Made by a program: the position numbers and the translations under genes. Below, piece by piece: positions 1 through 64,000 of a DNA stretch of 64,000 nt. The notes under the pieces were generated by a model. The model saw only the letters and a list, made by a program, of their open reading frames with translations. It made no database searches and was not told the origin of the DNA. Numbering within the stretch: position 1 is the stretch's first letter; every line of letters starts with the position of its first letter. Source of the DNA: Thiomicrorhabdus sediminis (GTDB taxonomy: Bacteria; Pseudomonadota; Gammaproteobacteria; Thiomicrospirales; Thiomicrospiraceae); NCBI RefSeq assembly GCF_005885815.1, contig NZ_CP040602.1, forward strand, positions 449,630-513,629, in the 5' to 3' direction.

Positions 1-987
1 GTATAAAGTCAGGTTGATACGGTGATCGGTCACACGTCCTTGCGGATAGTTATAGGTGCGGATACGGTCGGAGCGATCCCCGGTTCCGACCAGGCTCTTA
101 CGCTCCTGAGCGATCTCATTGGCGTGCACCTGTTCACGCGCATCCATGATTCTTGCCGCCAGCAAAGACATGGCGCGTGCACGGTTCTTATGCTGAGAGC
201 GCTCATCCTGACACTCGACCACGGTACCGGTTGGAATATGGGTGATACGGATCGCCGAGTCGGTTTTGTTTACGTGCTGACCACCGGCGCCTGAGGCACG
301 GAAAGTGTCGACTTTCAAGTCGGCCGGGTTCAATTCAATCTGTTCGACTTCCGGGGCTTCCGCCATAATCACCACGGTTGCCGCAGAAGTATGCACTCGG
401 CCCTGGGTTTCGGTGGCCGGAACTCGCTGGACACGGTGTGCACCGGATTCGAATTTCAATTGGGAATAGGCGCCGTTACCGATAATGCGGGCGATAATCT
501 CTTTATAACCGCCGTGCTCACCTTCGTTTGAGTTGATGACTTCAACCTGCCAACGCATTTTCTCGGCAAAACGGCTATACATCTTGAATAGATCGCCGGC
601 AAAAATCGCAGCTTCGTCACCACCGGTTCCGGCACGGATCTCCAAAAAGATGTTGGCATCATCCTTAGGGTCTTTCGGCAGCAGCATCTTTTGCAGATCC
701 ATTTCGTATTCTTCAAGTTGAGAATTCAGTTCAGGCAGTTCCTCTTGAGCCATCTCCTTTAGCTCAGGATCGCCGGACGCGAGCATCTCTTTGGCTTCAT
801 TGATGTCGTCAAGCGTGCTGGTATAGGCGCTGAAAGTTTCCACCACCGGAGTCAGCTGGGCGTGCTCTTTGGTCAGGGCGGTGAATTTCTTTTGGTCGGA
901 CATAATGTCCGGATCGGAAATCAAAGCATTGACTTCATCTAAGCGGTCTATCAAATGTTCTAGTTTTGTACGGATTGAATCTTTCAC
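1..987 (-). CDS. prfA: Peptide chain release factor 1 (partial, C-terminus off window)
   Basis: Class I release factor that reads UAA/UAG stop codons and triggers peptidyl-tRNA hydrolysis on the ribosome. The frame translates from a GTG at 987 and runs open to base 1, giving 329 residues of an expected ~360, so roughly the last 30 residues lie outside the window. Seen directly: the anticodon-like PAT tripeptide near residues 190-192 (RVPATE) and the catalytic GGQ at about 235-237 within GAGGQHVNK, followed by the usual QDERSQHKN stretch. It lies 66 bp downstream of hemA on the same strand, the usual gammaproteobacterial hemA-prfA operon order, where prmC commonly follows. The GTG start was chosen because it gives the family N-terminus; only a weak GAG-type ribosome site precedes it. 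Confidence 0.96.
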
Positions 988-1053
988 GGTGTTTCTCGAA
1001 TTTCGATTGATATAGGGTGTTAGCGGCTATCGATTAGGATGCGATTAAGCTAG

Positions 1054-2367
1054 CTAAGACTCGGCGGCAGGGCCGTTTTCAGAATGATGTTCACTGCGTT
1101 TTTCGTGCATTTCATCGCAAATAAGCAGGGTTTTTGCCGCATCGATAAGGGCTTGATCGCCCTGTAGGCCGGCATGGTTAAGCTGTTTGCTTGGCGCATG
1201 AATCAAGCGGTTGGTCAGTTGATTGGCTAGGCGTTTGATGATTTCTTCGCCATCAACACCTTGTTCAAGCTGGTGTAGCGCGTGCTCCAGTGCGTGTTGT
1301 TTGATATCCATCGCTTGTTGGCGATACTGCTGAATCAGAGGTTTGCTCTGTTGTTCGGCCTGTTGCTGAGCCAAAAAGTGTTCGGCTTGCATATTGATGA
1401 TTTTTTCAGCTTCCAGCGCGGCATTTTGTCGAGACTGTTTGTTGCTGGCGATAATCTCTTGCAGGTCATCAACCGTATAGAGGTAAACATTGTCCAGATC
1501 ACCGACAGTGGCTTCAATATCTCGTGGTACGGCGATATCGACCATAAACATCGGACTATTTTTACGCTGTTTAATCGCGGCTTCGACACTGGTTTTATTC
1601 AAAATGGCGTGAGGGCTACCGGTAGAGCCGATGACAATGTCCGCTTCATGCAGGTGCTTGTCGATTTCATTTAATTGGATGCCGTAACCGGAAACTTCTT
1701 CAGCCAATTTATGGGCGCGCTCAAAAGTACGGTTGGCGATAATGATATTGCCGATATGACTTTCTTTTAAATGGCGCGCCACCAGCTCAATGGTTTCTCC
1801 GGCGCCTAAAAGCAGGGCGGTCTGTTCGGACAGGTCGCCAAAAAACTGTTTGGCTAATGACACAGCGGAAAACGCCACCGAAATCGGGCTGTTGCCGATA
1901 GCAGTATCGGTACGCACTTGTTTAACGGTTTTAAAGATATGCTGAAACAGCGGTTCCATTACATGATGGATGCTGGTGTTTTTGTGCGCCAGATTATAGG
2001 CGTCTTTGATTTGTCCGAAAATCTGTGGTTCACCAAGTACCAGCGAGTTCAAACCGCTGGCAACACGCATAATGTGTTTGACCGCATCAAGGTCCTGATG
2101 GCTATATAAGAACGGCAGCAGACTATTGTCTTGCAGCTCAAAAAACTGATGTAGCCAGTTTTGCAGCTGCTGCTGGCACTGTTCTTCCTTGAGTACGCAA
2201 TAGAGCTCGGTACGGTTACAGGTAGACAGGATGACGCATTCCGAAACCAGTGCTTGGGATTTCAGCTGTTCAATCGCTTTATGGGCATCATCGGCCGAAA
2301 ATGAAACGGTTTCACGGATATTTACCGGAGCGGTTTCATGATTGACACCAAGCGTACAGAGTTTCAT
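1054..2367 (-). CDS. hemA: Glutamyl-tRNA reductase
   Basis: First committed step of C5-pathway haem/tetrapyrrole synthesis: NADPH reduction of glutamyl-tRNA(Glu) to glutamate-1-semialdehyde. The start at 2367 yields MKLCTLGVNHETAPV, the canonical family N-terminus, and puts the nucleophilic cysteine at residue 50 (STCNRTELY), as in characterised HemA proteins. A GTG 18 codons upstream (2421) would add an atypical extension and has no good Shine-Dalgarno either. A Rossmann-type segment (LLLGAGETIELVARHL) and a C-terminal helical dimerisation region follow. The 437 residues are slightly longer than the E. coli enzyme because of a polar C-terminal tail. It is first of the hemA-prfA pair and divergent from the TPR lipoprotein gene. 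Confidence 0.96.
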   Translation of the reverse strand: MKLCTLGVNHETAPVNIRETVSFSADDAHKAIEQLKSQALVSECVILSTCNRTELYCVLKEEQCQQQLQNWLHQFFELQDNSLLPFLYSHQDLDAVKHIMRVASGLNSLVLGEPQIFGQIKDAYNLAHKNTSIHHVMEPLFQHIFKTVKQVRTDTAIGNSPISVAFSAVSLAKQFFGDLSEQTALLLGAGETIELVARHLKESHIGNIIIANRTFERAHKLAEEVSGYGIQLNEIDKHLHEADIVIGSTGSPHAILNKTSVEAAIKQRKNSPMFMVDIAVPRDIEATVGDLDNVYLYTVDDLQEIIASNKQSRQNAALEAEKIINMQAEHFLAQQQAEQQSKPLIQQYRQQAMDIKQHALEHALHQLEQGVDGEEIIKRLANQLTNRLIHAPSKQLNHAGLQGDQALIDAAKTLLICDEMHEKRSEHHSENGPAAES

Positions 2368-2495
2368 AAATGGGTGTTTACCGTTGTTCTGACTACAAGT
2401 GAAATTGATGGAGTTTTCCACAATTAAAGAGGCGTAATTTTGCTAAAAAAAAGCTGAAATTGCAAGTTTTGCCGCCTTGATAGGATGACAATAAA

Positions 2496-2585
2496 ATGAA
2501 TTGGCGGATTATCGGCTTATCAATCGCCGTCTATTTAATCTCAGTGTGGGCAATCTATGGCGTCATATCTACTGGAAAGCGCTGA
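2496..2585 (+). CDS. Candidate 29-residue single-pass membrane peptide
   Basis: This is a short open frame in the gap between hemA and the TPR lipoprotein gene. It begins MNWRIIGLSI, has one continuous hydrophobic stretch of about 20 residues, and ends in a basic STGKR tail, which would favour N-out or hairpin-free single-span insertion. An AGGA lies about 10 bases before the ATG. The amphipathic layout (Trp/Arg at the N-side, Lys-Arg at the C-side) looks designed rather than random. I recognise no family, there is no homology evidence, and the frame is short enough to arise by chance. The rest of the 2368-2784 gap shows no other gene; it must hold the divergent promoters for hemA and the TPR gene, but I cannot place them confidently. 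Confidence 0.3.
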   Translation: MNWRIIGLSIAVYLISVWAIYGVISTGKR

Positions 2586-2784
2586 GTTGAAATTTAAGCT
2601 AAGTGCATTAGCAAATATGAGTTTCTGGCAAAAGCGGGGCAAAATGTCCTAGAATGGCAGTAATTTAAAAATAAATACTAAACGGCCTCTGTTTAGTAAT
2701 TTAAGCGGTTACAGGTTAAGCATGAAGCTAAAAAGTTCACGTCTTACGGATGGTTCAGCGTGTGCAGCCATCGAGTGTTCAAAG

Positions 2785-4599
2785 ATGAAACAGGCGGAGA
2801 AAATGAATACAGCTAGATTTAGAGGGGTGCCTTTTGCTGTGTTGACGGTGTTGTTGGGCGTGAGTCTGAACGGTTGTGTCTCCACCGCCGATAAGGTGCA
2901 GAACCAAACGGTCGAGCCAGCCGTTAGCTTCAAATATCCCGCCTATGGTGCCGAGTTTCATGAACGTGCTGCTGCACAACAGTCCGCTTTGGATGCGACC
3001 ACCATGTTCGAGATCTTAGCGGCCGAAATGCTGGTGCAAAAGCAGCAGTATCAACAAGCCTATGAATTGATTTATCCTTTGGCCAAAGCAAAGTCTGATG
3101 CCGGTTTAGCCAAGCGAGCCTTTGAAGTGTCGATGGCGACCTATGACGAAAACAGTATTAAGCAAGCGGCACAGCTCTGGAAAACAGTCGCACCTGAAGA
3201 GCCCAAGGCGTGGCGTGCAGCATTTCAGATGTCGCTGCGCGACGGTTTGATCGAACAGGCTTTGCAGGAATGGCATGAATACCACAAACTGTCTGAAAAC
3301 CGTCTTCAAGAAAGCTTGATGATTGCCGCCAACAAGGTGTCAGGCAGTGTGCCGGAAGCCGCCGGGCTTGCATTTTTTCAGCGATTGGTTGCCCAGTATC
3401 CAAAACAATGGGCGGCGCATTTCTCTTTAGCCATGGTGGCCAGTACCTATCAGCAGGTTGGGGTCGGTTTGCAGGCGTTGGATAAGGCACAGCAATTGAT
3501 GCCAGAAGCCGAGCGCCAAGAATCGGAATCGATTGTTTATAATTTGATGTCGAAGTTTTATCTATTAAGCGATGATCCGCAAACCGGCATTAAAAAACTG
3601 ACCGCCTATCTAAAAGACAACCCTGCAAATCTGCTGATTCAAGAACGTTTGGCGCGATTACAGGTGCGAGCCGGCCTTTATGATGAAGCTAAAAAGCGCT
3701 ATCAGTCGATTATTGAGATTGAACCGCAGGCTTGGACATCGCGTCTGTCGCTGGCCTTGATCGAGCTTGAACAGGATGACTACATAGCGGCGGAACAGAA
3801 TCTACTGTTTTTATTGCATAACCAGGCTTATAAAGCCGTTGCCTATTATTATTTAGGTATTTTGTATCAGCAGAAAAAAGATTATCTGCAAGCCAAGCAA
3901 AGTTTTTCCCAGGTAGATGCAGCCGGTTATTACATTGATGCCCAGCTGCATTTGGCTGAAATCGCCTTTGCCGAAGACCGTGCCGAGGATGCCTATACTA
4001 TCTTGAATGCGATTGAGCTCGATAGCGATGATGACAAGGTGAAAATCTTGCGTGCCAAAGCTATCTTTAAAAAGGCGCAGGGGCACAATTTTGAAGCTTT
4101 GGAATTTTATGAGCAGGCCTTGGCAATAACGCCAGACAATATTGATATGCTTAAAGCCAAATCATTATTGCTCTATAACACTCAGCAGTTTGAACAATAC
4201 GAAACCACTTTATTGCAGATTATCGAATTGGATAATCGTGATAGTGATGTACTCAATGCCTTGGGTTATTACTATGTGGAAAACCGAATTCATTTACCTA
4301 AAGCTAAGCAGCTGTTAGAGAGCGCTTTAGCGATTGCCCCGCAGAGTTTTTATATATTGGATAGCTTGGGTTGGTATTACTATCAGGTGACCGACTATGG
4401 CAATGCCATCCTGTATCTAAAAAAAGCCTTTCAGCTAGCTAAGGATGACGAGGTGTTTTTGCATCTGGTCCATGCCTATTGGTATAGTGGTCAGGTAAAT
4501 CAAGCGAAGTCGCTGTGGAAAAAGTATCACCAGCAATTTTCCGAAAATCAGCGAGTTCAGAATATAATCAATGAGTTGGAAACAACTGGAAAACCCTAG
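2785..4599 (+). CDS. TPR-repeat outer-membrane lipoprotein
   Basis: This is a predicted lipoprotein built almost entirely of tetratricopeptide repeats, which are helical scaffolds for protein-protein contacts. The N-terminus has a signal peptide ending in a lipobox SLNGC, after which Cys would be lipidated; the rest would face the periplasm. Degenerate TPR units run from about residue 75 to the end; the clearest are near the C-terminus (ALGYYYVENRIHLPKAKQLL and LDSLGWYYYQVTDYGNAILY). An upstream ATG at 2722 would put 51 residues before the Cys, too long for a lipoprotein signal; ATGs at 2785 or 2803 fit, and 2785 has a better-spaced GAG. In Pseudomonas the same position, divergent from hemA, is occupied by a TPR protein, so this is probably its orthologue. 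The partner is unknown. Confidence 0.82.
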   Translation: MKQAEKMNTARFRGVPFAVLTVLLGVSLNGCVSTADKVQNQTVEPAVSFKYPAYGAEFHERAAAQQSALDATTMFEILAAEMLVQKQQYQQAYELIYPLAKAKSDAGLAKRAFEVSMATYDENSIKQAAQLWKTVAPEEPKAWRAAFQMSLRDGLIEQALQEWHEYHKLSENRLQESLMIAANKVSGSVPEAAGLAFFQRLVAQYPKQWAAHFSLAMVASTYQQVGVGLQALDKAQQLMPEAERQESESIVYNLMSKFYLLSDDPQTGIKKLTAYLKDNPANLLIQERLARLQVRAGLYDEAKKRYQSIIEIEPQAWTSRLSLALIELEQDDYIAAEQNLLFLLHNQAYKAVAYYYLGILYQQKKDYLQAKQSFSQVDAAGYYIDAQLHLAEIAFAEDRAEDAYTILNAIELDSDDDKVKILRAKAIFKKAQGHNFEALEFYEQALAITPDNIDMLKAKSLLLYNTQQFEQYETTLLQIIELDNRDSDVLNALGYYYVENRIHLPKAKQLLESALAIAPQSFYILDSLGWYYYQVTDYGNAILYLKKAFQLAKDDEVFLHLVHAYWYSGQVNQAKSLWKKYHQQFSENQRVQNIINELETTGKP

Positions 4600-4622
4600 C
4601 GTTTAAAAAACGTATTTTTTTT
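4600..4622 (+). terminator. Weak intrinsic terminator after TPR gene
   Basis: CGTTT and AAACG can form a 5-bp stem around a 3-base loop immediately after the stop codon, followed by TA and eight T residues. The stem is weak, so termination is plausible but inefficient. Confidence 0.3.
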
Positions 4623-4643
4623 GAAAAAGTTTGCCATTTCGGC

Positions 4644-4671
4644 TTGAACTTCTAAAAAATAAGTGGATAAT
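4644..4671 (+). promoter_or_regulatory. Sigma-70-type promoter for tRNA-Gln
   Basis: TTGAAC and GATAAT are separated by 16 bases and lie 35 bases before the mature tRNA-Gln 5' end. Each hexamer is close to the consensus. The same transcript probably reads on into prs, since no terminator is visible between them. Confidence 0.5.
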
Positions 4672-4705
4672 ACGCACCTGTCTTTAACGACAGCGATATT
4701 AGTAC

Positions 4706-4780
4706 AGGGCTGTAGCCAAGCGGTAAGGCATCTGGTTTTGATCCAGTGTACCGCAGGTTCGAATCCTGCCAGCCCTGCCA
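4706..4780 (+). tRNA. tRNA-Gln (anticodon UUG)
   Basis: A full 75-base cloverleaf. The acceptor AGGGCTG pairs with CAGCCCT, followed by discriminator G and an encoded CCA. The D arm is GCC...GGC, the anticodon loop TTTTGAT gives UUG, and the T arm is GCAGG-TTCGAAT-CCTGC. The outermost anticodon-stem pair is T-T rather than Watson-Crick. tRNA-Gln just ahead of prs is a conserved arrangement in Pseudomonas and relatives. Confidence 0.97.
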
Positions 4781-4833
4781 ATATCCTTTTCCGAATTCCC
4801 AAGTCATTTTTTCCTCGAACAGGAGCGCCTTAA

Positions 4834-5790
4834 ATGGCTAACAAAAATGTCATGATTTTTGCGGGTAACGCAAATGTCAGTCTTGCAGAAAAAATCTCCC
4901 AATATTTAGATATCCCACTAGGTAAAGCCGATGTAGGCCGTTTCAGCGATGGTGAAATCATGGTTGAGATTAAAGAATCTGTTCGTGGGCAAGATGTCTA
5001 TGTTCTACAACCGACCTGTACGCCGGAGCCAGCCGTTAACCTAATGGAAATGTTGGTTATGATCGATGCGCTTAAACGTGCTTCGGCCGCGCGAATCACA
5101 GCCGTCATCCCTTATTATGGTTTTGCTCGCCAAGATCGTCGTCCCTATTCAGCGCGTGTACCGATTACAGCCCGTCTATCTGCCGATATGATTACCGCAG
5201 CGGGTGCTAATCGTGTCGTCACCGTGGACTTGCACTCTGACCAGATTCAAGGTTTCTTCGATATTCCGGTAGATAATATCTACGGTTCGCCTTTATTGGT
5301 TGAAGATATGCAGAAGAACTACAATCTTGATAATGTCACCATCGTTTCGCCTGATATGGGTGGTGTGGTACGTGCCCGTGCGGTTGCGAAAGCGATCGAT
5401 GCGGACATGGCGATTATCGATAAGCGACGTCCAAAAGCGAATGTTGCTCAGGTAATGAATATTATCGGTGACATCGAAGGGCGCGACTGCATTATCATCG
5501 ATGATATGGTTGATACAGCCGGTACTTTATGTAAAGCCGCTCAAGCGCTACTTGATCGTGGCGCGAAAAGCGTTTCAGCTTATGTTGTCCACGCGGTACT
5601 TTCCGGTCCGGCGGTAGAAAACATCAGTAACTCTGCTCTTAAAGAGTTGGTAGTGACTGACTCGATTCCGGAAAGCAAAGACGCTAAGGCGTGCGCGAAA
5701 ATCCGCCGTGTTAGCATTGCCGAGATGCTGGGTGAAACCATTCGCCGCGTCAACTTGGAAGAGTCGGTAACGGCCTTGATGAAGCACTAA
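4834..5790 (+). CDS. prs: Ribose-phosphate pyrophosphokinase (PRPP synthetase)
   Basis: Makes PRPP from ribose-5-phosphate and ATP, the shared precursor for purines, pyrimidines, His, Trp and NAD. At 318 residues it is full length for the class I bacterial enzyme. Visible signatures are the flexible-loop region [19 protein letters not shown], the PRPP-synthase signature [20 protein letters not shown], and the ribose-5-phosphate loop [17 protein letters not shown] lies 8 bases before the ATG. It follows tRNA-Gln by 53 bp without a terminator and is closed by a strong hairpin terminator, so tRNA-Gln and prs may share a transcript. Confidence 0.97.
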
Positions 5791-5816
5791 GTCCAGAGCG
5801 GATTTAGAATGCAGCG

Positions 5817-5849
5817 AAAAGCACTCGTCATGAGTGCTTTTTTGTTTTT
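5817..5849 (+). terminator. Rho-independent terminator after prs
   Basis: AAAAGCACTC and GAGTGCTTTT form a perfect 10-bp stem with a short loop, running into a T-rich tract. It separates prs from the rplY-pth-ychF group. Confidence 0.85.
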
Positions 5850-5876
5850 AGATTATCGTTTTTACTGCAAAAAAGA

Positions 5877-5905
5877 CTGGTAAATTATTGAGTTTTCAAT
5901 ATAAT
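5877..5905 (+). promoter_or_regulatory. Probable promoter for rplY-pth-ychF
   Basis: A perfect TATAAT at 5900-5905 lies about 110 bases upstream of the rplY start, with a poor -35 (CTGGTA) 17 bases before it. The 5' leader between this box and rplY is around 100 nt. Confidence 0.4.
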
Positions 5906-6014
5906 ACCCGCTTTCCTTGCGTTTGGTCGCGAACGTAAGATGTTTAAAACATTTGGTCGAGTGCCGTAAGGGCGCGTGTTAAATCAACAGACCATATTCA
6001 TTTGGAGAAAAACA

Positions 6015-6599
6015 ATGAGCCAGAATTGGACAGCAGAAATCCGTAATGACGAAGGGAAAGGTGCGAGCCGCCGCCTTCGTAAAGCGGGACGTGTACCAGC
6101 GATTATCTATGGTGCAGACAAGGATGCAGTTTCTGTATCTTTCGCAGAGAGCTTCATCAAAAAAGCATTTGCCAACAAAGACAACTACAACACAGTTCTA
6201 ACTGTTGATGTAAACGGTGGTGAGTCTGAGTCATGTCTGGTTAAAGACATTCAGCGTCACCCGGCAACTGGTGAAGTTGCTCACATCGATTTACAGCGCG
6301 CTGGTACTTCTGCGGTTGTTAAGAAAGTTCCTCTTAACTTCCAAGGTAAGGAAGTCGCTCCTGGTGTTAAGATCGGTGGTCTTATGTCTTTCCTACAGGC
6401 AACTGTGGAAGTTAAGTGTCTACCTGCTAACCTACCTACTAAGATCGACGTTGATGTTTCTAAAATGGAAGCAGGTTCAAGTCTACGTCTATCTGAGTTA
6501 ACTATGCCTGAAGGTGTTATCTTAACAGCGCTTTCACACGGTAATACTGACTACGATCAGTCGGTTGTTAACATCGGTAAGCCTAAGCGTAAAGGTTAA
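6015..6599 (+). CDS. rplY: 50S ribosomal protein L25 (Ctc/TL5 long form)
   Basis: Ribosomal protein that binds 5S rRNA in the central protuberance of the 50S subunit. The 194-residue protein has the L25 beta-barrel domain (WTAEIRNDEGKGASRRLRKAG onward, with IYGADKD) over about residues 1-95 and a C-terminal Ctc-type domain (VPLNFQGKEVAPGVKIGG), so it is the long TL5/Ctc form, not the ~94-residue E. coli L25. An ATG at 6015 with GGAG seven bases upstream is preferred over an in-frame ATG 13 codons earlier that lacks a ribosome site. It lies upstream of pth, a widely conserved pairing. Codon use looks strongly biased, as expected for a ribosomal protein. Confidence 0.95.
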   Translation: MSQNWTAEIRNDEGKGASRRLRKAGRVPAIIYGADKDAVSVSFAESFIKKAFANKDNYNTVLTVDVNGGESESCLVKDIQRHPATGEVAHIDLQRAGTSAVVKKVPLNFQGKEVAPGVKIGGLMSFLQATVEVKCLPANLPTKIDVDVSKMEAGSSLRLSELTMPEGVILTALSHGNTDYDQSVVNIGKPKRKG

Positions 6600-6655
6600 T
6601 AGTTTGTCGAAGTAATTCGCAAATTATTACTGTTACACCAAGAGAGCCGGCGTTT

Positions 6656-7231
6656 ATGTCATCTGTTCAGTTAATTGTTGGTCTGGGAAATCCAGGTGAT
6701 AAGTACGAGCAGACCCGACATAACGCCGGTTTTTGGTTTGTGGACGAAGTTGCTAGACAATATGGTGTAGAGTTTCGTCCAGAAATCAAATTTCATGGTC
6801 AGGTTGCTCGCGTACAAAGTAATGGTTTGGACTTTTGGTTATTGAAGCCAGTCACATTTATGAATCGCAGCGGTCAATCTATCAAGGCCTTGGCCAGTTT
6901 CTATAAAATTCCGGTCGAATCGATTCTTATCGCTCATGATGAACTCGATTTGCCACCGGGAACCGCCAAATTGAAAGTGGGTGGTGGTCACGGTGGTCAC
7001 AATGGATTACGTGATTCGATTTCTCATCTCGGTAAAAATTTCATGCGCTTACGTTTAGGTGTTGGTCATCCGGGGCATAAAGACCTTGTGGTCGACTATG
7101 TGCTCAAGGCCGCCTCGAAACCGGATCGCCAACTGATTGACGATGCTGCTTATGCCGCCAGCAAAGTCGTACCGGAACTGGTTAAGGGAGATACCGAAAA
7201 AGCCATGCAAGTTCTGCATACCAAAGCGTAG
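6656..7231 (+). CDS. pth: Peptidyl-tRNA hydrolase
   Basis: Cleaves the ester bond of peptidyl-tRNAs released prematurely from the ribosome, recycling tRNA. At 191 residues it matches family length. Seen: [19 protein letters not shown] with the catalytic His at residue 22 and Asn at 24, FMNRSG carrying the substrate-binding Asn, and HDELDLPPG carrying the Asp that activates the His. It follows rplY by 56 bp and precedes ychF by 47 bp, the common rplY-pth-ychF order. Confidence 0.97.
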
Positions 7232-7278
7232 CGCTAAAGCTAAAATCAAACTCATCTTGCCTATTAGGAGACTCAACT

Positions 7279-8370
7279 ATGGCAATTAAATGTGGAATTG
7301 TCGGTTTACCCAATGTTGGTAAATCAACCTTATTTAATGCACTGACCAATGCGGGAATTGAATCTGCAAACTACCCGTTCTGTACAATTGAGCCTAATGT
7401 TGGTGTCGTTCCGGTTCCTGATGCACGTGAACATGCCTTGGCCGAAATCGTTAATCCTGAACGAGTGTTGTCTGCGACAGTCGATTTTATGGATATCGCC
7501 GGTCTGGTTGAAGGCGCTTCTAAAGGTGAAGGTCTAGGTAATAAATTTCTGCAAAATATTCGTGAAACCGATGCCATTGTGCAGGTTGTTCGTTGTTTTG
7601 AAAATGACGATATTGTTCACGTTGCCGGTAAAGTTGATCCGATTTCGGATATTGAAATCATCAATATGGAACTGGTATTGGCAGATGCTGAGTCCTTGGA
7701 AAAGAATGCTCTGAAACAGCAAAAGCTGGGTAAAAGCGGTAATAAAGAAGCACAAGCCCGTCAAGCACTGTATGAGCGTGTTTTGAACGAAATTCAAGAC
7801 GGTAAGTTGATCCGTTTGGTTGATATGACCGATGACGAAAAATTGATGTTGCGTGATTTACAGCTCTTAACCATCAAACCAATGATGTATATCGCCAATG
7901 TTAATGAAGACGGTTTTGAAAATAATCCTCTGCTTGATAAAGTCAGAGAATTGGCGACGCAGCAGGGGGCGATAGTTGTACCTGTATGCGCGGCGATCGA
8001 ATCGGAAATCGCCGAACTGGACGATGAAGACAAAGCCGACTTCCTAGAAGAGATGGGCCAAGAAGAACCTGGTCTAAACCGAGTGATTCGTGCCGCCTAC
8101 GATCTTTTGGGATTACAGACATACTTTACCGCCGGAGTAAAGGAAGTCCGTGCCTGGACCGTTAAAAAAGGTGCCACAGCGCCACAAGCGGCCGGTGTTA
8201 TCCATACCGACTTCGAAAAGGGCTTTATTCGTGCCGAAGTTACCGCCTATGATGACTTTATCGCCTGTAAAGGGGATGCAGGAGCGAAAGCGGCAGGTAA
8301 GCAGCGTTTGGAAGGTAAAGAATATATCGTTCAAGACGGGGATGTCATGCATTTCCGCTTCAACGTCTAG
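7279..8370 (+). CDS. ychF: Redox-regulated ATPase YchF
   Basis: An Obg-family P-loop NTPase that binds ribosomes; E. coli YchF prefers ATP and modulates the oxidative-stress response. The 363 residues start with [17 protein letters not shown] (G1). The G3 is [16 protein letters not shown], and NVNED occupies the position of the usual guanine-specifying NKxD, which is the known basis of ATP preference in this family. A coiled-coil insert and a C-terminal TGS domain (from about residue 275, ending [13 protein letters not shown]) complete the protein. AGGAG precedes the ATG. It is the last gene before the accessory region. Confidence 0.96.
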
Positions 8371-8390
8371 AATTTGCTGGTTTTGAGCTT

Positions 8391-8607
8391 TTAGCTTCGC
8401 ATTACTGTGTCATGTAATGGTCACTTACTATTCGTAAGCTCACATTACATTCCTTGTGCTGCTTTGTTAAAAGGCTCAAACTCAAGCAAATTTAATTTTT
8501 TGATGCAGCACTATTCGGCGTTGTTAAATGGATACCTGCAATTTGCAGACTTACATTTAACTGCCTTGCCTAGCACTCCATCAGAGCGCTATAAGTTCTA
8601 AATTTAA
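8391..8607 (+). repeat. Structured direct repeat, copy 1
   Basis: First of two ~217-bp units set ~237 bp apart in the ychF to tRNA-Met gap. Several nested inverted repeats are visible. ATGTAATG...CATTACAT encloses CTTAC...GTAAG. GTGCTGC...GCAGCAC spans about 42 bases. GTTAAATG...CATTTAAC encloses CTGCA-ATT-TGCAG. AGCACTC pairs imperfectly with GAGCGCT. A ~64-codon open frame runs through it but has no sensible ribosome site, and I do not call it a gene. Possible identities are a MITE-like or other non-autonomous element or a structured RNA unit. Confidence 0.8.
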
Positions 8608-8627
8608 TTTTTCTATTTTTTGAATTC

Positions 8628-8843
8628 TTAGCTTTGTAATACAGTGTCATGTAATGGTCACTTACTATTCGTAAGCTCACATTACATTCCTTGTGCTGCT
8701 TTGTTAAAAGGCTCAAACTCAAGCAAATTTAATTTTTTGATGCAGCACTATTCAACGTTGTTAAGTGGACACCTGCAATTTGCAGGCTTACAGTCAGCGG
8801 CCTTACCTAGCACTCTATCGGAACGCTAGAAATTCTAAATTTA
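8628..8843 (+). repeat. Structured direct repeat, copy 2
   Basis: Second copy, nearly identical to the first over its 5' ~130 bases and diverging towards the 3' end. The outer arm of the third hairpin is degraded here (GTTAAGTG against CAGTCAGC), while the inner CTGCA/TGCAG stem is kept. The last hairpin is also weakened. The first two hairpins are identical in both copies. Confidence 0.8.
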
Positions 8844-8915
8844 TTAGGGTTTATAGTAAGACGATTCAAAAGTCTTGATTACCTAAAAAATCCCAAAAAA
8901 TATGTCTTGTTTCGG

Positions 8916-8943
8916 TTGACATATTTCCCTAGCGTTCTATAAT
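8916..8943 (+). promoter_or_regulatory. Sigma-70 promoter for tRNA-Met
   Basis: TTGACA and TATAAT, both perfect consensus, are separated by 16 bases. The -10 box ends 13 bases before the mature tRNA 5' end. This is one of the strongest-looking promoters in the window. Confidence 0.85.
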
Positions 8944-8956
8944 ACGCGCACATTTT

Positions 8957-9033
8957 GGCTACATAGCTCAGCTGGTTAGAGCACATCACTCATAATGATG
9001 GGGTCCCAAGTTCGAATCTCGGTGTAGCCACCA
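8957..9033 (+). tRNA. tRNA-Met, elongator (anticodon CAU)
   Basis: A 77-base cloverleaf. Acceptor GGCTACA pairs with TGTAGCC, followed by A and encoded CCA; the anticodon loop is CTCATAA. The body, including ATCACTCATAATGAT, closely matches the E. coli elongator tRNA-Met, which argues against initiator Met and Ile2. The T stem (CCAAG/CTCGG) contains one A-C mismatch at its centre, which is unusual. The 3' end is the probable integration site of the adjacent integrase. Confidence 0.96.
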
Positions 9034-9044
9034 TATTCCTAAAT

Positions 9045-9070
9045 CAACCCGCTTCGTGCGGGTTTTTTTA
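9045..9070 (+). terminator. Rho-independent terminator after tRNA-Met
   Basis: ACCCGC and GCGGGT form a GC-rich stem around TTCGT, followed directly by a run of seven T residues. Confidence 0.9.
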
Positions 9071-9156
9071 TGTCTGAAATCAATGCGTTACCTATTGTCG
9101 CGTTATTTTTTAGTCTCAGCTGATTGCACCAAGACCCACTAAATTGCAAAATAGAA

Positions 9157-9214
9157 GGGGGTAAGTTAGGGGGTAAATCTGGAAAGATTGCCTTTTAAAT
9201 AAAATGTTTACCCC
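9157..9214 (+). promoter_or_regulatory. Repeated GGGGGTAA boxes: candidate integrase arm sites
   Basis: GGGGGTAA occurs at 9157-9164 and GGGGGTAAA at 9169-9177 in direct orientation. TTTACCCC at 9207-9214 is the inverted form. All lie between the tRNA-Met 3' end and the integrase start. G-rich repeats of this kind beside the attachment site are typical of arm-type binding sites for P4-like integrases carrying an N-terminal arm-binding domain, and they may also let the integrase repress itself. The function is inferred from position and sequence style. Confidence 0.5.
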
Positions 9215-9259
9215 ACTTTTTCTGTTAATTTCACCTAAATTGGGTGTGTGGAGCAATAT

Positions 9260-10492
9260 ATGCCTTTGACTGATGTGGCGATTAGAAAAGCAAAGCCCAA
9301 TGGGAAAGTTCAGAAGTTATCTGATGGTAATGGATTAAGGCTGGAGATTTCGAAAGCTGGTAGTAAGATTTTCAAATATCGATTTAAGTTGCACGGCGGT
9401 GATTCAGACTTTGTAATTGGAGAGTATCCTCTCGTTAGTTTGGTTGAAGCAAGAAGATTGAGAGATGAGGCTAGAGTATTAGTTAAACAAGGTATTAATC
9501 CTACTGATTTTAGAAAACAGAAGCGAGCTGAAAAGAATGCTGAACTAGCGGAGCAGGTTGCTTCATCAGAGCTGATGACATTTCGACAGCTATATGAAGA
9601 ATTTTCAGAGTTTAAAACGACTTCTTTTGGTGATCGAGCCCCCGATTGGCAGCTAGATACTTTACATAAGCATAATCTACGATTTGAAAAGCATGTATTT
9701 CCAAGTCTGGGAGATAAACCAGTAGTTCATATCTCCGAGGATGATTTAGAAGATTGTTTACTGGCTATTCAAGAGCATGGAACCTTATCAAACCGAAATA
9801 AAATAAAGACAGTATTCAATATGCTGTTTAAGTATGCCAAAGGGAAAAGGTATATAAAGCGTGACACAGCTAAATATATCTCAGATGCTTTGTTCGTAAA
9901 GCATGAGGCTAAACACTATAAGCATGTTACGACACGTTCCGAACTAGAGGTTGTATTGCAAAAACTTGACGGATTGAAGGCAACATATGAGGTTCAGCAG
10001 TGTTTACGATTAGCATTGTTACTATTTACTAGGCCTGGTGAAACTGCGAAATTGAAGTGGTCAGAAGTTGATTTGGAAAGTAGGCAAATTATAAAAGAAC
10101 CTACGGTTATGAAAATGAAGCGTGGATTTGTTATCCCTTTGAGTAGACAGGCTCTATCGATTTTAGAAGATCTAATGCCATTAACTTCTCATACTGACTA
10201 TGTGTTTTATTCACCTTATGGTACTGGGAGATCAATTAGTACAGAGTCGTTAGGGAATGCCTTGAGAAGAAATGGTGTCGATGAAATTAACCCTCATGGA
10301 TTCCGACATACAGCTAGTACGGCACTGAATGAAATGGGCTTTGATGCGGAAGAAATAGAATTGCAGCTAAGTCATATTATCAAGGGAACTCGTGGTGTTT
10401 ATAACAAGGCAGAGAAATTAGTTCAACGTCACAAGTTGATGCAAGCTTGGGCTGATTATTTGGAAAGGTTGGTTGGCACTCAGGGTGATTAA
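9260..10492 (+). CDS. Tyrosine recombinase / integrase (P4-like)
   Basis: A site-specific recombinase expected to insert and excise the adjacent element at the tRNA-Met 3' end. The 410-residue protein has an N-terminal arm-binding domain of the DUF4102 type (MPLTDVAIRKAKPNGK...LSDGNGLRLEI), a SAM-like core-binding domain (about 105-205) and a C-terminal catalytic domain. Catalytic residues are visible: Arg in LFTRPGETAKLKW, His-x-x-Arg in NPHGFRHTA, His in LSHIIKG, and the nucleophilic Tyr in GVYNKAEK. ATG 9260 has GGAG six bases upstream; a GTG four codons earlier is less likely. It lies 226 bp from tRNA-Met in the same direction, the standard layout for a tRNA-targeted island, and appears intact. 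Confidence 0.93.
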   Translation: MPLTDVAIRKAKPNGKVQKLSDGNGLRLEISKAGSKIFKYRFKLHGGDSDFVIGEYPLVSLVEARRLRDEARVLVKQGINPTDFRKQKRAEKNAELAEQVASSELMTFRQLYEEFSEFKTTSFGDRAPDWQLDTLHKHNLRFEKHVFPSLGDKPVVHISEDDLEDCLLAIQEHGTLSNRNKIKTVFNMLFKYAKGKRYIKRDTAKYISDALFVKHEAKHYKHVTTRSELEVVLQKLDGLKATYEVQQCLRLALLLFTRPGETAKLKWSEVDLESRQIIKEPTVMKMKRGFVIPLSRQALSILEDLMPLTSHTDYVFYSPYGTGRSISTESLGNALRRNGVDEINPHGFRHTASTALNEMGFDAEEIELQLSHIIKGTRGVYNKAEKLVQRHKLMQAWADYLERLVGTQGD

Positions 10493-10591
10493 ATTGCTTT
10501 CGATCGAATCGGGGCGAGCCCATATGGTTTTCAGGTGTTAAAATAATTCCAACGAGACCTAATACATTTATTAATTAGAACCTAGTTTTAT

Positions 10592-11695
10592 ATGAAATCC
10601 GATAAAGTCAAACAGAACAAATACAAACTAATCGACCTTTTTGCTGGGGCTGGAGGATTAACTCTAGGCTTTACTGATGGGCGGTTTTCAGGGGAGTTTG
10701 AATGCATTTTTGGTGTGGATAATGACCCGGCAGCAGTGCTTACTCATAATGAAAATTTTGGGGACCACAGCATCTGTACAAATATTGAAGATTGGTTGGA
10801 TTCGGAGCCAAATATTCCAAGAGCTGATATTGTTGTCGGAGGCCCGCCATGTCAAGGCTTTAGCTTGCTGAATAAAAACCGAGAAGGAGATCAAAGGCGC
10901 GCACTATGGGAGCCTTTCATGGATGTCGTGGAACTTTCAGGAGCATCTGCTTTTGTAATTGAAAATGTGCAAGGTTTGCTTAAGTCTCCAGAGTTCAGTG
11001 ATATTGAGAAAAAAGCAATTGAGTTAGGGTTTCTTGTTAAGGCTAAGGTTCTCAATTCCGCTGACTATGGTGTTCCCCAAACACGTAAACGAACTATCAT
11101 AATTGGTTGTAAGCCTGCTAACGTTGAATCTATTTTAGATTTTCCCCCTAGCAAAACGCATTCGGCAACTCCTGAGTCGGATGGTCTATTGCCATGGAAA
11201 ACGGTATATGATGCAATTTCTGACTTACCTGACCCAGAGGGGACTTCTATAAGAAGGTGTGACCCTCCCTTGGATATTCACTTTGGTAGAAGCCCGACTG
11301 CAATTAGTTTAGAGCGATATAAAGCTGTACCTCCAGGAGGGAATAGGTTTGATCTGCAAAAAAATGCGCCTCATATAACACCTCAATGCTGGATTAAAAA
11401 GAAAAGTGGCGGGACGGATCTTTTTGGCAGGTTGTGGTGGGATCGACCTTCGGTGACAATTCGGACAGAGTTTTTTAAACCTGAGAAGGGGCGTTATCTT
11501 CATCCAGATAAGAACCGGCCTATTACCCATCGAGAGGCTGCTAGGTTGATGGGGTTTCCTGATGACTTCAAGTTTATGGGGTCTAAGATTCAAATTGCGC
11601 GTCAAATTGGAAATGCAGTACCTCCTCCCCTTGGAGGGGCAATTGCCAGTTATATGGCTGATTTATTGTCAAAGCATAAAAAGAAAGCAGCTTAA
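10592..11695 (+). CDS. DNA (cytosine-5) methyltransferase
   Basis: Transfers a methyl group from SAM to C5 of cytosine in a specific DNA sequence, protecting host DNA from the partner nuclease. The 367 residues carry the ordered family motifs: motif I LIDLFAGAGGLTLGF (about 13-27), motif IV GGPPCQGFS with the catalytic Cys at 87, motif VI ENVQGLL (124-130), motif VIII QTRKRTIIIG (163-172), and motifs IX/X REAARLMGFPDDF and QIGNAVPPPLG. The target-recognition region between VIII and IX is short (roughly 180-300), so the recognition site cannot be read from sequence. The HNH gene starts 20 bp downstream and vsr follows; the trio forms a restriction-modification unit. It appears intact. Confidence 0.95.
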   Translation: MKSDKVKQNKYKLIDLFAGAGGLTLGFTDGRFSGEFECIFGVDNDPAAVLTHNENFGDHSICTNIEDWLDSEPNIPRADIVVGGPPCQGFSLLNKNREGDQRRALWEPFMDVVELSGASAFVIENVQGLLKSPEFSDIEKKAIELGFLVKAKVLNSADYGVPQTRKRTIIIGCKPANVESILDFPPSKTHSATPESDGLLPWKTVYDAISDLPDPEGTSIRRCDPPLDIHFGRSPTAISLERYKAVPPGGNRFDLQKNAPHITPQCWIKKKSGGTDLFGRLWWDRPSVTIRTEFFKPEKGRYLHPDKNRPITHREAARLMGFPDDFKFMGSKIQIARQIGNAVPPPLGGAIASYMADLLSKHKKKAA

Positions 11696-11715
11696 TTTCA
11701 GTAAAGGTTTTTTTA

Positions 11716-12669
11716 GTGGCAAGACGTTCACAACAGTCAAATCCAGAGCAGCTTAGAATTCAACTGATTACTCTTCTAGAGAATTTTGAATCAGAGCTGA
11801 AAAATGAAGATCTTCGGTCCCAAGTGATTGAGTTGGTGCCAGCCTATCGTCTTTTATATGATCTAGGAAGTTCACTTGTAACTGAAAATATACCTGCTGC
11901 TAGGGATAGAATAATCTACTATTTAAAAAAGTATCCGCTCACTATTATCAATGGTGAAGAAATAATGGTTGTCGCTGGTATAAGCGAGTGGGCACGACGC
12001 GTTCGAGAACTTCGTGTTCAACTTGGCTGGAGTATTATCACAGGTGTGAGTGCACTGGAAATGGCGAATGAGGGTGATTTAGAGATTGAAGGGCTGGATG
12101 TTTCAACTATGAAGCCTGATCAATATATGCTGATTAATACTGAGCAAGACAGGGAAGCCGCTCATAGATGGAATGTTGCCAATGGCATTAGAAAAGAAAA
12201 AAATATTTCTGTGCAAGAAAAACTTTTAAAGTTTTTACGTGAGAATGTAGGGAGGCCTGTAACAGGAGAAGAATTACGTTATGTTGCAGGTGATAAGTCA
12301 GAGTGGGCTAGAAGGGTCAGGGAGCTACGAACTGAACAAGGATGGCCAATAATAACAAAACAAACTGGAATGCCTGAATTGCCTGTTGGGACATACTTTC
12401 TGGAACTTGATAGGCAAGCACCTGTTCATGATCGGAAAATACCGGATTCAGTAAGAGGGAAAGTTTTACGTAGAGATGAGTTTACGTGCAAAAGCTGCGG
12501 CTGGAAGATTGATGATTACAATCGGGCAGACCCAAGAATTTTAGAGCTTCATCATAAAGTGCATCATGCAGCTGGAGGGGAAAATACAGAGGAAAACCTT
12601 ATAACTTTGTGCAATATCTGTCATGACAAGCTGCATGCCGAAGAAAATCGTAAGAAAAATGGCCGATAA
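11716..12669 (+). CDS. HNH endonuclease with duplicated DNA-binding module (probable type II restriction enzyme)
   Basis: Probable restriction nuclease paired with the upstream methyltransferase. The HNH domain occupies about residues 244-310: CKSC (258-261), LELHHKVHH (277-284), and CNICHDKLH (299-307), giving a two-CxxC zinc-ribbon HNH fold with the catalytic His region. Ahead of it are two copies of a ~50-residue unit, at about 61-110 and 165-215. Each ends in the near-identical string SEWARRVRELR followed by a GW(S/P)IIT turn. The shape suggests a winged helix with an Arg-rich recognition helix, but that is my inference. Residues 1-60 look helical. The start is GTG at 11716 with AAAGG upstream. 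It overlaps vsr by 11 bp. No DNA specificity is claimed. Confidence 0.8.
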   Translation: MARRSQQSNPEQLRIQLITLLENFESELKNEDLRSQVIELVPAYRLLYDLGSSLVTENIPAARDRIIYYLKKYPLTIINGEEIMVVAGISEWARRVRELRVQLGWSIITGVSALEMANEGDLEIEGLDVSTMKPDQYMLINTEQDREAAHRWNVANGIRKEKNISVQEKLLKFLRENVGRPVTGEELRYVAGDKSEWARRVRELRTEQGWPIITKQTGMPELPVGTYFLELDRQAPVHDRKIPDSVRGKVLRRDEFTCKSCGWKIDDYNRADPRILELHHKVHHAAGGENTEENLITLCNICHDKLHAEENRKKNGR

Positions 12670-13080
12670 CCTTACCCTGGAACAACGAAAGTTATGTATG
12701 TTTCGTGTTAAAAGCAAGGATACAAAGCCTGAGTTGAAGTTAAGAAAAGCTCTTTGGAGAAAGGGGTTTAGATATAGGTTGAATTACAACCTTCCAGGAA
12801 AGCCAGACTTGGTATTTGTCAAAGCTAAATAGCTATTTTTGTAGACGGATGCTTTTGGCATGGGTGCCCTATTCATGGTTTCATTCCAAAGAGTAATCGT
12901 GAGTTTTGGAATAAAAAAATCAAGAAGAATATTGAAAGAGATGCCGATGTTACCAATAAGTTGCAAAAGTCAGGTTGGGTAGTGCTGCGTTTTTGGACTC
13001 ATGAGTTAAAGGGAAGCTTTGATTCTGTCCTCCTAAGAATTGAGAATGCAATGCAGTATTCTATTCAAAGTCGCAGTTAG
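12659..13080 (+). pseudogene. vsr: Very short patch repair endonuclease, frameshifted
   Basis: Vsr nicks DNA at T:G mismatches created by deamination of 5-methylcytosine, offsetting the mutagenic effect of a C5 methyltransferase. Frame 1 reads MADNLTLEQRKLC through GKPDLVFVKAK and then hits TAG at 12830-12832. Adding one A to the AAA at 12827-12829 restores a continuous reading through FVDGCFWHGCPIHG, REFWNKKI and WVVLRFWTHEL to TAG at 13078-13080, giving a normal ~140-residue Vsr. All recognisable catalytic motifs are present across the two frames, so this is a recent single-base deletion or a homopolymer sequencing error. The start overlaps the end of the HNH gene, indicating translational coupling. 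Confidence 0.88.
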
Positions 13081-13106
13081 ATATGATTTATAAAAATCAT
13101 ATCTAA
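13077..13106. repeat. Perfect 13-bp inverted repeat after vsr
   Basis: TTAGATATGATTT and AAATCATATCTAA are exactly complementary around a 4-base loop, starting inside the vsr stop codon. No T-run follows on either strand in the position needed for an intrinsic terminator, so its role is open; it may stabilise the 3' end of the restriction-modification transcript. Confidence 0.6.
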
Positions 13107-13143
13107 GTAAAAAAATCCCTTCGTCTGGTAAGGCCTGAATTTA

Positions 13144-14029
13144 CTAGCCACTTTTTTGATTCTCAAAATACTGCTTTTCAAACTGCACCGGTGAGATACG
13201 GTCATGATAAGTGTGTCGCCGTTTAGGATTGTAAAACATCTCAATGTAATGAAACACTTCTTGTTTCGCTTCGGCTAAAGATTTGAACACTCTCCGTTGT
13301 ATTTTTTCTTTCTTCAAATTACTGAAAAAGCTTTCAGCCACAGCATTGTCCCAACAATTCCCTCGACGACTCATACTCGCTTCGATATTAAGTGTTTCGA
13401 GTAGTTTTTGGCTATTACGAGACGTGTATTGCGATCCCTGATCTGAATGCGGGTTGACGGTCCTTTGCGGTTTTCTGCGAGAATACGCCATCGTGATAGC
13501 AGCAAGCGTTAAATCTTCGGTCATAAGATGACTCATTGACCAACCGATGATTTTTGGTGAAAACAAGTCCATTACAACCGCTAAGAATAAGAAGCCTTCT
13601 TGAGTTTTGATATAAGTGATATCTCTCACCCACCAATGATTCGGTTGCTGTACTTCAAACTCACGATTTAACCGATTCTCTGCAAGATGATGTACGGTTC
13701 CACCGTACATACCTTTTGGCTTGTTATAACCGCGATTAGCCTTAATGCCTGCTGATTGCATTAATCGCAGTACTCGGTCACGACCACAATTATATTTTAG
13801 CTTCGACCAGGTCTAAGTGAATGTTACGGTAACCGTAATAACAACCGCTTTCTAGCCAAAATTGCTTGATGGCCGTAAGTAGCCTTTTATCGTCCTTATC
13901 ACGCTGACTTAACGGCTCTTTGAGCCATTGATAATAGCCGCTTGGGTGTACCGATAAAGCTGAACACAAAATTCGAACAGGGTAGTTCTGCTGACGAGTT
14001 TTTATGAAGGCGTATCGTTCTTTGACTCG
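13144..14029 (-). pseudogene. IS3-family transposase OrfB, frameshifted
   Basis: DDE-type integrase subunit of the IS3-family transposase. The 5' part reads in the -1 frame of orfA (RYAFIKTRQQNYPVRILC, then SVHPSGYYQWLK and GYRNIHLDLVEAK) and meets TAA at once after an AAAA run at 13795-13798. Deleting one A from that run joins it to the 205-codon downstream part, which carries RDITYIKTQEG, SDQGSQYTS and WDNAVAESFFSNLKKE, i.e. the three DDE blocks. The single-base insertion therefore splits orfB. The exact 5' limit is nominal because OrfB is normally made by programmed frameshifting from orfA. Confidence 0.88.
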
Positions 14030-14298
14030 TTGGCAAAGAACCGCGCGGCCTCCTTTAATATGTCACGCTCCTGTTCTGCACGCTTTAATTGCTTTTTAAG
14101 TCGGGCAATCTCAGTTTGCATATCATCTTGTTCTTGGCGTTTTTTAGGTGGCTGAGAAAAAGTTTTTAGCCAGTAATAAAGTGTTTTAGTTGAGATGCCG
14201 AGTCGTTCCGCCACTTCGGCAACTGGATAATTATGGTGGGTAACTTGATTAACTGCTTCTTGCTTAAACTCTTCTGAATAACGAATGCCTTTGGCCAT
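14002..14298 (-). CDS. IS3-family transposase OrfA
   Basis: The 98-residue DNA-binding subunit recognises the IS ends. An N-terminal helix-turn-helix (YSEEFKQEAVNQV through VAERLGISTKTLYYWLK) is followed by a leucine-zipper-like coiled coil (MQTEIARLKKQLKRAEQERD) and the usual ILKEAARFFA tail, over which orfB begins in the -1 frame. It looks intact, but without a working OrfB it may act only as an inhibitor or regulator of related copies. Confidence 0.9.
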   Translation of the reverse strand: MAKGIRYSEEFKQEAVNQVTHHNYPVAEVAERLGISTKTLYYWLKTFSQPPKKRQEQDDMQTEIARLKKQLKRAEQERDILKEAARFFANESKNDTPS

Positions 14299-14369
14299 GA
14301 TTTTTCCTTTCTATGATTAACGTAAGTTTTACCATAAAAAGTGTCTAGTGTTTTCAGGCCTTACCAGTC

Positions 14370-14710
14370 CTTAGATAAAGTTTTAATCGCCATAGTTACT
14401 TTTGATAAAGCATTTGAGCTGCAACGCGATATCTACCCAATACTTTGAAAATAAAGGCTCAGGTTTTTCATTACGCGGATGGATGGGGGCAATTCACTGT
14501 AAAAAAGTGTATTGACTAAAATGGCTTATGATATGGTTTAAAGCGCTTATGTTATTTTTTTCGCTGCTGAGTGTGAGCGCATGAAGCAAAAGCATTTACC
14601 AAAGATTGCAGCCTAGATTAATTATCGCTCAGGTGGTTAAAAAGATCCTTTTTACGCACTGAAATAAGGTATGCTGAAAATGTGTAAATACTGCAAGGAA
14701 GCGGTTTGTT
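14370..14710. other. Intergenic segment between IS element and first diguanylate cyclase gene
   Basis: About 340 bases with no convincing gene. A minus-strand open frame of some 34 codons (14383-14493) has no start codon and reads ...YWVDIALQLKCFIKSNYGD; it could be the tail of a gene destroyed by rearrangement, but this is weak. The segment must also carry the promoter for the downstream gene; TTGACT at about 14513 has no well-spaced -10. No copy of the tRNA-Met 3' end is present. Confidence 0.5.
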
Positions 14711-17700
14711 ATGTTTGATTGGCTTGAGCGTAATAAAAAAAAGCTATGCTTTATAACCTCTGTTTGTTTCTTCATCGCTCCGAGCTTTGTCAAAGCCAAT
14801 GCGCCCATACTTGTTTTTCACTCCTACCACTCTGAATACCCTTGGACCAAAGAGCAAATGAGGGGCTTTACCGACGAGTTTAACAGTCAAAACGAATTGT
14901 TTCCCAAGTATTCCGTTGAGGAGCTGGATTCCAAGCGAGTCGAGTTAAGCGAGTCTTATGAAGCGATTTATCAAGAGTACGTGAAAAAGAAGTACGCCAA
15001 TTATCAGCCAAAACTGATTTATGCGACCGATGATAATGCCTTGCACTTTGTCATTCACGACGTTCGTCCTCTTTTCCCTGACGTACCGGTTGTTTTTTCT
15101 GGTATCAATGACAAAGCGACTGTCAGCCGGTTATCGGATGACTATTTAACAGGGGTGTTTGAGGAGAAAGACATTGTCGCCAACCTGGAACTGATTCAGC
15201 AACTCTTTCCAGCAGAAAATCAGGTACTGGTTCTGGGGGATGACAGTAATACGGCGCGCAAAACAATTGAGAGTCTGCAAGCACAGGTGGCCGAAAACGA
15301 CAAGTTGCCAAAGCTTAAAATTCAGCTAAACCATTATTTTGACGATGCTTTAGCTGGAGTGGATGCTTTTTCCGGAAAGGTCATCGTCTTAACCAGTATC
15401 GGCGCATATAAATCCTCGGATGGAAGTCTGGTTCCGATTAAAGAAGTCATTGATCAACTTCAGGCGAATAAAGCGTTATTCATCTTTAGTCTGGAAGACA
15501 GCTATATTCACGGTGGTGTTCTGGGCGGCTATGTCAATCGAGGGTATTTGCAGGGGCGTTTTGCCGCCAAGACGGCTTTGCAGATGACGTCCTTAGTCAA
15601 GCCCGAGCATACCGAAGCTCAGGTAACCAATCAGTGGGTTTTCGATAGCCAAGCTTTGCGAGACCGTCAGATATTGTTGCCGGAAAGGATCTCGCAAAAC
15701 GCGGTTTACTTAAATGTTGAGCCAAGTTTTTTCCAGCGTAATGAAGCGCTGGCCAAGGTGTTTTTGACCGTTTTATCACTCTTGATTTTATTCGTCAGTA
15801 TCGTGTTTATCTTCTATTTGGTGAAAAGCAAAAAAACGATGCTTGCCAACCAAAATTTATTAACCCAAATTTCGAAAAGACTGAATCTTGCCCAACGTAT
15901 TACCGCTACAGGTAATTGGGAGTGGGATATCAGTGAAAATAAACTTTGGTGGTCCGACCAGACCTACCGCTTATTTGGTTTGCAGGTCGGTGAGATGGAA
16001 CCGACACCTGAGCGTTTTCTCTCCTATGTGTTTAGTGACGATGTTGAAAAACTTGAAAAAGCCATTGAAGAATCCTTAAACAGCAAATCGGACTACAAAG
16101 TCGTTCACCGCATCGTCAGGAAAGATGGTCAAATCCGTGTTGTTGAAGAGTCTGGCTGGCTTGAATTCGATGAAAACAGAATGCCGATAAAGATGAATGG
16201 CGCCGTTCGGGATATCACCGAGCAGCATGAAGCGGAGTTAAAGCTGCAAATGCAGGCTAATATCATCGATGCAGTTCAGGATTCTGTCATGGTACATGAC
16301 TTTGCCGGACATTTTATTTATCTGAACAAAGCGGCATGGCAAACCAGAGGTTATAGTCAAAAAGAGATGATGGCATTGAGTGTTGCGGACATCGATGCGC
16401 CGATGGAAGGCTACGATTTTGCCGAAAATGCCAGAAAGGCCATTGATAGCATCAGATCGCAAGGGGCGGTGCGTTTTCAAGTGGAACATTTGCGAAAAGA
16501 CGGCAGCCATTTTCCAGTGGAGGTATTCGCCACCTTGTTGAAGGTGGACGAACAGGAATATGTGTTGAGTTCAGTTAGGGATGTGACAGAACGCGTTAAG
16601 ACCCAGCAAGCCCTTGAGGCATCCGAGAAAAAGTATATAAACCTGATTGAAAACGCCATGGTCGGTGTTTATGAAGCAAGCCTTTCCGGTGCCGTGCTTT
16701 ATGTCAATTCGGAATTGGCCAAGATGCTTGGCTATGAGTCTGCAGATGCATTGATTGGTTCTTCTGCCTTGTCACGTTATGAAGATGTCTCACAAAGAAC
16801 GTTTGTGGTCGACAGTATCAAGAAAAACGGCTCCATCAGCAATTTCCAGGTAAATCTTCTCGATAAAAACGGCAAGGTGTTGCCTGTGTTGTTAAGTGCC
16901 TCGCTTGAGGGCGAAGTGATGTCGGGTACCATTATTAATTTATGTGAAATTTTAGAGTCTCGTAAAAAACTTGAAATGTTCCTGCAAATTATGGAGCAAG
17001 TAGACGATTCCGTTATTGTGACCGACAAGGACGGAATCATTAACTATGTCAATCCCGCGTTTACTCGACATACCGGATATACTTCTAAAGAAGTTTTGGG
17101 TAAGCGCCCTGGAGCCGTTAAATCAGGCGTTCATGACCATGAATTTTATAGCGATCTATGGGAGTGTATTTCTTCTGGTGAGGTGTTTAATGCCGTGTTC
17201 ACCAATAAACACAAGGATGGACACATTTTCTACGAAAAGAAAACCATAACGCCTTTGATGGATGAATCAGAAGAGATTGTCGGTTATGTCTCCACTGGTA
17301 AAGATGTGACACAAGAAACCTTGTTCAATAAAGAGTTACAAGACTTGGCTTCTTTGGACAAGTTGACCGGGCTTTTCAACCGCCATAAGTTCGAAGAGTT
17401 GTATCTACTCGAAGAAGCACGCGCCAAAAGAGATTATCAGGCGTTGTCGTTAATTATTGTCGATATTGATTTCTTTAAGCGCATCAATGATGAATTTGGC
17501 CATAATGCCGGCGATACAGTGCTGGTTGAAGTGGCTCAATTACTAAAAAACAATACTCGAAGTATGGATATATTGGCGCGATGGGGTGGAGAAGAGTTTC
17601 TTATCTTGTGTCCAGGAACCGACTTAAAGAACGCTTGCAGTTTGGCTGAAAAACTTAGAAAAGAAGTCGAGCAGCACGTTTTTGCTGAAGTAAACCATAT

Positions 17701-17830
17701 CACTGTGAGTCTCGGTGTGAGCGATTATGAAGCCAACGCGTCGTTTAGCGCCTTTTTTAAGAAAGCGGATGACAGACTTTATTTGGCAAAACATCATGGC
17801 AGAAATCAAATTTGCTTTAAGGATGTTTAG
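14711..17830 (+). CDS. Membrane diguanylate cyclase with periplasmic ABC-type sensor and four PAS domains
   Basis: Predicted to make cyclic di-GMP in response to a periplasmic ligand. Domains in order in 1039 residues: signal/anchor (about 10-29); a periplasmic domain resembling ABC_sub_bind solute-binding proteins (about 30-345, starting APILVFHSYHSEYPW); one TM helix (349-372); four PAS domains (about 390-505, 510-627, 637-750, 755-870), three of which end in a D(I/V)T(E/Q) junction; and a GGDEF domain (877-1039). The active-site motif is GGEEF (959-963), and RSMD five residues earlier matches the RxxD inhibitory site, so product feedback is likely. No EAL domain is present. The ligand is unknown. 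It is followed by two more diguanylate cyclases on the same strand, separated by 170-200 bp gaps. Confidence 0.9.
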   Translation: MFDWLERNKKKLCFITSVCFFIAPSFVKANAPILVFHSYHSEYPWTKEQMRGFTDEFNSQNELFPKYSVEELDSKRVELSESYEAIYQEYVKKKYANYQPKLIYATDDNALHFVIHDVRPLFPDVPVVFSGINDKATVSRLSDDYLTGVFEEKDIVANLELIQQLFPAENQVLVLGDDSNTARKTIESLQAQVAENDKLPKLKIQLNHYFDDALAGVDAFSGKVIVLTSIGAYKSSDGSLVPIKEVIDQLQANKALFIFSLEDSYIHGGVLGGYVNRGYLQGRFAAKTALQMTSLVKPEHTEAQVTNQWVFDSQALRDRQILLPERISQNAVYLNVEPSFFQRNEALAKVFLTVLSLLILFVSIVFIFYLVKSKKTMLANQNLLTQISKRLNLAQRITATGNWEWDISENKLWWSDQTYRLFGLQVGEMEPTPERFLSYVFSDDVEKLEKAIEESLNSKSDYKVVHRIVRKDGQIRVVEESGWLEFDENRMPIKMNGAVRDITEQHEAELKLQMQANIIDAVQDSVMVHDFAGHFIYLNKAAWQTRGYSQKEMMALSVADIDAPMEGYDFAENARKAIDSIRSQGAVRFQVEHLRKDGSHFPVEVFATLLKVDEQEYVLSSVRDVTERVKTQQALEASEKKYINLIENAMVGVYEASLSGAVLYVNSELAKMLGYESADALIGSSALSRYEDVSQRTFVVDSIKKNGSISNFQVNLLDKNGKVLPVLLSASLEGEVMSGTIINLCEILESRKKLEMFLQIMEQVDDSVIVTDKDGIINYVNPAFTRHTGYTSKEVLGKRPGAVKSGVHDHEFYSDLWECISSGEVFNAVFTNKHKDGHIFYEKKTITPLMDESEEIVGYVSTGKDVTQETLFNKELQDLASLDKLTGLFNRHKFEELYLLEEARAKRDYQALSLIIVDIDFFKRINDEFGHNAGDTVLVEVAQLLKNNTRSMDILARWGGEEFLILCPGTDLKNACSLAEKLRKEVEQHVFAEVNHITVSLGVSDYEANASFSAFFKKADDRLYLAKHHGRNQICFKDV

Positions 17831-18003
17831 TTTAATGAGATGATTTCTGCATCTCTCAGATAGGGTTTTCTGAAAATATTTGATACTTGATCGAGGCTAA
17901 TAATGAAGCTCTGCTCATCAAGTTTTCGTCCAGCTTTAATGAAATTGCCAGGCGCTGTGCTATATTGTTTGGTGTTCAGTATTTAATTGAAGTAATCGCT
18001 CAT

Positions 18004-20637
18004 ATGTTCAGATTCATCTATATCCTATCTCTTGTCGTGACCATGCTGTCATGCAATATCGCGTTAGCGCAATCGCCAACGCCCGTCAAAGTGCAAATAA
18101 ACTGGAACCACCAGTTCCAATTTGCTGGATTTTATGCCGCTATTCAGCAGGGGTACTACCGTGAAGCGGGTCTTGATGTTGAAGTCGTTAAATGGCGTGG
18201 AGGAATGAATGTTGTCGAGGAGGTGCTGAGTGGGCGAGCGCAATTTGGCGTAGGTTATAGCACGCTGCTTGCCGACTATGTTCGTGGGCAGCCTATAAAG
18301 CTGGTGATGTCTGGTTTTCAGTATTCACCAATGGTGTTATTAAGTCATGAGCCGATTGATTCTTTAGAGCAACTTTCCGGCAAGCGAATCATGCATGACT
18401 ATAACCTGCAGATTGCCAGTGTACTGGAAAGAGCCAGTACTCTGGTCAATGAGCCGGTCGTTACGATTCCGTCGTCGGGAAACTTGGAAGACTTTATCAA
18501 GCATAGGGTAGATCTTTATAGTGCTTATACGACAAATGAGCCATACCGATTAAACAAGCTCGGGGTTCCTTTTTATGTTCTGGATCCGAAAAGCTTTGGT
18601 ATTCAGAGTTATGGAGATTTTGTATTCACTTCAGCAAAATTGGCGAAAAACGAACCTGCGATGGTTGAGAAGTTCAAACAGGCAACTATCCAAGGGTGGC
18701 AATATGCCATTAACCACCAAGCGGAAGTGGTCGATTATATTTTGCATCATTATCCCGTGGTCAAAGATAGAGAGTCTCTTTTGGCTGAGGCGAAAAGTAC
18801 TGCCGCCTATATTAAAAGTGGTAATCTGCCAATCGGCAGTTTATATAAGGAAAAATTGCTCAGTACCGCCTTAGAAGCCAAAAATGCCGGCTTGATTTCA
18901 GAGCAGGAGCTGGCCGAATTTGATACAGAGCACTTTCTTTTGAGTAAAAACAGCCTGTTGTTTACTAAGCAAGAGTTGGAGTATATCGCCAATAATCCTG
19001 TTATTAAAATCGCCAACGATATTGAATGGGAACCTTTTGAGTATGTTGATGAGCATGGCGATTATAAAGGAATTGCGGCAGATTTCTTAGATGTGATCGC
19101 CCAGCGATCAGGCCTGCAGGTTGAATATGTTAAAGATAAAACCTGGGCTCAGGTTGTCGATATGGCCAAGCAGGGAGATTTGGACGTTTATTCATGCGCG
19201 GTAAGTACACCTGAACGGCAAAAATATATGGAGTTCACCGAGCCTTATTTACAGTTTCCAATGGTCATCGCTTCGAATGACGAGGTCGGTTTTGTCAATA
19301 ACTACAATATGTTGTCAGGGCATAAAGTCGCGGTGGTAAAAGGCTACTGGTCTGATGAATATTTGAGCATTCGTTACCCGGAAGTGGAACTGGTTCGATT
19401 CGATACCATCAGGCAGGCCTTGAATGCTTTGAATAATGGCGAGGTCAATTTCTACTCCGGTAATTTGGCGAGTATTATTTTTGCGGTAAGGAAGTACGGC
19501 TTGGCAAATATCAGAATTGCCGGGCAGCCGGGAGAAACATTCAACTTATCCATAGGTGTGAATAAATCTAAACTGGTTTTATTGGGCATTATGGAGAAAG
19601 CTTTGGCCTCGATTTCCGAGTCGGAACGTCAAGCAATCTATAACCGCTGGTTAGGACTTAAAGTCATCAATCAAGTCGATTACAGTAATTTAATGACCAT
19701 TGTCGTTCCTTTGTTGTTATTGATTCTCCTGCTTGTAGGTGTTGTGGTTTTATTAGGGTATTTGCGTAATAAAAAGCAAGAGTATTTGATGAAGGTGTAT
19801 GAGTTGTCCTATGCAACGCTTATCAGCCCGGATGACTTTCAAATAAAATGGTTAAGCCAGAGTTTTAGAGAGTTGTCTGGTTTTAACAAAAATATCAAAG
19901 ATGACACTTACTATCTGTATGACTTAGAACGAATCGATTTGGATGACTTGGCCGATATTCGTAAGCAACTTATGGACGGGAACACGGTAACCCGAGAGCT
20001 GGTTGCCCGTGACTTGAGCGGCAAATCCTATACGGCTTTGGCAAATTTCTCAGCGGAAACCAATTTTCGCAACCATATCACGGCCATTTTGGTCACCCGT
20101 CAGGATATTACCGATAAAAAGAAAATTCATGCCTTGGCTATTACCGATGAATTGACAGGTTTATTTAACCGACGACATTTCAACGAGGTGCTTGAGCAAG
20201 AGGTTAAACGGAGCCAGCAAGAGAACCTGAATCTATGTGTAGCCATGGTGGATGTCGATTATTTCAAACAAGTAAATGATACCTACGGTCACCTTAAAGG
20301 CGATGAGGTCTTGGCCAAAATCGCCAAGTTACTGAGCCTGAATTTCAGTAGGAGCAATGACTATGTGTTCCGTATCGGTGGTGAAGAGTTCTTTATTTTG
20401 TCGCTGGATTGTAATACCAAACGATTCAAAGAATATGCCGGACATATGGTCAGTGCGGTTGAAGTGCTAGGAATCCCTAATTGCAATAGTGAGCATAGAG
20501 TGGTGACAATCTCGATGGGCATTAAATGCTATGCAGAAGGTGAGATACCAAGCGCGAGCGAGATTTATTCGAGTGCCGATAAACTGCTCTATGAGGCTAA
20601 GGTAAAGGGGCGTAACCAAGCCTGTATTACTGATTAG
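18004..20637 (+). CDS. Diguanylate cyclase with tandem NMT1/THI5-like and SBP_bac_3-like periplasmic domains
   Basis: Predicted c-di-GMP synthase sensing small solutes. In 877 residues: a signal peptide (MFRFIYILSLVV...ALAQS); an NMT1/THI5-like substrate-binding domain (about 23-240, with QFQFAGFYAAIQQGYY); an SBP_bac_3 amino-acid-binding-like domain (about 329-550, with WEPFEYVDEHGDYKGIAADF); one TM helix (563-588); a short PAS-like linker; and GGDEF (710-877) with DELTGLFNRRHF, active-site GGEEF near 791 and an RSND inhibitory site. Two different periplasmic binding folds in one chain could let it integrate two ligands. ATG 18004 is chosen because it gives a clean signal peptide; a TTG 39 codons upstream does not. 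The next gene is its close paralogue. Confidence 0.9.
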   Translation: MFRFIYILSLVVTMLSCNIALAQSPTPVKVQINWNHQFQFAGFYAAIQQGYYREAGLDVEVVKWRGGMNVVEEVLSGRAQFGVGYSTLLADYVRGQPIKLVMSGFQYSPMVLLSHEPIDSLEQLSGKRIMHDYNLQIASVLERASTLVNEPVVTIPSSGNLEDFIKHRVDLYSAYTTNEPYRLNKLGVPFYVLDPKSFGIQSYGDFVFTSAKLAKNEPAMVEKFKQATIQGWQYAINHQAEVVDYILHHYPVVKDRESLLAEAKSTAAYIKSGNLPIGSLYKEKLLSTALEAKNAGLISEQELAEFDTEHFLLSKNSLLFTKQELEYIANNPVIKIANDIEWEPFEYVDEHGDYKGIAADFLDVIAQRSGLQVEYVKDKTWAQVVDMAKQGDLDVYSCAVSTPERQKYMEFTEPYLQFPMVIASNDEVGFVNNYNMLSGHKVAVVKGYWSDEYLSIRYPEVELVRFDTIRQALNALNNGEVNFYSGNLASIIFAVRKYGLANIRIAGQPGETFNLSIGVNKSKLVLLGIMEKALASISESERQAIYNRWLGLKVINQVDYSNLMTIVVPLLLLILLLVGVVVLLGYLRNKKQEYLMKVYELSYATLISPDDFQIKWLSQSFRELSGFNKNIKDDTYYLYDLERIDLDDLADIRKQLMDGNTVTRELVARDLSGKSYTALANFSAETNFRNHITAILVTRQDITDKKKIHALAITDELTGLFNRRHFNEVLEQEVKRSQQENLNLCVAMVDVDYFKQVNDTYGHLKGDEVLAKIAKLLSLNFSRSNDYVFRIGGEEFFILSLDCNTKRFKEYAGHMVSAVEVLGIPNCNSEHRVVTISMGIKCYAEGEIPSASEIYSSADKLLYEAKVKGRNQACITD

Positions 20638-20833
20638 GGCTTTTTTCGTTCATTGATCGACTATTAAATCTCTAAAGCCAAAAAAACTTTTAAAACAATC
20701 GGTTTTTTTATGCTATCCATAAATTAAGGTAAAAAAAGGTATAAAGCCGGTGTATGCTGATTTGACCGAGCTACAAAACAAAAAGGGTGTGCTATATTGC
20801 AGGAGTTGTATTTTTAGTTTGAAGTCCTTTTTT

Positions 20834-23473
20834 ATGCGCAAATCCATTTATGTCCTGTTAGTTGCTGTCACACTGGTGTGCAGTAATCTGGCTTTGGCTC
20901 AAACCTTAACACCAATTAAAGTACAGATTAATTGGCACCATCAATTCCAATTTGCGGGCTTTTATGCGGCTATCCAACAAGGTTATTACCGCGATGTGGG
21001 ACTGGATGTCGAAATCTCCAAATGGCAACCAGGTATCAAAGTCATAGATGAAGTGGTAAGCCAGCGCGCTCAGTTTGGCGTGGGCTACAGTTCGGTAATC
21101 GCCAATTACGCCAAAGGCATGCCGATTAAGTTGGTGATGACGGCTTTTCAGTATTCGCCAATGGTGTTATTGAGCCATTCACCTATTGGGTCTTTAAAAG
21201 AGTTTTCTGGTAAAAGCGTGATGCATGATGAGAATCTGCAAATCATGAGTTTATTGGATAAAGCGCGTAATCAAACCACAGAACCTTTCATTCAAGTGCC
21301 GCCAACAGGGAATCTGCAGGATTTTATCGATAACAAAGTCGATTTATACGGTGCCTATTTGACCAATGAACCCCCGCGTTTGGATCGTATGGGAGTTGAT
21401 TACCATATCGTAGACCCTAAAGCATTCGGTATTCAAAGCTATGGTGATTTTATTTTCACTTCGGAGCAGGTCGCGCAATCTAAACCGGAAATGGTTGAAG
21501 ACTTTAAAGACGCAACTATTAAAGGTTGGCATTATGCATTAGAGCATCAGGCCGAAGTGGTGGATTACATTGTGCAGCATTACCCGGTAAGCAAAGATCG
21601 TCAGGCGTTACTTGATGAAGCTCTGCGTACTAAAGATGTGGTGAAGTACGGCGATTTACCGGTTGGTTCTTTCTATAAAGAAAAGTTAATCAATACCGCT
21701 TTAGAGGCGAAACTAGCCGGATTGATGACAGACTATGAATTTCAGAATCTGAACATAGACAATTTTATTTATAAGCGTGATGCCGTTTTATTTACAAAAG
21801 ATGAGCTTGAATTCATTGCCAAAAACCCGGTAATCAAACTGGCTAATGATATTGATTGGGAACCGTTTGAGTATATCGATGAACAGGGAGCCTACAAAGG
21901 GATTGCTGCAGACTTTTTTGCCTTGATTTCCCAGCGCACGGGTTTACAGATCGAGTATGTTACCGATAAGACTTGGGCGCAGGTGGTTAATATGGCGAAA
22001 CAAGGAGAGTTGGATGCTTATTCTTGTGCGGTCAGTACCCCGGGGCGCCGTGAGTACATGGCGTTTACCGAAGCGTATCTGAAGTTTCCGATGGTGATTG
22101 CCTCAACTATGCAATTAGGCTTTGTTAACGATTATAAGGTGCTAATGGATCGCAAGGTGGCGGTGGTCAAAGGATATTGGTCGGATGAATATTTGAGTAT
22201 CCGTTACCCGGGCATGGAACTTGTCCGTTTTGATAGCCTTAAAGATGCCTTGATCGCCTTGAGCAATGGTGAGGTGGATGTCTATTCTGGTAATTTGGCC
22301 AGTATTGTCTATGCTGTGAAAAAGTACGGTCTCACCAATATCCATGTAGTTGGTCAGCTCGAGGAAACTTTTGATTTGGCTATTGGCGTCAACCACTCGA
22401 AGCCTGAGTTGTTTTCAATTATGCAAAAGGCACTGGCTTCGATTTCGAACGAACAACGTCAAGCCATTTATAACCACTGGCTTGGGCTTAGAGTGGTTAA
22501 GGAAGTCGATTATAGTGAAATGTTTAAATTAGTCGCACCGCTGGTGTTGATTATCGTTTTATTAATGGCATTTTTGGCTTTACTGATTTATCACCGAGGC
22601 AAAAAGCACGAATATCTGCAAACGGTTTATGAGTTGTCGCTTGCAAGCATTATCAGTCCGAAAGATTTCCGTATCAAATGGTTAAGCCAAAGCTATAGGG
22701 AGTTGGCCGGAATTACAGACAAAACGGATAAAGTCGAATGTTTTTTATATGATTTTGAGCGTATCGAATTAAACGATTTGATGCAGATCCGGCAGCAATT
22801 ATTAAAAGGTGAAACCGTTTGCCGGGAATTAACGGCCCGCAGTTTGAGCGGTAACTCCTATACGGTAGAAGCGCGCTTTTCAGCATTGAAAGACTGGCGT
22901 AACCGCCTTCAAGCGATTTTGGTGACACGTCACGATATTACCGACAAAAAGAAAATTCAGTCATTGGCGATTACTGATGAATTAACCGGTTTATTTAATC
23001 GCCGTCATTTCAATGAAATGCTTCAACAACAGGTGGAACACTGCCGAGCTCAAGGCTGTAACTTGTGTGCGGCCATGCTCGATATCGATTATTTCAAGCA
23101 GGTCAATGATAACTACGGTCACCTGACAGGTGATGAGGTGTTGGCAAAAATCGCCAAAGTGATTGATGTGAATTTCAGCCGCGCCAATGATATGGTTTTT
23201 CGTGTCGGCGGCGAAGAGTTCTTTATTCTTTCGACAGATTGCAATATTGCCCATTTTGAAAAATACGCGGCACAATTGGTCAACGGTATTGAAGCGCTGT
23301 CGATTAAAAATCACACTGCGCCGAATAAGGCGGTGACCGTTTCAATGGGTATCAAGTGCTATCATGCCGATGACCTGGCGAATGCCGAAGAAATCTACAC
23401 CAGTACCGATAAGTTGCTTTATCAAGCCAAGCAGCAAGGCCGGAATCAAGCCGTTATCTTCTCTAGAAAATAG
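20834..23473 (+). CDS. Diguanylate cyclase, tandem paralogue with NMT1/THI5-like and SBP_bac_3-like domains
   Basis: Same architecture and near-equal length (879 residues) as the preceding gene, with extensive identity throughout, so the pair arose by tandem duplication. Signal peptide MRKSIYVLLVAVTLVCSNLALAQ; NMT1/THI5-like domain (about 24-240); SBP_bac_3-like domain (331-552); TM (565-588); PAS-like linker; GGDEF (709-879) with GGEEF near 792 and an RAND inhibitory site. Differences concentrate in the periplasmic part: NWNHQFQ against NWHHQFQ, and divergent residues near the NMT1 cleft (KWRGGMNVV against KWQPGIKVI). The two may therefore sense related but distinct ligands. The start at 20834 is set by the signal peptide. 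It converges with the protease gene after a 23-bp gap. Confidence 0.9.
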   Translation: MRKSIYVLLVAVTLVCSNLALAQTLTPIKVQINWHHQFQFAGFYAAIQQGYYRDVGLDVEISKWQPGIKVIDEVVSQRAQFGVGYSSVIANYAKGMPIKLVMTAFQYSPMVLLSHSPIGSLKEFSGKSVMHDENLQIMSLLDKARNQTTEPFIQVPPTGNLQDFIDNKVDLYGAYLTNEPPRLDRMGVDYHIVDPKAFGIQSYGDFIFTSEQVAQSKPEMVEDFKDATIKGWHYALEHQAEVVDYIVQHYPVSKDRQALLDEALRTKDVVKYGDLPVGSFYKEKLINTALEAKLAGLMTDYEFQNLNIDNFIYKRDAVLFTKDELEFIAKNPVIKLANDIDWEPFEYIDEQGAYKGIAADFFALISQRTGLQIEYVTDKTWAQVVNMAKQGELDAYSCAVSTPGRREYMAFTEAYLKFPMVIASTMQLGFVNDYKVLMDRKVAVVKGYWSDEYLSIRYPGMELVRFDSLKDALIALSNGEVDVYSGNLASIVYAVKKYGLTNIHVVGQLEETFDLAIGVNHSKPELFSIMQKALASISNEQRQAIYNHWLGLRVVKEVDYSEMFKLVAPLVLIIVLLMAFLALLIYHRGKKHEYLQTVYELSLASIISPKDFRIKWLSQSYRELAGITDKTDKVECFLYDFERIELNDLMQIRQQLLKGETVCRELTARSLSGNSYTVEARFSALKDWRNRLQAILVTRHDITDKKKIQSLAITDELTGLFNRRHFNEMLQQQVEHCRAQGCNLCAAMLDIDYFKQVNDNYGHLTGDEVLAKIAKVIDVNFSRANDMVFRVGGEEFFILSTDCNIAHFEKYAAQLVNGIEALSIKNHTAPNKAVTVSMGIKCYHADDLANAEEIYTSTDKLLYQAKQQGRNQAVIFSRK

Positions 23474-23496
23474 TTCGGTTTGCCGACTGGACGGGT

Positions 23497-24000
23497 TTAG
23501 CGATTATCTGTTAAACCGCAGTCAGGATGACCGGCAAGGTGTTTATTCTTTGGGTCAATCAGATAACCGGACATGGCCGAGCGGCCAATTAATGCCGGGT
23601 ATTTGAAATGTCCACGGTCGACCAGGTTGAGGCGAATCTCATTAAGTCTGTTGCCAATACAGAGGTTGGCAACAATCACAGGGCGTTGTTGGCGGTTGCC
23701 GTCTTTCATTTTAATGCTGGTTTTTTTCAGTAGCGGTGTTTCATAGCTAATGCCTTGGATGGTTTTGAAGCGTACCCAGGTTTGCTGATCTTTTTCTATG
23801 TATTCAATCTCGGTGGCATGTAAAGAGGAGTTGTCGGCACCGCTGTCTATTTTTGCTTGAACAACCTGCTCTCCTGTGGGTGAAATTTTTATCGCTTCAA
23901 TCCAGCCAATAACGGTATGATGTTGTTCGGTGCTAGAAGCACTTGCAGGGGCTAATGGAAGAGCCAATAGAAGGGTCAATAGCAGTGCAGAAAATCTCAT
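23497..24000 (-). CDS. Periplasmic retropepsin-like aspartic protease, RimK-associated ("ATP-dependent zinc protease") family
   Basis: The 167-residue protein has a signal peptide (MRFSALLLTLLLALPLAPASA) followed by the family core: VIGWIEAIKI, then QAKIDSGADNSSLHA, the Asp-Ser-Gly active-site signature of retropepsin-like proteases, and a C-terminal ALIGRSAM motif. Members are commonly found with ATP-grasp RimK-type ligases and inactive-transglutaminase membrane proteins and are proposed to process or modify peptides. ATG 24000 has GAGG eight bases upstream; a frame extension of 10 codons would spoil the signal peptide. Its 5' end overlaps that of the divergent 7-TM gene, which is unusual. 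The substrate is unknown. Confidence 0.8.
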   Translation of the reverse strand: MRFSALLLTLLLALPLAPASASSTEQHHTVIGWIEAIKISPTGEQVVQAKIDSGADNSSLHATEIEYIEKDQQTWVRFKTIQGISYETPLLKKTSIKMKDGNRQQRPVIVANLCIGNRLNEIRLNLVDRGHFKYPALIGRSAMSGYLIDPKNKHLAGHPDCGLTDNR

Positions 24001-25502
24001 GGCGACAACCTCGTTTACAATTGGAAACACGACAATATCAATATGTTATCGGCTTGGTGCTATTATCAATTGTTCTGGTTCTGTTACGCAATCAATTTTT
24101 ACCGGCTAATTCGCACGCGGCATTAGGTTTGAGTCAACTTCAGCTCAGCTTCGAACTTTCCGGTGGACAGAAAGGTGTGACCGATGTGCGCTTGTCGGTA
24201 CCGATTTCCAGTAGCAACCACCGTGTGGTTTCACAGACTATGAATTATGCCGGTTGGCGCATCAAACATCGCAATTATAAAGAGATTGCTGAGCGCGGTA
24301 TCCGTCTGCAGCTTAATAGCGATGCTGCGAAAGCCTTGATCAGTTTTGAGTATGTGATTGATTCCACTGAGGCAAAAAATGTTATTGCCAGACCGCTTAC
24401 CCTTGAACAGCGTCAGCGTTATTTGCATATCTCTGCGGCACAGAAGCGTAGCCTGAATATTGTGCAAGAGCCTTCACAAAGCATTCAAACTCAGCAACAG
24501 TTAAACGACTTTTTAGAGCAACACAGCGGTTTATGGCGTAGTGCCGCCTATGATACCGATTTAGGGCTTTACGGCTGTGAGCAGGATTATCGCATTCAGC
24601 AACGTTTATTGCTGCAATTAAGGGCACGAAACTTACCCAGTCGTTTTGTTTGCGGTTTGGCGATTGAAGAGGGGCATGCGCAGCGTAGGGGAGTGATTGA
24701 AAGCTATATTGATGAGCATTGGGCAGTCGTTCAGGTGATTAATATCAACCCACAGAATTTTATCCCGTTTTATCGTGGCGAAGGCGGTTTCTTTAAAGTA
24801 GAGGGGCCAGGCAAGATTACCTTTAAGTCGAGTGTTAAGATGCTGAATAAGACTTCTGCTGAATACGATTGGCAGCGATTGCTGGATTTAAAACAGCTGC
24901 CGGTGTCGACCCAACAGCTGCTAGAGGTCATTTTGATTCTGCCTTTAGCGGTCTTGATCATCGCCTATTTAAGATTGGTCTGGCAGGTACCCATGCTGGG
25001 CAGTTTGACTCCGGCGTTACTGGGAATGGCATTGGCATTCAATGAAATCTGGTTGTCATTGATACTGTTGGTGGCCGTTCTCGGACCATTATTTTGGATT
25101 AGGCATCTGAGTCATTCGAGCAATAAAATCGTGACCCACGGCATGACCTTAACCTTTATCACTCTGTTGCTTATCGTGATGTTGGTCTTATTGGATTTCT
25201 ACGCCGTGCTCGATTCGCCCAGCGATATTATCCTGCCAACGGTTTTGCTGGTGCTGTTTATTGATAAATACTATCAAAGTTATAATAAACAGGGGGCTAA
25301 ACAGGCGAATTGGCAGATGTTCTATACCTTGGGCTTTGCATTTAGTATAGTGCCCATTGTGCAATACACCAGCTTGGGGTTTTGGCTTTTGAGTTATCCT
25401 GAGCTTCACCTGATCACCTTGGCTTTGTTGATAATGCTTTGGCAGCAGCCTGTGACTCCAACCCTAAACGATAATAAAATCGCAGATAAAGCGGACAGCT
25501 AA
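23955..25502 (+). CDS. Inactive transglutaminase-like periplasmic domain fused to a 7-TM region
   Basis: A membrane protein of about 515 residues. One TM helix near the N-terminus (YVIGLVLLSIVLVLL) leads into a periplasmic region of about 270 residues with a transglutaminase-like fold. The latter lacks an obvious Cys-His-Asp triad, as in the "inactive transglutaminase" family. From about residue 315 come roughly seven closely spaced hydrophobic helices. Families of this shape co-occur with the RimK-associated protease, which is adjacent here. The start is uncertain: ATG 23955 and GTG 23985 both overlap the divergent protease gene, while TTG 24021 would avoid overlap but lacks a ribosome site. 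It is followed after 5 bp by the next gene. Confidence 0.75.
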   Translation: MEEPIEGSIAVQKISWRQPRLQLETRQYQYVIGLVLLSIVLVLLRNQFLPANSHAALGLSQLQLSFELSGGQKGVTDVRLSVPISSSNHRVVSQTMNYAGWRIKHRNYKEIAERGIRLQLNSDAAKALISFEYVIDSTEAKNVIARPLTLEQRQRYLHISAAQKRSLNIVQEPSQSIQTQQQLNDFLEQHSGLWRSAAYDTDLGLYGCEQDYRIQQRLLLQLRARNLPSRFVCGLAIEEGHAQRRGVIESYIDEHWAVVQVININPQNFIPFYRGEGGFFKVEGPGKITFKSSVKMLNKTSAEYDWQRLLDLKQLPVSTQQLLEVILILPLAVLIIAYLRLVWQVPMLGSLTPALLGMALAFNEIWLSLILLVAVLGPLFWIRHLSHSSNKIVTHGMTLTFITLLLIVMLVLLDFYAVLDSPSDIILPTVLLVLFIDKYYQSYNKQGAKQANWQMFYTLGFAFSIVPIVQYTSLGFWLLSYPELHLITLALLIMLWQQPVTPTLNDNKIADKADS

Positions 25503-25507
25503 CATAT

Positions 25508-26071
25508 ATGAATCTATTTTCCCACAAACATCTGAAAACAACCCTGGCGCTGTGCGTTCTGAGTTATCTACCGAACCTTGCTCAGGCTTTTAGCGAGCCT
25601 TGCCAATTGGTGGCGCAGATGGTGGGCAGCAAAACCTATCAGGTTATGCCGTTACGTCTGGCATCTATGGCCTCACCAGCACAAATCAACCGTGATTGGC
25701 AATTACAACCGGTGGAAAACCATGGCGCTTGGTATATTTACCAAACGCCGACTCCATGGATGACTAAGGAACAGTGTGCACCTTTAACTAAAAATGTGGG
25801 TGCCAATGTCATTGAGTTTGTGCCGGTGCTGATGAACAAGACGAGTGGGCATCATGCGGTAATCAGCGGTAATTTCATTATTAAGGTCTATCAATACAGA
25901 GATCTGGCGAAGGTGATTAAACAGTATAATTTTTTGCAGTTAAGCCCGTTGCCTAATCCACAGTCGGTGATTGTCGATGTTAAGCCGCAAAGCTCTTATG
26001 ATCGTTTGATTGAAACCCTGGATAAGGATCGAGATGTCGATTTGGCTTTACCGATTCTGATCGAGCCGTAA
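25508..26071 (+). CDS. Periplasmic protein of unknown function, transglutaminase/7-TM cluster
   Basis: A 187-residue protein with an N-terminal signal peptide (LALCVLSYLPNLAQA) and two Cys in the mature part (SEPCQL and KEQCAPL), possibly a disulfide. It resembles proteins annotated as CsiV-like or simply hypothetical in secreted-protein clusters, but I do not recognise a defined family. It starts 5 bp after the 7-TM gene, so the two are very likely cotranscribed and may act together. No catalytic motif is visible. The more usual third partner in this cluster type, an ATP-grasp RimK-like ligase, is not here. Confidence 0.65.
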   Translation: MNLFSHKHLKTTLALCVLSYLPNLAQAFSEPCQLVAQMVGSKTYQVMPLRLASMASPAQINRDWQLQPVENHGAWYIYQTPTPWMTKEQCAPLTKNVGANVIEFVPVLMNKTSGHHAVISGNFIIKVYQYRDLAKVIKQYNFLQLSPLPNPQSVIVDVKPQSSYDRLIETLDKDRDVDLALPILIEP

Positions 26072-26161
26072 CAAGACTGGCAAATAAAGCCTGATTGGAG
26101 CCTTGAAATAGTTCGAGGGGGGGCTCCAAAAGACTTAAAACTCTAGAGCACTGAATAGGTT

Positions 26162-26704
26162 TTAACGCTGACGGTATTCAACGTCGCTTTGTTCGACCAT
26201 CTTATAGATATCGATCTGTTTCGGGTTGCCGAGCGCTTTTAAGCCACTATTGATTGCTTTTTCCAAGTTGCCCGGATAGAACTCTTCCAATGTCAGGCCG
26301 ATAATCGGCTCGGCGATCTGCTCGCCTTTTGAGTTATAAACCATGGTAGTCGGCGCAACTTTAACTCCTTGGGACGGTGCAAGCGTTTTCATTTCAATAT
26401 TATTTCCGTGAAAGTCTTTCATCATCCAGTGAGGGCGATCCATAATCACCTGCATAAACTCGGCATATTCTTCGATATTGGTGGTTTGCAATAGCGGATG
26501 GAGAATGTTTTCTTCGAGTTTTTTGCAATAATTACACCAAGTGGCGGTATAAAAAATCACAACCGGTACATTGTGCTTTTTGGCTGTTGCCGCGGTTTTT
26601 TGCAAATCAACGGCTAAGGGCAAAATCTCCCCGGCTTTGGCGCCATGAATACTGACCATAGCGAGAACACTTGCCATCACGGCCTGTAAGAAAAATTTTT
26701 GCAT
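26162..26704 (-). CDS. Periplasmic thioredoxin-fold protein (CxxC)
   Basis: The 180-residue protein has a signal peptide (MQKFFLQAVMASVLAMVSIHGAKA, cut after AKA) and a thioredoxin-like fold carrying FYTATWCNYCKKLEE, with the redox-active CNYC motif, and the cis-proline region VAPTTMVYNSKG. It is probably a periplasmic thiol-disulfide reductase, similar in style to SoxW or DsbD-gamma-like proteins; the partner is unknown. AGAGGG lies eight bases before the ATG. It is the last gene of the minus-strand run from hslU, 36 bp after the lipoprotein gene. Confidence 0.82.
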   Translation of the reverse strand: MQKFFLQAVMASVLAMVSIHGAKAGEILPLAVDLQKTAATAKKHNVPVVIFYTATWCNYCKKLEENILHPLLQTTNIEEYAEFMQVIMDRPHWMMKDFHGNNIEMKTLAPSQGVKVAPTTMVYNSKGEQIAEPIIGLTLEEFYPGNLEKAINSGLKALGNPKQIDIYKMVEQSDVEYRQR

Positions 26705-26740
26705 AGAATAAGCCCTCTTATCGGCATCGTTGCCTAGCTG

Positions 26741-27400
26741 TTAATAGTATCGCTTTTGGTGTGTGTTAGGTAAACATCGGCTACCGGATTCCTTGATAAA
26801 GAATTTCACCTTGTGTAGTTTCTTATAGGAGGTATCTAATGATGTTTTATAACGGCTGCCGCACTGCCAATTGCCATCGCGTAACAGTGCAATGCGTTGA
26901 CTGCCATAGCTTTCTGGATGATCCAGATATAAATACACGGCATTACCGTTTAGGTTGTATTGCAAATAAAAGGTTTCGGTCTGTGAATAACGGTTCTTGG
27001 CATCTTGTAACGGCAGTTCAATCGGTTTAATTTCGCCTAGGGCGATATCGTAGGTTTCCGGCATGATCTGCTTTAAAGTCTTGCCACGCACATAGTCGCC
27101 ACCGAGAATATTGACCATCAGTACATTGCCGTTTACCGGGTTGTCATAAAGTTTTTGTAAACGTTGCTTTTCGGCAATCTCTTTTTGCAGTTGCAGTTCG
27201 CGCTCACGGGCATTGGCCTTGATACGCGCCAGACGCTGTTCTTCATCATACTGCTGTTGTTTGAGCAGCAAAGCTTTACGCTCATCCGGTGTTAGAGATT
27301 TCCACTGTTCTTCACTCATATTAAGTGGATAGCCACTGGCACAGGCCGACAGCAGCGCGATCAGAACAGCGGTAAGAGAAAATTTAAGCAATCGATTCAT
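26741..27400 (-). CDS. Lipoprotein with N-terminal coiled coil, unknown function
   Basis: A 219-residue protein with a lipoprotein signal peptide ending LLSACASG (lipidated Cys at 20). Residues about 30-88 are Gln/Glu/Lys/Arg-rich and strongly predicted coiled coil (QQQYDEEQRLARIKANARER). A globular C-terminal region (about 90-219) has two Cys that could pair (NWQCGSR and GSRCLPN). I know no family with this combination. It is 15 bp downstream of ubiB and 36 bp upstream of the thioredoxin-like gene, so it is cotranscribed with them; the Cys pair and neighbour make it a possible client of the thioredoxin-like protein (inference). GAGG lies seven bases before the ATG. Confidence 0.72.
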   Translation of the reverse strand: MNRLLKFSLTAVLIALLSACASGYPLNMSEEQWKSLTPDERKALLLKQQQYDEEQRLARIKANARERELQLQKEIAEKQRLQKLYDNPVNGNVLMVNILGGDYVRGKTLKQIMPETYDIALGEIKPIELPLQDAKNRYSQTETFYLQYNLNGNAVYLYLDHPESYGSQRIALLRDGNWQCGSRYKTSLDTSYKKLHKVKFFIKESGSRCLPNTHQKRYY

Positions 27401-27415
27401 GCGACAACCTCACGA

Positions 27416-29029
27416 TTATTTTTTGATTAAGAACAGCCCGCCAGCGATAAATAATCCCATTTGTATCCATTCCTGATATTGACTCTGTATCGGTAGCAAC
27501 AAACCGAATAAAATCAAGACAAACCCCCACGCCCTTTGGCGTTGTTGGCGGTTTTGTTGAGCTATCTGCCGCTCCAGCTTGGCAACCTGTTCCGATTGCA
27601 CATTAAGTCCCTGATGCGCCAGTTTGTCCAGGCTATTGAACAATAGTCCGGGAATTTCCGGAGCTTGTTCCATCCAGAAAGGCAGGTTGGCTTTCACTTT
27701 TTTGACCAAGCCTTTTGGCCCGACACGTTCTTGCATCCAGTCTTCAAGGAATGGTTTTGCAGTATCCCATAGATCCAGTTCGTCATCTAGCTGGCGGCCT
27801 AAACCTTCAATATTTAGCAAGGTTTTCTGCAGTAATACCAGTTGCGGCTGCACTTCCATGCCGAAGCGGCGTGCGGTCTGAAACAGGCGCATTAGCACCA
27901 AGCCAAACGAGATTTCCTTAAGCGGGCGATCCCAGATGGGTTCACAGACCGATCGGATAGCCGATTCCAATTCATTGACTCGGGTATCTTTAGGCACCCA
28001 TTCGGATTCGATATGCAGCTCGGAAACGCGCAGGTAATCGCGATTAAAGAATGCCAGAAAGTTTTCCGCCAGATAACGTTGATCCTGCGGTGTCAGGGTT
28101 CCCATAATACCGAAGTCAATCGCGGCATAGCGGCCATCCGGCAAGACAAAGATGTTGCCCGGGTGCATATCGGCATGGAAGAAGTTATGTTTGAATACCT
28201 GAGTAAAGAAGATAATCACGCCTTTCGCACTCAGGTCGGTCAAATCAATCCCGGCTTCAATCAGCTTTTCGGTTTCGCTAATGCGAATACCGTGAATGCG
28301 CTCCATGGTCATCACGCTTTCCGAAGTGTGGCTCCAATAAATATCCGGTACATAGAGCAGGTCGGAATTCTCGAAGTTACGCTTCAATTGAGCGGCATTG
28401 GCCGCTTCACGAATCATGTCGAGTTCATCAAGTATGGTTTTTTCGAATTCGGCAACGACTTCGACCGGGTGCAGACGTTTGGCAATTTTCACCGCCGCTT
28501 CCAGCAGTTTGGCAAGGCTAAACAGAATCGCGACATCCTGTTCGATAACCGGTTTGATGTCAGGACGAACCACCTTGACCACCACTTCGGTGCCATTATG
28601 TAAGGTGGCTTCATGGACCTGGGCAATCGACGCGGAAGCGATCGGCACCGGATTCAAGGTTGCAAAAGCCTGGTCAACAGACTGTTTCAGGCCTTGTTCG
28701 ATAATTTGGATAGAGTGTTTTTCATCAAACGGCGGGCAGTCGTCCTGAAGTTTTGCCAGCTCCAAGGAGATGTCGTGCGGCAATAGGTCTTTACGGGTCG
28801 ATAAAGCTTGACCGAATTTGATAAAGATTGGCCCGAGTTCTTCCAAGGCGAGACGAATACGAACACCGCGTTCCTGTTGTGAACAGCTACGCCAGTTCCA
28901 CGGCAACAGCAGGTTGAACCAGAGTAACCATGCATATTTGCTATCGGCTAACACCAGTTTATCGAGCTGATAGAAGTGTAATACACGATTGATTTTAACT
29001 AGGCGTAAAAGTTGGCGAATGGATTTCAT
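27416..29029 (-). CDS. ubiB: Ubiquinone biosynthesis kinase-like protein UbiB
   Basis: An atypical ABC1/ADCK-family kinase-like ATPase needed for ubiquinone synthesis at the membrane. The 537 residues match UbiB length. Seen: the family-specific KxGQ motif in FIKFGQALSTR, an Ala-rich nucleotide loop (PIASASIAQVHEA) in place of the kinase Gly loop, HADMHPGNIFV as catalytic loop, and AIDFGIMG as DFG equivalent. Two C-terminal hydrophobic helices anchor it. The ubiE-ubiJ-ubiB order is conserved in gammaproteobacteria and these proteins contribute to the Ubi metabolon. Confidence 0.96.
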   Translation of the reverse strand: MKSIRQLLRLVKINRVLHFYQLDKLVLADSKYAWLLWFNLLLPWNWRSCSQQERGVRIRLALEELGPIFIKFGQALSTRKDLLPHDISLELAKLQDDCPPFDEKHSIQIIEQGLKQSVDQAFATLNPVPIASASIAQVHEATLHNGTEVVVKVVRPDIKPVIEQDVAILFSLAKLLEAAVKIAKRLHPVEVVAEFEKTILDELDMIREAANAAQLKRNFENSDLLYVPDIYWSHTSESVMTMERIHGIRISETEKLIEAGIDLTDLSAKGVIIFFTQVFKHNFFHADMHPGNIFVLPDGRYAAIDFGIMGTLTPQDQRYLAENFLAFFNRDYLRVSELHIESEWVPKDTRVNELESAIRSVCEPIWDRPLKEISFGLVLMRLFQTARRFGMEVQPQLVLLQKTLLNIEGLGRQLDDELDLWDTAKPFLEDWMQERVGPKGLVKKVKANLPFWMEQAPEIPGLLFNSLDKLAHQGLNVQSEQVAKLERQIAQQNRQQRQRAWGFVLILFGLLLPIQSQYQEWIQMGLFIAGGLFLIKK

Positions 29030-29044
29030 AGTCAGTTATCTTAA

Positions 29045-29788
29045 TTACCCTTCTGAGCGGGTTGATGGTGAATGGTTAGTCTGGGTATGCAGATGCTGTT
29101 GCAGCTTTAAAATGCGTTGTTCTATGCCATTAACGGCGTCTTCGGTCTGTTTGATTTGCTGAAAAAAATCACCGACTTGGTGCTTTGCAGGCAGCGCATT
29201 GATTTCAAAGAGGAGATACTCTTTGATGGTATCTTTGATTTGCGTGCGGCTGTTTTGAGCGATTTCTTTAGCCGATTGAAAACCACTGCGCAAAAAGTTG
29301 CCCACCTTAAAAGCGACCAAGTCACCGCTGTATTGCGATAGCCACTCTTCCAGATCAATCTCGACATTGTTCATGGCTTGATTGAACTGCGTCAGTAAGG
29401 CAAGGTGTTCTGCATTGTCAACCATGTCGTGATGTAATTTGCCGTCAAATCCTTGGGTTTCGCCGCTCAAGCTGCTTAGCGCCAGGTTTAGCCACTGATG
29501 CAACGGAGCAAAAACAATCAGATCCGCATTGCCGTTCAAGGTTTGCTGAAACGCCAATTGGCAGTTAGCGTCATTTGCACCCTTGCAGTTTACCAGCATG
29601 AAAAACGCTTGTTTGAAAGGTGGGATATGCAACTCAATGGCTTTGCCGTTTAGTTTGGCAAACCCGCAGGCATTATCGCCATCAACCGCGAAAGCTTGCG
29701 CAAAAGCCAGTTCTAAAGCCTGACAAAAGCTGGTTTCGATCAAACCAAGATCATCTTTGTTTGTGGTTTGCTGTGAATCGGCTTGCAT
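29045..29788 (-). CDS. ubiJ: Ubiquinone biosynthesis accessory factor UbiJ (SCP2 domain)
   Basis: A lipid-binding accessory protein that, with UbiK, supports the soluble ubiquinone-synthesis complex. An SCP2-like sterol-carrier fold covers about residues 15-110 (FAKLNGKAIELHIPPF, then ADLIVFAPLHQWLNLAL). The C-terminus is a coiled coil (VGDFFQQIKQTEDAVNGIEQ and on), as in E. coli UbiJ. At about 247 residues it is longer than the E. coli protein. ATG 29788 is used; a TTG seven codons upstream is an alternative. Identification rests partly on its place between ubiE and ubiB. Confidence 0.9.
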   Translation of the reverse strand: MQADSQQTTNKDDLGLIETSFCQALELAFAQAFAVDGDNACGFAKLNGKAIELHIPPFKQAFFMLVNCKGANDANCQLAFQQTLNGNADLIVFAPLHQWLNLALSSLSGETQGFDGKLHHDMVDNAEHLALLTQFNQAMNNVEIDLEEWLSQYSGDLVAFKVGNFLRSGFQSAKEIAQNSRTQIKDTIKEYLLFEINALPAKHQVGDFFQQIKQTEDAVNGIEQRILKLQQHLHTQTNHSPSTRSEG

Positions 29789-29820
29789 AAGTCTGAGGTT
29801 ATCCTTCAAGTATTAAGCGC

Positions 29821-30573
29821 TTAGTATTTCCAACCACGATGTAAAGCGACAATGCCTTCATTCATATTCAGATAGTCGGCCTTGTCGAACCCGGCATCAA
29901 GCATCATCTGTTTTAGGGTTTCCTGATCAGGATGCATGCGAATCGATTCGGCCAGATACTGATAGCTGGCCTCATCATCCGCAATGAATTTGCCCATTTT
30001 CGGCAGGATATTAAAAGAATAGAAGTCATAGAGTTTCGCCAGTGCAGGCTGAGTGACTTTGGAAAACTCCAGCACCAATAGTTGTCCACCCGGTTTCAAT
30101 ACGCGATAAAGTTCTTGCAGAGCCTTGTCTTTATTGGTGACATTACGCAAACCGAAGGCGATGGTGGCGATATCAAAGCTGTTATCCGGAAACGCCAGAG
30201 CTTCGGCATTGGTGATGGTGTAATCGACATTGCCAGCAATACCGGCGTCAATCAAGCGTTCACGCCCGACACGTACCATGCTTTCATTAATATCGGCCAA
30301 CACCACCTGACCGCTTTGCCCGACACGCTTGGCAAAGGCTTTAGTCAGATCACCGGTGCCGCCGGCGAGATCGAGCACTTTCTGGCCGCTACGAGCACCA
30401 CTTAATTCAATGGTTTTGCGTTTCCAAAGACGGTGAATGCCCATCGACATCACATCATTCATAATGTCGTAGTTGCCGGCTACCGAATCAAAAACGCCTT
30501 TGACTTTTTTGACCTTCTCTTCTAGGGGGACTTCACTGAAACCAAAGTCGATGGTTTTTTTCTGTTCACTCAT
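29821..30573 (-). CDS. ubiE: Ubiquinone/menaquinone C-methyltransferase UbiE
   Basis: SAM-dependent C-methyltransferase of ubiquinone (and menaquinone) synthesis. The 250-residue protein starts [20 protein letters not shown], matching the family N-terminus, and has motif [16 protein letters not shown], then [15 protein letters not shown] and the C-terminal [11 protein letters not shown]. The ATG at 30573 is preferred to a TTG seven codons upstream, which would overlap the previous gene. It is third in the hslU-DUF971-ubiE-ubiJ-ubiB run. Confidence 0.96.
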
Positions 30574-30586
30574 AAGTCTGTCCACT

Positions 30587-30985
30587 TCATTCAACGTTTT
30601 TCGGGCGCTGTTGTTGTTTGAGTTTTTCCAGTTCTGGATGGCTATGTCCGGCGCGCATAACCCGGCGCAGATAGTCCATCCAATAAGACTGTTTATTTTT
30701 GCCTAAATCATAGAGTCTTTGCCAGGTATAAATACCTGTGTCATGACCGTCATCAAAATGCAGTTTAATGGCATAGTTGCCAACAGGGCTAATATTGTCG
30801 ATATTGACGTCCTGTTTATCCAATTGCAGGGTTTCCTGACCGGGGCCGTGTCCGGTCACCTCGGCCGACTGCGAATAGACGCGCAAGAACTCGCAGCTAT
30901 ACTGGAAAGTTTCACCGCTGTCAAAGCTGACTTCCAGTAGTCTGGATTTCTGCAATAGTTTGATGTCGGTCGGTTTGGCGCTCAT
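30587..30985 (-). CDS. DUF971 / gamma-butyrobetaine hydroxylase-like N-terminal domain protein
   Basis: A 132-residue protein matching the DUF971 family: [27 protein letters not shown] and the C-terminal [18 protein letters not shown]. Such stand-alone proteins correspond to the N-terminal domain of gamma-butyrobetaine dioxygenase and are implicated in iron-sulfur cofactor handling in some bacteria; the function here is not established. It lies between hslU and ubiE, as in Pseudomonas-type gammaproteobacteria. The segment between it and ubiE is only 13 bp. Confidence 0.88.
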
Positions 30986-31022
30986 TGTTCTTCCTTTGCC
31001 TTTCTAACGGAAGGATTATCGA

Positions 31023-32342
31023 TCACAAAATATATTGTGACAGATCCTGATCTTTCGAGAGTTCACCAAGACGCTCGTCCACCATAGCCGCATTGACAAC
31101 TACTTGCGCTCCCGGCATGGCCGGCGCTTCAAAAGAGACATCTTCCAGCAGGCGTTCCAAGACCGTGTGCAGACGGCGTGCGCCGATATTTTCAGTGGTC
31201 TCGTTGACATGGAAAGCGATTTCGGCCAGTCGTTGAATACCGTCTTCGGTAAAGCTTAACTGTACACCTTCGGTTTTCATTAAGGCGATTGCCTGAGTGG
31301 TCAACGCCGCTTTCGGTTCGGTGAGAATGCGGACAAAGTCTTCAACCTTAAGCGATTGCAGTTCGACTCGGATCGGCAGACGTCCTTGCAGTTCTGGAAT
31401 CAGGTCCGAAGGCTTGGTCAAATGGAAGGCACCCGATGCAATAAACAAGATATGGTCGGTTTTGATCATGCCGTATTTGGTGGAAACGGTACAGCCTTCA
31501 ATCAGGGGTAACAGGTCACGCTGAACGCCTTCACGGGAAACTTCACCGCCGCTGGATTCCTGGCGTTTTGCCACCTTGTCGATTTCATCGATAAAGACAA
31601 TACCGTTTTGCTCAACGCTTTCGATGGCTTGAGCCTTAATATCGTCTTCATTGACCAGTAAAGCGGCCTCTTCATCGATAAGCGCTTTGATCGCCTTTTT
31701 AATGGGCAGTTTGCGTTTTTCTTTTTTGGAGCGGCCGAGCCCTTCGAACATGCCTTGCAGTTGTTGGGTCATCTCTTCCATTCCCGGTGCACCTAATATT
31801 TCTACATGAGCCGGGGCAGGGCTTAAATCAAGTTCGATCTCTTTATTGTCGAGGTCGCCTTCGCGTAATTTTTTGCGGAATTTCTGACGGGTTTCCGCCA
31901 TATTGTCATAGCTGTCTTCCTCACGGCCGCGAGCCGGTGGTAATAGTATGTCAAGAATGCGCTCTTCGGCTTTGTCTTCGGCTTGACGTTGGACTTTTAC
32001 CATCGCCATTTCACGTGTCATTTTGACCGCGCTTTCGGCAAGGTCTCGAATAATCGAGTCGACATCACGGCCGACATAACCCACCTCGGTGAATTTGGTC
32101 GCTTCGATTTTTAAAAACGGCGCATTCGCCAGTTTGGCGAGACGGCGGGCGATTTCTGTTTTACCGACACCGGTCGGGCCAATCATCAGAATGTTTTTCG
32201 GAGTGACTTCAGCGCGTAAATCATCTTCCAATTGGCTGCGACGCCAACGGTTACGCAGCGCAATGGCTACGGCGCGTTTGGCTTCGGCTTGACCAACGAT
32301 ATGGGAGTCTAGGCTGTGAACAATCTCTTTCGGTGTCATCAT
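31023..32342 (-). CDS. hslU: HslU, ATPase subunit of the HslUV protease
   Basis: AAA+ unfoldase that feeds substrates into the HslV peptidase. The 439 residues have the family start [16 protein letters not shown], Walker [17 protein letters not shown], an acidic I-domain (about 110-240), Walker [11 protein letters not shown], sensor [11 protein letters not shown], and the conserved C-terminal tail ending SQYIL that inserts into HslV. An alternative ATG is one codon downstream. It heads the minus-strand run to ubiB. Unusually, hslV is not adjacent but 3.7 kb away on the other strand. Confidence 0.97.
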
Positions 32343-32405
32343 TTGAAAAACGTGTCCTTAATTTTTGTCTATCTGTCTTAAAATAGGTTTAATTCTCATG
32401 TCGCC

Positions 32406-32433
32406 ATTATAAATGAAAAGCGCCGGCTTTGTG
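32406..32433 (-). promoter_or_regulatory. Candidate promoter for hslU operon
   Basis: A perfect minus-strand TATAAT (32411 to 32406) lies about 65 bases upstream of hslU in the divergent hslU/dapF spacer. The -35 position reads only CACAAA with a 16-base spacer. No clear heat-shock sigma-32 motif was recognised. Confidence 0.35.
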
Positions 32434-32556
32434 GTCTGTTGGATTGCGTCCTCGAGGTTTGCGTGATAAATTCAGCGACAGATAAATAAAACGTTGCCGT
32501 CAAATGTCGTGAAACGGCATTTTCAAGGCCATAGATCAGGTTATACAAGCATTTTT

Positions 32557-33423
32557 ATGAGTTCTCAAAATACAACAGTCGCGCAAGGTCGATGTTTGCC
32601 ATTTACCAAAATGCAGGGGTTGGGTAATGACTTTATGGTGGTCAACGCCATCGAGCAGCCATTTGATTACCCTTCAGCGACGATTCAGCGCTGGGCAGAT
32701 CGCCATTTCGGGATCGGTTTTGATCAACTGCTGGTGGTTGAGCCGGCACAGCAGGACAGTGTCGATTTTCGTTATCGTATTTTCAATGCCGATGGCTCAG
32801 AGGTGCAACAATGTGGCAATGGTGCGCGTTGTTTTGCCCGCTTTGTTGTTGATAAAGGCCTGACCGAGAAAAAAGAGATCACTGTGGAAACCGCATCGGG
32901 CATCATTGTCTTGTATGTTGAAGATTCAGGTTGGGTGCGTGTCAATATGGGAACACCTAATTTTGCGCCTCAGAGCTTGCCGTTTGTGGCTGGAACTCAG
33001 GCCGAGCGCTATCTGCTTGATGTGGATGCAGAATCGGTTGAAATCGGTGCCGTGTCGATGGGTAATCCGCACGCCGTGTTATTGGTGGAGGATATTGCTA
33101 AGGCGCCTGTGGATAACTTGGGGAAAACTCTGGAAAGTCACAACGCTTTCCCGGAAAGAGTGAATGTCGGTTTTGCCGAGAAAATCGATAATAGCCATAT
33201 ACGTTTGCGAGTGTATGAGCGCGGTGCGGCCGAAACCCTTGCCTGCGGAACTGGAGCCTGTGCGGCGATGGTCGTGTTGCGTCTATGGCAATTGGTCGAT
33301 GACCGGGTGACGGTAACTTTACCCGGCGGTGATCTGACCATTGAATGGAATGGCGATGTGGACTCCCCTGTGTGGATGACCGGGCCGGCAATTACCGTAT
33401 TTGAAGGAGAGATAGAAGTATGA
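32557..33423 (+). CDS. dapF: Diaminopimelate epimerase
   Basis: Converts LL- to meso-diaminopimelate for lysine and peptidoglycan synthesis. The 288-residue protein has FTKMQGLGNDFMVV at the N-terminus and both catalytic cysteines: Cys86 in SEVQQCGNGARC and Cys230 in ETLACGTGAC. The ATG at 32557 leaves a ~15-residue extension relative to typical DapF; a start 21 codons upstream would lengthen this further. It overlaps the next gene by 4 bp (ATGA), in the standard dapF-DUF484-xerC order. Confidence 0.96.
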   Translation: MSSQNTTVAQGRCLPFTKMQGLGNDFMVVNAIEQPFDYPSATIQRWADRHFGIGFDQLLVVEPAQQDSVDFRYRIFNADGSEVQQCGNGARCFARFVVDKGLTEKKEITVETASGIIVLYVEDSGWVRVNMGTPNFAPQSLPFVAGTQAERYLLDVDAESVEIGAVSMGNPHAVLLVEDIAKAPVDNLGKTLESHNAFPERVNVGFAEKIDNSHIRLRVYERGAAETLACGTGACAAMVVLRLWQLVDDRVTVTLPGGDLTIEWNGDVDSPVWMTGPAITVFEGEIEV

Positions 33424-34142
33424 GCAATAGTGCGGTAACCGGGCCTTTAAGCAAAAGTTCCTTGTCAGCAGAGGAAGTGGCAAACTATCTGGCGAAGAAT
33501 CCGACGTTTTTTCATGTTTTTCCGAGCCTGTTGGACAGTTTAAGTATTCCGCACCCTAAAAGTGGTCAGGCGGTTTCTTTATTGGAGCGTCAAGTATTTC
33601 AATTGCGTGAGCAGCGCGATACCTTAAAGGTCGAAGTGGATACCTTGATGGATATTGCCGGAGAAAACGGTCAGCTGTTTTTAAAGGTACAACGTTTTAC
33701 CAAGGCATTGATGGCTGCGCAAACCGAGCAGGAAACGGTCGATGCGATCTATGACCAGATGTTGAATCTTTTTGCCGTTGATGCGGTGTCGATGGTGTCT
33801 TGGGATGTGCCGCAGAAAAGCTTACGTGGTTTGAGCCAGCTGGGGATTAGCCAGACCTGGACGGGAGCGATGAAATCCTCGCTTAAATTGCATGACCCGG
33901 TCTGCGGTCTATTGGAAAACGAATGGCAAAAGGGGCTGTTTCACAATGCCGAACCGATGCACTCCGTTTGCTTGTTACCGCTAGGCGATGAAGGCAGCAA
34001 GGATCTGCGTGTCTGGGGAGTCTTGGCTCTGGGCAGTAAAACCGATCGTTTCCACCCGGATTTGGGGACATATTTTTTAAAGATGATGTCAGAAATGATT
34101 AGCGCCCGGCTGAATCACCTGTTTATTCGGGCTGAACAATAG
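33420..34142 (+). CDS. DUF484 family (GAF-like) protein
   Basis: The 240-residue protein matches the DUF484 family found between dapF and xerC in gammaproteobacteria: N-terminal SAEEVANYLAKNPTFFHVFP, a coiled coil (LERQVFQLREQRDTLKVEVD), then a GAF-like domain (about 95-235). No enzymatic motif is seen and its biochemical role is unknown. Its start codon overlaps the dapF stop, so translation is coupled. Confidence 0.9.
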   Translation: MSNSAVTGPLSKSSLSAEEVANYLAKNPTFFHVFPSLLDSLSIPHPKSGQAVSLLERQVFQLREQRDTLKVEVDTLMDIAGENGQLFLKVQRFTKALMAAQTEQETVDAIYDQMLNLFAVDAVSMVSWDVPQKSLRGLSQLGISQTWTGAMKSSLKLHDPVCGLLENEWQKGLFHNAEPMHSVCLLPLGDEGSKDLRVWGVLALGSKTDRFHPDLGTYFLKMMSEMISARLNHLFIRAEQ

Positions 34143-34163
34143 GTTGAATTAAAAAGCTGAGAT

Positions 34164-35111
34164 ATGTGGTGTAATGAGATCGAACAATTCGTTAAGCACT
34201 TGCAGGCCCAAGGCAAGTCGCCGCATACCTTGAAAAACTATCAGCGTGATTTACATGACTTTCTCGCTTTTTATCTGGCGGATGATTTGGATGCTACCGA
34301 TGCCGACGAACAGCAACGTTTGGCCGAACAAATCAGCCAGTTTTCCGATTGGCGTTTGATCGATTCACAGGCCATTCAGGGCTTTCTCGCTTTTCGTATG
34401 CAGAATTCGATTGGCGCACGAACCTTGGCGCGTCAATTGTCGGCAATCCGAGCTTTCTATGATTATTTGGTGACAATCGGGCGTTTGCAGGTCAATCCGG
34501 CCAAAGCGGTGAAAACCCCAAAACAACCGCAACCTTTGCCAAAAAGTGTCGATATCGATTGGATGCAGCGACTTTTGGATCAACCTTTGGAAAGCTGGCA
34601 GGATGTGCGTGATCAAGCGATATTTGAATTGCTTTATTCCGCTGGCTTACGTGTTTCCGAGTGCGCTGATCTGGATGTTTCACCGGGCTTGGATGAAGTC
34701 TCCTCCGGTTGGGTGCGAGTATTGGGAAAAGGTAAGAAGGAACGTTTAGCTCCGGTTGGCTCCAAGGCGTTAGCGGCGATTCAAAACTGGTTGCAGATCC
34801 GTCATGACTATGCCGAGGAAGGTGAACAGGCGGTTTTTATCAATCAACGTGGTCATCGTATGCAGGTGCGTTCTATTCAAAGTCAGTTGGATAAACGAAC
34901 CTTGAAAGCCGGTTTGCCAACCAAAATGTCACCTCACCGTTTGCGTCACGCCTGTGCCACTCACGTATTGGAATCAAGCGGTGACTTGCGGGCGGTACAA
35001 GAGATTCTCGGTCACGCCAATCTTTCCACCACCCAAATCTACACCAAGCTGGACTTGCAGCATTTGGCGCAGGTCTACGACAAGGCGCATCCGCGCGCTA
35101 AAAAGCATTAA
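34164..35111 (+). CDS. xerC: Tyrosine recombinase XerC
   Basis: Resolves chromosome dimers at dif together with XerD. The 315 residues comprise a SAM-like core-binding domain (1-110) and a catalytic domain with Arg163 (SAGLRVSE), Lys region GKGKKER, His258/Arg261 (SPHRLRHACATH), His284 (LGHANLSTT) and nucleophile Tyr293. It is ~15 residues longer than E. coli XerC because of an acidic insert near residues 40-60. XerC rather than XerD is inferred from the dapF-DUF484-xerC context. A terminator follows directly. Confidence 0.94.
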   Translation: MWCNEIEQFVKHLQAQGKSPHTLKNYQRDLHDFLAFYLADDLDATDADEQQRLAEQISQFSDWRLIDSQAIQGFLAFRMQNSIGARTLARQLSAIRAFYDYLVTIGRLQVNPAKAVKTPKQPQPLPKSVDIDWMQRLLDQPLESWQDVRDQAIFELLYSAGLRVSECADLDVSPGLDEVSSGWVRVLGKGKKERLAPVGSKALAAIQNWLQIRHDYAEEGEQAVFINQRGHRMQVRSIQSQLDKRTLKAGLPTKMSPHRLRHACATHVLESSGDLRAVQEILGHANLSTTQIYTKLDLQHLAQVYDKAHPRAKKH

Positions 35112-35140
35112 TTGCTTTCTTAATTAAATGCTGTTTTTTT
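35104..35140 (+). terminator. Rho-independent terminator after xerC
   Basis: AGCATTAATT and AATTAAATGCT form a ~10-bp stem with one bulge, starting inside the last xerC codons, followed by seven T residues. Confidence 0.7.
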
Positions 35141-35219
35141 GTAACCCAATGATTTAATTAAGATAAATTTAGTTTATATCTATCTATATAAGTGTTTTAA
35201 CTTACTTGAATTAAGTGCC

Positions 35220-35228
35220 TGGTATAAT
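35220..35228 (+). promoter_or_regulatory. Extended -10 promoter for prepilin gene
   Basis: TGG directly followed by TATAAT gives an extended -10 element 33 bases before the prepilin ATG. No good -35 is needed or seen. Together with the preceding terminator, it makes the prepilin gene an independent unit. Confidence 0.55.
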
Positions 35229-35261
35229 TTACCCAGCCATAAGTAAATAGCGGTATTTTTT

Positions 35262-35822
35262 ATGCGGGAACTTTATCAAACAAAAACGATTGGCGTTAAT
35301 CGATGTCTGACAAAGCAGTGCGGGTTTACACTGTTGGAGCTGGCGATTGTCCTGTTTATTGTTGGCCTGCTTTATACCGGCATTATCAAAGCCGCCGCGA
35401 TTTATGATAATGCTAAGGTGCACAGTGATTTACGCAAGCTTGAATCCATGCAAAGCGCATTTATGCTGTATAAGGATAAATATCATCAACTGCCTGGCGA
35501 GGACAGCAGTCACCCCGGTAGATTAAAGACGGTTTTATCAAGTGAAGCAGCTAATGAGGGTCTGTTTTACGAGCTCAAAGAAAGCAACTTTATTACTCAA
35601 TCCGAATTGGAAGCCTCAATTGGTGATGATTTTAAAGCTACCTGGGGTGGCTCTAGCGGTGCCAATTATGGTTTGATTGCCGGCATGAATCAAATTTGTA
35701 TCATTCAAATTGACACAGGCTTGGCATCAGTCATTGAAACAAAGTTGGATAACGGGGATCAATATAGTGGTGATTTTCGTTATACCGCCAATGGCTCTCA
35801 GCTTTGCATGCTGTTACGGTAA
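35262..35822 (+). CDS. Type IV prepilin-like protein, orphan
   Basis: A 186-residue protein with a prepilin leader and N-methylation motif: cleavage expected after Gly21 in KQCG/FTLLELAIVLFIVGLL, with Glu at mature position 5, then a hydrophobic helix and coiled segment (DLRKLESMQSAFMLYKDKYH). The mature globular domain has few features; a Cys pair (MNQICII and SQLCMLL) near the C-terminus may form the D-region disulfide. It resembles minor pilins or pseudopilins. No other pilus or type II secretion gene is nearby, so PilD and the machine must be encoded elsewhere. It sits between xerC and hslV. Confidence 0.82.
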   Translation: MRELYQTKTIGVNRCLTKQCGFTLLELAIVLFIVGLLYTGIIKAAAIYDNAKVHSDLRKLESMQSAFMLYKDKYHQLPGEDSSHPGRLKTVLSSEAANEGLFYELKESNFITQSELEASIGDDFKATWGGSSGANYGLIAGMNQICIIQIDTGLASVIETKLDNGDQYSGDFRYTANGSQLCMLLR

Positions 35823-35903
35823 ATAAATAAGTGACTCTGCTTTATCTCCCTACAGGCCTTTTCTGAACTCCTGCTTTCGCCATCAAAGCAAATACTAAAA
35901 GCT

Positions 35904-35933
35904 TTACTATCCAGCGCTAAATTGCTTTAGAAT
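35904..35933 (+). promoter_or_regulatory. Candidate promoter for hslV
   Basis: TTACTA and TAGAAT are separated by 18 bases, 80 bases ahead of hslV. Both are moderate matches to sigma-70; no sigma-32 consensus was seen. Confidence 0.35.
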
Positions 35934-36012
35934 AGCCAATAATTGAAGATTGATAGATAAGGTTTAGTTTGTCTTTAAGCAAGTTAAGCCGGACGAAAAA
36001 GAAGGGAGTCTA

Positions 36013-36552
36013 ATGTCTTTTCAGGGAACTACCATTTTATGTGCACGTCGCAACGGTCAGATGGTGATTGGCGGTGATGGTCAAGTCACTTTGGGTCATG
36101 TGGTCATGAAGGGCAATGCCCGCAAGGTACGTCAACTATACAGTGGTAAAGTGATTGCCGGTTTTGCCGGTGCGACGGCCGATGCTTTTACTTTGTTTGA
36201 GCGTTTTGAAGGGCGTTTGCAAACCCATAATGGTCAGCTGATGCGTGCTGCGGTGGAAATGGCGAAAGACTGGCGTACCGATCGTGCTTTACGTAAGCTG
36301 GAAGCGATGATGTTGGTAGCCGATAGCGAGAATATGCTGTTGATTTCCGGTACCGGTGATGTCATCGAACCGCAGGAAGATTTTATCGCGATCGGTTCAG
36401 GCGGTAACTATGCGCATGCAGCGGCACAGGCTTTAATGCAGAATACCGAACTATCGGCGCGTGAAGTCGTCGAGCGTGCTTTGAATATCGCCGCAGATCT
36501 TTGTATCTACACCAATCATAATTTAACCATTGAAGAGTTAACTAAGGAATAA
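36013..36552 (+). CDS. hslV: HslV, peptidase subunit of the HslUV protease
   Basis: An N-terminal nucleophile threonine peptidase, forming a double hexamer capped by HslU. The 179 residues start [15 protein letters not shown]; processing before a Thr of the GTT string exposes the catalytic Thr. Other signatures are [21 protein letters not shown] and [23 protein letters not shown] lies just ahead of the ATG. It is cotranscribed with the YqhA-family gene (2-bp gap), not with hslU. Confidence 0.97.
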
Positions 36553-36554
36553 GT

Positions 36555-37133
36555 ATGGCGCAATCTGATAATAATGCTGTGCAAAAACCAGCGTGCAAAC
36601 CTATTGAAGAGCAAGGGCTGATGGAAAGAACCTTTGAAGGGGTCTTGTGGAATAGCCGTTTTATTGTTTTGTTGGCGGTAGTAGCCAGCTTGATTATGGC
36701 GGTGGGGATCTTTTATGTCACAGCCGTTGAAGTCTATTTCACCATTTCTCATCTGGCTCATTATCATGAGCTGGCCGATGCAGAACGTGCCGAATTGAAG
36801 GCGTTGACAGTGGCTCACGTGGTTGGTGCGGTTGACGGCTTCCTATTGGGTACCGTGATGCTGATTTTCTCGCTGGGGCTGTATGAGCTGTTTATTTCGC
36901 GTATAGATGCTGCAGAAGGCAATAGCTCTTCAAGCCAGATTTTGATGATCAACTCTTTGGATGATTTGAAAGACAAATTGGCCAAGGTGATTTTAATGAT
37001 TCTGATTGTTATGTTTTTTGAACAGGCGATCTTCTTAAAGCCTACCGGGCCGCTGGAGTTGCTCTATTACTCTTTGGCAATCATGTTGGTTGCCGGCGCT
37101 TTGTATTTGTCGCATAAGGCATACCATAAGTAA
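36555..37133 (+). CDS. YqhA family (UPF0114) membrane protein
   Basis: A 192-residue inner-membrane protein with about three to four TM helices (FIVLLAVVASLIMAVGIFYV, LLGTVMLIFSLGLYELFI, VILMILIVMFFEQAIFL, LLYYSLAIMLVAGALYL). The central GLYELFISRID matches UPF0114/YqhA proteins. Function unknown. It starts 2 bp after hslV, an unusual partner, and is followed by a terminator. Confidence 0.86.
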   Translation: MAQSDNNAVQKPACKPIEEQGLMERTFEGVLWNSRFIVLLAVVASLIMAVGIFYVTAVEVYFTISHLAHYHELADAERAELKALTVAHVVGAVDGFLLGTVMLIFSLGLYELFISRIDAAEGNSSSSQILMINSLDDLKDKLAKVILMILIVMFFEQAIFLKPTGPLELLYYSLAIMLVAGALYLSHKAYHK

Positions 37134-37158
37134 TTCTGAGTTTTTTGGCTTAGTGTAG

Positions 37159-37194
37159 AACCTCGGATTGACTTGGTTGATCCGGGGTTTTTTA
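37159..37194 (+). terminator. Rho-independent terminator after YqhA-family gene
   Basis: AACCTCGGA and TCCGGGGTT form a 9-bp stem (one G-T pair) with a 13-base loop and a following run of T residues. It ends the hslV transcript before the convergent waaA. Confidence 0.85.
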
Positions 37195-37230
37195 TTGCCC
37201 GAAATAAAGTTCTAATTGACTCAAACCATA

Positions 37231-38556
37231 TTAATCAAGATAAGGCTTTAAGGCATCTAAGGTGCGTTCTAAGGCTCCAGTTTGCTCAATAAAACATTGG
37301 TGCCCTTTGCTGGCAAGAGCTTGGGCTTCAGATTGATCGTTAAGTAACTCGTTAAGCTTTTCTGCAAGCCGTGTCGAGTTTTCCACGATTTGGATAGCGT
37401 CAGCGTCAATAAACGGGCTAAACATCGCTTTGAGATTCTGGTAGTGAGAACCCGATAGCACCGGTTTGTGTAAAGCCGCGGGTTCAAGAATATTGTGACC
37501 GCCAAACGGTACCATGCTACCGCCTATAAAAGCGATATTGGCAACACTGTACCACAGCATCATTTCGCCGACACTGTCAGCTAGATAAACTTGTGTTGCA
37601 GGCTTTAAGTGTTCATTGCGGCTTCGTTTTTGCCAGCTTAGACCGCTGTCGCTGATAATTTTGCCTACCTCGTCAAAACGGTCAGCATGGCGCGGTACCA
37701 ATATTAATAAAGCATCCGGTTGTTGTTTCAGCAGTTGTTTGTGTGCCTCAAGCATTAACTGTTCTTCACTGGCTTTGGCATCGTTGCTTTCAGGCGAGGC
37801 ATGAGTGCTTGCTGCAACCCAGATAGGGCGAGATACTGCTTGATTTTGTTGACGCCAAATTTGCGCTTTTGTATCAAGATCTGCATCTATGTTGAGGTCG
37901 AATTTCAGGTTGCCCAGAGTGCGAATTTTATGGCTATCAGCACCGAGTGCCATTAGATTTTCGGCATCGGTTTGTGTCTGTGCGGCAATAAACTCGGTTT
38001 GATTAAGGGCGTTTTCAATTAGTTTGCCCCCCCACTTCTGATAAGCTTTAAAAGATTTTTGTTTAAGGCGTGCGTTAATCAGTACCACCGGTATATGCAA
38101 TTCATGACAGGCTTGATAAAGGTTTGGCCAGATTTCGGTCTCGACCATAATGACCAGTTTGGGTTTGAGCTGTTTTAAAAAACGTTTTACCGCAAATGGG
38201 TAATCGTAAGGCAGCATTTGATGCTGAACAGGCACTGGAGAAAAATTCAATGCCTGCAGTGCTCCTTGGGTGGAACCACTGGTTAGCGTCAAAGGTAAAT
38301 GAGGATAATTGTGATGCAATTTTTCCAGTAGCGGGAAGATTGAGCGTGTTTCACCAACGGATACGGCATGAATCCAAATACCGTTTTGTTGGAAGTTACT
38401 CGGGTTGAACCCAAAGCGGCTTTTAAAGCAGTGTTCGATGGCTTGCCATTGTGGCTGATGTTGTTGTGCCTGATGTTTGCGGCAACGTTTCCATCCAGAG
38501 TAGGCTACCAGTGGCAGAGCCAGGTTCAATAGCAAGCGATAACTGAATAGGTTCAT
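37231..38556 (-). CDS. waaA: 3-deoxy-D-manno-octulosonic acid transferase
   Basis: Adds Kdo from CMP-Kdo to lipid IVA at the inner membrane. The 441 residues have an N-terminal hydrophobic anchor, HAVSVGETRSIFPLLEKL (acceptor-side loop), and the C-terminal donor-side GGSMVPFGGHNILEPAAL characteristic of GT30 enzymes. Third in a minus-strand cluster pagL-kdsD-waaA; kdsD ends 17 bp upstream, so coexpression is likely. No clear Shine-Dalgarno precedes the ATG. Confidence 0.95.
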   Translation of the reverse strand: MNLFSYRLLLNLALPLVAYSGWKRCRKHQAQQHQPQWQAIEHCFKSRFGFNPSNFQQNGIWIHAVSVGETRSIFPLLEKLHHNYPHLPLTLTSGSTQGALQALNFSPVPVQHQMLPYDYPFAVKRFLKQLKPKLVIMVETEIWPNLYQACHELHIPVVLINARLKQKSFKAYQKWGGKLIENALNQTEFIAAQTQTDAENLMALGADSHKIRTLGNLKFDLNIDADLDTKAQIWRQQNQAVSRPIWVAASTHASPESNDAKASEEQLMLEAHKQLLKQQPDALLILVPRHADRFDEVGKIISDSGLSWQKRSRNEHLKPATQVYLADSVGEMMLWYSVANIAFIGGSMVPFGGHNILEPAALHKPVLSGSHYQNLKAMFSPFIDADAIQIVENSTRLAEKLNELLNDQSEAQALASKGHQCFIEQTGALERTLDALKPYLD

Positions 38557-38573
38557 AATCGAGGGTGAGGATA

Positions 38574-39515
38574 CTATTTATTCAAGTCGTAAATCTGAAT
38601 TACGCCGACTACCTGAGAGTTGTCTTCAACCAGCAAAGAGGTGATTTTGAAGTCATTCATCAGTTCTTCGGCTTCGGTCAGCTTGGCTTCACTGTTAATC
38701 ATTTTCGGTGATGCTTTCATCAGATCCTTGGCGGTTAATTGCATGAAGTTGGCCGCATCGGTTTCCATGTGACGGCGTAAATCCCCATCGGTGATAATGC
38801 CGGCACCATTGTCGACAATGCAAAGGCCTAAACGCCCCTCGGTCATTGAATGAATAACTTCTTTAATCGATGCGGTTGTCGAGATAAACGGTAGGTTATC
38901 TTTTTTCATTTCATGCTTGACGCGCGTCAATAACTTGCGACCTAAGCTACCGCCCGGGTGGAAGCGGGCAAACTGATGAGGTTGAAAATCGCGTGCCTGC
39001 ATTAATGCAACCGCCAGTGCATCCCCCATGACCAAGGTTGCCGTAGTTGAAGAGGTTGGGGCTAACTGGTGCGGGCAAGCCTCTTGTGGAACGGCAATAT
39101 TGAGGTGGTAGTGTGAGTTCATCGCCAGGGTCGATTCCGGGCGGCCAGTCATGGAAATGACAATATTGCCGTTGTCTTTTAAGAAAGGTAGCAGGCGAAT
39201 CACTTCTTCGGTCTCACCCGAGTTGGAGAGTGCTAAAAATACATCTTTTGGTGAAACCATTCCCAAATCGCCATGAAAAGCTTCACCCGGGTGCATAAAG
39301 AAACATGGCGTGCCTGTACTGGCTAAGGTGGCCATAATCTTTTTACCGATTAGCCCCGATTTCCCCATGCCGCAAATGACCAGGCGGCCATCCGTGTTTA
39401 AAATCGACTCAACACTGCCGCTGAAATTGTCATCGAGCAGGTTTTTCAGATGCAAAATCGCATCCGCTTCAATATCAAATACCTGTTTGGCAATCGTTTG
39501 GTAATCTTGAGACAT
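38574..39515 (-). CDS. kdsD: D-arabinose 5-phosphate isomerase (KpsF/GutQ family)
   Basis: Makes arabinose-5-phosphate, the first intermediate of Kdo synthesis, from ribulose-5-phosphate. The 313 residues carry an SIS domain (about 35-170; GRLVICGMGKSGLIGKKI and ALSNSGETEEVIRLL) and two CBS domains (about 200-313). Catalytic His (FHGDLGM) is present. Next to waaA and hldE, its role in Kdo/LPS supply is well supported. Confidence 0.94.
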   Translation of the reverse strand: MSQDYQTIAKQVFDIEADAILHLKNLLDDNFSGSVESILNTDGRLVICGMGKSGLIGKKIMATLASTGTPCFFMHPGEAFHGDLGMVSPKDVFLALSNSGETEEVIRLLPFLKDNGNIVISMTGRPESTLAMNSHYHLNIAVPQEACPHQLAPTSSTTATLVMGDALAVALMQARDFQPHQFARFHPGGSLGRKLLTRVKHEMKKDNLPFISTTASIKEVIHSMTEGRLGLCIVDNGAGIITDGDLRRHMETDAANFMQLTAKDLMKASPKMINSEAKLTEAEELMNDFKITSLLVEDNSQVVGVIQIYDLNK

Positions 39516-39557
39516 GTTTGTGTTTCCGTATACGCTTAAAATGTTTTCTCGGTTTGT

Positions 39558-40253
39558 TTAGAATTTATAACCAATGTGTAAATTATGAAAGTCCGCACCT
39601 GGGTTGGGTTGAGCAATACCGGCATTTGAGATATGCAGGTAACGGTAACCGACTTCGATACCGTTAAAATCCATGCCCAAACCTAAAATATTGCCGAATT
39701 GGAATTGGGTTGCCTTATCTTCACTGGCAACCGTCGTTTGGCTCATTAAGTGAGGACCGGTGCCCATTTCAATAAATGGGGTGTATTTCCAGTTTTTCAG
39801 TTCATAGTGAAACACTGGGGTAATGCCGATAATATAACCCGAATCTCCTTGATACGTGGCGCTGGCTTTTTCATCCCAGCTATGTAGGCTGGCTTCCAAG
39901 CGTCCCGCCAAACGCCAGTTCTCACCTTCATAAAGCGACTTGTTCCAATCGGCGCCAATGCCCAAACGCCAATGAGTGGCCGCTCCATCGACACCATTGT
40001 CGACACTGAATGTCAGTTTATCCGTATTCAAGTCCGGATCAGCTGAACAAGGCGCTTGGCCAATATAACAGGAATAAGCCAAGGTGCCGACCGCACCGAG
40101 AATGGTAATGGTCATTAGATCGTCACCGGCAATTGATGTTTGCTGAGCTTGGACGTTGGGTGTAGCGATACTCAAAACCGCAGCAAAAGCTAGCGCCGAA
40201 GTTTTGATTAAGGGGGTAAAAAAAGCTTTAAAACGCGGTTTCAAGTTATTCAT
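39558..40253 (-). CDS. pagL: PagL-like outer-membrane lipid A 3-O-deacylase
   Basis: Removes the 3-O acyl chain of lipid A from the outer-membrane side. The 231-residue protein has a signal peptide (to about AQA-36), beta-barrel-like alternating strands and the family signature YRYLHISNAGIAQPNPG near the C-terminus, with His207 and Ser209 as catalytic pair. The acidic residue 14 after His, equivalent by spacing to the third triad residue, is Asp here where I expect Glu. A ~45-residue segment ahead of the barrel with two Cys (YSCYIGQAPC) looks like an addition. ATG 40253 is preferred for the signal peptide, with AGGA nine bases upstream. First gene of pagL-kdsD-waaA. Confidence 0.86.
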   Translation of the reverse strand: MNNLKPRFKAFFTPLIKTSALAFAAVLSIATPNVQAQQTSIAGDDLMTITILGAVGTLAYSCYIGQAPCSADPDLNTDKLTFSVDNGVDGAATHWRLGIGADWNKSLYEGENWRLAGRLEASLHSWDEKASATYQGDSGYIIGITPVFHYELKNWKYTPFIEMGTGPHLMSQTTVASEDKATQFQFGNILGLGMDFNGIEVGYRYLHISNAGIAQPNPGADFHNLHIGYKF

Positions 40254-40386
40254 AAAATTAAATCCTGTTAAACTGTACGCACATTCTATTCTATAAGTCC
40301 CTTGAGTACGAGTTGAGGCGGTTAATTTCTGGAAATTAATCATCGTTTTTGGCTCTGTTCGGATAAATGAGTAATTAAGGACAGTT

Positions 40387-41814
40387 ATGCAAGATTTTGC
40401 TCAGGCAAAGATTTTGGTGGTCGGGGATGTGATGCTCGATCAATATTGGCAAGGAAAAGCGGGGAGAATCTCCCCTGAAGCACCGGTACCGGTCGTGAAA
40501 GTCGGCCATGAGGAGATGCGTGCCGGTGGCGCGGCCAATGTGGCGTTAAATGTCGCTGCTTTGGGCGCTCAGACCGGTTTATTGGGTGTGCTTGGTAAAA
40601 ATTCCGATAATCAGCTCGATACTCACGGGTTGCAACTTGAACAATTGATGCATGAGGCTAATGTTAATACCGACTGGGCTCTGTCTGAAAGCGGCACTAT
40701 TTGTAAATTGCGCGTATTAAGTCATCATCAGCAATTGATTCGTATGGATTTTGAAAATGAGGTGCCGAAAACGGCTGCGCAGCAATTGGTCGAATTGGTG
40801 GATAAACATCTGGAAAATTACGATGTATTGGTCATTTCGGACTATGCTAAAGGTGCTTTGCAGTTTGTCGAGCAGATCATCGCTTTAGCGGTTAAAGCCA
40901 ATAAACCGGTATTGATTGATCCAAAAGGTAATGATTTTAAGCGCTATCGTAATGCGACTCTGATTAAACCGAATCAGTCTGAATTTGAGGCGATTGTCGG
41001 AGCCGCGCCTGATACGCAAACGGTTCTGGAAAAAGCCGAACAACTGGTTGCAGAACTCAACCTCAAGGCTTTATTGGTGACCAGAAGTGAACACGGTATG
41101 GCATTGGCAAACGCCGATGGCGAGCAATTTACCGTTCAGTCCAAAGCGCAGGAAGTATTTGATGTCACCGGTGCAGGTGATACCGTTATGGCCGCCTTGG
41201 CGACCGCTTTTGCCAGCGGCATGTCTTTGCAAGAATCGATGGCTATCGCCAATCATGCGGCAAGCATAGTGGTACGAAAAGTGGGCACTTCAACCGTTTC
41301 CAAAGCGGAGCTTGATGAAGCCTTAAAGGCCGATTCCCGTCATGAAGGTTATCAACCTTTAACCGAAGACGAACTTTTGCAGCTGGTGCAGTTGGCCCAA
41401 AAAAATGGCGAAAAGGTCGTCTTTACCAACGGTTGCTTTGATTTGTTGCATAGTGGTCATGTGCGTTACCTGAATGAAGCGGCACGTCAGGGTGATCGTT
41501 TAATTATTGGTGTTAACAGCGATGAATCGGTAAAAATCCTTAAGGGTGAAACCCGTCCTGTGGTGCCGTTAGAAAGCCGAATGGAGCTGCTTTCGGCGCT
41601 AAGTTGCGTCGACTGGGTAGTGGCTTTTAATGAAGAGACGCCGGAGCGCTTGATCTGTAAGTTGCAGCCAGATGTTCTCGTTAAAGGCGGAGACTATGAG
41701 CCGGAACAGATTGCCGGTGCGCAATGTGTTTGGGATAAAGGTGGCGAGGTTAAGGTGTTATCTTTTTGGAACGGTTATTCAACGACAAAACTGGTCGAGA
41801 AAATTCAGGCATAG
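40387..41814 (+). CDS. hldE: Bifunctional heptose-7-phosphate kinase / heptose-1-phosphate adenylyltransferase
   Basis: Two steps of ADP-heptose synthesis for the LPS inner core. Residues 1 to about 315 are a ribokinase-like kinase (ILVVGDVMLDQYWQG, and DVTGAGDTVMAALATA with its catalytic Asp). Residues about 340-475 form a nucleotidyltransferase with VFTNGCFDLLHSGHVRYL. At 475 residues it is full length for the fused enzyme. AAGGA lies five bases before the ATG. Divergent from pagL; gmhA follows after 54 bp, so the pathway pair is contiguous. Confidence 0.97.
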   Translation: MQDFAQAKILVVGDVMLDQYWQGKAGRISPEAPVPVVKVGHEEMRAGGAANVALNVAALGAQTGLLGVLGKNSDNQLDTHGLQLEQLMHEANVNTDWALSESGTICKLRVLSHHQQLIRMDFENEVPKTAAQQLVELVDKHLENYDVLVISDYAKGALQFVEQIIALAVKANKPVLIDPKGNDFKRYRNATLIKPNQSEFEAIVGAAPDTQTVLEKAEQLVAELNLKALLVTRSEHGMALANADGEQFTVQSKAQEVFDVTGAGDTVMAALATAFASGMSLQESMAIANHAASIVVRKVGTSTVSKAELDEALKADSRHEGYQPLTEDELLQLVQLAQKNGEKVVFTNGCFDLLHSGHVRYLNEAARQGDRLIIGVNSDESVKILKGETRPVVPLESRMELLSALSCVDWVVAFNEETPERLICKLQPDVLVKGGDYEPEQIAGAQCVWDKGGEVKVLSFWNGYSTTKLVEKIQA

Positions 41815-41868
41815 ATTCAGCTATAGACAATACCTGTCCAGCAGGTTTGTTATTCGGTAATAAAGATT

Positions 41869-42429
41869 ATGAAAATCAACTTTTCGCACGCTCTAGAAGA
41901 GCATCAAAAAGCCATTCAATCTGTGTTGGCACAGCAATCCATTGTTGAGCAAACGGTGGCAGAGATTATTCAAGCGGTTGCAACTGGGAATAAGGTAATT
42001 TGGTTGGGCAATGGCGGCAGTGCCGCCGATGCACAGCATATGGCTGCCGAATTAATGGTGCGTTATGTCAAGGATCGTCAACCGATTGCATCGCTTGCCT
42101 TGACCACCGACAGCTCGATTTTAACCGCGCACAGTAATGATTATGAATTCGATACGGTATTTTCGCGTCAAATCGAGGGCATCGCAAAAGCTGGTGATGT
42201 CGTGATCGCCATGTCGACATCGGGTAATAGTGTGAATGTCGTCAAAGCCGTTGAAGCCGCCAAACAGTTGGGTTGTATTACGGTGGCTTTAACTGGCGCA
42301 AAAACCAGTGCGCTTTCGGCAATGGCGGATTACTGTTTGCAGATAAACTCTGTCGAAACGGCGCGTATTCAAGAGGCCCATAGCTTTTTCAGCCACCTGC
42401 TTTGTGAAGGCCTCGATTCAGTCTACTGA
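41869..42429 (+). CDS. gmhA: Sedoheptulose-7-phosphate isomerase
   Basis: Converts sedoheptulose-7-phosphate to D-glycero-D-manno-heptose-7-phosphate, the substrate of HldE. The 186-residue SIS-domain protein has WLGNGGSAADAQHMAAELMVRY and MSTSGNSVNVVKAV, and the Glu/His pair (AELMVRY, EAHSFFSHLLCE) expected for GmhA. The DnaA-binding relative DiaA is an alternative, but position directly after hldE favours GmhA. It appears to end this transcript; no clear terminator was seen. Confidence 0.92.
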   Translation: MKINFSHALEEHQKAIQSVLAQQSIVEQTVAEIIQAVATGNKVIWLGNGGSAADAQHMAAELMVRYVKDRQPIASLALTTDSSILTAHSNDYEFDTVFSRQIEGIAKAGDVVIAMSTSGNSVNVVKAVEAAKQLGCITVALTGAKTSALSAMADYCLQINSVETARIQEAHSFFSHLLCEGLDSVY

Positions 42430-42548
42430 TTTTGATTAGTAATAGCTTTTACTAGTCGATTGCTTCTGGTCAATCGATATTCGCTGCTGTTATAGTGTAT
42501 TCAGTTGTTCGTAAAGTTGGCTGAACTCATTATCAATCAGAGGATGGT

Positions 42549-43700
42549 ATGTATATACTTGCAGGAGACATTGGCGGAACCAAGGCATTTTTGCAATTGG
42601 TTTATCTCGATCACAGTGAAATAGACGAGTTCGAACAACCCAGTGCCCAGCAGCTTTATTTTCATTGTAAAACCCTTTGCCAACAACGTCTGCTTTGTGC
42701 AAATTTCCATTCGCTTGAAGCCTTGATCTTGCATTTTCTTAAATCCATCCAGGAATTTCCACAGGACCAGTCAGTTGATTTTGCTTGTTTGGCTCTGCCG
42801 GGGCCGGTAGACTCGGATAAGGTTGATTTGACTAACCTGCCTTGGCAAGTGGACAAATATAAGATGATGCACACCTGTCAGATTGAACATCTGAATTTTA
42901 TTAATGACTTCTATGCCGCCGCTTTAGGTGTTCCTTTGGTGCACAGCGATGAAATTATTGAGCTGTATCACGGCAAAAGATTTGAAGATCTGGCCGATAT
43001 CACTAACCCCGCATCCTATGGTAATCGTTTGGTAGTGGGAGCCGGAACCGGTTTGGGGGTGGCACCGATCGTTGTGGTGCGTAATCAGTTTATTCCGCAA
43101 GCCTCTGAGGGTGGTCATTTTGACTTTGCACCAATATCGCCCGTTCAACAGTTGATCTTGGACTGGTTATGGACGAAGTGGCCGCATGTCTCTTATGAGC
43201 GTCTGCTATCAGGTTCGGGGTTGCAGTGGCTATATCATTTTTTTAAAAATCATTCAGTATCAAATAGTTACTTGTTTTTTGATGAGTTGGAGAAATACGA
43301 TTCTGATATTGAGAGTATTGAAAAACATCTAATGGGCGCGGCTTTTGCTAATCATCAAGTGAAAGCGCAACATATAGATATTGATGGCGGACCGAGCGCC
43401 GCGGAAATCAGTTTATTGGCTGAGCAGAATGACGAGGCGGCGCAGCAGGCCTTAATTGAGTTTGTCACCATTTATGCCGCTTTTATTGGCGCTTCGGCTC
43501 TGCTTTGGCGGGCTCCAGGTGGTGTTTTTATTGCCGGAGGTATTGCCGAGAAAATCCAATACTGGTTAAAGCAGCCTTATTTTCAGCAGGCGTTTTTACA
43601 CAAAGGTCGGATGACGGAACTGTTGGAAAATACGCCGGTTTATCTGGTGGCCGATGAAGAGCTCGGATTAAAAGGGGCTTTACTCCACAATTTTTTATAA
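42549..43700 (+). CDS. glk: Glucokinase (Glk family)
   Basis: ATP-dependent phosphorylation of glucose to glucose-6-phosphate. The phosphate-binding motif LAGDIGGTKAFLQLV is at the N-terminus; further signatures are FACLALPGPVDSDKV, INDFYAAALGVP with the catalytic Asp, GAGTGLGVAP, EGGHFDFAP and the C-terminal GVFIAGGIAEKI. At 383 residues it is longer than E. coli Glk (321) owing to insertions around 20-50 and 245-275. AGAGG precedes the ATG. Directly ahead of the glg genes, it would return glucose freed from glycogen to glucose-6-phosphate. Confidence 0.92.
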   Translation: MYILAGDIGGTKAFLQLVYLDHSEIDEFEQPSAQQLYFHCKTLCQQRLLCANFHSLEALILHFLKSIQEFPQDQSVDFACLALPGPVDSDKVDLTNLPWQVDKYKMMHTCQIEHLNFINDFYAAALGVPLVHSDEIIELYHGKRFEDLADITNPASYGNRLVVGAGTGLGVAPIVVVRNQFIPQASEGGHFDFAPISPVQQLILDWLWTKWPHVSYERLLSGSGLQWLYHFFKNHSVSNSYLFFDELEKYDSDIESIEKHLMGAAFANHQVKAQHIDIDGGPSAAEISLLAEQNDEAAQQALIEFVTIYAAFIGASALLWRAPGGVFIAGGIAEKIQYWLKQPYFQQAFLHKGRMTELLENTPVYLVADEELGLKGALLHNFL

Positions 43701-43970
43701 CTAAACTTAACTGGCGTTTAAAAGATTTATCACACAGCTTATTCAAGTTTATCTTTTAGTTAGCGTCATAATCGATTCACATAATTATCACAATAACGAC
43801 ATTTTTATACGACCATAATAGCAGCATGACCCTGGAATATATCAGGGCTAATAGATATTTCGGGCTCTCCAAGGCAGAGTTTATCGCAACACACAAGCTG
43901 AAATAATCAACGTCGATTATCACTGTCCACTTCAACGAACATCGGTTCTCTCAATCTATAGGAAGGCTGA
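43701..43970 (+). promoter_or_regulatory. glgC upstream region, 270 bp
   Basis: An AT-rich gap ahead of the glycogen operon. A short hairpin, CCCTG-(8)-CAGGG at 43830-43847, is visible, and the segment ends in GGAAGG four bases before the glgC ATG. Several CATAAT/TTATAC-like -10 boxes occur, but none has a well-spaced -35, so I cannot name the promoter. No coding frame is convincing here. Confidence 0.4.
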
Positions 43971-45239
43971 ATGAAGTATTATTGTGAAACCAAAACTGCA
44001 AATGATCTGACACGAAAAACCTTGGCACTTGTGCTTGCCGGTGGTGAAGGCAGTCGTCTTAAAGATTTAACCAAATGGCGTGCCAAGCCGGCAGTGCCGT
44101 TTGGCGGTAAATATCGCATTATTGATTTTGTACTCTCTAATTGTGTCAATTCAGGTATCCGTAAAATCGGTGTTTTGACCCAATATAAAGCGCACTCATT
44201 GATTCGTCATATCCAACGTGCATGGAGTTTTATGCGTTATGAAGTCGGCGAGTTTGTTGAATTGCTCCCGGCACAACAGCGTATTGATAAACAGTGGTAC
44301 AAAGGCACAGCCGATGCGCTCTATCAAAATCTGGATATCCTGCGCCGGCACACTCCCGAATATGTCATGGTGTTGGGCGGCGACCATATCTATTCGATGG
44401 ATTACAGTAAAATGCTGTTACAGCACGCCAATTCCGGTGCCGATGTCACCATTGGCTGTATCGAGGTCTCTCTTAAGGAGGCGCGTGGTTTTGGTGTCAT
44501 GTCGGTTGATGAGACCTTTAAAATCACCAAGTTCACCGAAAAGCCAGCCAATCCGGATTCGATTCCGAATAAGCCCGATAAGGCGATGGCCTCAATGGGA
44601 ATCTATATTTTTTCCACCGAGTTTCTGTTTCAAAAACTGATTGAGGATAGTGATAACCCGGAGTCTTCACGTGATTTTGGCAAGGATATTATTCCATCGA
44701 TTATCAAAGAGTGGAATGTGCAGGCGTTTCCATTTGTCGATCAAAACGGTAAGCCTGAATATTGGCGAGATGTGGGAACGATCGAATCTTATTGGCGCGC
44801 CAGTTTGGATCTTTGCAGTATTAAACCCGATCTCAATCTTTATAACCAGGATTGGCCGATCTGGACCTACCAGGCACAAATGCCGCCAGCCAAGTTCACT
44901 TTCGACGATGAAGGTCGTCGTGGTCAGGCGATTGACTCCTTAATTGCCGGTGGATGTATTATTTCCGGGGCGAAAATCAAACGCTCCATTGTCGGCAGCG
45001 GCTCGCGTATTCACAGTTATAGTCATATCAAAGACTCGGTCTTGCTGTCGCGAGTGGTAATTGGGCGTTCCTGTCGCATTCAAAATGCGGTGATTGATAA
45101 GGGGACAGAAATTCCTGCCGGAACGATTATCGGCGAAAATCGCGAAGACGATGAAAAACGGTTTTATGTCGAACCGGAATCCGGCATAGTTTTGGTGACG
45201 CCTGATATGTTTGGTCAATGGCTGCATCGTTTGCGTTAA
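43971..45239 (+). CDS. glgC: Glucose-1-phosphate adenylyltransferase
   Basis: Makes ADP-glucose from glucose-1-phosphate and ATP, the rate-setting step of bacterial glycogen synthesis. The 422 residues show LVLAGGEGSRLKDLTKWRAK (nucleotide binding), PAVPFGGKYRIIDF, the catalytic-Asp region VLGGDHIYSMDY, FTEKP, and YWRDVGTIESYW, followed by a C-terminal left-handed beta-helix region. Good ribosome site (GGAAGG). First gene of glgC-GH57-malQ-glgB-glgA-glgP, all in one direction. Confidence 0.97.
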   Translation: MKYYCETKTANDLTRKTLALVLAGGEGSRLKDLTKWRAKPAVPFGGKYRIIDFVLSNCVNSGIRKIGVLTQYKAHSLIRHIQRAWSFMRYEVGEFVELLPAQQRIDKQWYKGTADALYQNLDILRRHTPEYVMVLGGDHIYSMDYSKMLLQHANSGADVTIGCIEVSLKEARGFGVMSVDETFKITKFTEKPANPDSIPNKPDKAMASMGIYIFSTEFLFQKLIEDSDNPESSRDFGKDIIPSIIKEWNVQAFPFVDQNGKPEYWRDVGTIESYWRASLDLCSIKPDLNLYNQDWPIWTYQAQMPPAKFTFDDEGRRGQAIDSLIAGGCIISGAKIKRSIVGSGSRIHSYSHIKDSVLLSRVVIGRSCRIQNAVIDKGTEIPAGTIIGENREDDEKRFYVEPESGIVLVTPDMFGQWLHRLR

Positions 45240-45254
45240 GGGTTAAGGTTGCTT

Positions 45255-47093
45255 ATGGATAATGCTCATCATACTCAAGCCGGCAAATTAAAAGTGGTGC
45301 TCTGTTGGCATATGCATCAGCCGCACTATCGTGATGGCTTGGACGGTATTTATCGTCTGCCTTGGGTGTATTTGCATGCCATTAAAGATTATGCCGATAT
45401 GGCCTGGCACTTGGAAGCCTGTCCTGATGCTAAGGTGGTGGTGAACTTTGCTCCGGTGTTGTTAGAGCAAATCGATGATTATGCTCAGCAGATGCGGGCC
45501 TGGTTGGCAGATGGTTCGCCGATGAATGATCCGATGCTTAATTTATTGGTCGGCGTTACGCCAATCCCTAAAAACATGGCTAAGCGGATTGAAGTGATTC
45601 AAAATTGTCTAAAAGCCCACGCACCGACCATGATTGATGTGTTTCCCGCTTACAAACGCTTGGTGGATTTGGTCAGGCCTGAATTGGAAAGCGAGTTTGT
45701 TAAACAAGCAGTCGCCAAGGTCGATGGCGCCAATAAAACTCAGCAAGAATCAAATCCACCAAAAGATGTTGCCGATAAGCTTCATAGCAAAGGCAAAGCG
45801 GTCAACCCATTATGTCTGAATTACCTTAATGACCAGTTCTTTACCGACTTATTAGTGTGGTATCACTTGGCTTGGCTGGGCATAAGTTTGCGTGAGCTTG
45901 ATCCGCGAGTGAAACCCTTGATGGATAAGCGCAGCCATTTTACCGATGAAGACAAGCGCCTGTTGATGGAAGTTATGCAAGAATCGATGGCTTCCATTAT
46001 CCCGCGCTATAAAGCCTTGTTGGATAAAGGCCAGATTGAGATATCGATGACGCCATACGGTCACCCGATAGTACCTTTGTTGCTGGATTTTCAGTCTATG
46101 CATGACGCTTTACCTGACGCGCCGGCGCCAATGTCGCCATTCTACCCTGGAGGTAAAGAGCGAGCCGATTGGCATATGCAGCATGGATTGCAGATATTTA
46201 ATCAGTTTTTCCATGCCAAACCGCAAGGTGTTTGGTTATCGGAAGGGGCTCTGAGTGAAGAGGCGGTGGCCTTATTGGATGATTTTAATATCAAATGGAC
46301 GGCCTCTGGTGAGGGCGTTTGGCGTCACTCTTGCGAAAGTTCGCAGATTGATCAGCATGATATGAATAGTAAGCGCGCTCTTTATCAGCCATTGCGCTTA
46401 GCCACGCAAAATTGTTCGATGTTTTTCCGTGATGACGGTCTGTCCGATTTAATCGGTTTTCAATATAAGGACTGGCATGCCGATGACGCGGCTGCCGACT
46501 TCGCCAGCCACTTGAGCAATATTGCCGCATTTCTCGGAGAGCAGGCGGGTGAGCATGTGGTATCGGTGATTTTGGATGGCGAGAATGCCTGGGAGTATTA
46601 TCCGGTCAATGCCAGTCATTTTATTAGCGCCCTCTACAAGGTTTTAAGTGAGCATCCGTCATTATCGATGACAACGTTTAGTGAGGTGTTGGATGACGGG
46701 GTCAATATTCGAACTTTACCGACTCTTAAAGCAGGTAGTTGGGTTTATGGTTCTTTTTCGACCTGGATTGGGGAAAAAGATAAAAACCTCGCTTGGGATT
46801 TGTTGGTGGATGCCAAGGCTTGTTTTGATGAGGTTATTGCCAGTGGTACTTTAACGCTCAAGCAGCAAGAAGAAGCGCGGTTGCAGCTTGGTGTCTGTGA
46901 AGGGTCGGATTGGTTTTGGTGGTTTGGTGATTACAATGCTTCGGGCAGTGTGAAGGATTTTGATTGTCTATATCGTCGCCATTTAAAACGACTTTATGAG
47001 TTATTGGGTAAACCTGCACCAAATCGCTTGGATTTCCCGATCTCTTTGGGTGGCGGTCATATGGAAAACGCCGGAACCATGCGTCGAAATTGA
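45255..47093 (+). CDS. Glycoside hydrolase family 57 enzyme
   Basis: A retaining alpha-glucan-active enzyme of GH57; family activities include alpha-amylase, amylopullulanase and 4-alpha-glucanotransferase. The 612 residues show the five-region pattern: VVLCWHMHQPHY (region 1), SMTPYGHPIVPLL (region 2), GVWLSEGALSEEA with the nucleophile Glu (region 3), and VILDGENAWEYYP with the acid/base Asp (region 4). The substrate cannot be told apart by eye; with no GlgX debranching gene visible here, a debranching or hydrolytic role is possible. The ATG at 45255 has AAGG six bases upstream; a TTG two codons earlier is less likely. 15 bp after glgC. Confidence 0.92.
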   Translation: MDNAHHTQAGKLKVVLCWHMHQPHYRDGLDGIYRLPWVYLHAIKDYADMAWHLEACPDAKVVVNFAPVLLEQIDDYAQQMRAWLADGSPMNDPMLNLLVGVTPIPKNMAKRIEVIQNCLKAHAPTMIDVFPAYKRLVDLVRPELESEFVKQAVAKVDGANKTQQESNPPKDVADKLHSKGKAVNPLCLNYLNDQFFTDLLVWYHLAWLGISLRELDPRVKPLMDKRSHFTDEDKRLLMEVMQESMASIIPRYKALLDKGQIEISMTPYGHPIVPLLLDFQSMHDALPDAPAPMSPFYPGGKERADWHMQHGLQIFNQFFHAKPQGVWLSEGALSEEAVALLDDFNIKWTASGEGVWRHSCESSQIDQHDMNSKRALYQPLRLATQNCSMFFRDDGLSDLIGFQYKDWHADDAAADFASHLSNIAAFLGEQAGEHVVSVILDGENAWEYYPVNASHFISALYKVLSEHPSLSMTTFSEVLDDGVNIRTLPTLKAGSWVYGSFSTWIGEKDKNLAWDLLVDAKACFDEVIASGTLTLKQQEEARLQLGVCEGSDWFWWFGDYNASGSVKDFDCLYRRHLKRLYELLGKPAPNRLDFPISLGGGHMENAGTMRRN

Positions 47094-47158
47094 TGGGATA
47101 AATCGATAGTACAAACCAATGACCATCTAAGCAAAAAGTAAACACTTTGAGGTGAGCT

Positions 47159-48598
47159 GTGGAAACAAGACAAGCGGGTGTGTTGCTACATATTACATCT
47201 TTACCGAGTTCCGTTAAGGAGCAAGCTCGGGCAGAAAAATCTCGTCTTGGCCAAATTGATCAGCAAGCCTGGCATTTTGTCGATTGGATGCATGGCGCAG
47301 ATTTAGCCATTTGGCAGTTGCTTCCTTTGACGCATACTCACAGTGATGGGTCGCCCTATCATGCCTTGTCGGCATTTGCTTTAGACCCCAAGTTTTTGCC
47401 TGAGACTATATCGAATGATGCGATTGATGCCGACGCATTTGCAGTCTTTCAACAAACTCACCAAGCATGGCTTGATGATTATGCGTTGTTTATGGTGTTG
47501 CGAGATGAGTTTGCGCAACAGGCTTGGTATGACTGGCCGGAGTCGTTAAAAAAACGTGATGTACAAAGTTTGGCGGCATTTGCCAAAAGCCATGCCGAGC
47601 AGTTGCTCAGAGTGAAACAACAACAGTTTTTATTGTTTACGCAGTGGTTGAAGCTGAAAACTTATGCCAATCAGAAAAAAGTACGACTGTTTGGCGATAT
47701 GCCTTTGTTTGTCGCTTTGGACAGTGCCGATGTTTGGGCTAACCAAGACCTGTTTAAACTGGATGAGCAGGCAAACCCGGAAGTGGTTGCCGGCGTGCCA
47801 CCGGATTATTTTTCCGAGACGGGGCAGCGTTGGGGTAATCCCCATTATGACTGGCAGAGAATGGAACAAGACGGATTTGCCTGGTGGCATTTGAGGGTTA
47901 GGCACAGTTTGTCACTGTTTGATTGGCTGCGTATAGATCATTTTCGCGGTTTGGAGTCTTGCTGGGAAATCGATGCAGATGAACCCACGGCGATTAACGG
48001 TCGCTGGGTGCCGACACCTGGCAATGAGCTGCTGCAAAGCCTGTTGCGGGACTTCGACGAGCTACCGTTGATCGCCGAGGATTTGGGCGTTATCACCGAT
48101 GAAGTTTTGGCGTTAAAAGATAAGTTTGGTCTACCGGGTATGGCGGTGATGCAGTTTGGTTTTGATGGGTTGCCTGATAACCCTCATGCATTGCATGCGC
48201 AAACAGCCAATACCGTAGTTTATAGCGGCACCCATGATAACGATACGACACTAGGATGGTGGCAGGGTCTGGATGACAATACGCAAACATGGATAGCCTC
48301 ACAGCTTAAGCCGTTGGTCGGGCCGGTTATCGAGCAAACCGATTTGGACAATTCTATGCCGTGGTGGCTTGTGGTCGCGGTTATGTTGTCTAAAGCGAAT
48401 AAAGCGATTATTCCGATGCAGGATTTTCTTATGTTGGACAGTACTCATCGTATGAATACGCCCGGCACGGTAGATCATAATTGGCAGTGGCAATTTGATT
48501 GGTCTCAAGTGCCTGAAAGTTTAGCCGAAAACATCGCTATTTTAGTTGAGGCTTGTCAGCGCAGTGGCTTTGAATATAAGGAGAATCAAGATGGCTGA
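47159..48598 (+). CDS. malQ: 4-alpha-glucanotransferase (amylomaltase)
   Basis: Transfers 1,4-alpha-glucan chains between malto-oligosaccharides, releasing glucose. A GH77 enzyme of 479 residues: AGVLLHITSLPS start, nucleophile Asp in LRIDHFRGLESCWEI, acid/base Glu in LIAEDLGVITDEV, and third Asp in SGTHDNDTTLGWW. It starts at GTG 47159, preceded by a strong GAGGTGA. The last 8 bp overlap the glgB start. Shorter than E. coli MalQ because the N-terminal extension is absent. Confidence 0.95.
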   Translation: METRQAGVLLHITSLPSSVKEQARAEKSRLGQIDQQAWHFVDWMHGADLAIWQLLPLTHTHSDGSPYHALSAFALDPKFLPETISNDAIDADAFAVFQQTHQAWLDDYALFMVLRDEFAQQAWYDWPESLKKRDVQSLAAFAKSHAEQLLRVKQQQFLLFTQWLKLKTYANQKKVRLFGDMPLFVALDSADVWANQDLFKLDEQANPEVVAGVPPDYFSETGQRWGNPHYDWQRMEQDGFAWWHLRVRHSLSLFDWLRIDHFRGLESCWEIDADEPTAINGRWVPTPGNELLQSLLRDFDELPLIAEDLGVITDEVLALKDKFGLPGMAVMQFGFDGLPDNPHALHAQTANTVVYSGTHDNDTTLGWWQGLDDNTQTWIASQLKPLVGPVIEQTDLDNSMPWWLVVAVMLSKANKAIIPMQDFLMLDSTHRMNTPGTVDHNWQWQFDWSQVPESLAENIAILVEACQRSGFEYKENQDG

Positions 48599-50951
48599 AA
48601 AATTGGGTAAGTCGCTTGATAAAACTAAAAAGGCCGTAAGCAAACCGCGTCAACCGTCTGCGGACAGAGCCCAGAAAGCACTTAAGTCAAGTGAGAAAAA
48701 TTTACAGAAATGGACGCAGATGGCGACCAGTGATGAGGTGCCGTTTAGTGCTTTGGGGTCGGTTCTGCAAGGTAATATCCATGTTTTGGCTGAAGGACGA
48801 CATCATGATCCGTTTAGTTTCTTGGGGTGCCATCCGATTGATGAGTGTGAGCATGATAAGCATAAAAAATGCGGTTGGCGGCTGACGGCATGGTTGCCTA
48901 CAGCGCAAAAAGCGGCAGTGCATGGTATTGGTTTAAAACGAGTCAGTGGCACCGATCTGTTTATCTGCTGTATTACCGATAAGCAGAAATTGGCGTTACC
49001 GGAACATTTTTCGGTGAGTTGGACGGAGGCGGATGGTTCGCAGCATGAGATGGTTTCGCCTTATAGTTTCGCCCATCATCTAGGCGAATTGGATTTGCAT
49101 CTGTTTTCCGAGGGGCGTCACTGGGAACTTTATAAAGTGCTCGGCGCTCACGTGAAAACCATTGACGGCATTAAGGGGGTGCAGTTTGCCGTTTGGGCTC
49201 CTGCGGCGGAAAGGGTTTCGGTTGTTGGCGATTTTAATGGCTGGAACGGGTTGCGCCATCCTATGCGGGTCAATGGTTGTTCAGGTGTATGGGAGTTGTT
49301 TATTCCCGGATTGCATGCCAATGATCTCTATAAATTTGAAATAAGAAATCGGCTAAGCGGGCATGTATTCACCAAAACCGATCCCTATGCGCAGGCGATG
49401 GAAATGCGTCCTGCGACAGGCTGTAAGGTGTATGAGTCAAGCTACCAATGGCAGGATAAATTCTGGCAACAGCAGTTAGCGGATTTTGATTGGCAGCATA
49501 AACCGATCAGTATTTATGAGGTGCATTTAGGCTCATGGCAAAGAGGTGATAACGGTGAGTTCCTTAACTATAAAGAGCTAGCACACCGTCTGGTTGAGTA
49601 TGTGAAATGGATGGGGTTCACTCATATTGAGTTGTTGCCGGTTTCAGAGCATCCGTTAGATGCTTCGTGGGGGTATCAAACTACCGGATATTTTGCGCCA
49701 ACCAGCCGTTTCGGTACGCCGGATGAGTTCCGTTATTTTGTCGATTATTGTCATCAAAACCATATCGGCGTGTTTTTGGATTGGGTGCCGGCGCATTTTC
49801 CCAAGGATGAGTTCGCATTAGGGCGGTTTGACGGCAGCGCGCTATATGAACATGAAGACCATCGTCGCGGCGAGCACCAGGATTGGGGAACCTATATCTT
49901 TAATTATGGCCGCAATGAAGTCAGCAATTTTCTGATTAGCAATGCGCTGTTCTGGCTTAAAGAGATGCATATCGATGGCCTAAGGGTGGATGCGGTCGCC
50001 TCGATGCTTTATTTGGATTATTCTCGTAATGAAGGCGAATGGTTACCGAATGAGCATGGCGGACGGGAAAATCTTGAAGCGATTGATTTTTTACGTTTAT
50101 TGAATGAAGAGGTGCATGCGCAATGTCCCGGAACGGTGGTCATGGCGGAGGAATCGACCTCATGGCCGATGGTCTCGCGTCCGACCTGGATGGGCGGTTT
50201 AGGGTTTTCCATGAAATGGAATATGGGCTGGATGAACGATACCCTGGATTATTTTGCCAAGGATTCGATCTATCGCCCTTATCATCATAATCAACTGACA
50301 TTTAGCCAAATGTATGCCTACAGCGAAAATTTTGTTTTGCCGTTATCACATGATGAAGTCGTGCATTTAAAAGGCTCGTTAATCAATAAGATGCCGGGAG
50401 ATCATTGGCAAAAAGCAGCTAATGTTCGTTTGTTATTGGCTTACCAGGCTTTGAACCCCGGGAAAAAACTGCTCTTTATGGGCAGTGAATTCGCTCAATG
50501 GGAAGAATGGAACGAGGCGCAATCGTTGAATTGGGCGGTCAGCGAACACCCTCTGCATAGAGGCATTCAGTTGTCTTTAAAGGCATTGAATGAGCTTTAT
50601 GTGAATCATTCTGCCTTACACCAGCGTGATTTTGACCATGAAGGTTTTAATTGGATTGATTGTCACGACTTTCAGCAATCGATTTTGAGTTTTGCTCGTT
50701 TCAGTGATAACCAGATTATGGTTTGCGTGTTCAATTTTACCCCGGTGCCGCGAGAAAATTACCGTATTGGCTTACCAAGCTCGGGTAGTTATCAAGAAGT
50801 TTTTAATTCCGATTCCGAATGGTTCGGCGGCAGTAATATCGGTAATGGCGGGGGGCTGGTCAGTGAGGATAAGCCGTGGATGAACCAGCCTTGTTCGGTG
50901 GAGTTGAAATTGCCGCCTTTGGCTGCGATAGCACTTCTGTTTCAAGGGTAG
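48591..50951 (+). CDS. glgB: 1,4-alpha-glucan branching enzyme
   Basis: Introduces alpha-1,6 branches into glycogen. The 786-residue GH13 enzyme has N-terminal carbohydrate-binding modules, then the catalytic barrel: LDWVPAHFPKDEF, GLRVDAVASMLYLDYSRNEG (nucleophile Asp), VMAEESTSWPMVSRP (acid/base Glu) and LPLSHDEVVHLKGSL (third Asp). The first ~55 residues are unusual: rich in Lys, Ser and Gln with no hydrophobic core (KSLDKTKKAVSKPRQPS), likely a disordered extension. The ATG at 48591 has AAGGAG seven bases upstream, which fixes the start. It overlaps malQ by 8 bp. Confidence 0.96.
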   Translation: MAEKLGKSLDKTKKAVSKPRQPSADRAQKALKSSEKNLQKWTQMATSDEVPFSALGSVLQGNIHVLAEGRHHDPFSFLGCHPIDECEHDKHKKCGWRLTAWLPTAQKAAVHGIGLKRVSGTDLFICCITDKQKLALPEHFSVSWTEADGSQHEMVSPYSFAHHLGELDLHLFSEGRHWELYKVLGAHVKTIDGIKGVQFAVWAPAAERVSVVGDFNGWNGLRHPMRVNGCSGVWELFIPGLHANDLYKFEIRNRLSGHVFTKTDPYAQAMEMRPATGCKVYESSYQWQDKFWQQQLADFDWQHKPISIYEVHLGSWQRGDNGEFLNYKELAHRLVEYVKWMGFTHIELLPVSEHPLDASWGYQTTGYFAPTSRFGTPDEFRYFVDYCHQNHIGVFLDWVPAHFPKDEFALGRFDGSALYEHEDHRRGEHQDWGTYIFNYGRNEVSNFLISNALFWLKEMHIDGLRVDAVASMLYLDYSRNEGEWLPNEHGGRENLEAIDFLRLLNEEVHAQCPGTVVMAEESTSWPMVSRPTWMGGLGFSMKWNMGWMNDTLDYFAKDSIYRPYHHNQLTFSQMYAYSENFVLPLSHDEVVHLKGSLINKMPGDHWQKAANVRLLLAYQALNPGKKLLFMGSEFAQWEEWNEAQSLNWAVSEHPLHRGIQLSLKALNELYVNHSALHQRDFDHEGFNWIDCHDFQQSILSFARFSDNQIMVCVFNFTPVPRENYRIGLPSSGSYQEVFNSDSEWFGGSNIGNGGGLVSEDKPWMNQPCSVELKLPPLAAIALLFQG

Positions 50952-50989
50952 CCATCAATAATGAGATATTGCCAAAAGAGAATGACTCA

Positions 50990-51070
50990 ATGCACAACAA
51001 AAACGAACTGTTAATGATAAACAAACTGACCAATCGATTCGATCACAAAGAGGTGATGGCAAAGCTATGA
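50990..51070 (+). CDS. Candidate 26-codon leader frame of glgA
   Basis: A short frame starting MHNKNELLMINKLTNRF in the 115-bp gap between glgB and glgA. Its TGA overlaps the glgA start as ATGA (51067-51070), the geometry of translational coupling. An AAGAG lies about ten bases ahead. It lacks a recognised family and could be chance; its value is that a ribosome ending here would be placed right on the glgA start. Confidence 0.3.
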   Translation: MHNKNELLMINKLTNRFDHKEVMAKL

Positions 51071-52581
51071 AAGTGTTATTTGCAACGTCTGAAGCGCATC
51101 CGCTTATCAAAACCGGTGGTCTGGCGGATGTTTCCGGTAGCTTGCCCAATGCACTGGCGGAGCTGGGACATCAAGTGCGTCTAGTTTTACCGGCTTATCG
51201 TGATGTGATGCAAAAATTGCAACGCAGTGATTATCGCCAGGTGGCAAAAGGGTCGATTGATGGTTGCGGCAAGACATTTGAGTTTCGTGTTTTGCAAATC
51301 AAAGCCGGTGCGGTCAAGGATATAGATATCCCGGTTTGGCTGGTGGATATCGAAGAATTGTTTGATCGGCCGGGTAATCCATATTTGGCACATGATGGTA
51401 AAGATTGGTGGGATAACGGTGAACGTTTTGCTCTGTTTTCTATGGTCGTCAGTCAACTCGCCATGGATGAACTGGGGTTGAAATGGCGAGCCGATATTGT
51501 CCATCTTAATGACTGGCAGACCGGGTTGACTGCCGCGCTGTTGAGTTTATACGAGCAGCGCCCGAAAACGATTTTTACGGTACACAATATGGCTTACCCG
51601 GGCAATTATCCGAAATCGTTATTTGCCCAGTTGCAGCTGCCTTGGGAGTTGTGGAATATAGAAGGGGTTGAGTTTTATGGTCATTTTTCCATGCTTAAGG
51701 CCGGTCTGGTCTATGCCGATATTGTCACCACCGTGAGCCCTACCTATGCCAGAGAAATATGCTATCCACAGTTTGCCTATGGCATGGAAGGGATTTTGCA
51801 AAAACGCTCATTTGAAGGGGCTTTGTTTGGGGTTTTAAATGGTATAGACGATGATGTCTGGCACCCGAAAAACGATGAGTTCATTGCCAAGAACTATTCG
51901 GTGGAGCGTGGTCGAATCAAGGCCAAGCAGATTAATAAAGAGGCTTTAATCCATGATTTGTGTGAACTGCGTGGCGATTCGCAAGCTAAGGTTGATTCAC
52001 ACCTGAATAAGTGGCTGGAGAAGCCATTAGTAGGTTTTGTCGGTCGTTTGGTTGAGCAAAAGGGAATCGATCTGGTGATGCAGACCGTGCCGGAGATTTT
52101 ACAGCAGAGTGATGCCAATTTTGTCTTTGTCGGCACCGGGGAGAAATGGTTTGAAGACCAGGTGCGCTTTTTATCGGAACAGTACCCTAGCCGGGTGTGG
52201 GCGCATATCGGTTATTCGGAAGCACTGGCGCATAAGGTGGAAGCCGGTGCGGATATGTTTTTAATGCCATCTCGGTTTGAGCCTTGCGGTTTGAATCAGA
52301 TGTATAGTCTGGCGTATGGAACGCCTCCGATTGTCCATCATACCGGTGGGCTTGCGGACACTGTCGTCAATGCAACGGATGAAAACCTGAAAAACAAAGT
52401 GGCTAACGGGTTTGTATTTTACGACCTGTCGCGCCATTCGTTGCAATCCATCATGCTCCATGCATTACATCTTTTTACTAAAAAGCGGACTTGGCAGGCG
52501 ATTCAAAAGGCCGGCATGTCACCACCGCGTAATTGGCGCATCAGTGCAAAGGCTTATGAACAGCTATACCTTAAAAAGTGA
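51067..52581 (+). CDS. glgA: Glycogen synthase (ADP-glucose type)
   Basis: A GT5 glycosyltransferase adding glucose from ADP-glucose to the non-reducing end of glycogen. The 504 residues start MKVLFATSEAHPLIKTGGLADVSGSLP with the KTGGL substrate-binding motif, contain HLNDWQTGLTAALL and TVHNMAYPG, and the C-terminal MPSRFEPCGLNQMYSLAYGTPPIV with its catalytic Glu. Family length matches (~480-510). GAGGTGA lies ten bases before the ATG. 14 bp separate it from glgP. Confidence 0.97.
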   Translation: MKVLFATSEAHPLIKTGGLADVSGSLPNALAELGHQVRLVLPAYRDVMQKLQRSDYRQVAKGSIDGCGKTFEFRVLQIKAGAVKDIDIPVWLVDIEELFDRPGNPYLAHDGKDWWDNGERFALFSMVVSQLAMDELGLKWRADIVHLNDWQTGLTAALLSLYEQRPKTIFTVHNMAYPGNYPKSLFAQLQLPWELWNIEGVEFYGHFSMLKAGLVYADIVTTVSPTYAREICYPQFAYGMEGILQKRSFEGALFGVLNGIDDDVWHPKNDEFIAKNYSVERGRIKAKQINKEALIHDLCELRGDSQAKVDSHLNKWLEKPLVGFVGRLVEQKGIDLVMQTVPEILQQSDANFVFVGTGEKWFEDQVRFLSEQYPSRVWAHIGYSEALAHKVEAGADMFLMPSRFEPCGLNQMYSLAYGTPPIVHHTGGLADTVVNATDENLKNKVANGFVFYDLSRHSLQSIMLHALHLFTKKRTWQAIQKAGMSPPRNWRISAKAYEQLYLKK

Positions 52582-52595
52582 TAAGGAGCGAGAAG

Positions 52596-55112
52596 ATGTC
52601 GGTGTCAGAACAGCTTGAAAATATCAGAGGTGTGCAGGACGAGGAGAGACTTCAGATCATCCGTGATGCATTGCAGCAATTAGGTATGGATAAGGTTGAT
52701 ATCGAAACCGATTTTTTGCGCTATCTGTACCACACTATGGGGCGTGGGCTGGAATCGGAAAGTTATTATCTCTTTAAAGCGCTTTCCTATTCGGTTCGAG
52801 ACCGTTTGATGACGCGATGGAAAAAGACTTGGGAGGCCTATAATGCCGAGCAATCGAAAAAGGCCTATTATTTGTCGATGGAATTTCTTATCGGTCGATC
52901 GTTGAGCAATAACCTTTTGAACCTCGGCATTGAAAGCGAAACCGAGCAAGCTTTATATGATTTGGGGCTGAAGTTCGAAGATGTCGAATCAGCCGAGCGC
53001 GATGCCGGTTTGGGCAATGGTGGCTTGGGACGATTGGCCGCTTGTTTTATGGATAGCTGTGCGACCTTGCAGTTGCCGGTGATGGGCTATGGATTGCGTT
53101 ATGAATACGGTATGTTCAAACAGCTGATCCAAAACGGTTATCAGCTCGAGGAGCCGGACCACTGGTTGGGGCTTGGGCCTTATCCGTGGGAGGTCATGCG
53201 CGATGAATATACACAGACCATCAAGTTTGGCGGTGTCACCAAGCAATATACCGATCCGCATACCGGGCAGTTAATTGTGCACTGGGATCATGGCGAAGAG
53301 GTTCAAGCCGTGCCGTTTGATGTGCCCATTCCGGGCTTTAAAAATGAAACGGTGAACACCTTGCGTTTATGGTCGGCGACCGCTCAGGAAGGGTTCGATT
53401 TGCATGAGTTCAATGCCGGTTCTTATCATGAGGCGGTGTCAAAAAAAGCGGCGGCAGAAAATATCACTATGGTGCTCTACCCGAATGACAGCAGTGAAAA
53501 CGGTAAGGCATTGCGTTTAAAACAGCAGTATTTTCTGGTTTCGGCAAGTTTGCAGGATGTCGTTTGTCAGTGGAAAGCTAAATATGGCAATTTTGATGGG
53601 TTTGCCGCCAATAATGCTTTTCAGTTGAACGATACCCATCCCAGTTTGGCGGTTGCAGAGTTGATGCGATTGTTGATTGATGAAGAGCATATGCAGTGGG
53701 ATCAAGCTTGGCAAATTACCACGCAAACCATGGCATACACCAATCATACGCTATTGCCTGAAGCGCTGGAGCGCTGGTCGGTAGAGTTGTTTAAAAGTTT
53801 ATTGCCGAGATTGCTGGATATTATCTATGAGATCAATCATCGTTTTTTGCAGCAGGTGTCGATGAAATGGCCTGCCGATAACGAGCGCTTGAGCCGTATG
53901 TCGATTATTGATGAAGGTAACAATGTTTGCATGGCCTATTTGGCCATAGTCGGCAGTCATTCGATTAACGGGGTGGCAGCATTGCACTCTGAGCTGTTAA
54001 AAGAAGGCCTGTTTAACGATTTTTATCAGCTCTGGCCGGAAAAATTCAATAATAAAACCAATGGTGTCACGCAAAGACGTTGGCTGGCAGGCTGTAATCC
54101 AAAACTTCGAGCTTTGCTAAAAGATAAGATTGGCGAGGATTGGGTTACCGATTTATCTCAGCTTGAACAGATCGAAGCCTTTATCAAGGATGAATCCTTT
54201 AAGCAGGCATGGTATGAGGTTAAACAGCACAATAAACAACGTTTAGCCTATATGGTCGAGAAAGAGACCGGTGTAGTGTTCGATACCGCCTCATTATTTG
54301 ATGTGCAGGTCAAACGTATTCATGAATATAAACGCCAGCTGTTGAATGCCTTGCATATTATCCATCTTTACGCTCGAATCAAGCGCGGCGATATTGAAAA
54401 CTGGACTAATCGTTGTGTGCTGATTGGTGGTAAGGCGGCACCGGGTTATGCGATGGCGAAACAGATTATTAAGCTTATCGGTAATATCTCTCAGGTGGTC
54501 AATAATGACCCGGACATCGGCGATAAGCTTAAGGTGGTATTTTTCCCTAATTACCGTGTGTCAGCAATGGAGGTTATCTGCCCGGGAACCGACTTGTCGG
54601 AACAGATTTCCACTGCCGGTAAGGAAGCATCCGGTACCGGAAACATGAAATTCATGATGAACGGCGCTCTGACTATCGGTACCTTGGATGGAGCCAATGT
54701 CGAGATTCGTGAAGCGGTTACCGACGAAAACTTCTTTTTATTCGGACTGGCTACGTCGGAAGTCGAAGAATTGAAAAAGCATTATCAACCGCAAGAGTGT
54801 ATTAATCGAAGTGAGAGCTTGCAAGCGGTAATGAATCTATTGGAATCAGGTCATTTCAATCAATTCGAATGCGGTATTTTCGATGAGATTATCGCCAGTA
54901 TCAAAAGTCCTAATGATCCTTGGATGACTCTGGCCGATTTTGACAGTTATATCGCGGTGCAACAACAGGCCGCCGATTTATATCGACATCAATCTCAATG
55001 GATTGAAAAAAGTATTATCAATTCGGCAAGAAGCGGTATTTTTTCAACAGATAGAACTATGGCAGAGTATAACGACGAAATTTGGAATCTTGTCCCCATT
55101 GAATTAGAATGA
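52596..55112 (+). CDS. glgP: Glycogen/maltodextrin phosphorylase
   Basis: A PLP-dependent phosphorylase releasing glucose-1-phosphate from glycogen. The 838 residues include YYLSMEFLIGRSLSNNL, GNGGLGRLAACFMDS, DTHPSLAVAELMRLL and the PLP-binding Lys near residue 685 in EASGTGNMKFMMNGAL. AAGGAG seven bases ahead fixes the ATG at 52596 rather than a GTG six codons upstream. Whether it prefers glycogen or maltodextrin cannot be told here. Last gene of the glycogen operon. Confidence 0.95.
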   Translation: MSVSEQLENIRGVQDEERLQIIRDALQQLGMDKVDIETDFLRYLYHTMGRGLESESYYLFKALSYSVRDRLMTRWKKTWEAYNAEQSKKAYYLSMEFLIGRSLSNNLLNLGIESETEQALYDLGLKFEDVESAERDAGLGNGGLGRLAACFMDSCATLQLPVMGYGLRYEYGMFKQLIQNGYQLEEPDHWLGLGPYPWEVMRDEYTQTIKFGGVTKQYTDPHTGQLIVHWDHGEEVQAVPFDVPIPGFKNETVNTLRLWSATAQEGFDLHEFNAGSYHEAVSKKAAAENITMVLYPNDSSENGKALRLKQQYFLVSASLQDVVCQWKAKYGNFDGFAANNAFQLNDTHPSLAVAELMRLLIDEEHMQWDQAWQITTQTMAYTNHTLLPEALERWSVELFKSLLPRLLDIIYEINHRFLQQVSMKWPADNERLSRMSIIDEGNNVCMAYLAIVGSHSINGVAALHSELLKEGLFNDFYQLWPEKFNNKTNGVTQRRWLAGCNPKLRALLKDKIGEDWVTDLSQLEQIEAFIKDESFKQAWYEVKQHNKQRLAYMVEKETGVVFDTASLFDVQVKRIHEYKRQLLNALHIIHLYARIKRGDIENWTNRCVLIGGKAAPGYAMAKQIIKLIGNISQVVNNDPDIGDKLKVVFFPNYRVSAMEVICPGTDLSEQISTAGKEASGTGNMKFMMNGALTIGTLDGANVEIREAVTDENFFLFGLATSEVEELKKHYQPQECINRSESLQAVMNLLESGHFNQFECGIFDEIIASIKSPNDPWMTLADFDSYIAVQQQAADLYRHQSQWIEKSIINSARSGIFSTDRTMAEYNDEIWNLVPIELE

Positions 55113-55250
55113 TTTAGTAAAAATACTAGTGAAAAATCGGGTAAAATCTTACGAATTGTTGAGGTATTTCGGTTAGTATAGATAAATTGAATTTTAGTAA
55201 GTGTCAGGCTGTTAGTAGTCTGTAACAAGTTTCACTGGTTTTAAGAAAAT

Positions 55251-57116
55251 ATGTGCGGAATTGTTGGCGGAGTTGCCGAAAGAAATATAGTCCCAATTTT
55301 ATTGGAAGGTTTAAAACGTCTAGAGTACCGAGGTTATGATTCCTCTGGAATTGCTCTTCTAAATGCAAATCAAGAAATTGAACGTGTGCGTTCGCTGGGT
55401 AAAATAAGCGCCTTAGAAACCAGTATTGAAGCTTATAAAAGATCTGAAAGCGCATTGTTCAATGGTTTTATAGGTATTGCGCATACCCGATGGGCAACCC
55501 ATGGCGTGCCGGCGGAAAACAATGCTCATCCTCATATCTGTAATAATCAGGTTGCCGTAGTTCATAACGGTATTATCGAAAATTATCAATCGCTTAAAGC
55601 CGAACAAATCGTCGAAGGTTATCGATTCACTTCAGAAACGGATACCGAAGTAGTCGCTCATGCGGTGCATAAGTTTTTGCAATCATCGAAAACATTGTTG
55701 GAAGCTGTTCAAAAAGCCGTAAAAACCTTTGATGGCGCCTATGCTTTAGGTGTAGTTTCTCCGCAAGATAATCATCATCTCATTGCTGCCAGAAAAGGCA
55801 GTCCTCTAGTGATAGGTATCGGTATCGGTGAGCATTTTATTGCCTCTGATGTTTCCGCATTATTGCCGGTGACGCAAAATTTTATCTTTTTGGAAGAGGG
55901 TGATATCGCAGAGATTACCCGTGAATCAGTGGTGATTTACGATATTGCTGGCAATAAAGTTGAACGCCCGGTTAAACAATCGCAATTATCGGCTAATTCG
56001 GTAGAGTTGGGCGAGCATCGCCATTATATGCACAAAGAAATCTTTGAGCAGCCGCAAGCTGTCATTGATACTTTAGAAGGTCGTATTTCTCAAGATCATG
56101 TTTTAGTATCCAGTTTTGGTCACCAAGCAGAAGAAATCTTTAAGCAAGTTAATCAAATTCAAATTATCGCCTGTGGTACTTCTTATCATTCCGGTTTGGT
56201 AGCTAAGTATTGGTTTGAAGATATTATTGGCTTACCGTGTTTTGTAGAAGTCGCCAGTGAATATCGCTACCGCAACCCGGTGGTTTTGAATAACACTTTG
56301 TTTGTAACTATCAGTCAGTCTGGGGAAACGGCAGATACTCTAGCTGCTCTGCAGCAGGTTAAAAAAATCAAACAAGAAAAAAATATTGCCACTTTGTGTA
56401 TCTGTAATGTCCCTGAATCAAGCTTAACTCGTGAATCAGATTTAATATTTTTAACTCATGCAGGTCCTGAAATTGGTGTGGCGTCTACTAAAGCTTTCAC
56501 CACTCAACTCGTTGCTTTAGCGTTGTTGCTGACAGCAGTTGGTAGAAGCAAAGGCTTAATGACCGAAAAGCGCGAAAATATTATTGTCAAAGGCTTGCAA
56601 AAACTTCCCGGATTAATTCAGAAAGCACTAGAGCACGAAGATGTGATCAAAGAAATGGCGAAATGTTTTGCAGATCGAGACAGTGCTTTGTTCTTAGGGC
56701 GCGGCACCATGTATCCGATAGCGATGGAAGGGGCTTTGAAGCTTAAGGAAATCAGCTATATTCATGCTGAAGCTTACCCTGCGGGGGAATTGAAGCACGG
56801 GCCGTTGGCTTTGATAGATGAAGCCATTCCAGTCGTAACGATTGCGCCTAATGATGACTTGCTTGAAAAGCTTAAATCTAATCTTCAGGAAGTAAAAGCT
56901 CGCGGTGGGCAGATGATTGTTTTTGAAGATGAGAAATCTAATGTTGATTCAGAAGGCAATATGAGGGTGGTAAAGGCAACTTCAAATGTTGGACGTATTA
57001 CTGCCCCTATTACTTTTAATATACCACTACAACTTTTGAGTTATCACGTTGCTTTAATTAAAGGTACGGACGTTGACCAGCCGAGAAACTTAGCAAAATC
57101 AGTGACAGTAGAATGA
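55251..57116 (+). CDS. glmS: Glutamine-fructose-6-phosphate aminotransferase (isomerizing)
   Basis: Makes glucosamine-6-phosphate from fructose-6-phosphate and glutamine, the entry to UDP-GlcNAc. The 621 residues start [10 protein letters not shown] with catalytic Cys2 of the glutaminase domain (1-240), then two SIS domains ([34 protein letters not shown]) and the C-terminal LAKSVTVE. No glmS-riboswitch-like structure was seen in the 138-bp leader. Its stop overlaps the wecB start (ATGA), so it leads the surface-polysaccharide operon and lies outside the usual glmU context. Confidence 0.96.
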
Positions 57117-58285
57117 ACAAAGATAAATGTAGGGTTACAACTAAAGTATTAATTGTTTTTGGTACAAGGCCGGAGGCTATAAAGATGGCGCCTCTAGTTA
57201 AAGCATTTCAAGAAGAAAAATATTTTGACTTAAGAGTTTGCGTAACTGCGCAGCATCGAGAAATGTTGGATCAGGTTCTATCATTATTTGATATTCAGCC
57301 AGATTATGACTTGAATGTAATGAAGTCAAATCAAGGGTTGTATGAAGTTACTTCAGAAATTTTGTTAGGAATGAAAACCGTACTCGAGGATTTTTCTCCC
57401 GATTTAGTTTTTGTGCATGGCGATACTACTACTGCGTTTTCGGTGGCATTAGCCGCATTTTATAAAAAAATAAAAATTGCTCATGTCGAAGCGGGTTTAA
57501 GGACTTATAAATTAGATTCACCATGGCCCGAAGAGGCAAATCGCCAATTGACAGGTGTTCTAGCTAATTATCATTTTGCACCTACAGTTATATCAAAAGA
57601 TAACTTGATTAATGAAGGCAAAGATAGAGATAAGATTATTGTTACTGGGAATACAGTTATTGATGCTCTGTATTTAGCTTTGGACGAAATAAATTCAAAC
57701 AAATGTTTAAAAAGTAGAATTATTTCGTCTTTAAAAAGACAAATGTCTGAACAATATTTTGATTTTGATAATAAAAAATTTATTTTAGTTACTGGACACA
57801 GAAGAGAAAATCATGGGCAGGGGGTTGTAAATATCTGTAGTGCTTTGAGGTTAATAGCTAAGAAGAATCCAGATGTATCTATTGTATATCCAGTCCATAT
57901 GAACCCTAATGTTTTAGGCCCTGTAAGAAAGTTATTATCAAATGTTAGCAATATTGTTTTAATTGAGCCTTTACAGTATGAAGAGTTCATTTACTTAATG
58001 GACAAGTCGTTATTTATAATAACCGATAGTGGAGGTGTTCAAGAAGAAGCCCCTTCACTTGGAAAGCCGGTGCTGGTTATGAGAGAAGATACCGAAAGAC
58101 CTGAAGCTGTAAGTGCAGGAACTGTGAAGTTAGTTGGTACAAATGTTGTTCATATCGTAGAAGAAGCTGAAAAGCTAATCAATGACTCTTCAGTTTATCA
58201 AAAAATGAGTAGAGCACACAATCCTTACGGTGATGGGAACTCATGCAAGAAAATTTTAGAGTTTTTAAAAAAAGAAAAGTTTTAA
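57113..58285 (+). CDS. wecB: UDP-N-acetylglucosamine 2-epimerase (non-hydrolysing)
   Basis: Interconverts UDP-GlcNAc and UDP-ManNAc for surface polysaccharide synthesis. The 390 residues show the N-terminal [56 protein letters not shown] and [22 protein letters not shown], all standard for the enzyme. Translationally coupled to glmS by a 4-bp overlap. Base composition becomes clearly AT-rich from here on. No wecC-type dehydrogenase is visible in the window. Confidence 0.95.
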
Positions 58286-58320
58286 TTTGATCTTGTTTAA
58301 ATAGGGTGAATCCTCTCCAA

Positions 58321-59508
58321 ATGATTAAAAACCATAAAGGCTATTTGTTATTGCAAGTAGCTAATAAACTAATTTTTGGAGTTTCATTTTTTGCTTTAGC
58401 TTCTTTTGTGACGTTAAAAGAACTAGGTGAGTGGGAAATATTTATAACCACTGTTTATGTTTTGATACCTTTAATTTCACTTCAATTGCATACTGCTGTA
58501 TTTAGGTTTATTGGAGAGTCTTTGTATGTTCAAACGATTCATGCGATAGTGAATCGTAGTGTTTATTTTTTGCTCTTTTCTGTGGTTTTATTTCTTTTGG
58601 CGCAACATTCAAACTCAATTCTTTTTTTTATTCCTTCCTACGTTGCTGCGATTTTGTATGGGCTTTTTATAATTGAATTTCTTAAAGGTCGTGGTGAATT
58701 GTTTAAAAGTTCTGTTGTGGAATTTTTTATCATTTCGCTTTCATATATAGCTGGTATTTTTTCATTGTATGTTGATTCTGGACTTCCATATTATGAAGTA
58801 ATAACTCTGACCGCAATTCTAGCCTCCATAATTTTTCACTTGTATTTCAAGAGAACTTTAAGTGCAGGTGCAAAAATAAACATCGTGCTTCTAAAAAAAA
58901 TGTCTATATATAGTGTAGCTTTAATACCAAATGCTCTTTTATGGTTGCTTTTGAATTCAGGTTTTAAATACATTATTCTCTTGAAAACAAACTTAGTTCA
59001 TTTAGCAATTTTTTCAATAAACTTTAGGTTATCTTGGGCTTTACCTATTTTATTTTCTGTAATTATTGTTGTTATCCAAAATCAAGCACTAGCCGTTTAC
59101 AGAAAGAATAAAAATGTAGAAGTATTTTTACTAAATAAATCAGTAGAAATTGGAGTTATATTTTTATTGATAGGAATAGTTGTGTGGGGAGGGGTTCTTT
59201 ATGCCAAGGATTATTATAATGTGGATAATTCAATCCTAATTAATGTCGACAGTGAGTTGTTGTTTGTTTTGTTGGTATCTTCGATTTTGTTTATATTAAG
59301 CTCAGTACTAGGGCTTGTTTATATTGTTTATAAAAAAACTAGCTTAGCGTTGTCCTCAATATTGGTTTCATCATTGATATCAATCTTAGGTTCCTATCTC
59401 TTTATTGATAGTTTTGGCCTTTATGCTGTTGCTTATGCATTGCTTTTGGGAAGTTTTGTCAATGTTATGATGCGTTATTACGATTTAAGAAGGCTAAGTG
59501 TTCAATGA
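58321..59508 (+). CDS. Polytopic polysaccharide flippase-like membrane protein
   Basis: A ~395-residue membrane protein with about twelve hydrophobic helices and no catalytic motif, consistent with a Wzx/MATE-like oligosaccharide flippase of the MVF or O-antigen export superfamily. The position in a polysaccharide operon supports this. The family assignment is by shape, as flippases diverge widely. The ATG at 58321 is preceded by AGGGTGA; a GTG five codons earlier lacks a ribosome site. It overlaps the next gene by 4 bp. Confidence 0.72.
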   Translation: MIKNHKGYLLLQVANKLIFGVSFFALASFVTLKELGEWEIFITTVYVLIPLISLQLHTAVFRFIGESLYVQTIHAIVNRSVYFLLFSVVLFLLAQHSNSILFFIPSYVAAILYGLFIIEFLKGRGELFKSSVVEFFIISLSYIAGIFSLYVDSGLPYYEVITLTAILASIIFHLYFKRTLSAGAKINIVLLKKMSIYSVALIPNALLWLLLNSGFKYIILLKTNLVHLAIFSINFRLSWALPILFSVIIVVIQNQALAVYRKNKNVEVFLLNKSVEIGVIFLLIGIVVWGGVLYAKDYYNVDNSILINVDSELLFVLLVSSILFILSSVLGLVYIVYKKTSLALSSILVSSLISILGSYLFIDSFGLYAVAYALLLGSFVNVMMRYYDLRRLSVQ

Positions 59509-60458
59509 TTAAATATATGAAAAAAAGTGTATATAAGTTTTTATGTAAACACTCTAAAAAATCAAAAATAGCAACTTTTCTGTTACTTAGGCCTAAATTA
59601 ATGTTTGTTGATAAAGAAACGAGTTCAGAAATAAAATGGCTGTGGAAGTGTGCATTTCAAGGAGTTTATTACAGAGGGGGTAATGAAAATTGTCTATTTT
59701 TGAAAAATGCTCATATTGCCGAAAAGGGATTGCAGAGTTTTGAAAGAGAGGCTGGACGCTCTAAGGCAATCATTAGCTATTTGTCTAAGATTGGCGGGGC
59801 GAGCATAAGCAGGGAACAGTTGGTATATAGAGATAAAATAGTTAGAAGCTATAATTTACTTCAAAAAAAGGAAGGTGGGGGGCTGCAGGATTATAGTTTT
59901 AATAAGGCTGTCCCAGTGTTTGCGAATAATGAGATTGAGACAATTGATAAGCTGATTTATACAAGAAGAAGTATTCGTTGGTTTAGTCAAAATGTACCAA
60001 GTGCTACAGTGTTAAACAAAATCTTTCAAACAGCTGTTTGGGCGCCAAATAGTTGTAATCGACAAACGGTCAGAATTTTTTACACAATGAATCCTGAGAA
60101 AGTTCAGGCGTGTATGAGTTTGAACTCTGGTGCTACTGCAATGAACCGTGCCCCAGTTTTTATAAGTTTTGTAGCTGATATGGATAGCTATATTTTGCCT
60201 ACTGAAAGGCATGTGCCATATATTGATGTTTCATTGGCTGCTCAAAATGTTGTTTTAAGATCTCATGCGGAGGGCTTTTCAACTTGTGTGTTGAATTGGT
60301 CACATGCTTCAGAAGAAGCTAATAGTAAGCTAAAAAAAATATTAGGTATTCGTTCCGATAATATCATTTGTTTTAATATGGTATTGGGAGCTGCAATGTA
60401 TGATGTTGAGCCGCCATATAAGTTAGGTGTAAATGAGTTTGTTAAGAAGGTGGACTGA
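59505..60458 (+). CDS. Nitroreductase-family flavoprotein in polysaccharide operon
   Basis: The 317-residue protein has an N-terminal region of ~145 residues without a recognised family (many basic residues, predicted helical) and a C-terminal nitroreductase-like domain (about 146-312). Signatures: YTRRSIRWFSQNVPS (FMN phosphate contact), WAPNSCNRQTVRIFY, VSLAAQNVVLRSHAEGFSTC, and a C-terminal MVLGAAMYDVEPPYK. It should bind FMN and use NAD(P)H; the substrate is unknown. Start overlaps the flippase stop, and the pyruvyl transferase gene follows directly (TGA then GTG), so the pair is tightly coupled. Confidence 0.82.
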   Translation: MIKYMKKSVYKFLCKHSKKSKIATFLLLRPKLMFVDKETSSEIKWLWKCAFQGVYYRGGNENCLFLKNAHIAEKGLQSFEREAGRSKAIISYLSKIGGASISREQLVYRDKIVRSYNLLQKKEGGGLQDYSFNKAVPVFANNEIETIDKLIYTRRSIRWFSQNVPSATVLNKIFQTAVWAPNSCNRQTVRIFYTMNPEKVQACMSLNSGATAMNRAPVFISFVADMDSYILPTERHVPYIDVSLAAQNVVLRSHAEGFSTCVLNWSHASEEANSKLKKILGIRSDNIICFNMVLGAAMYDVEPPYKLGVNEFVKKVD

Positions 60459-61706
60459 GTGAAAATTACAGTGATTAACCATTGCAGTCATAATAAAGGG
60501 GATAATTCGGTTTTATTCTTTTTATTGAAGTTGATAGAAAAAAAGTTTAATTGCGAGGTGGTTGTTTCAATAAGTGGTGAAAGACCTTTTTGGCTAGATA
60601 ATAATGTTGAAACTGTGCCTTGGGGGCGTAGAGGGCTTTTTTCTAATGCTAAGATTTTCAATTTAATTTCAAAATTTGTTATTAAATTTCAAAATGTTGT
60701 TTTGCTTCCTCTAATTTTAAAAGCTTTAAGTAATCAGTTATTTACCAAGGCGGCTAAGAATTTATTTACTTACATCTTTAATGATGACTTTAAAAAAGCT
60801 ATTGAAACAAGTGATTTAATTATTAGTACAGGTGGCCATCATATTAGTACAGTGCTAGATTCTGGTGGGATGAATCAACAATTTTTGGATATGATGTACG
60901 TGAATTTACGTGGCAAATCTATGGTTTTGTGGTCACAATCAGTAGGCCCTTTGTCAGACGTTAATAAAGATTTTAAAGTTTTGTTTGGAAGAATGATACG
61001 AGACTGTAAATATGTATTTGCTAGAGGGGAATCCTCTATAGAGTGGGTGAAGCAATATTCTAGTTTTGTGGGGAAAAGTGTATTTTTAGTTAATGATACA
61101 GTTTTTTCTGCTAATCATTTTATAAATGCAAAAACAGATTTTTCGGAAGAAAAATATGTAGTTCTTTGTGTATATACTGCAGATAATAAAAGTTTAGATA
61201 GAAATTGTGAAATATATAAAAGTATTATTCGAAAAGTCATTCAGAAGTATGGGTGTAGGGTAAAAATTATACCAATGCAGTATAAAGGAATGTCTGGAGA
61301 TGAAAGAGCTTTTATCATGAATATGTTAAAAGCATTACCAGGTGCAATAGTTAACCAAGTTGATGTTTTAGTCGAGGATAAAAATCCTGTTGAGACATTA
61401 CGAATCTTTTCTAAAAGTTTTTGTGTTGTAACGCATAAGACTCATCCAATGATTTATGGTCTAACGATGAAGGTGCCGGTAATATCTATTTCGTATCATG
61501 AAAAATTTTTTGAGGTGATGAATGATTACGGCCTGCAAGACTATATTATAGAGCCAGATAAGTATACTGAGACAGATTTTGATAGGTTATTCTCTGATAT
61601 AGAAAAAAACAGGATTTTATTAGTGGATAAAATCACAAATAAAACTGATGAAATTGCACAAGGTGTAGTTGATTCATTTATGGGTATTGAGAATAGCTTG
61701 TTATGA
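60459..61706 (+). CDS. Polysaccharide pyruvyl transferase family protein
   Basis: A 415-residue protein of the CsaB/WcaK family, which transfers pyruvate from PEP to sugars as a ketal. Signatures: NHCSHNKGDNSVLFFLL at the N-terminus, LIISTGGHHIST, VLWSQSVGPLSD, and C-terminal VVTHKTHPMIYGLTMKVPVISISYHEK. GTG start directly after the preceding TGA, with GGTGG upstream. Some family members have other roles, so the activity is likely but not certain. Overlaps the next gene by 4 bp. Confidence 0.85.
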   Translation: MKITVINHCSHNKGDNSVLFFLLKLIEKKFNCEVVVSISGERPFWLDNNVETVPWGRRGLFSNAKIFNLISKFVIKFQNVVLLPLILKALSNQLFTKAAKNLFTYIFNDDFKKAIETSDLIISTGGHHISTVLDSGGMNQQFLDMMYVNLRGKSMVLWSQSVGPLSDVNKDFKVLFGRMIRDCKYVFARGESSIEWVKQYSSFVGKSVFLVNDTVFSANHFINAKTDFSEEKYVVLCVYTADNKSLDRNCEIYKSIIRKVIQKYGCRVKIIPMQYKGMSGDERAFIMNMLKALPGAIVNQVDVLVEDKNPVETLRIFSKSFCVVTHKTHPMIYGLTMKVPVISISYHEKFFEVMNDYGLQDYIIEPDKYTETDFDRLFSDIEKNRILLVDKITNKTDEIAQGVVDSFMGIENSLL

Positions 61707-62791
61707 AAAAAGTACTTTATTTGATGCATATACCTTGGGATTGGGCAAAACAGAGGCCGCATTTTATTGCTGAAAATTTAAATAAATATTGTTCTGTTGA
61801 TGTTTATAGTTTGAAGGGTTTTAATTCAAAACTTTTAAGTAAAGAGAAAAAGCCTAATTTTGTAAAAACACTTTATAGGTTGCCATTTATTAAGAGTTCT
61901 ATTAGCCAAAAGTTCAATCCTTATGTTGTTGGTTTTCAATTGAGGAAGGTGTTAAAGAATTATCAATATGTATGGATAACAGATCCTTTGCTCTATAGTT
62001 ATATTGAACAGATTTTGCCTGAAACCTCTTTTCTGATATATGATTGCATGGATGATCATTTGAGTTTTCCTGATTGCTTAAGCAATGTGAGAAAAAAAGA
62101 GTTTACTTACCTTTATGAGCAAAAGGTTGTTGATAGAGCCAATAAAATATTTGTAAGCTCAGGTTATTTAAAGAATGTTTTAATAGAGCGTTATGGGCAT
62201 CATGATTATCATGTGTTGAATAATGGTGTTAAATCTGGTTTTAATAATGAAGTTGAAATAGATATCTATGATAAATATTCTATAAATAGGAATGCTAAAG
62301 TTGTTACTTATGTGGGCACAATTTCTGAGTGGTTTGATTTTGATTTAATATTGAATTCACTAAAATGTGATTCGACTATCTGCTATTTACTCGTCGGGCC
62401 ATCTGATGTGGATATTCCATCTCACCCAAATATTCTTCATGTTGGGCCAGTAAGTCATAATAAAGTTTTTCCAATAATGTCTGCTTCAGACGCTCTTATA
62501 ATGCCATTTAAGCTTAATCAATTAATTAGGTCTGTTGATCCGGTTAAGGTTTATGAATATATCAAAGTTAATAAACCAACTGTGGTCATAGATTATGATG
62601 AAGTAAAAAAATTTGATAAATTTATATATCTATATTCTTGCAAAGAAAAATTTTTTGATTATATGTCAAGCTTGGTTAATGGCGGTTTAGGGCCTAAAGC
62701 ATCTCAAGAAGAGTCGGTTGAATATATTTCAAATAGTACCTGGGAAGTTAGAGCAAAAGAGATAAATTTAGTTTTAGATAATAAAATATGA
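61703..62791 (+). CDS. Glycosyltransferase, GT1/GT4-like (TuaH-type)
   Basis: A 362-residue putative GT-B glycosyltransferase. The N-terminal HIPWDWAKQRPHFIAENLNK is characteristic of TuaH-like transferases; the C-terminal domain has VVTYVGTISEWFDFDLIL, ILHVGPVSHNKVFPIMSASD and MPFKLNQLIRSVDPVKVYEY, with the acidic nucleotide-sugar-binding region. Donor and acceptor are unknown. Start and stop overlap neighbouring genes (ATGA), so it is firmly within the operon. Confidence 0.82.
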   Translation: MKKVLYLMHIPWDWAKQRPHFIAENLNKYCSVDVYSLKGFNSKLLSKEKKPNFVKTLYRLPFIKSSISQKFNPYVVGFQLRKVLKNYQYVWITDPLLYSYIEQILPETSFLIYDCMDDHLSFPDCLSNVRKKEFTYLYEQKVVDRANKIFVSSGYLKNVLIERYGHHDYHVLNNGVKSGFNNEVEIDIYDKYSINRNAKVVTYVGTISEWFDFDLILNSLKCDSTICYLLVGPSDVDIPSHPNILHVGPVSHNKVFPIMSASDALIMPFKLNQLIRSVDPVKVYEYIKVNKPTVVIDYDEVKKFDKFIYLYSCKEKFFDYMSSLVNGGLGPKASQEESVEYISNSTWEVRAKEINLVLDNKI

Positions 62792-63723
62792 AAAACTATG
62801 ATGTAGATGTTGTTGTATTAAATTATAGAAATTATGAGGATACGATTGACTGTATTTCTTCGTTACTTAAGAGTAGTTGTTTAAGATTTAGGGTAATCGT
62901 TATTGATAATAATTCGGGCAATGAGTCAATCGAAAAGATTAATAGTTTCTTGTTGGATTTTGGTGAGTATGCAGGAGTAGCTTCTTTAAAAGAATTTAAA
63001 CGGGATTCTGGGCTTGAAGCTAGGTTTTTTTTAGTTAAATCTGATGAAAATTTAGGCTATGGTGGTGGTAATAACTTGGGTATTGAGTTGTCGCTCCATT
63101 TGAATTCTAGTCGTTATATATGGGTTTTGAATAATGATACTGTTGTAGATTATTTGGCAATGGAGTCGTTGATAAAAAAAATGGACAAAGTTAATTCCTT
63201 GATATGTGGGTCGACAATTTATTATCAACATAGTAAAAGTATCCAATGCTACTCTGGGGCTATATTTAACGATTATTTAATGACTTCGAAATATATTAAT
63301 TTGGCTGGTCTGTCTGAAGGTGAAGTTGAAAAAAAACAAAGTTATATTTGTGGTGCATCAATGTTCTTCAGGAAAGAGTATTTTTTAAGATATGGAATGT
63401 TTGATACAAGATATTTTTTATATTTTGAAGAAATGGATTTAGCTAAAAGGCTACCCAAATACTCTTATTTACTCGCATACTCAGAAGATAGTATTGTCTA
63501 TCATAAGGAAGGGGCTGTTGCGGGATCATCAAATAATACTTGTTATAAAACTGAGTTGTCAGAGTACCATAGTTTTAGAAGTAGGATAAAGTTTACCAAA
63601 AAACATTTTCCTTTACGTTTGCCAATAATTTATTGTTTAAGTTCAGTCTATATTTTGCATAGGTTAGTTATTGGAAAATTTTCGAATGCAAAAGTCATAT
63701 TCAAGGCAACGCTTTTTTCATGA
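62788..63723 (+). CDS. Glycosyltransferase family 2 protein
   Basis: A 311-residue GT-A transferase: VDVVVLNYRNYEDTIDCI, RVIVIDNNSGNESI, NLGYGGGNNLGIEL and LNNDTVVDYLAMESL, the last holding the metal-binding acidic motif, then FDTRYFLYFEEMDLAKRL with the second acidic site. The pattern resembles rhamnosyltransferase-type GT2 enzymes. Sugar specificity cannot be assigned. It overlaps the next gene by 4 bp. Confidence 0.88.
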   Translation: MKNYDVDVVVLNYRNYEDTIDCISSLLKSSCLRFRVIVIDNNSGNESIEKINSFLLDFGEYAGVASLKEFKRDSGLEARFFLVKSDENLGYGGGNNLGIELSLHLNSSRYIWVLNNDTVVDYLAMESLIKKMDKVNSLICGSTIYYQHSKSIQCYSGAIFNDYLMTSKYINLAGLSEGEVEKKQSYICGASMFFRKEYFLRYGMFDTRYFLYFEEMDLAKRLPKYSYLLAYSEDSIVYHKEGAVAGSSNNTCYKTELSEYHSFRSRIKFTKKHFPLRLPIIYCLSSVYILHRLVIGKFSNAKVIFKATLFS

Positions 63724-64000
63724 TTGCTTTGTCGTTTTTTTTGTTTCTATTTGCTGTCTTTTATTTGTTGAGTAAGCTCGGATTTAAGTTTTCATTATTG
63801 CACTTCTTGTTGCTTGGATTTACTTTTAAGTTGACTGGGCTGTTTTTAATGGGAGTTGATGACGGAGAATACACTTCATTTGAATATTTTTTATATTTTT
63901 TAGTTTCGTTTTTATTAGGTATTGCTGTAGCTTCAGCATTAAATCAGAGGTCCATAAAAAAAATTGAGAGAAAAAAGGTAATTAGGATTGAAGGGTTTTC
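63720..64000 (+). CDS. Multi-spanning membrane protein (partial), possible O-antigen polymerase
   Basis: Starts at ATG 63720, overlapping the GT2 stop, and is open to the window end (93 codons). It begins MIALSFFLFLFAVFYLLSKL, with at least three hydrophobic segments, then a basic loop (RSIKKIERKK). A Wzy-like polymerase is expected in such an operon, but no Wzy motif is visible in the part seen, so this is inference from position and hydrophobicity. Confidence 0.6.
   Translation, partial: MIALSFFLFLFAVFYLLSKLGFKFSLLHFLLLGFTFKLTGLFLMGVDDGEYTSFEYFLYFLVSFLLGIAVASALNQRSIKKIERKKVIRIEGF

Follow-up and report, generated by a model that had tools for sequence, protein, structure and literature searches.

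An array of ERIC-like palindromic elements behind ychF in Thiomicrorhabdus sediminis and its apparently mobile relatives

Between a gene that we take to be ychF, encoding an Obg-like GTPase, and a tRNA-Met gene, the window analysed here (a stretch of 64,000 nucleotides from Thiomicrorhabdus sediminis) carries a tandem repeat with several inverted repeats. What kind of sequence is this repeat, and why does it lie directly behind such a gene? Self-comparison of the window gave two copies of 226 nt with 90% identity and a start-to-start distance of 237 nt (Table 1), which bears out the near-identical units of about 237 bp described in the initial annotation. The inverted repeats named there are present, among them ATGTAATG/CATTACAT at 8412-8450 and GTTAAATG/CATTTAAC, enclosing CTGCA/TGCAG, near 8523-8561. 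The copies differ at 22 positions, of which 7 fall in the first 26 nt, none in the following 110 nt (8407-8516 in copy 1, 8644-8753 in copy 2) and 15 in the last 90 nt. The earlier description of copy 2, with its first two hairpins intact and the later ones decayed, holds for the centre and the last part, but the start has changed as well. Gene conversion or homogenisation between the copies is the probable source of the identical centre.

A single unit folds better than its shuffled versions on the plus strand (z = -4.06, 1 of 200 shuffles as good) and on the minus strand (z = -4.74, 0 of 200). It is nevertheless two adjacent elements on the minus strand and not the single nested structure first proposed, and the GTGCTGC/GCAGCAC pairing bridges the arms of the two neighbours. 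Read on the minus strand, the first hairpin is AATGTGAGCTTAC..GTAAGTGACCATT, with a centre identical to the core of ERIC repeats. A frame of 64 amino acids (8407-8601) had no Pfam match and may be read as a by-product of the element; reading frames on the reverse strand of ERIC are also known, according to the available part of PMC2759123. An Rfam scan of the window returned tRNA only, the best other match having an E value of 0.68 at a permissive threshold.

Table 1. Features in and around the array, numbered from the first letter of the window.
Feature	Position	Strand	Basis
ychF, stop codon 5' of the array	7279..8370	+	ORF; site traced in relatives
Copy 1 of the tandem unit (elements B1 and A1)	8381..8606	-	Self-comparison of the window and covariance model R1
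Element B1, ERIC-like core GAGCTTAC..GTAAGTGA	8389..8473	-	Model R1, 66.5 bits
Core hairpin of B1 (outer stem 8, inner stem 5, internal loop)	8412..8450	-	Folding and core pattern search
Element A1, inner stem altered to CTGCA/TGCAG, pairing intact	8500..8585	-	Model R1, 51.7 bits
Copy 2 of the tandem unit (elements B2 and A2)	8618..8843	-	Self-comparison of the window and covariance model R1
Element B2	8626..8710	-	Model R1, 58.3 bits
Element A2	8737..8822	-	Model R1, 38.9 bits
Consensus sigma-70-like promoter (perfect match) ahead of tRNA-Met; array upstream of the promoter	8916..8943	+	
tRNA-Met	8957..9033	+	

A similarity search with the unit showed that it is not confined to this site. 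The first hairpin alone recurs, at three further places in the same genome and as short matches in 9 of 57 other genomes, every one a member of this genus (counting the window's genome too, 10 of 58); the exact 237-nt unit was found nowhere else, and plasmid and phage records gave no match. The window has two occurrences of the core pattern GAGCTTACN{2,7}GTAAGTGA, against none in 100 shuffles of it, and the pattern was present in 12 of 32 genus genomes, with no occurrence for the reversed control. Contigs that matched it (15 stretches) came from Thiomicrorhabdus, Cocleimonas, Thiotrichaceae, gammaproteobacterial assemblies and one Bacteroidales assembly. The covariance model R1 was built from 25 of the 31 collected elements, aligned with plain MAFFT and not fitted to structure; the two window copies were held out, and L028, L049 and one copy each of L010 and L050 (rearranged-looking) were also omitted. 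The model finds four elements in the held-out window, and the 237-bp unit is therefore a duplicated pair. At E<=1.6e-5 the whole genome contains 14 elements; there is also an antisense echo (E 0.6), and two weaker elements (29.1 and 26.6 bits) lie next to its purD copy. Elements were found in all 32 genus genomes, with the top 141 candidates per genome scored, and, with the best 16 candidates per genome, at E<=1e-4 in at least 31 of 274 sampled gammaproteobacterial genomes and at least 27 of 221 genera; one high-copy genome, G029, gave 37 matches. The array is thus four copies of one ERIC-like palindromic family that is widespread in Gammaproteobacteria. Arrays also occur at places other than ychF, as in G006, where four model matches, three of them weak, lie within about 510 nt (L182:3316-3829).

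Covariation indicates that the fold itself has been conserved. In the 25-element alignment, where the inner stem was fixed by the seed pattern, 20 of 27 pairs have changed on both sides, and the covariation score was 0.509 against 0.168 for shuffled alignments (0 of 500 as high) and at most 0.138 for slid ones, controls that ignore kinship. For a second alignment of 17 elements, made up of 14 from the own genome and three that relatives carry at ychF, the score was 0.706 against 0.228 shuffled, again with controls that ignore kinship. In this alignment the inner stem covaries as well (GCTTAC/GTAAGT, GTTTAC/GTAAAC, GCGTAT/ATACGT, CTGCA/TGCAG). The best-conserved letters are those of the non-complementary internal loops, CAAGGC and AACGC. 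Covarying stems with conserved loops have the look of a constrained fold, and the stems appear to have evolved by compensation. The initial annotation's structured RNA is supported to this extent, and by the fixed orientation after stop codons described below, and an RNA form of the element is predicted from these features. A unit present only here and free of compensatory changes would have been a simple local duplication; this one both recurs and compensates, above shuffle controls that ignore kinship. Chance duplication of AT-rich intergenic DNA without wider meaning, to which the uniqueness of the exact 237-nt unit might point, is refuted by the four held-out model matches in the window, the 14 in the genome and those in at least 31 of 274 class genomes, and its probability is negligible.

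ERIC repeats, known since 1990-91, are in wide use for strain typing. The present family shares with ERIC (also IRU or RU-1; 127 bp, Enterobacteriaceae and Vibrionaceae) the core GAGCTTAC-N-GTAAGTGA, a long palindrome, intergenic position and many copies, and in two E. coli copies (L052 and L053) AAGGC and AACGC flank the core in the same order. The ERIC core hairpin is found in B1 and B2; in A1 and A2 the inner stem differs with its pairing kept. In contrast to ERIC, young family members end in GTAAC..GTTAC, stems and arms differ, and model R1 agrees with E. coli ERIC over the core only (24.3 bits) and not across the 127-bp consensus. Young relatives of the window elements duplicate 8 bp, unlike ERIC, whose insertion is described with a TA duplication in the available parts of PMC2759123 and PMC2229807, and the host range differs from Enterobacteriaceae and Vibrionaceae, taking in Thiomicrorhabdus and at least 31 of 274 class genomes. 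The family is therefore called ERIC-like and not ERIC. PMC10969869, in the part available, cites Zo 2011 on ERIC among Gammaproteobacteria. The literature as seen in part, with Zo 2011 outside the comparison, contained no report of an IS66 link or of the family in Thiomicrorhabdus. The E. coli ERIC copy L053:109-232 matches Rfam V_AS5 (Vibrio RNA AS5) over its full length with 46.4 bits, below the gathering score of 96; V_AS5 thus seems to be an ERIC, and the window elements gave no match to it. The RUP elements of Streptococcus and the Correia/NEMIS elements of Neisseria are likewise small palindromic MITEs that fold in mRNA; they differ in their TA targets, and no common sequence was noted. 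For RUP, an IS partner was deduced from common ends, as stated in the available part of PMC2229807.

Copies were divided into old and young on copy number and divergence, a division of our own. The young ones carry the marks of transposition. The 42 elements from G029, G011 and G016 are most often 121 nt long and have GTAAC..GTTAC as termini, and high-copy relatives measure 121 bp, or 152 bp with a 31-bp leader. The flanking 8 bases are identical in 10 of the 42 (shuffled mean 0.23, maximum 3), while 9 bases are identical in none. Among 33 elements of other genera, being the rows judged high-copy or well preserved out of 51 (the other 18 were left out), the 8-bp flanks are exact in 13 and agree at 7 or more of 8 positions in 19 (shuffled means 0.40 and 0.62), where the leader, which starts like GTAACT, is counted as part of the element. 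For three insertions in G029 the corresponding places in relatives are without the element, although some of these alignments are ragged. A TA duplication, expected from ERIC and first noted on G029, was discarded since the 8-mers outside GTAAC/GTTAC are identical. Other members of the family have thus spread recently in other genomes with 8-bp target duplications. The MITE-like nature proposed at the outset holds for the family, which is present in many copies with terminal inverted repeats, duplicates 8 bp of its target and has empty sites in relatives. The family, its structure and the mobility of the relatives, taken jointly, we regard as highly probable. The window copies have diverged ends without a recognisable GTAAC, and no target duplication was seen; that they were once mobile themselves we infer from these relatives.

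The ends also point to a partner. IS66 elements start with GTAA and duplicate 8 bp. Single-frame IS66-family elements and their MITEs resemble the high-copy relatives in GTAA ends and 8-bp duplication, and IS66-like elements with matching ends occur in the genus and in G246. One of them (L242 in G022) is 1711 bp long; its 14-bp ends, GTAACTACTCAGCG, are perfect, and its one long frame coincides in position with a match to PF03050, the IS66 transposase family (5.5e-47). The flanks of this best-matching IS are not identical, and no target duplication was seen. Another (L243 in G001) has 2050 bp, ends GTAACTTCTCAATAAG and flanks that match at 7 of 8 positions. A fragment of an IS66 element in G246 was located some 750 nt away from GTAACTATTCAGC, the terminus of this genome's own elements. 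PF03050 genes were found in 7 of 32 genus genomes, and 7 of 9 class genomes searched were positive for IS66, with an element-like end in G246 only; the search of G214 gave related ends GTAACTACTCACCCC. The IS66 copies examined in G024 were rejected as a partner because their ends differ (GTAAGCG, GTAACCG); exact 8-bp duplications were seen at 3 of the 5 loci tested there. A pattern search of G029 for an autonomous partner gave no complete end pair at IS distance in an assembly that is 79% complete; the candidate partners came instead from the search for IS66 transposases. Since terminal repeats are common to the elements and the IS66-like elements, and the duplications are of the same length, it is strongly suggested that the elements elsewhere are non-autonomous passengers (MITEs) of IS66-family transposases, and we consider a partner of IS66 type likely. 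Unlike in IS66-family MITEs, the interior is a conserved structured hairpin and not IS-derived, the own genome offers no partner and the window copies are without recognisable ends. The PF03050 search of the window's genome found no IS66 transposase, and hence the family looks immobile there. In L155, L251 and L285-L297 the 31-bp leader of high-copy elements is a repeat of the terminal sequence. Very small solo units, in which two ends are joined, also exist among these loci; leaders and solo units are perhaps derivatives of IS66 ends.

The old copies follow a rule of position. At 10 of 11 sites in the own genome the elements lie 4-67 nt past a stop codon with the model strand antisense to the gene. 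The genes, identified by family matches except for ychF, are ychF, ileS, lipoamide dehydrogenase, dnaK, purB, an FKBP isomerase, atpC, gapA, fabI and one without a family match; the eleventh site, between purH and purD, is an exception, and L047 breaks the rule as well. The distance from stop codon to model edge is mostly 18-22 nt (19 nt for B1 behind ychF), so that the outer arm begins at the stop codon. A script with its own gene calling counted 11 antisense and 4 sense (3 of them both) among 13 rows of the own genome, in which the four window elements form one row, and 19 antisense and 0 sense among 22 genus rows. With orthologues merged by eye, elements in the antisense orientation stand at 13 distinct genes, namely the ten just listed, purH and those of L034 and L040, and no gene has them in the other sense only; a two-sided sign test by hand gave about 2.4e-4 for a rule that was noticed in the same data. 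The low-copy, diverged members in Thiomicrorhabdus, window copies included, thus stand just past stop codons in one orientation. The rule is followed at 6 of 7 sites in G172, from another family, where one gene is presumably groEL by its C-terminus. The bias is weak in the high-copy G029 set (28 antisense, 15 sense and 10 both of 42) and absent in other gammaproteobacteria (27 antisense, 22 sense and 11 both of 51, G172 rows included). This looks like selective retention rather than a choice of target.

At ychF itself, elements are present in 8 of 30 genomes (loci of 30 of 31 ychF-bearing genomes), and the carriers sit on several separate branches of a ychF tree made from 29 of the 30 loci, G005 being too short. 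Given this scatter, the element is dispensable there. In G008 complementary arms without the core hairpin follow ychF (L082), the deletion remnant of an element; on the tree this genome stands next to G009 (89/83). Together with the patchy carriers, this remnant indicates that elements came and went at ychF. A short palindrome, ACCAGGCCTGGT, with partial forms, also recurs in intergenic DNA of the genus, near ychF in L077, L078, L080, L081, L083, L084 and L089.

How the old copies came to be kept can be explained in different ways. They may be neutral remnants, persisting where an insertion is harmless, just past stop codons, with arms kept complementary by template switching during replication and without function. 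Palindromes self-correct, and the patchiness at ychF, the scattered carriers and the arms without core in G008 all suit such a history. Correction should, however, erase the non-complementary internal loops, yet these hold the most conserved letters, and such a history leaves unexplained why 13 distinct genes show one orientation and none the other, because both ends of a young element are alike. We therefore consider neutral persistence unlikely. The array could also be a purely structural 3'-UTR element, an exonuclease barrier or terminator-like hairpin unrelated to ERIC, with convergence in the core and the mobile relatives as a side branch. Fixed orientation and position would suit any 3'-UTR hairpin, and E. 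coli ERIC does match the model in the core only. Against this, two E. coli ERIC copies have AAGGC and AACGC in the same order, and the high-copy relatives with target duplications match the loops and arms of the old copies at full model length. The core hairpins also have no T-run on their 3' side and so are not intrinsic terminators; the sole terminator-like call in the array falls on the short inner stem of A1, where the tail is weak. An origin unrelated to ERIC is accordingly rather improbable.

The reading that we prefer, at a probability of roughly 60%, is that these mobile elements belong to an ERIC-like superfamily, that IS66-type transposases move them elsewhere and that they are kept here as 3'-UTR hairpins. 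The ychF array would have grown by local duplication of an element pair, its centre of 110 nt being homogenised between the copies. The mRNAs of ychF, dnaK, gapA, atpC, fabI, ileS and other genes would then start their 3'-UTR with a long hairpin, and this hairpin may couple translation termination to transcript stability, for which the element would be retained. The analogy is with Yersinia ERIC, where, as far as the available part of PMC2229807 goes, the effect on upstream transcripts depends on orientation and on the ribosome, and the reported mechanism is that a ribosome on the upstream gene exposes an RNase E site. By this analogy a translation-coupled role can be put forward tentatively, with a plain 3' stabilising hairpin as a close alternative. 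A wider proposal, which we find doubtful, is that ERIC belongs to a gammaproteobacteria-wide superfamily of hairpins whose mobile members ride IS66-family transposases, and that several host families have repeatedly domesticated single copies at the stop codons of household genes, in one orientation, as translation-coupled 3'-UTR control elements. If true, it would give a lead on the machinery that mobilises ERIC-type repeats now or did so in the past. The origin of such repeats would become testable through a related family that still looks mobile elsewhere, given its defined 8-bp duplication and its candidate transposase, and the stop-codon rule would allow domesticated hairpins linking translation to mRNA decay to be tested in many genes together.

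The array's surroundings had suggested two further ideas. A folded site with a tyrosine recombinase nearby recalls an attC-like recombination site served by the neighbouring integrase. That enzyme, however, has an Arm-DNA-bind_3 domain and sits beyond the tRNA, neither an integron integrase nor a cassette array was identified, and elements are dispersed singly after household genes such as dnaK, gapA and atpC. G010, G012 and G024 moreover show an integrase-like start (by eye) after the tRNA with no element at ychF, and we consider an attC-like site hardly conceivable. Several relatives without the array likewise have integrase-like genes, by eye, after the same tRNA, so the tRNA integration hotspot emphasised in the initial annotation appears incidental to the repeat. 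Beyond tRNA-Met, at 9248-14298, lies a small genomic island, in which the tyrosine integrase (Arm-DNA-bind_3) is followed by genes that resemble, by eye, those for a cytosine methyltransferase and an HNH protein, then by a short frame like Vsr and a pair like that of IS3.
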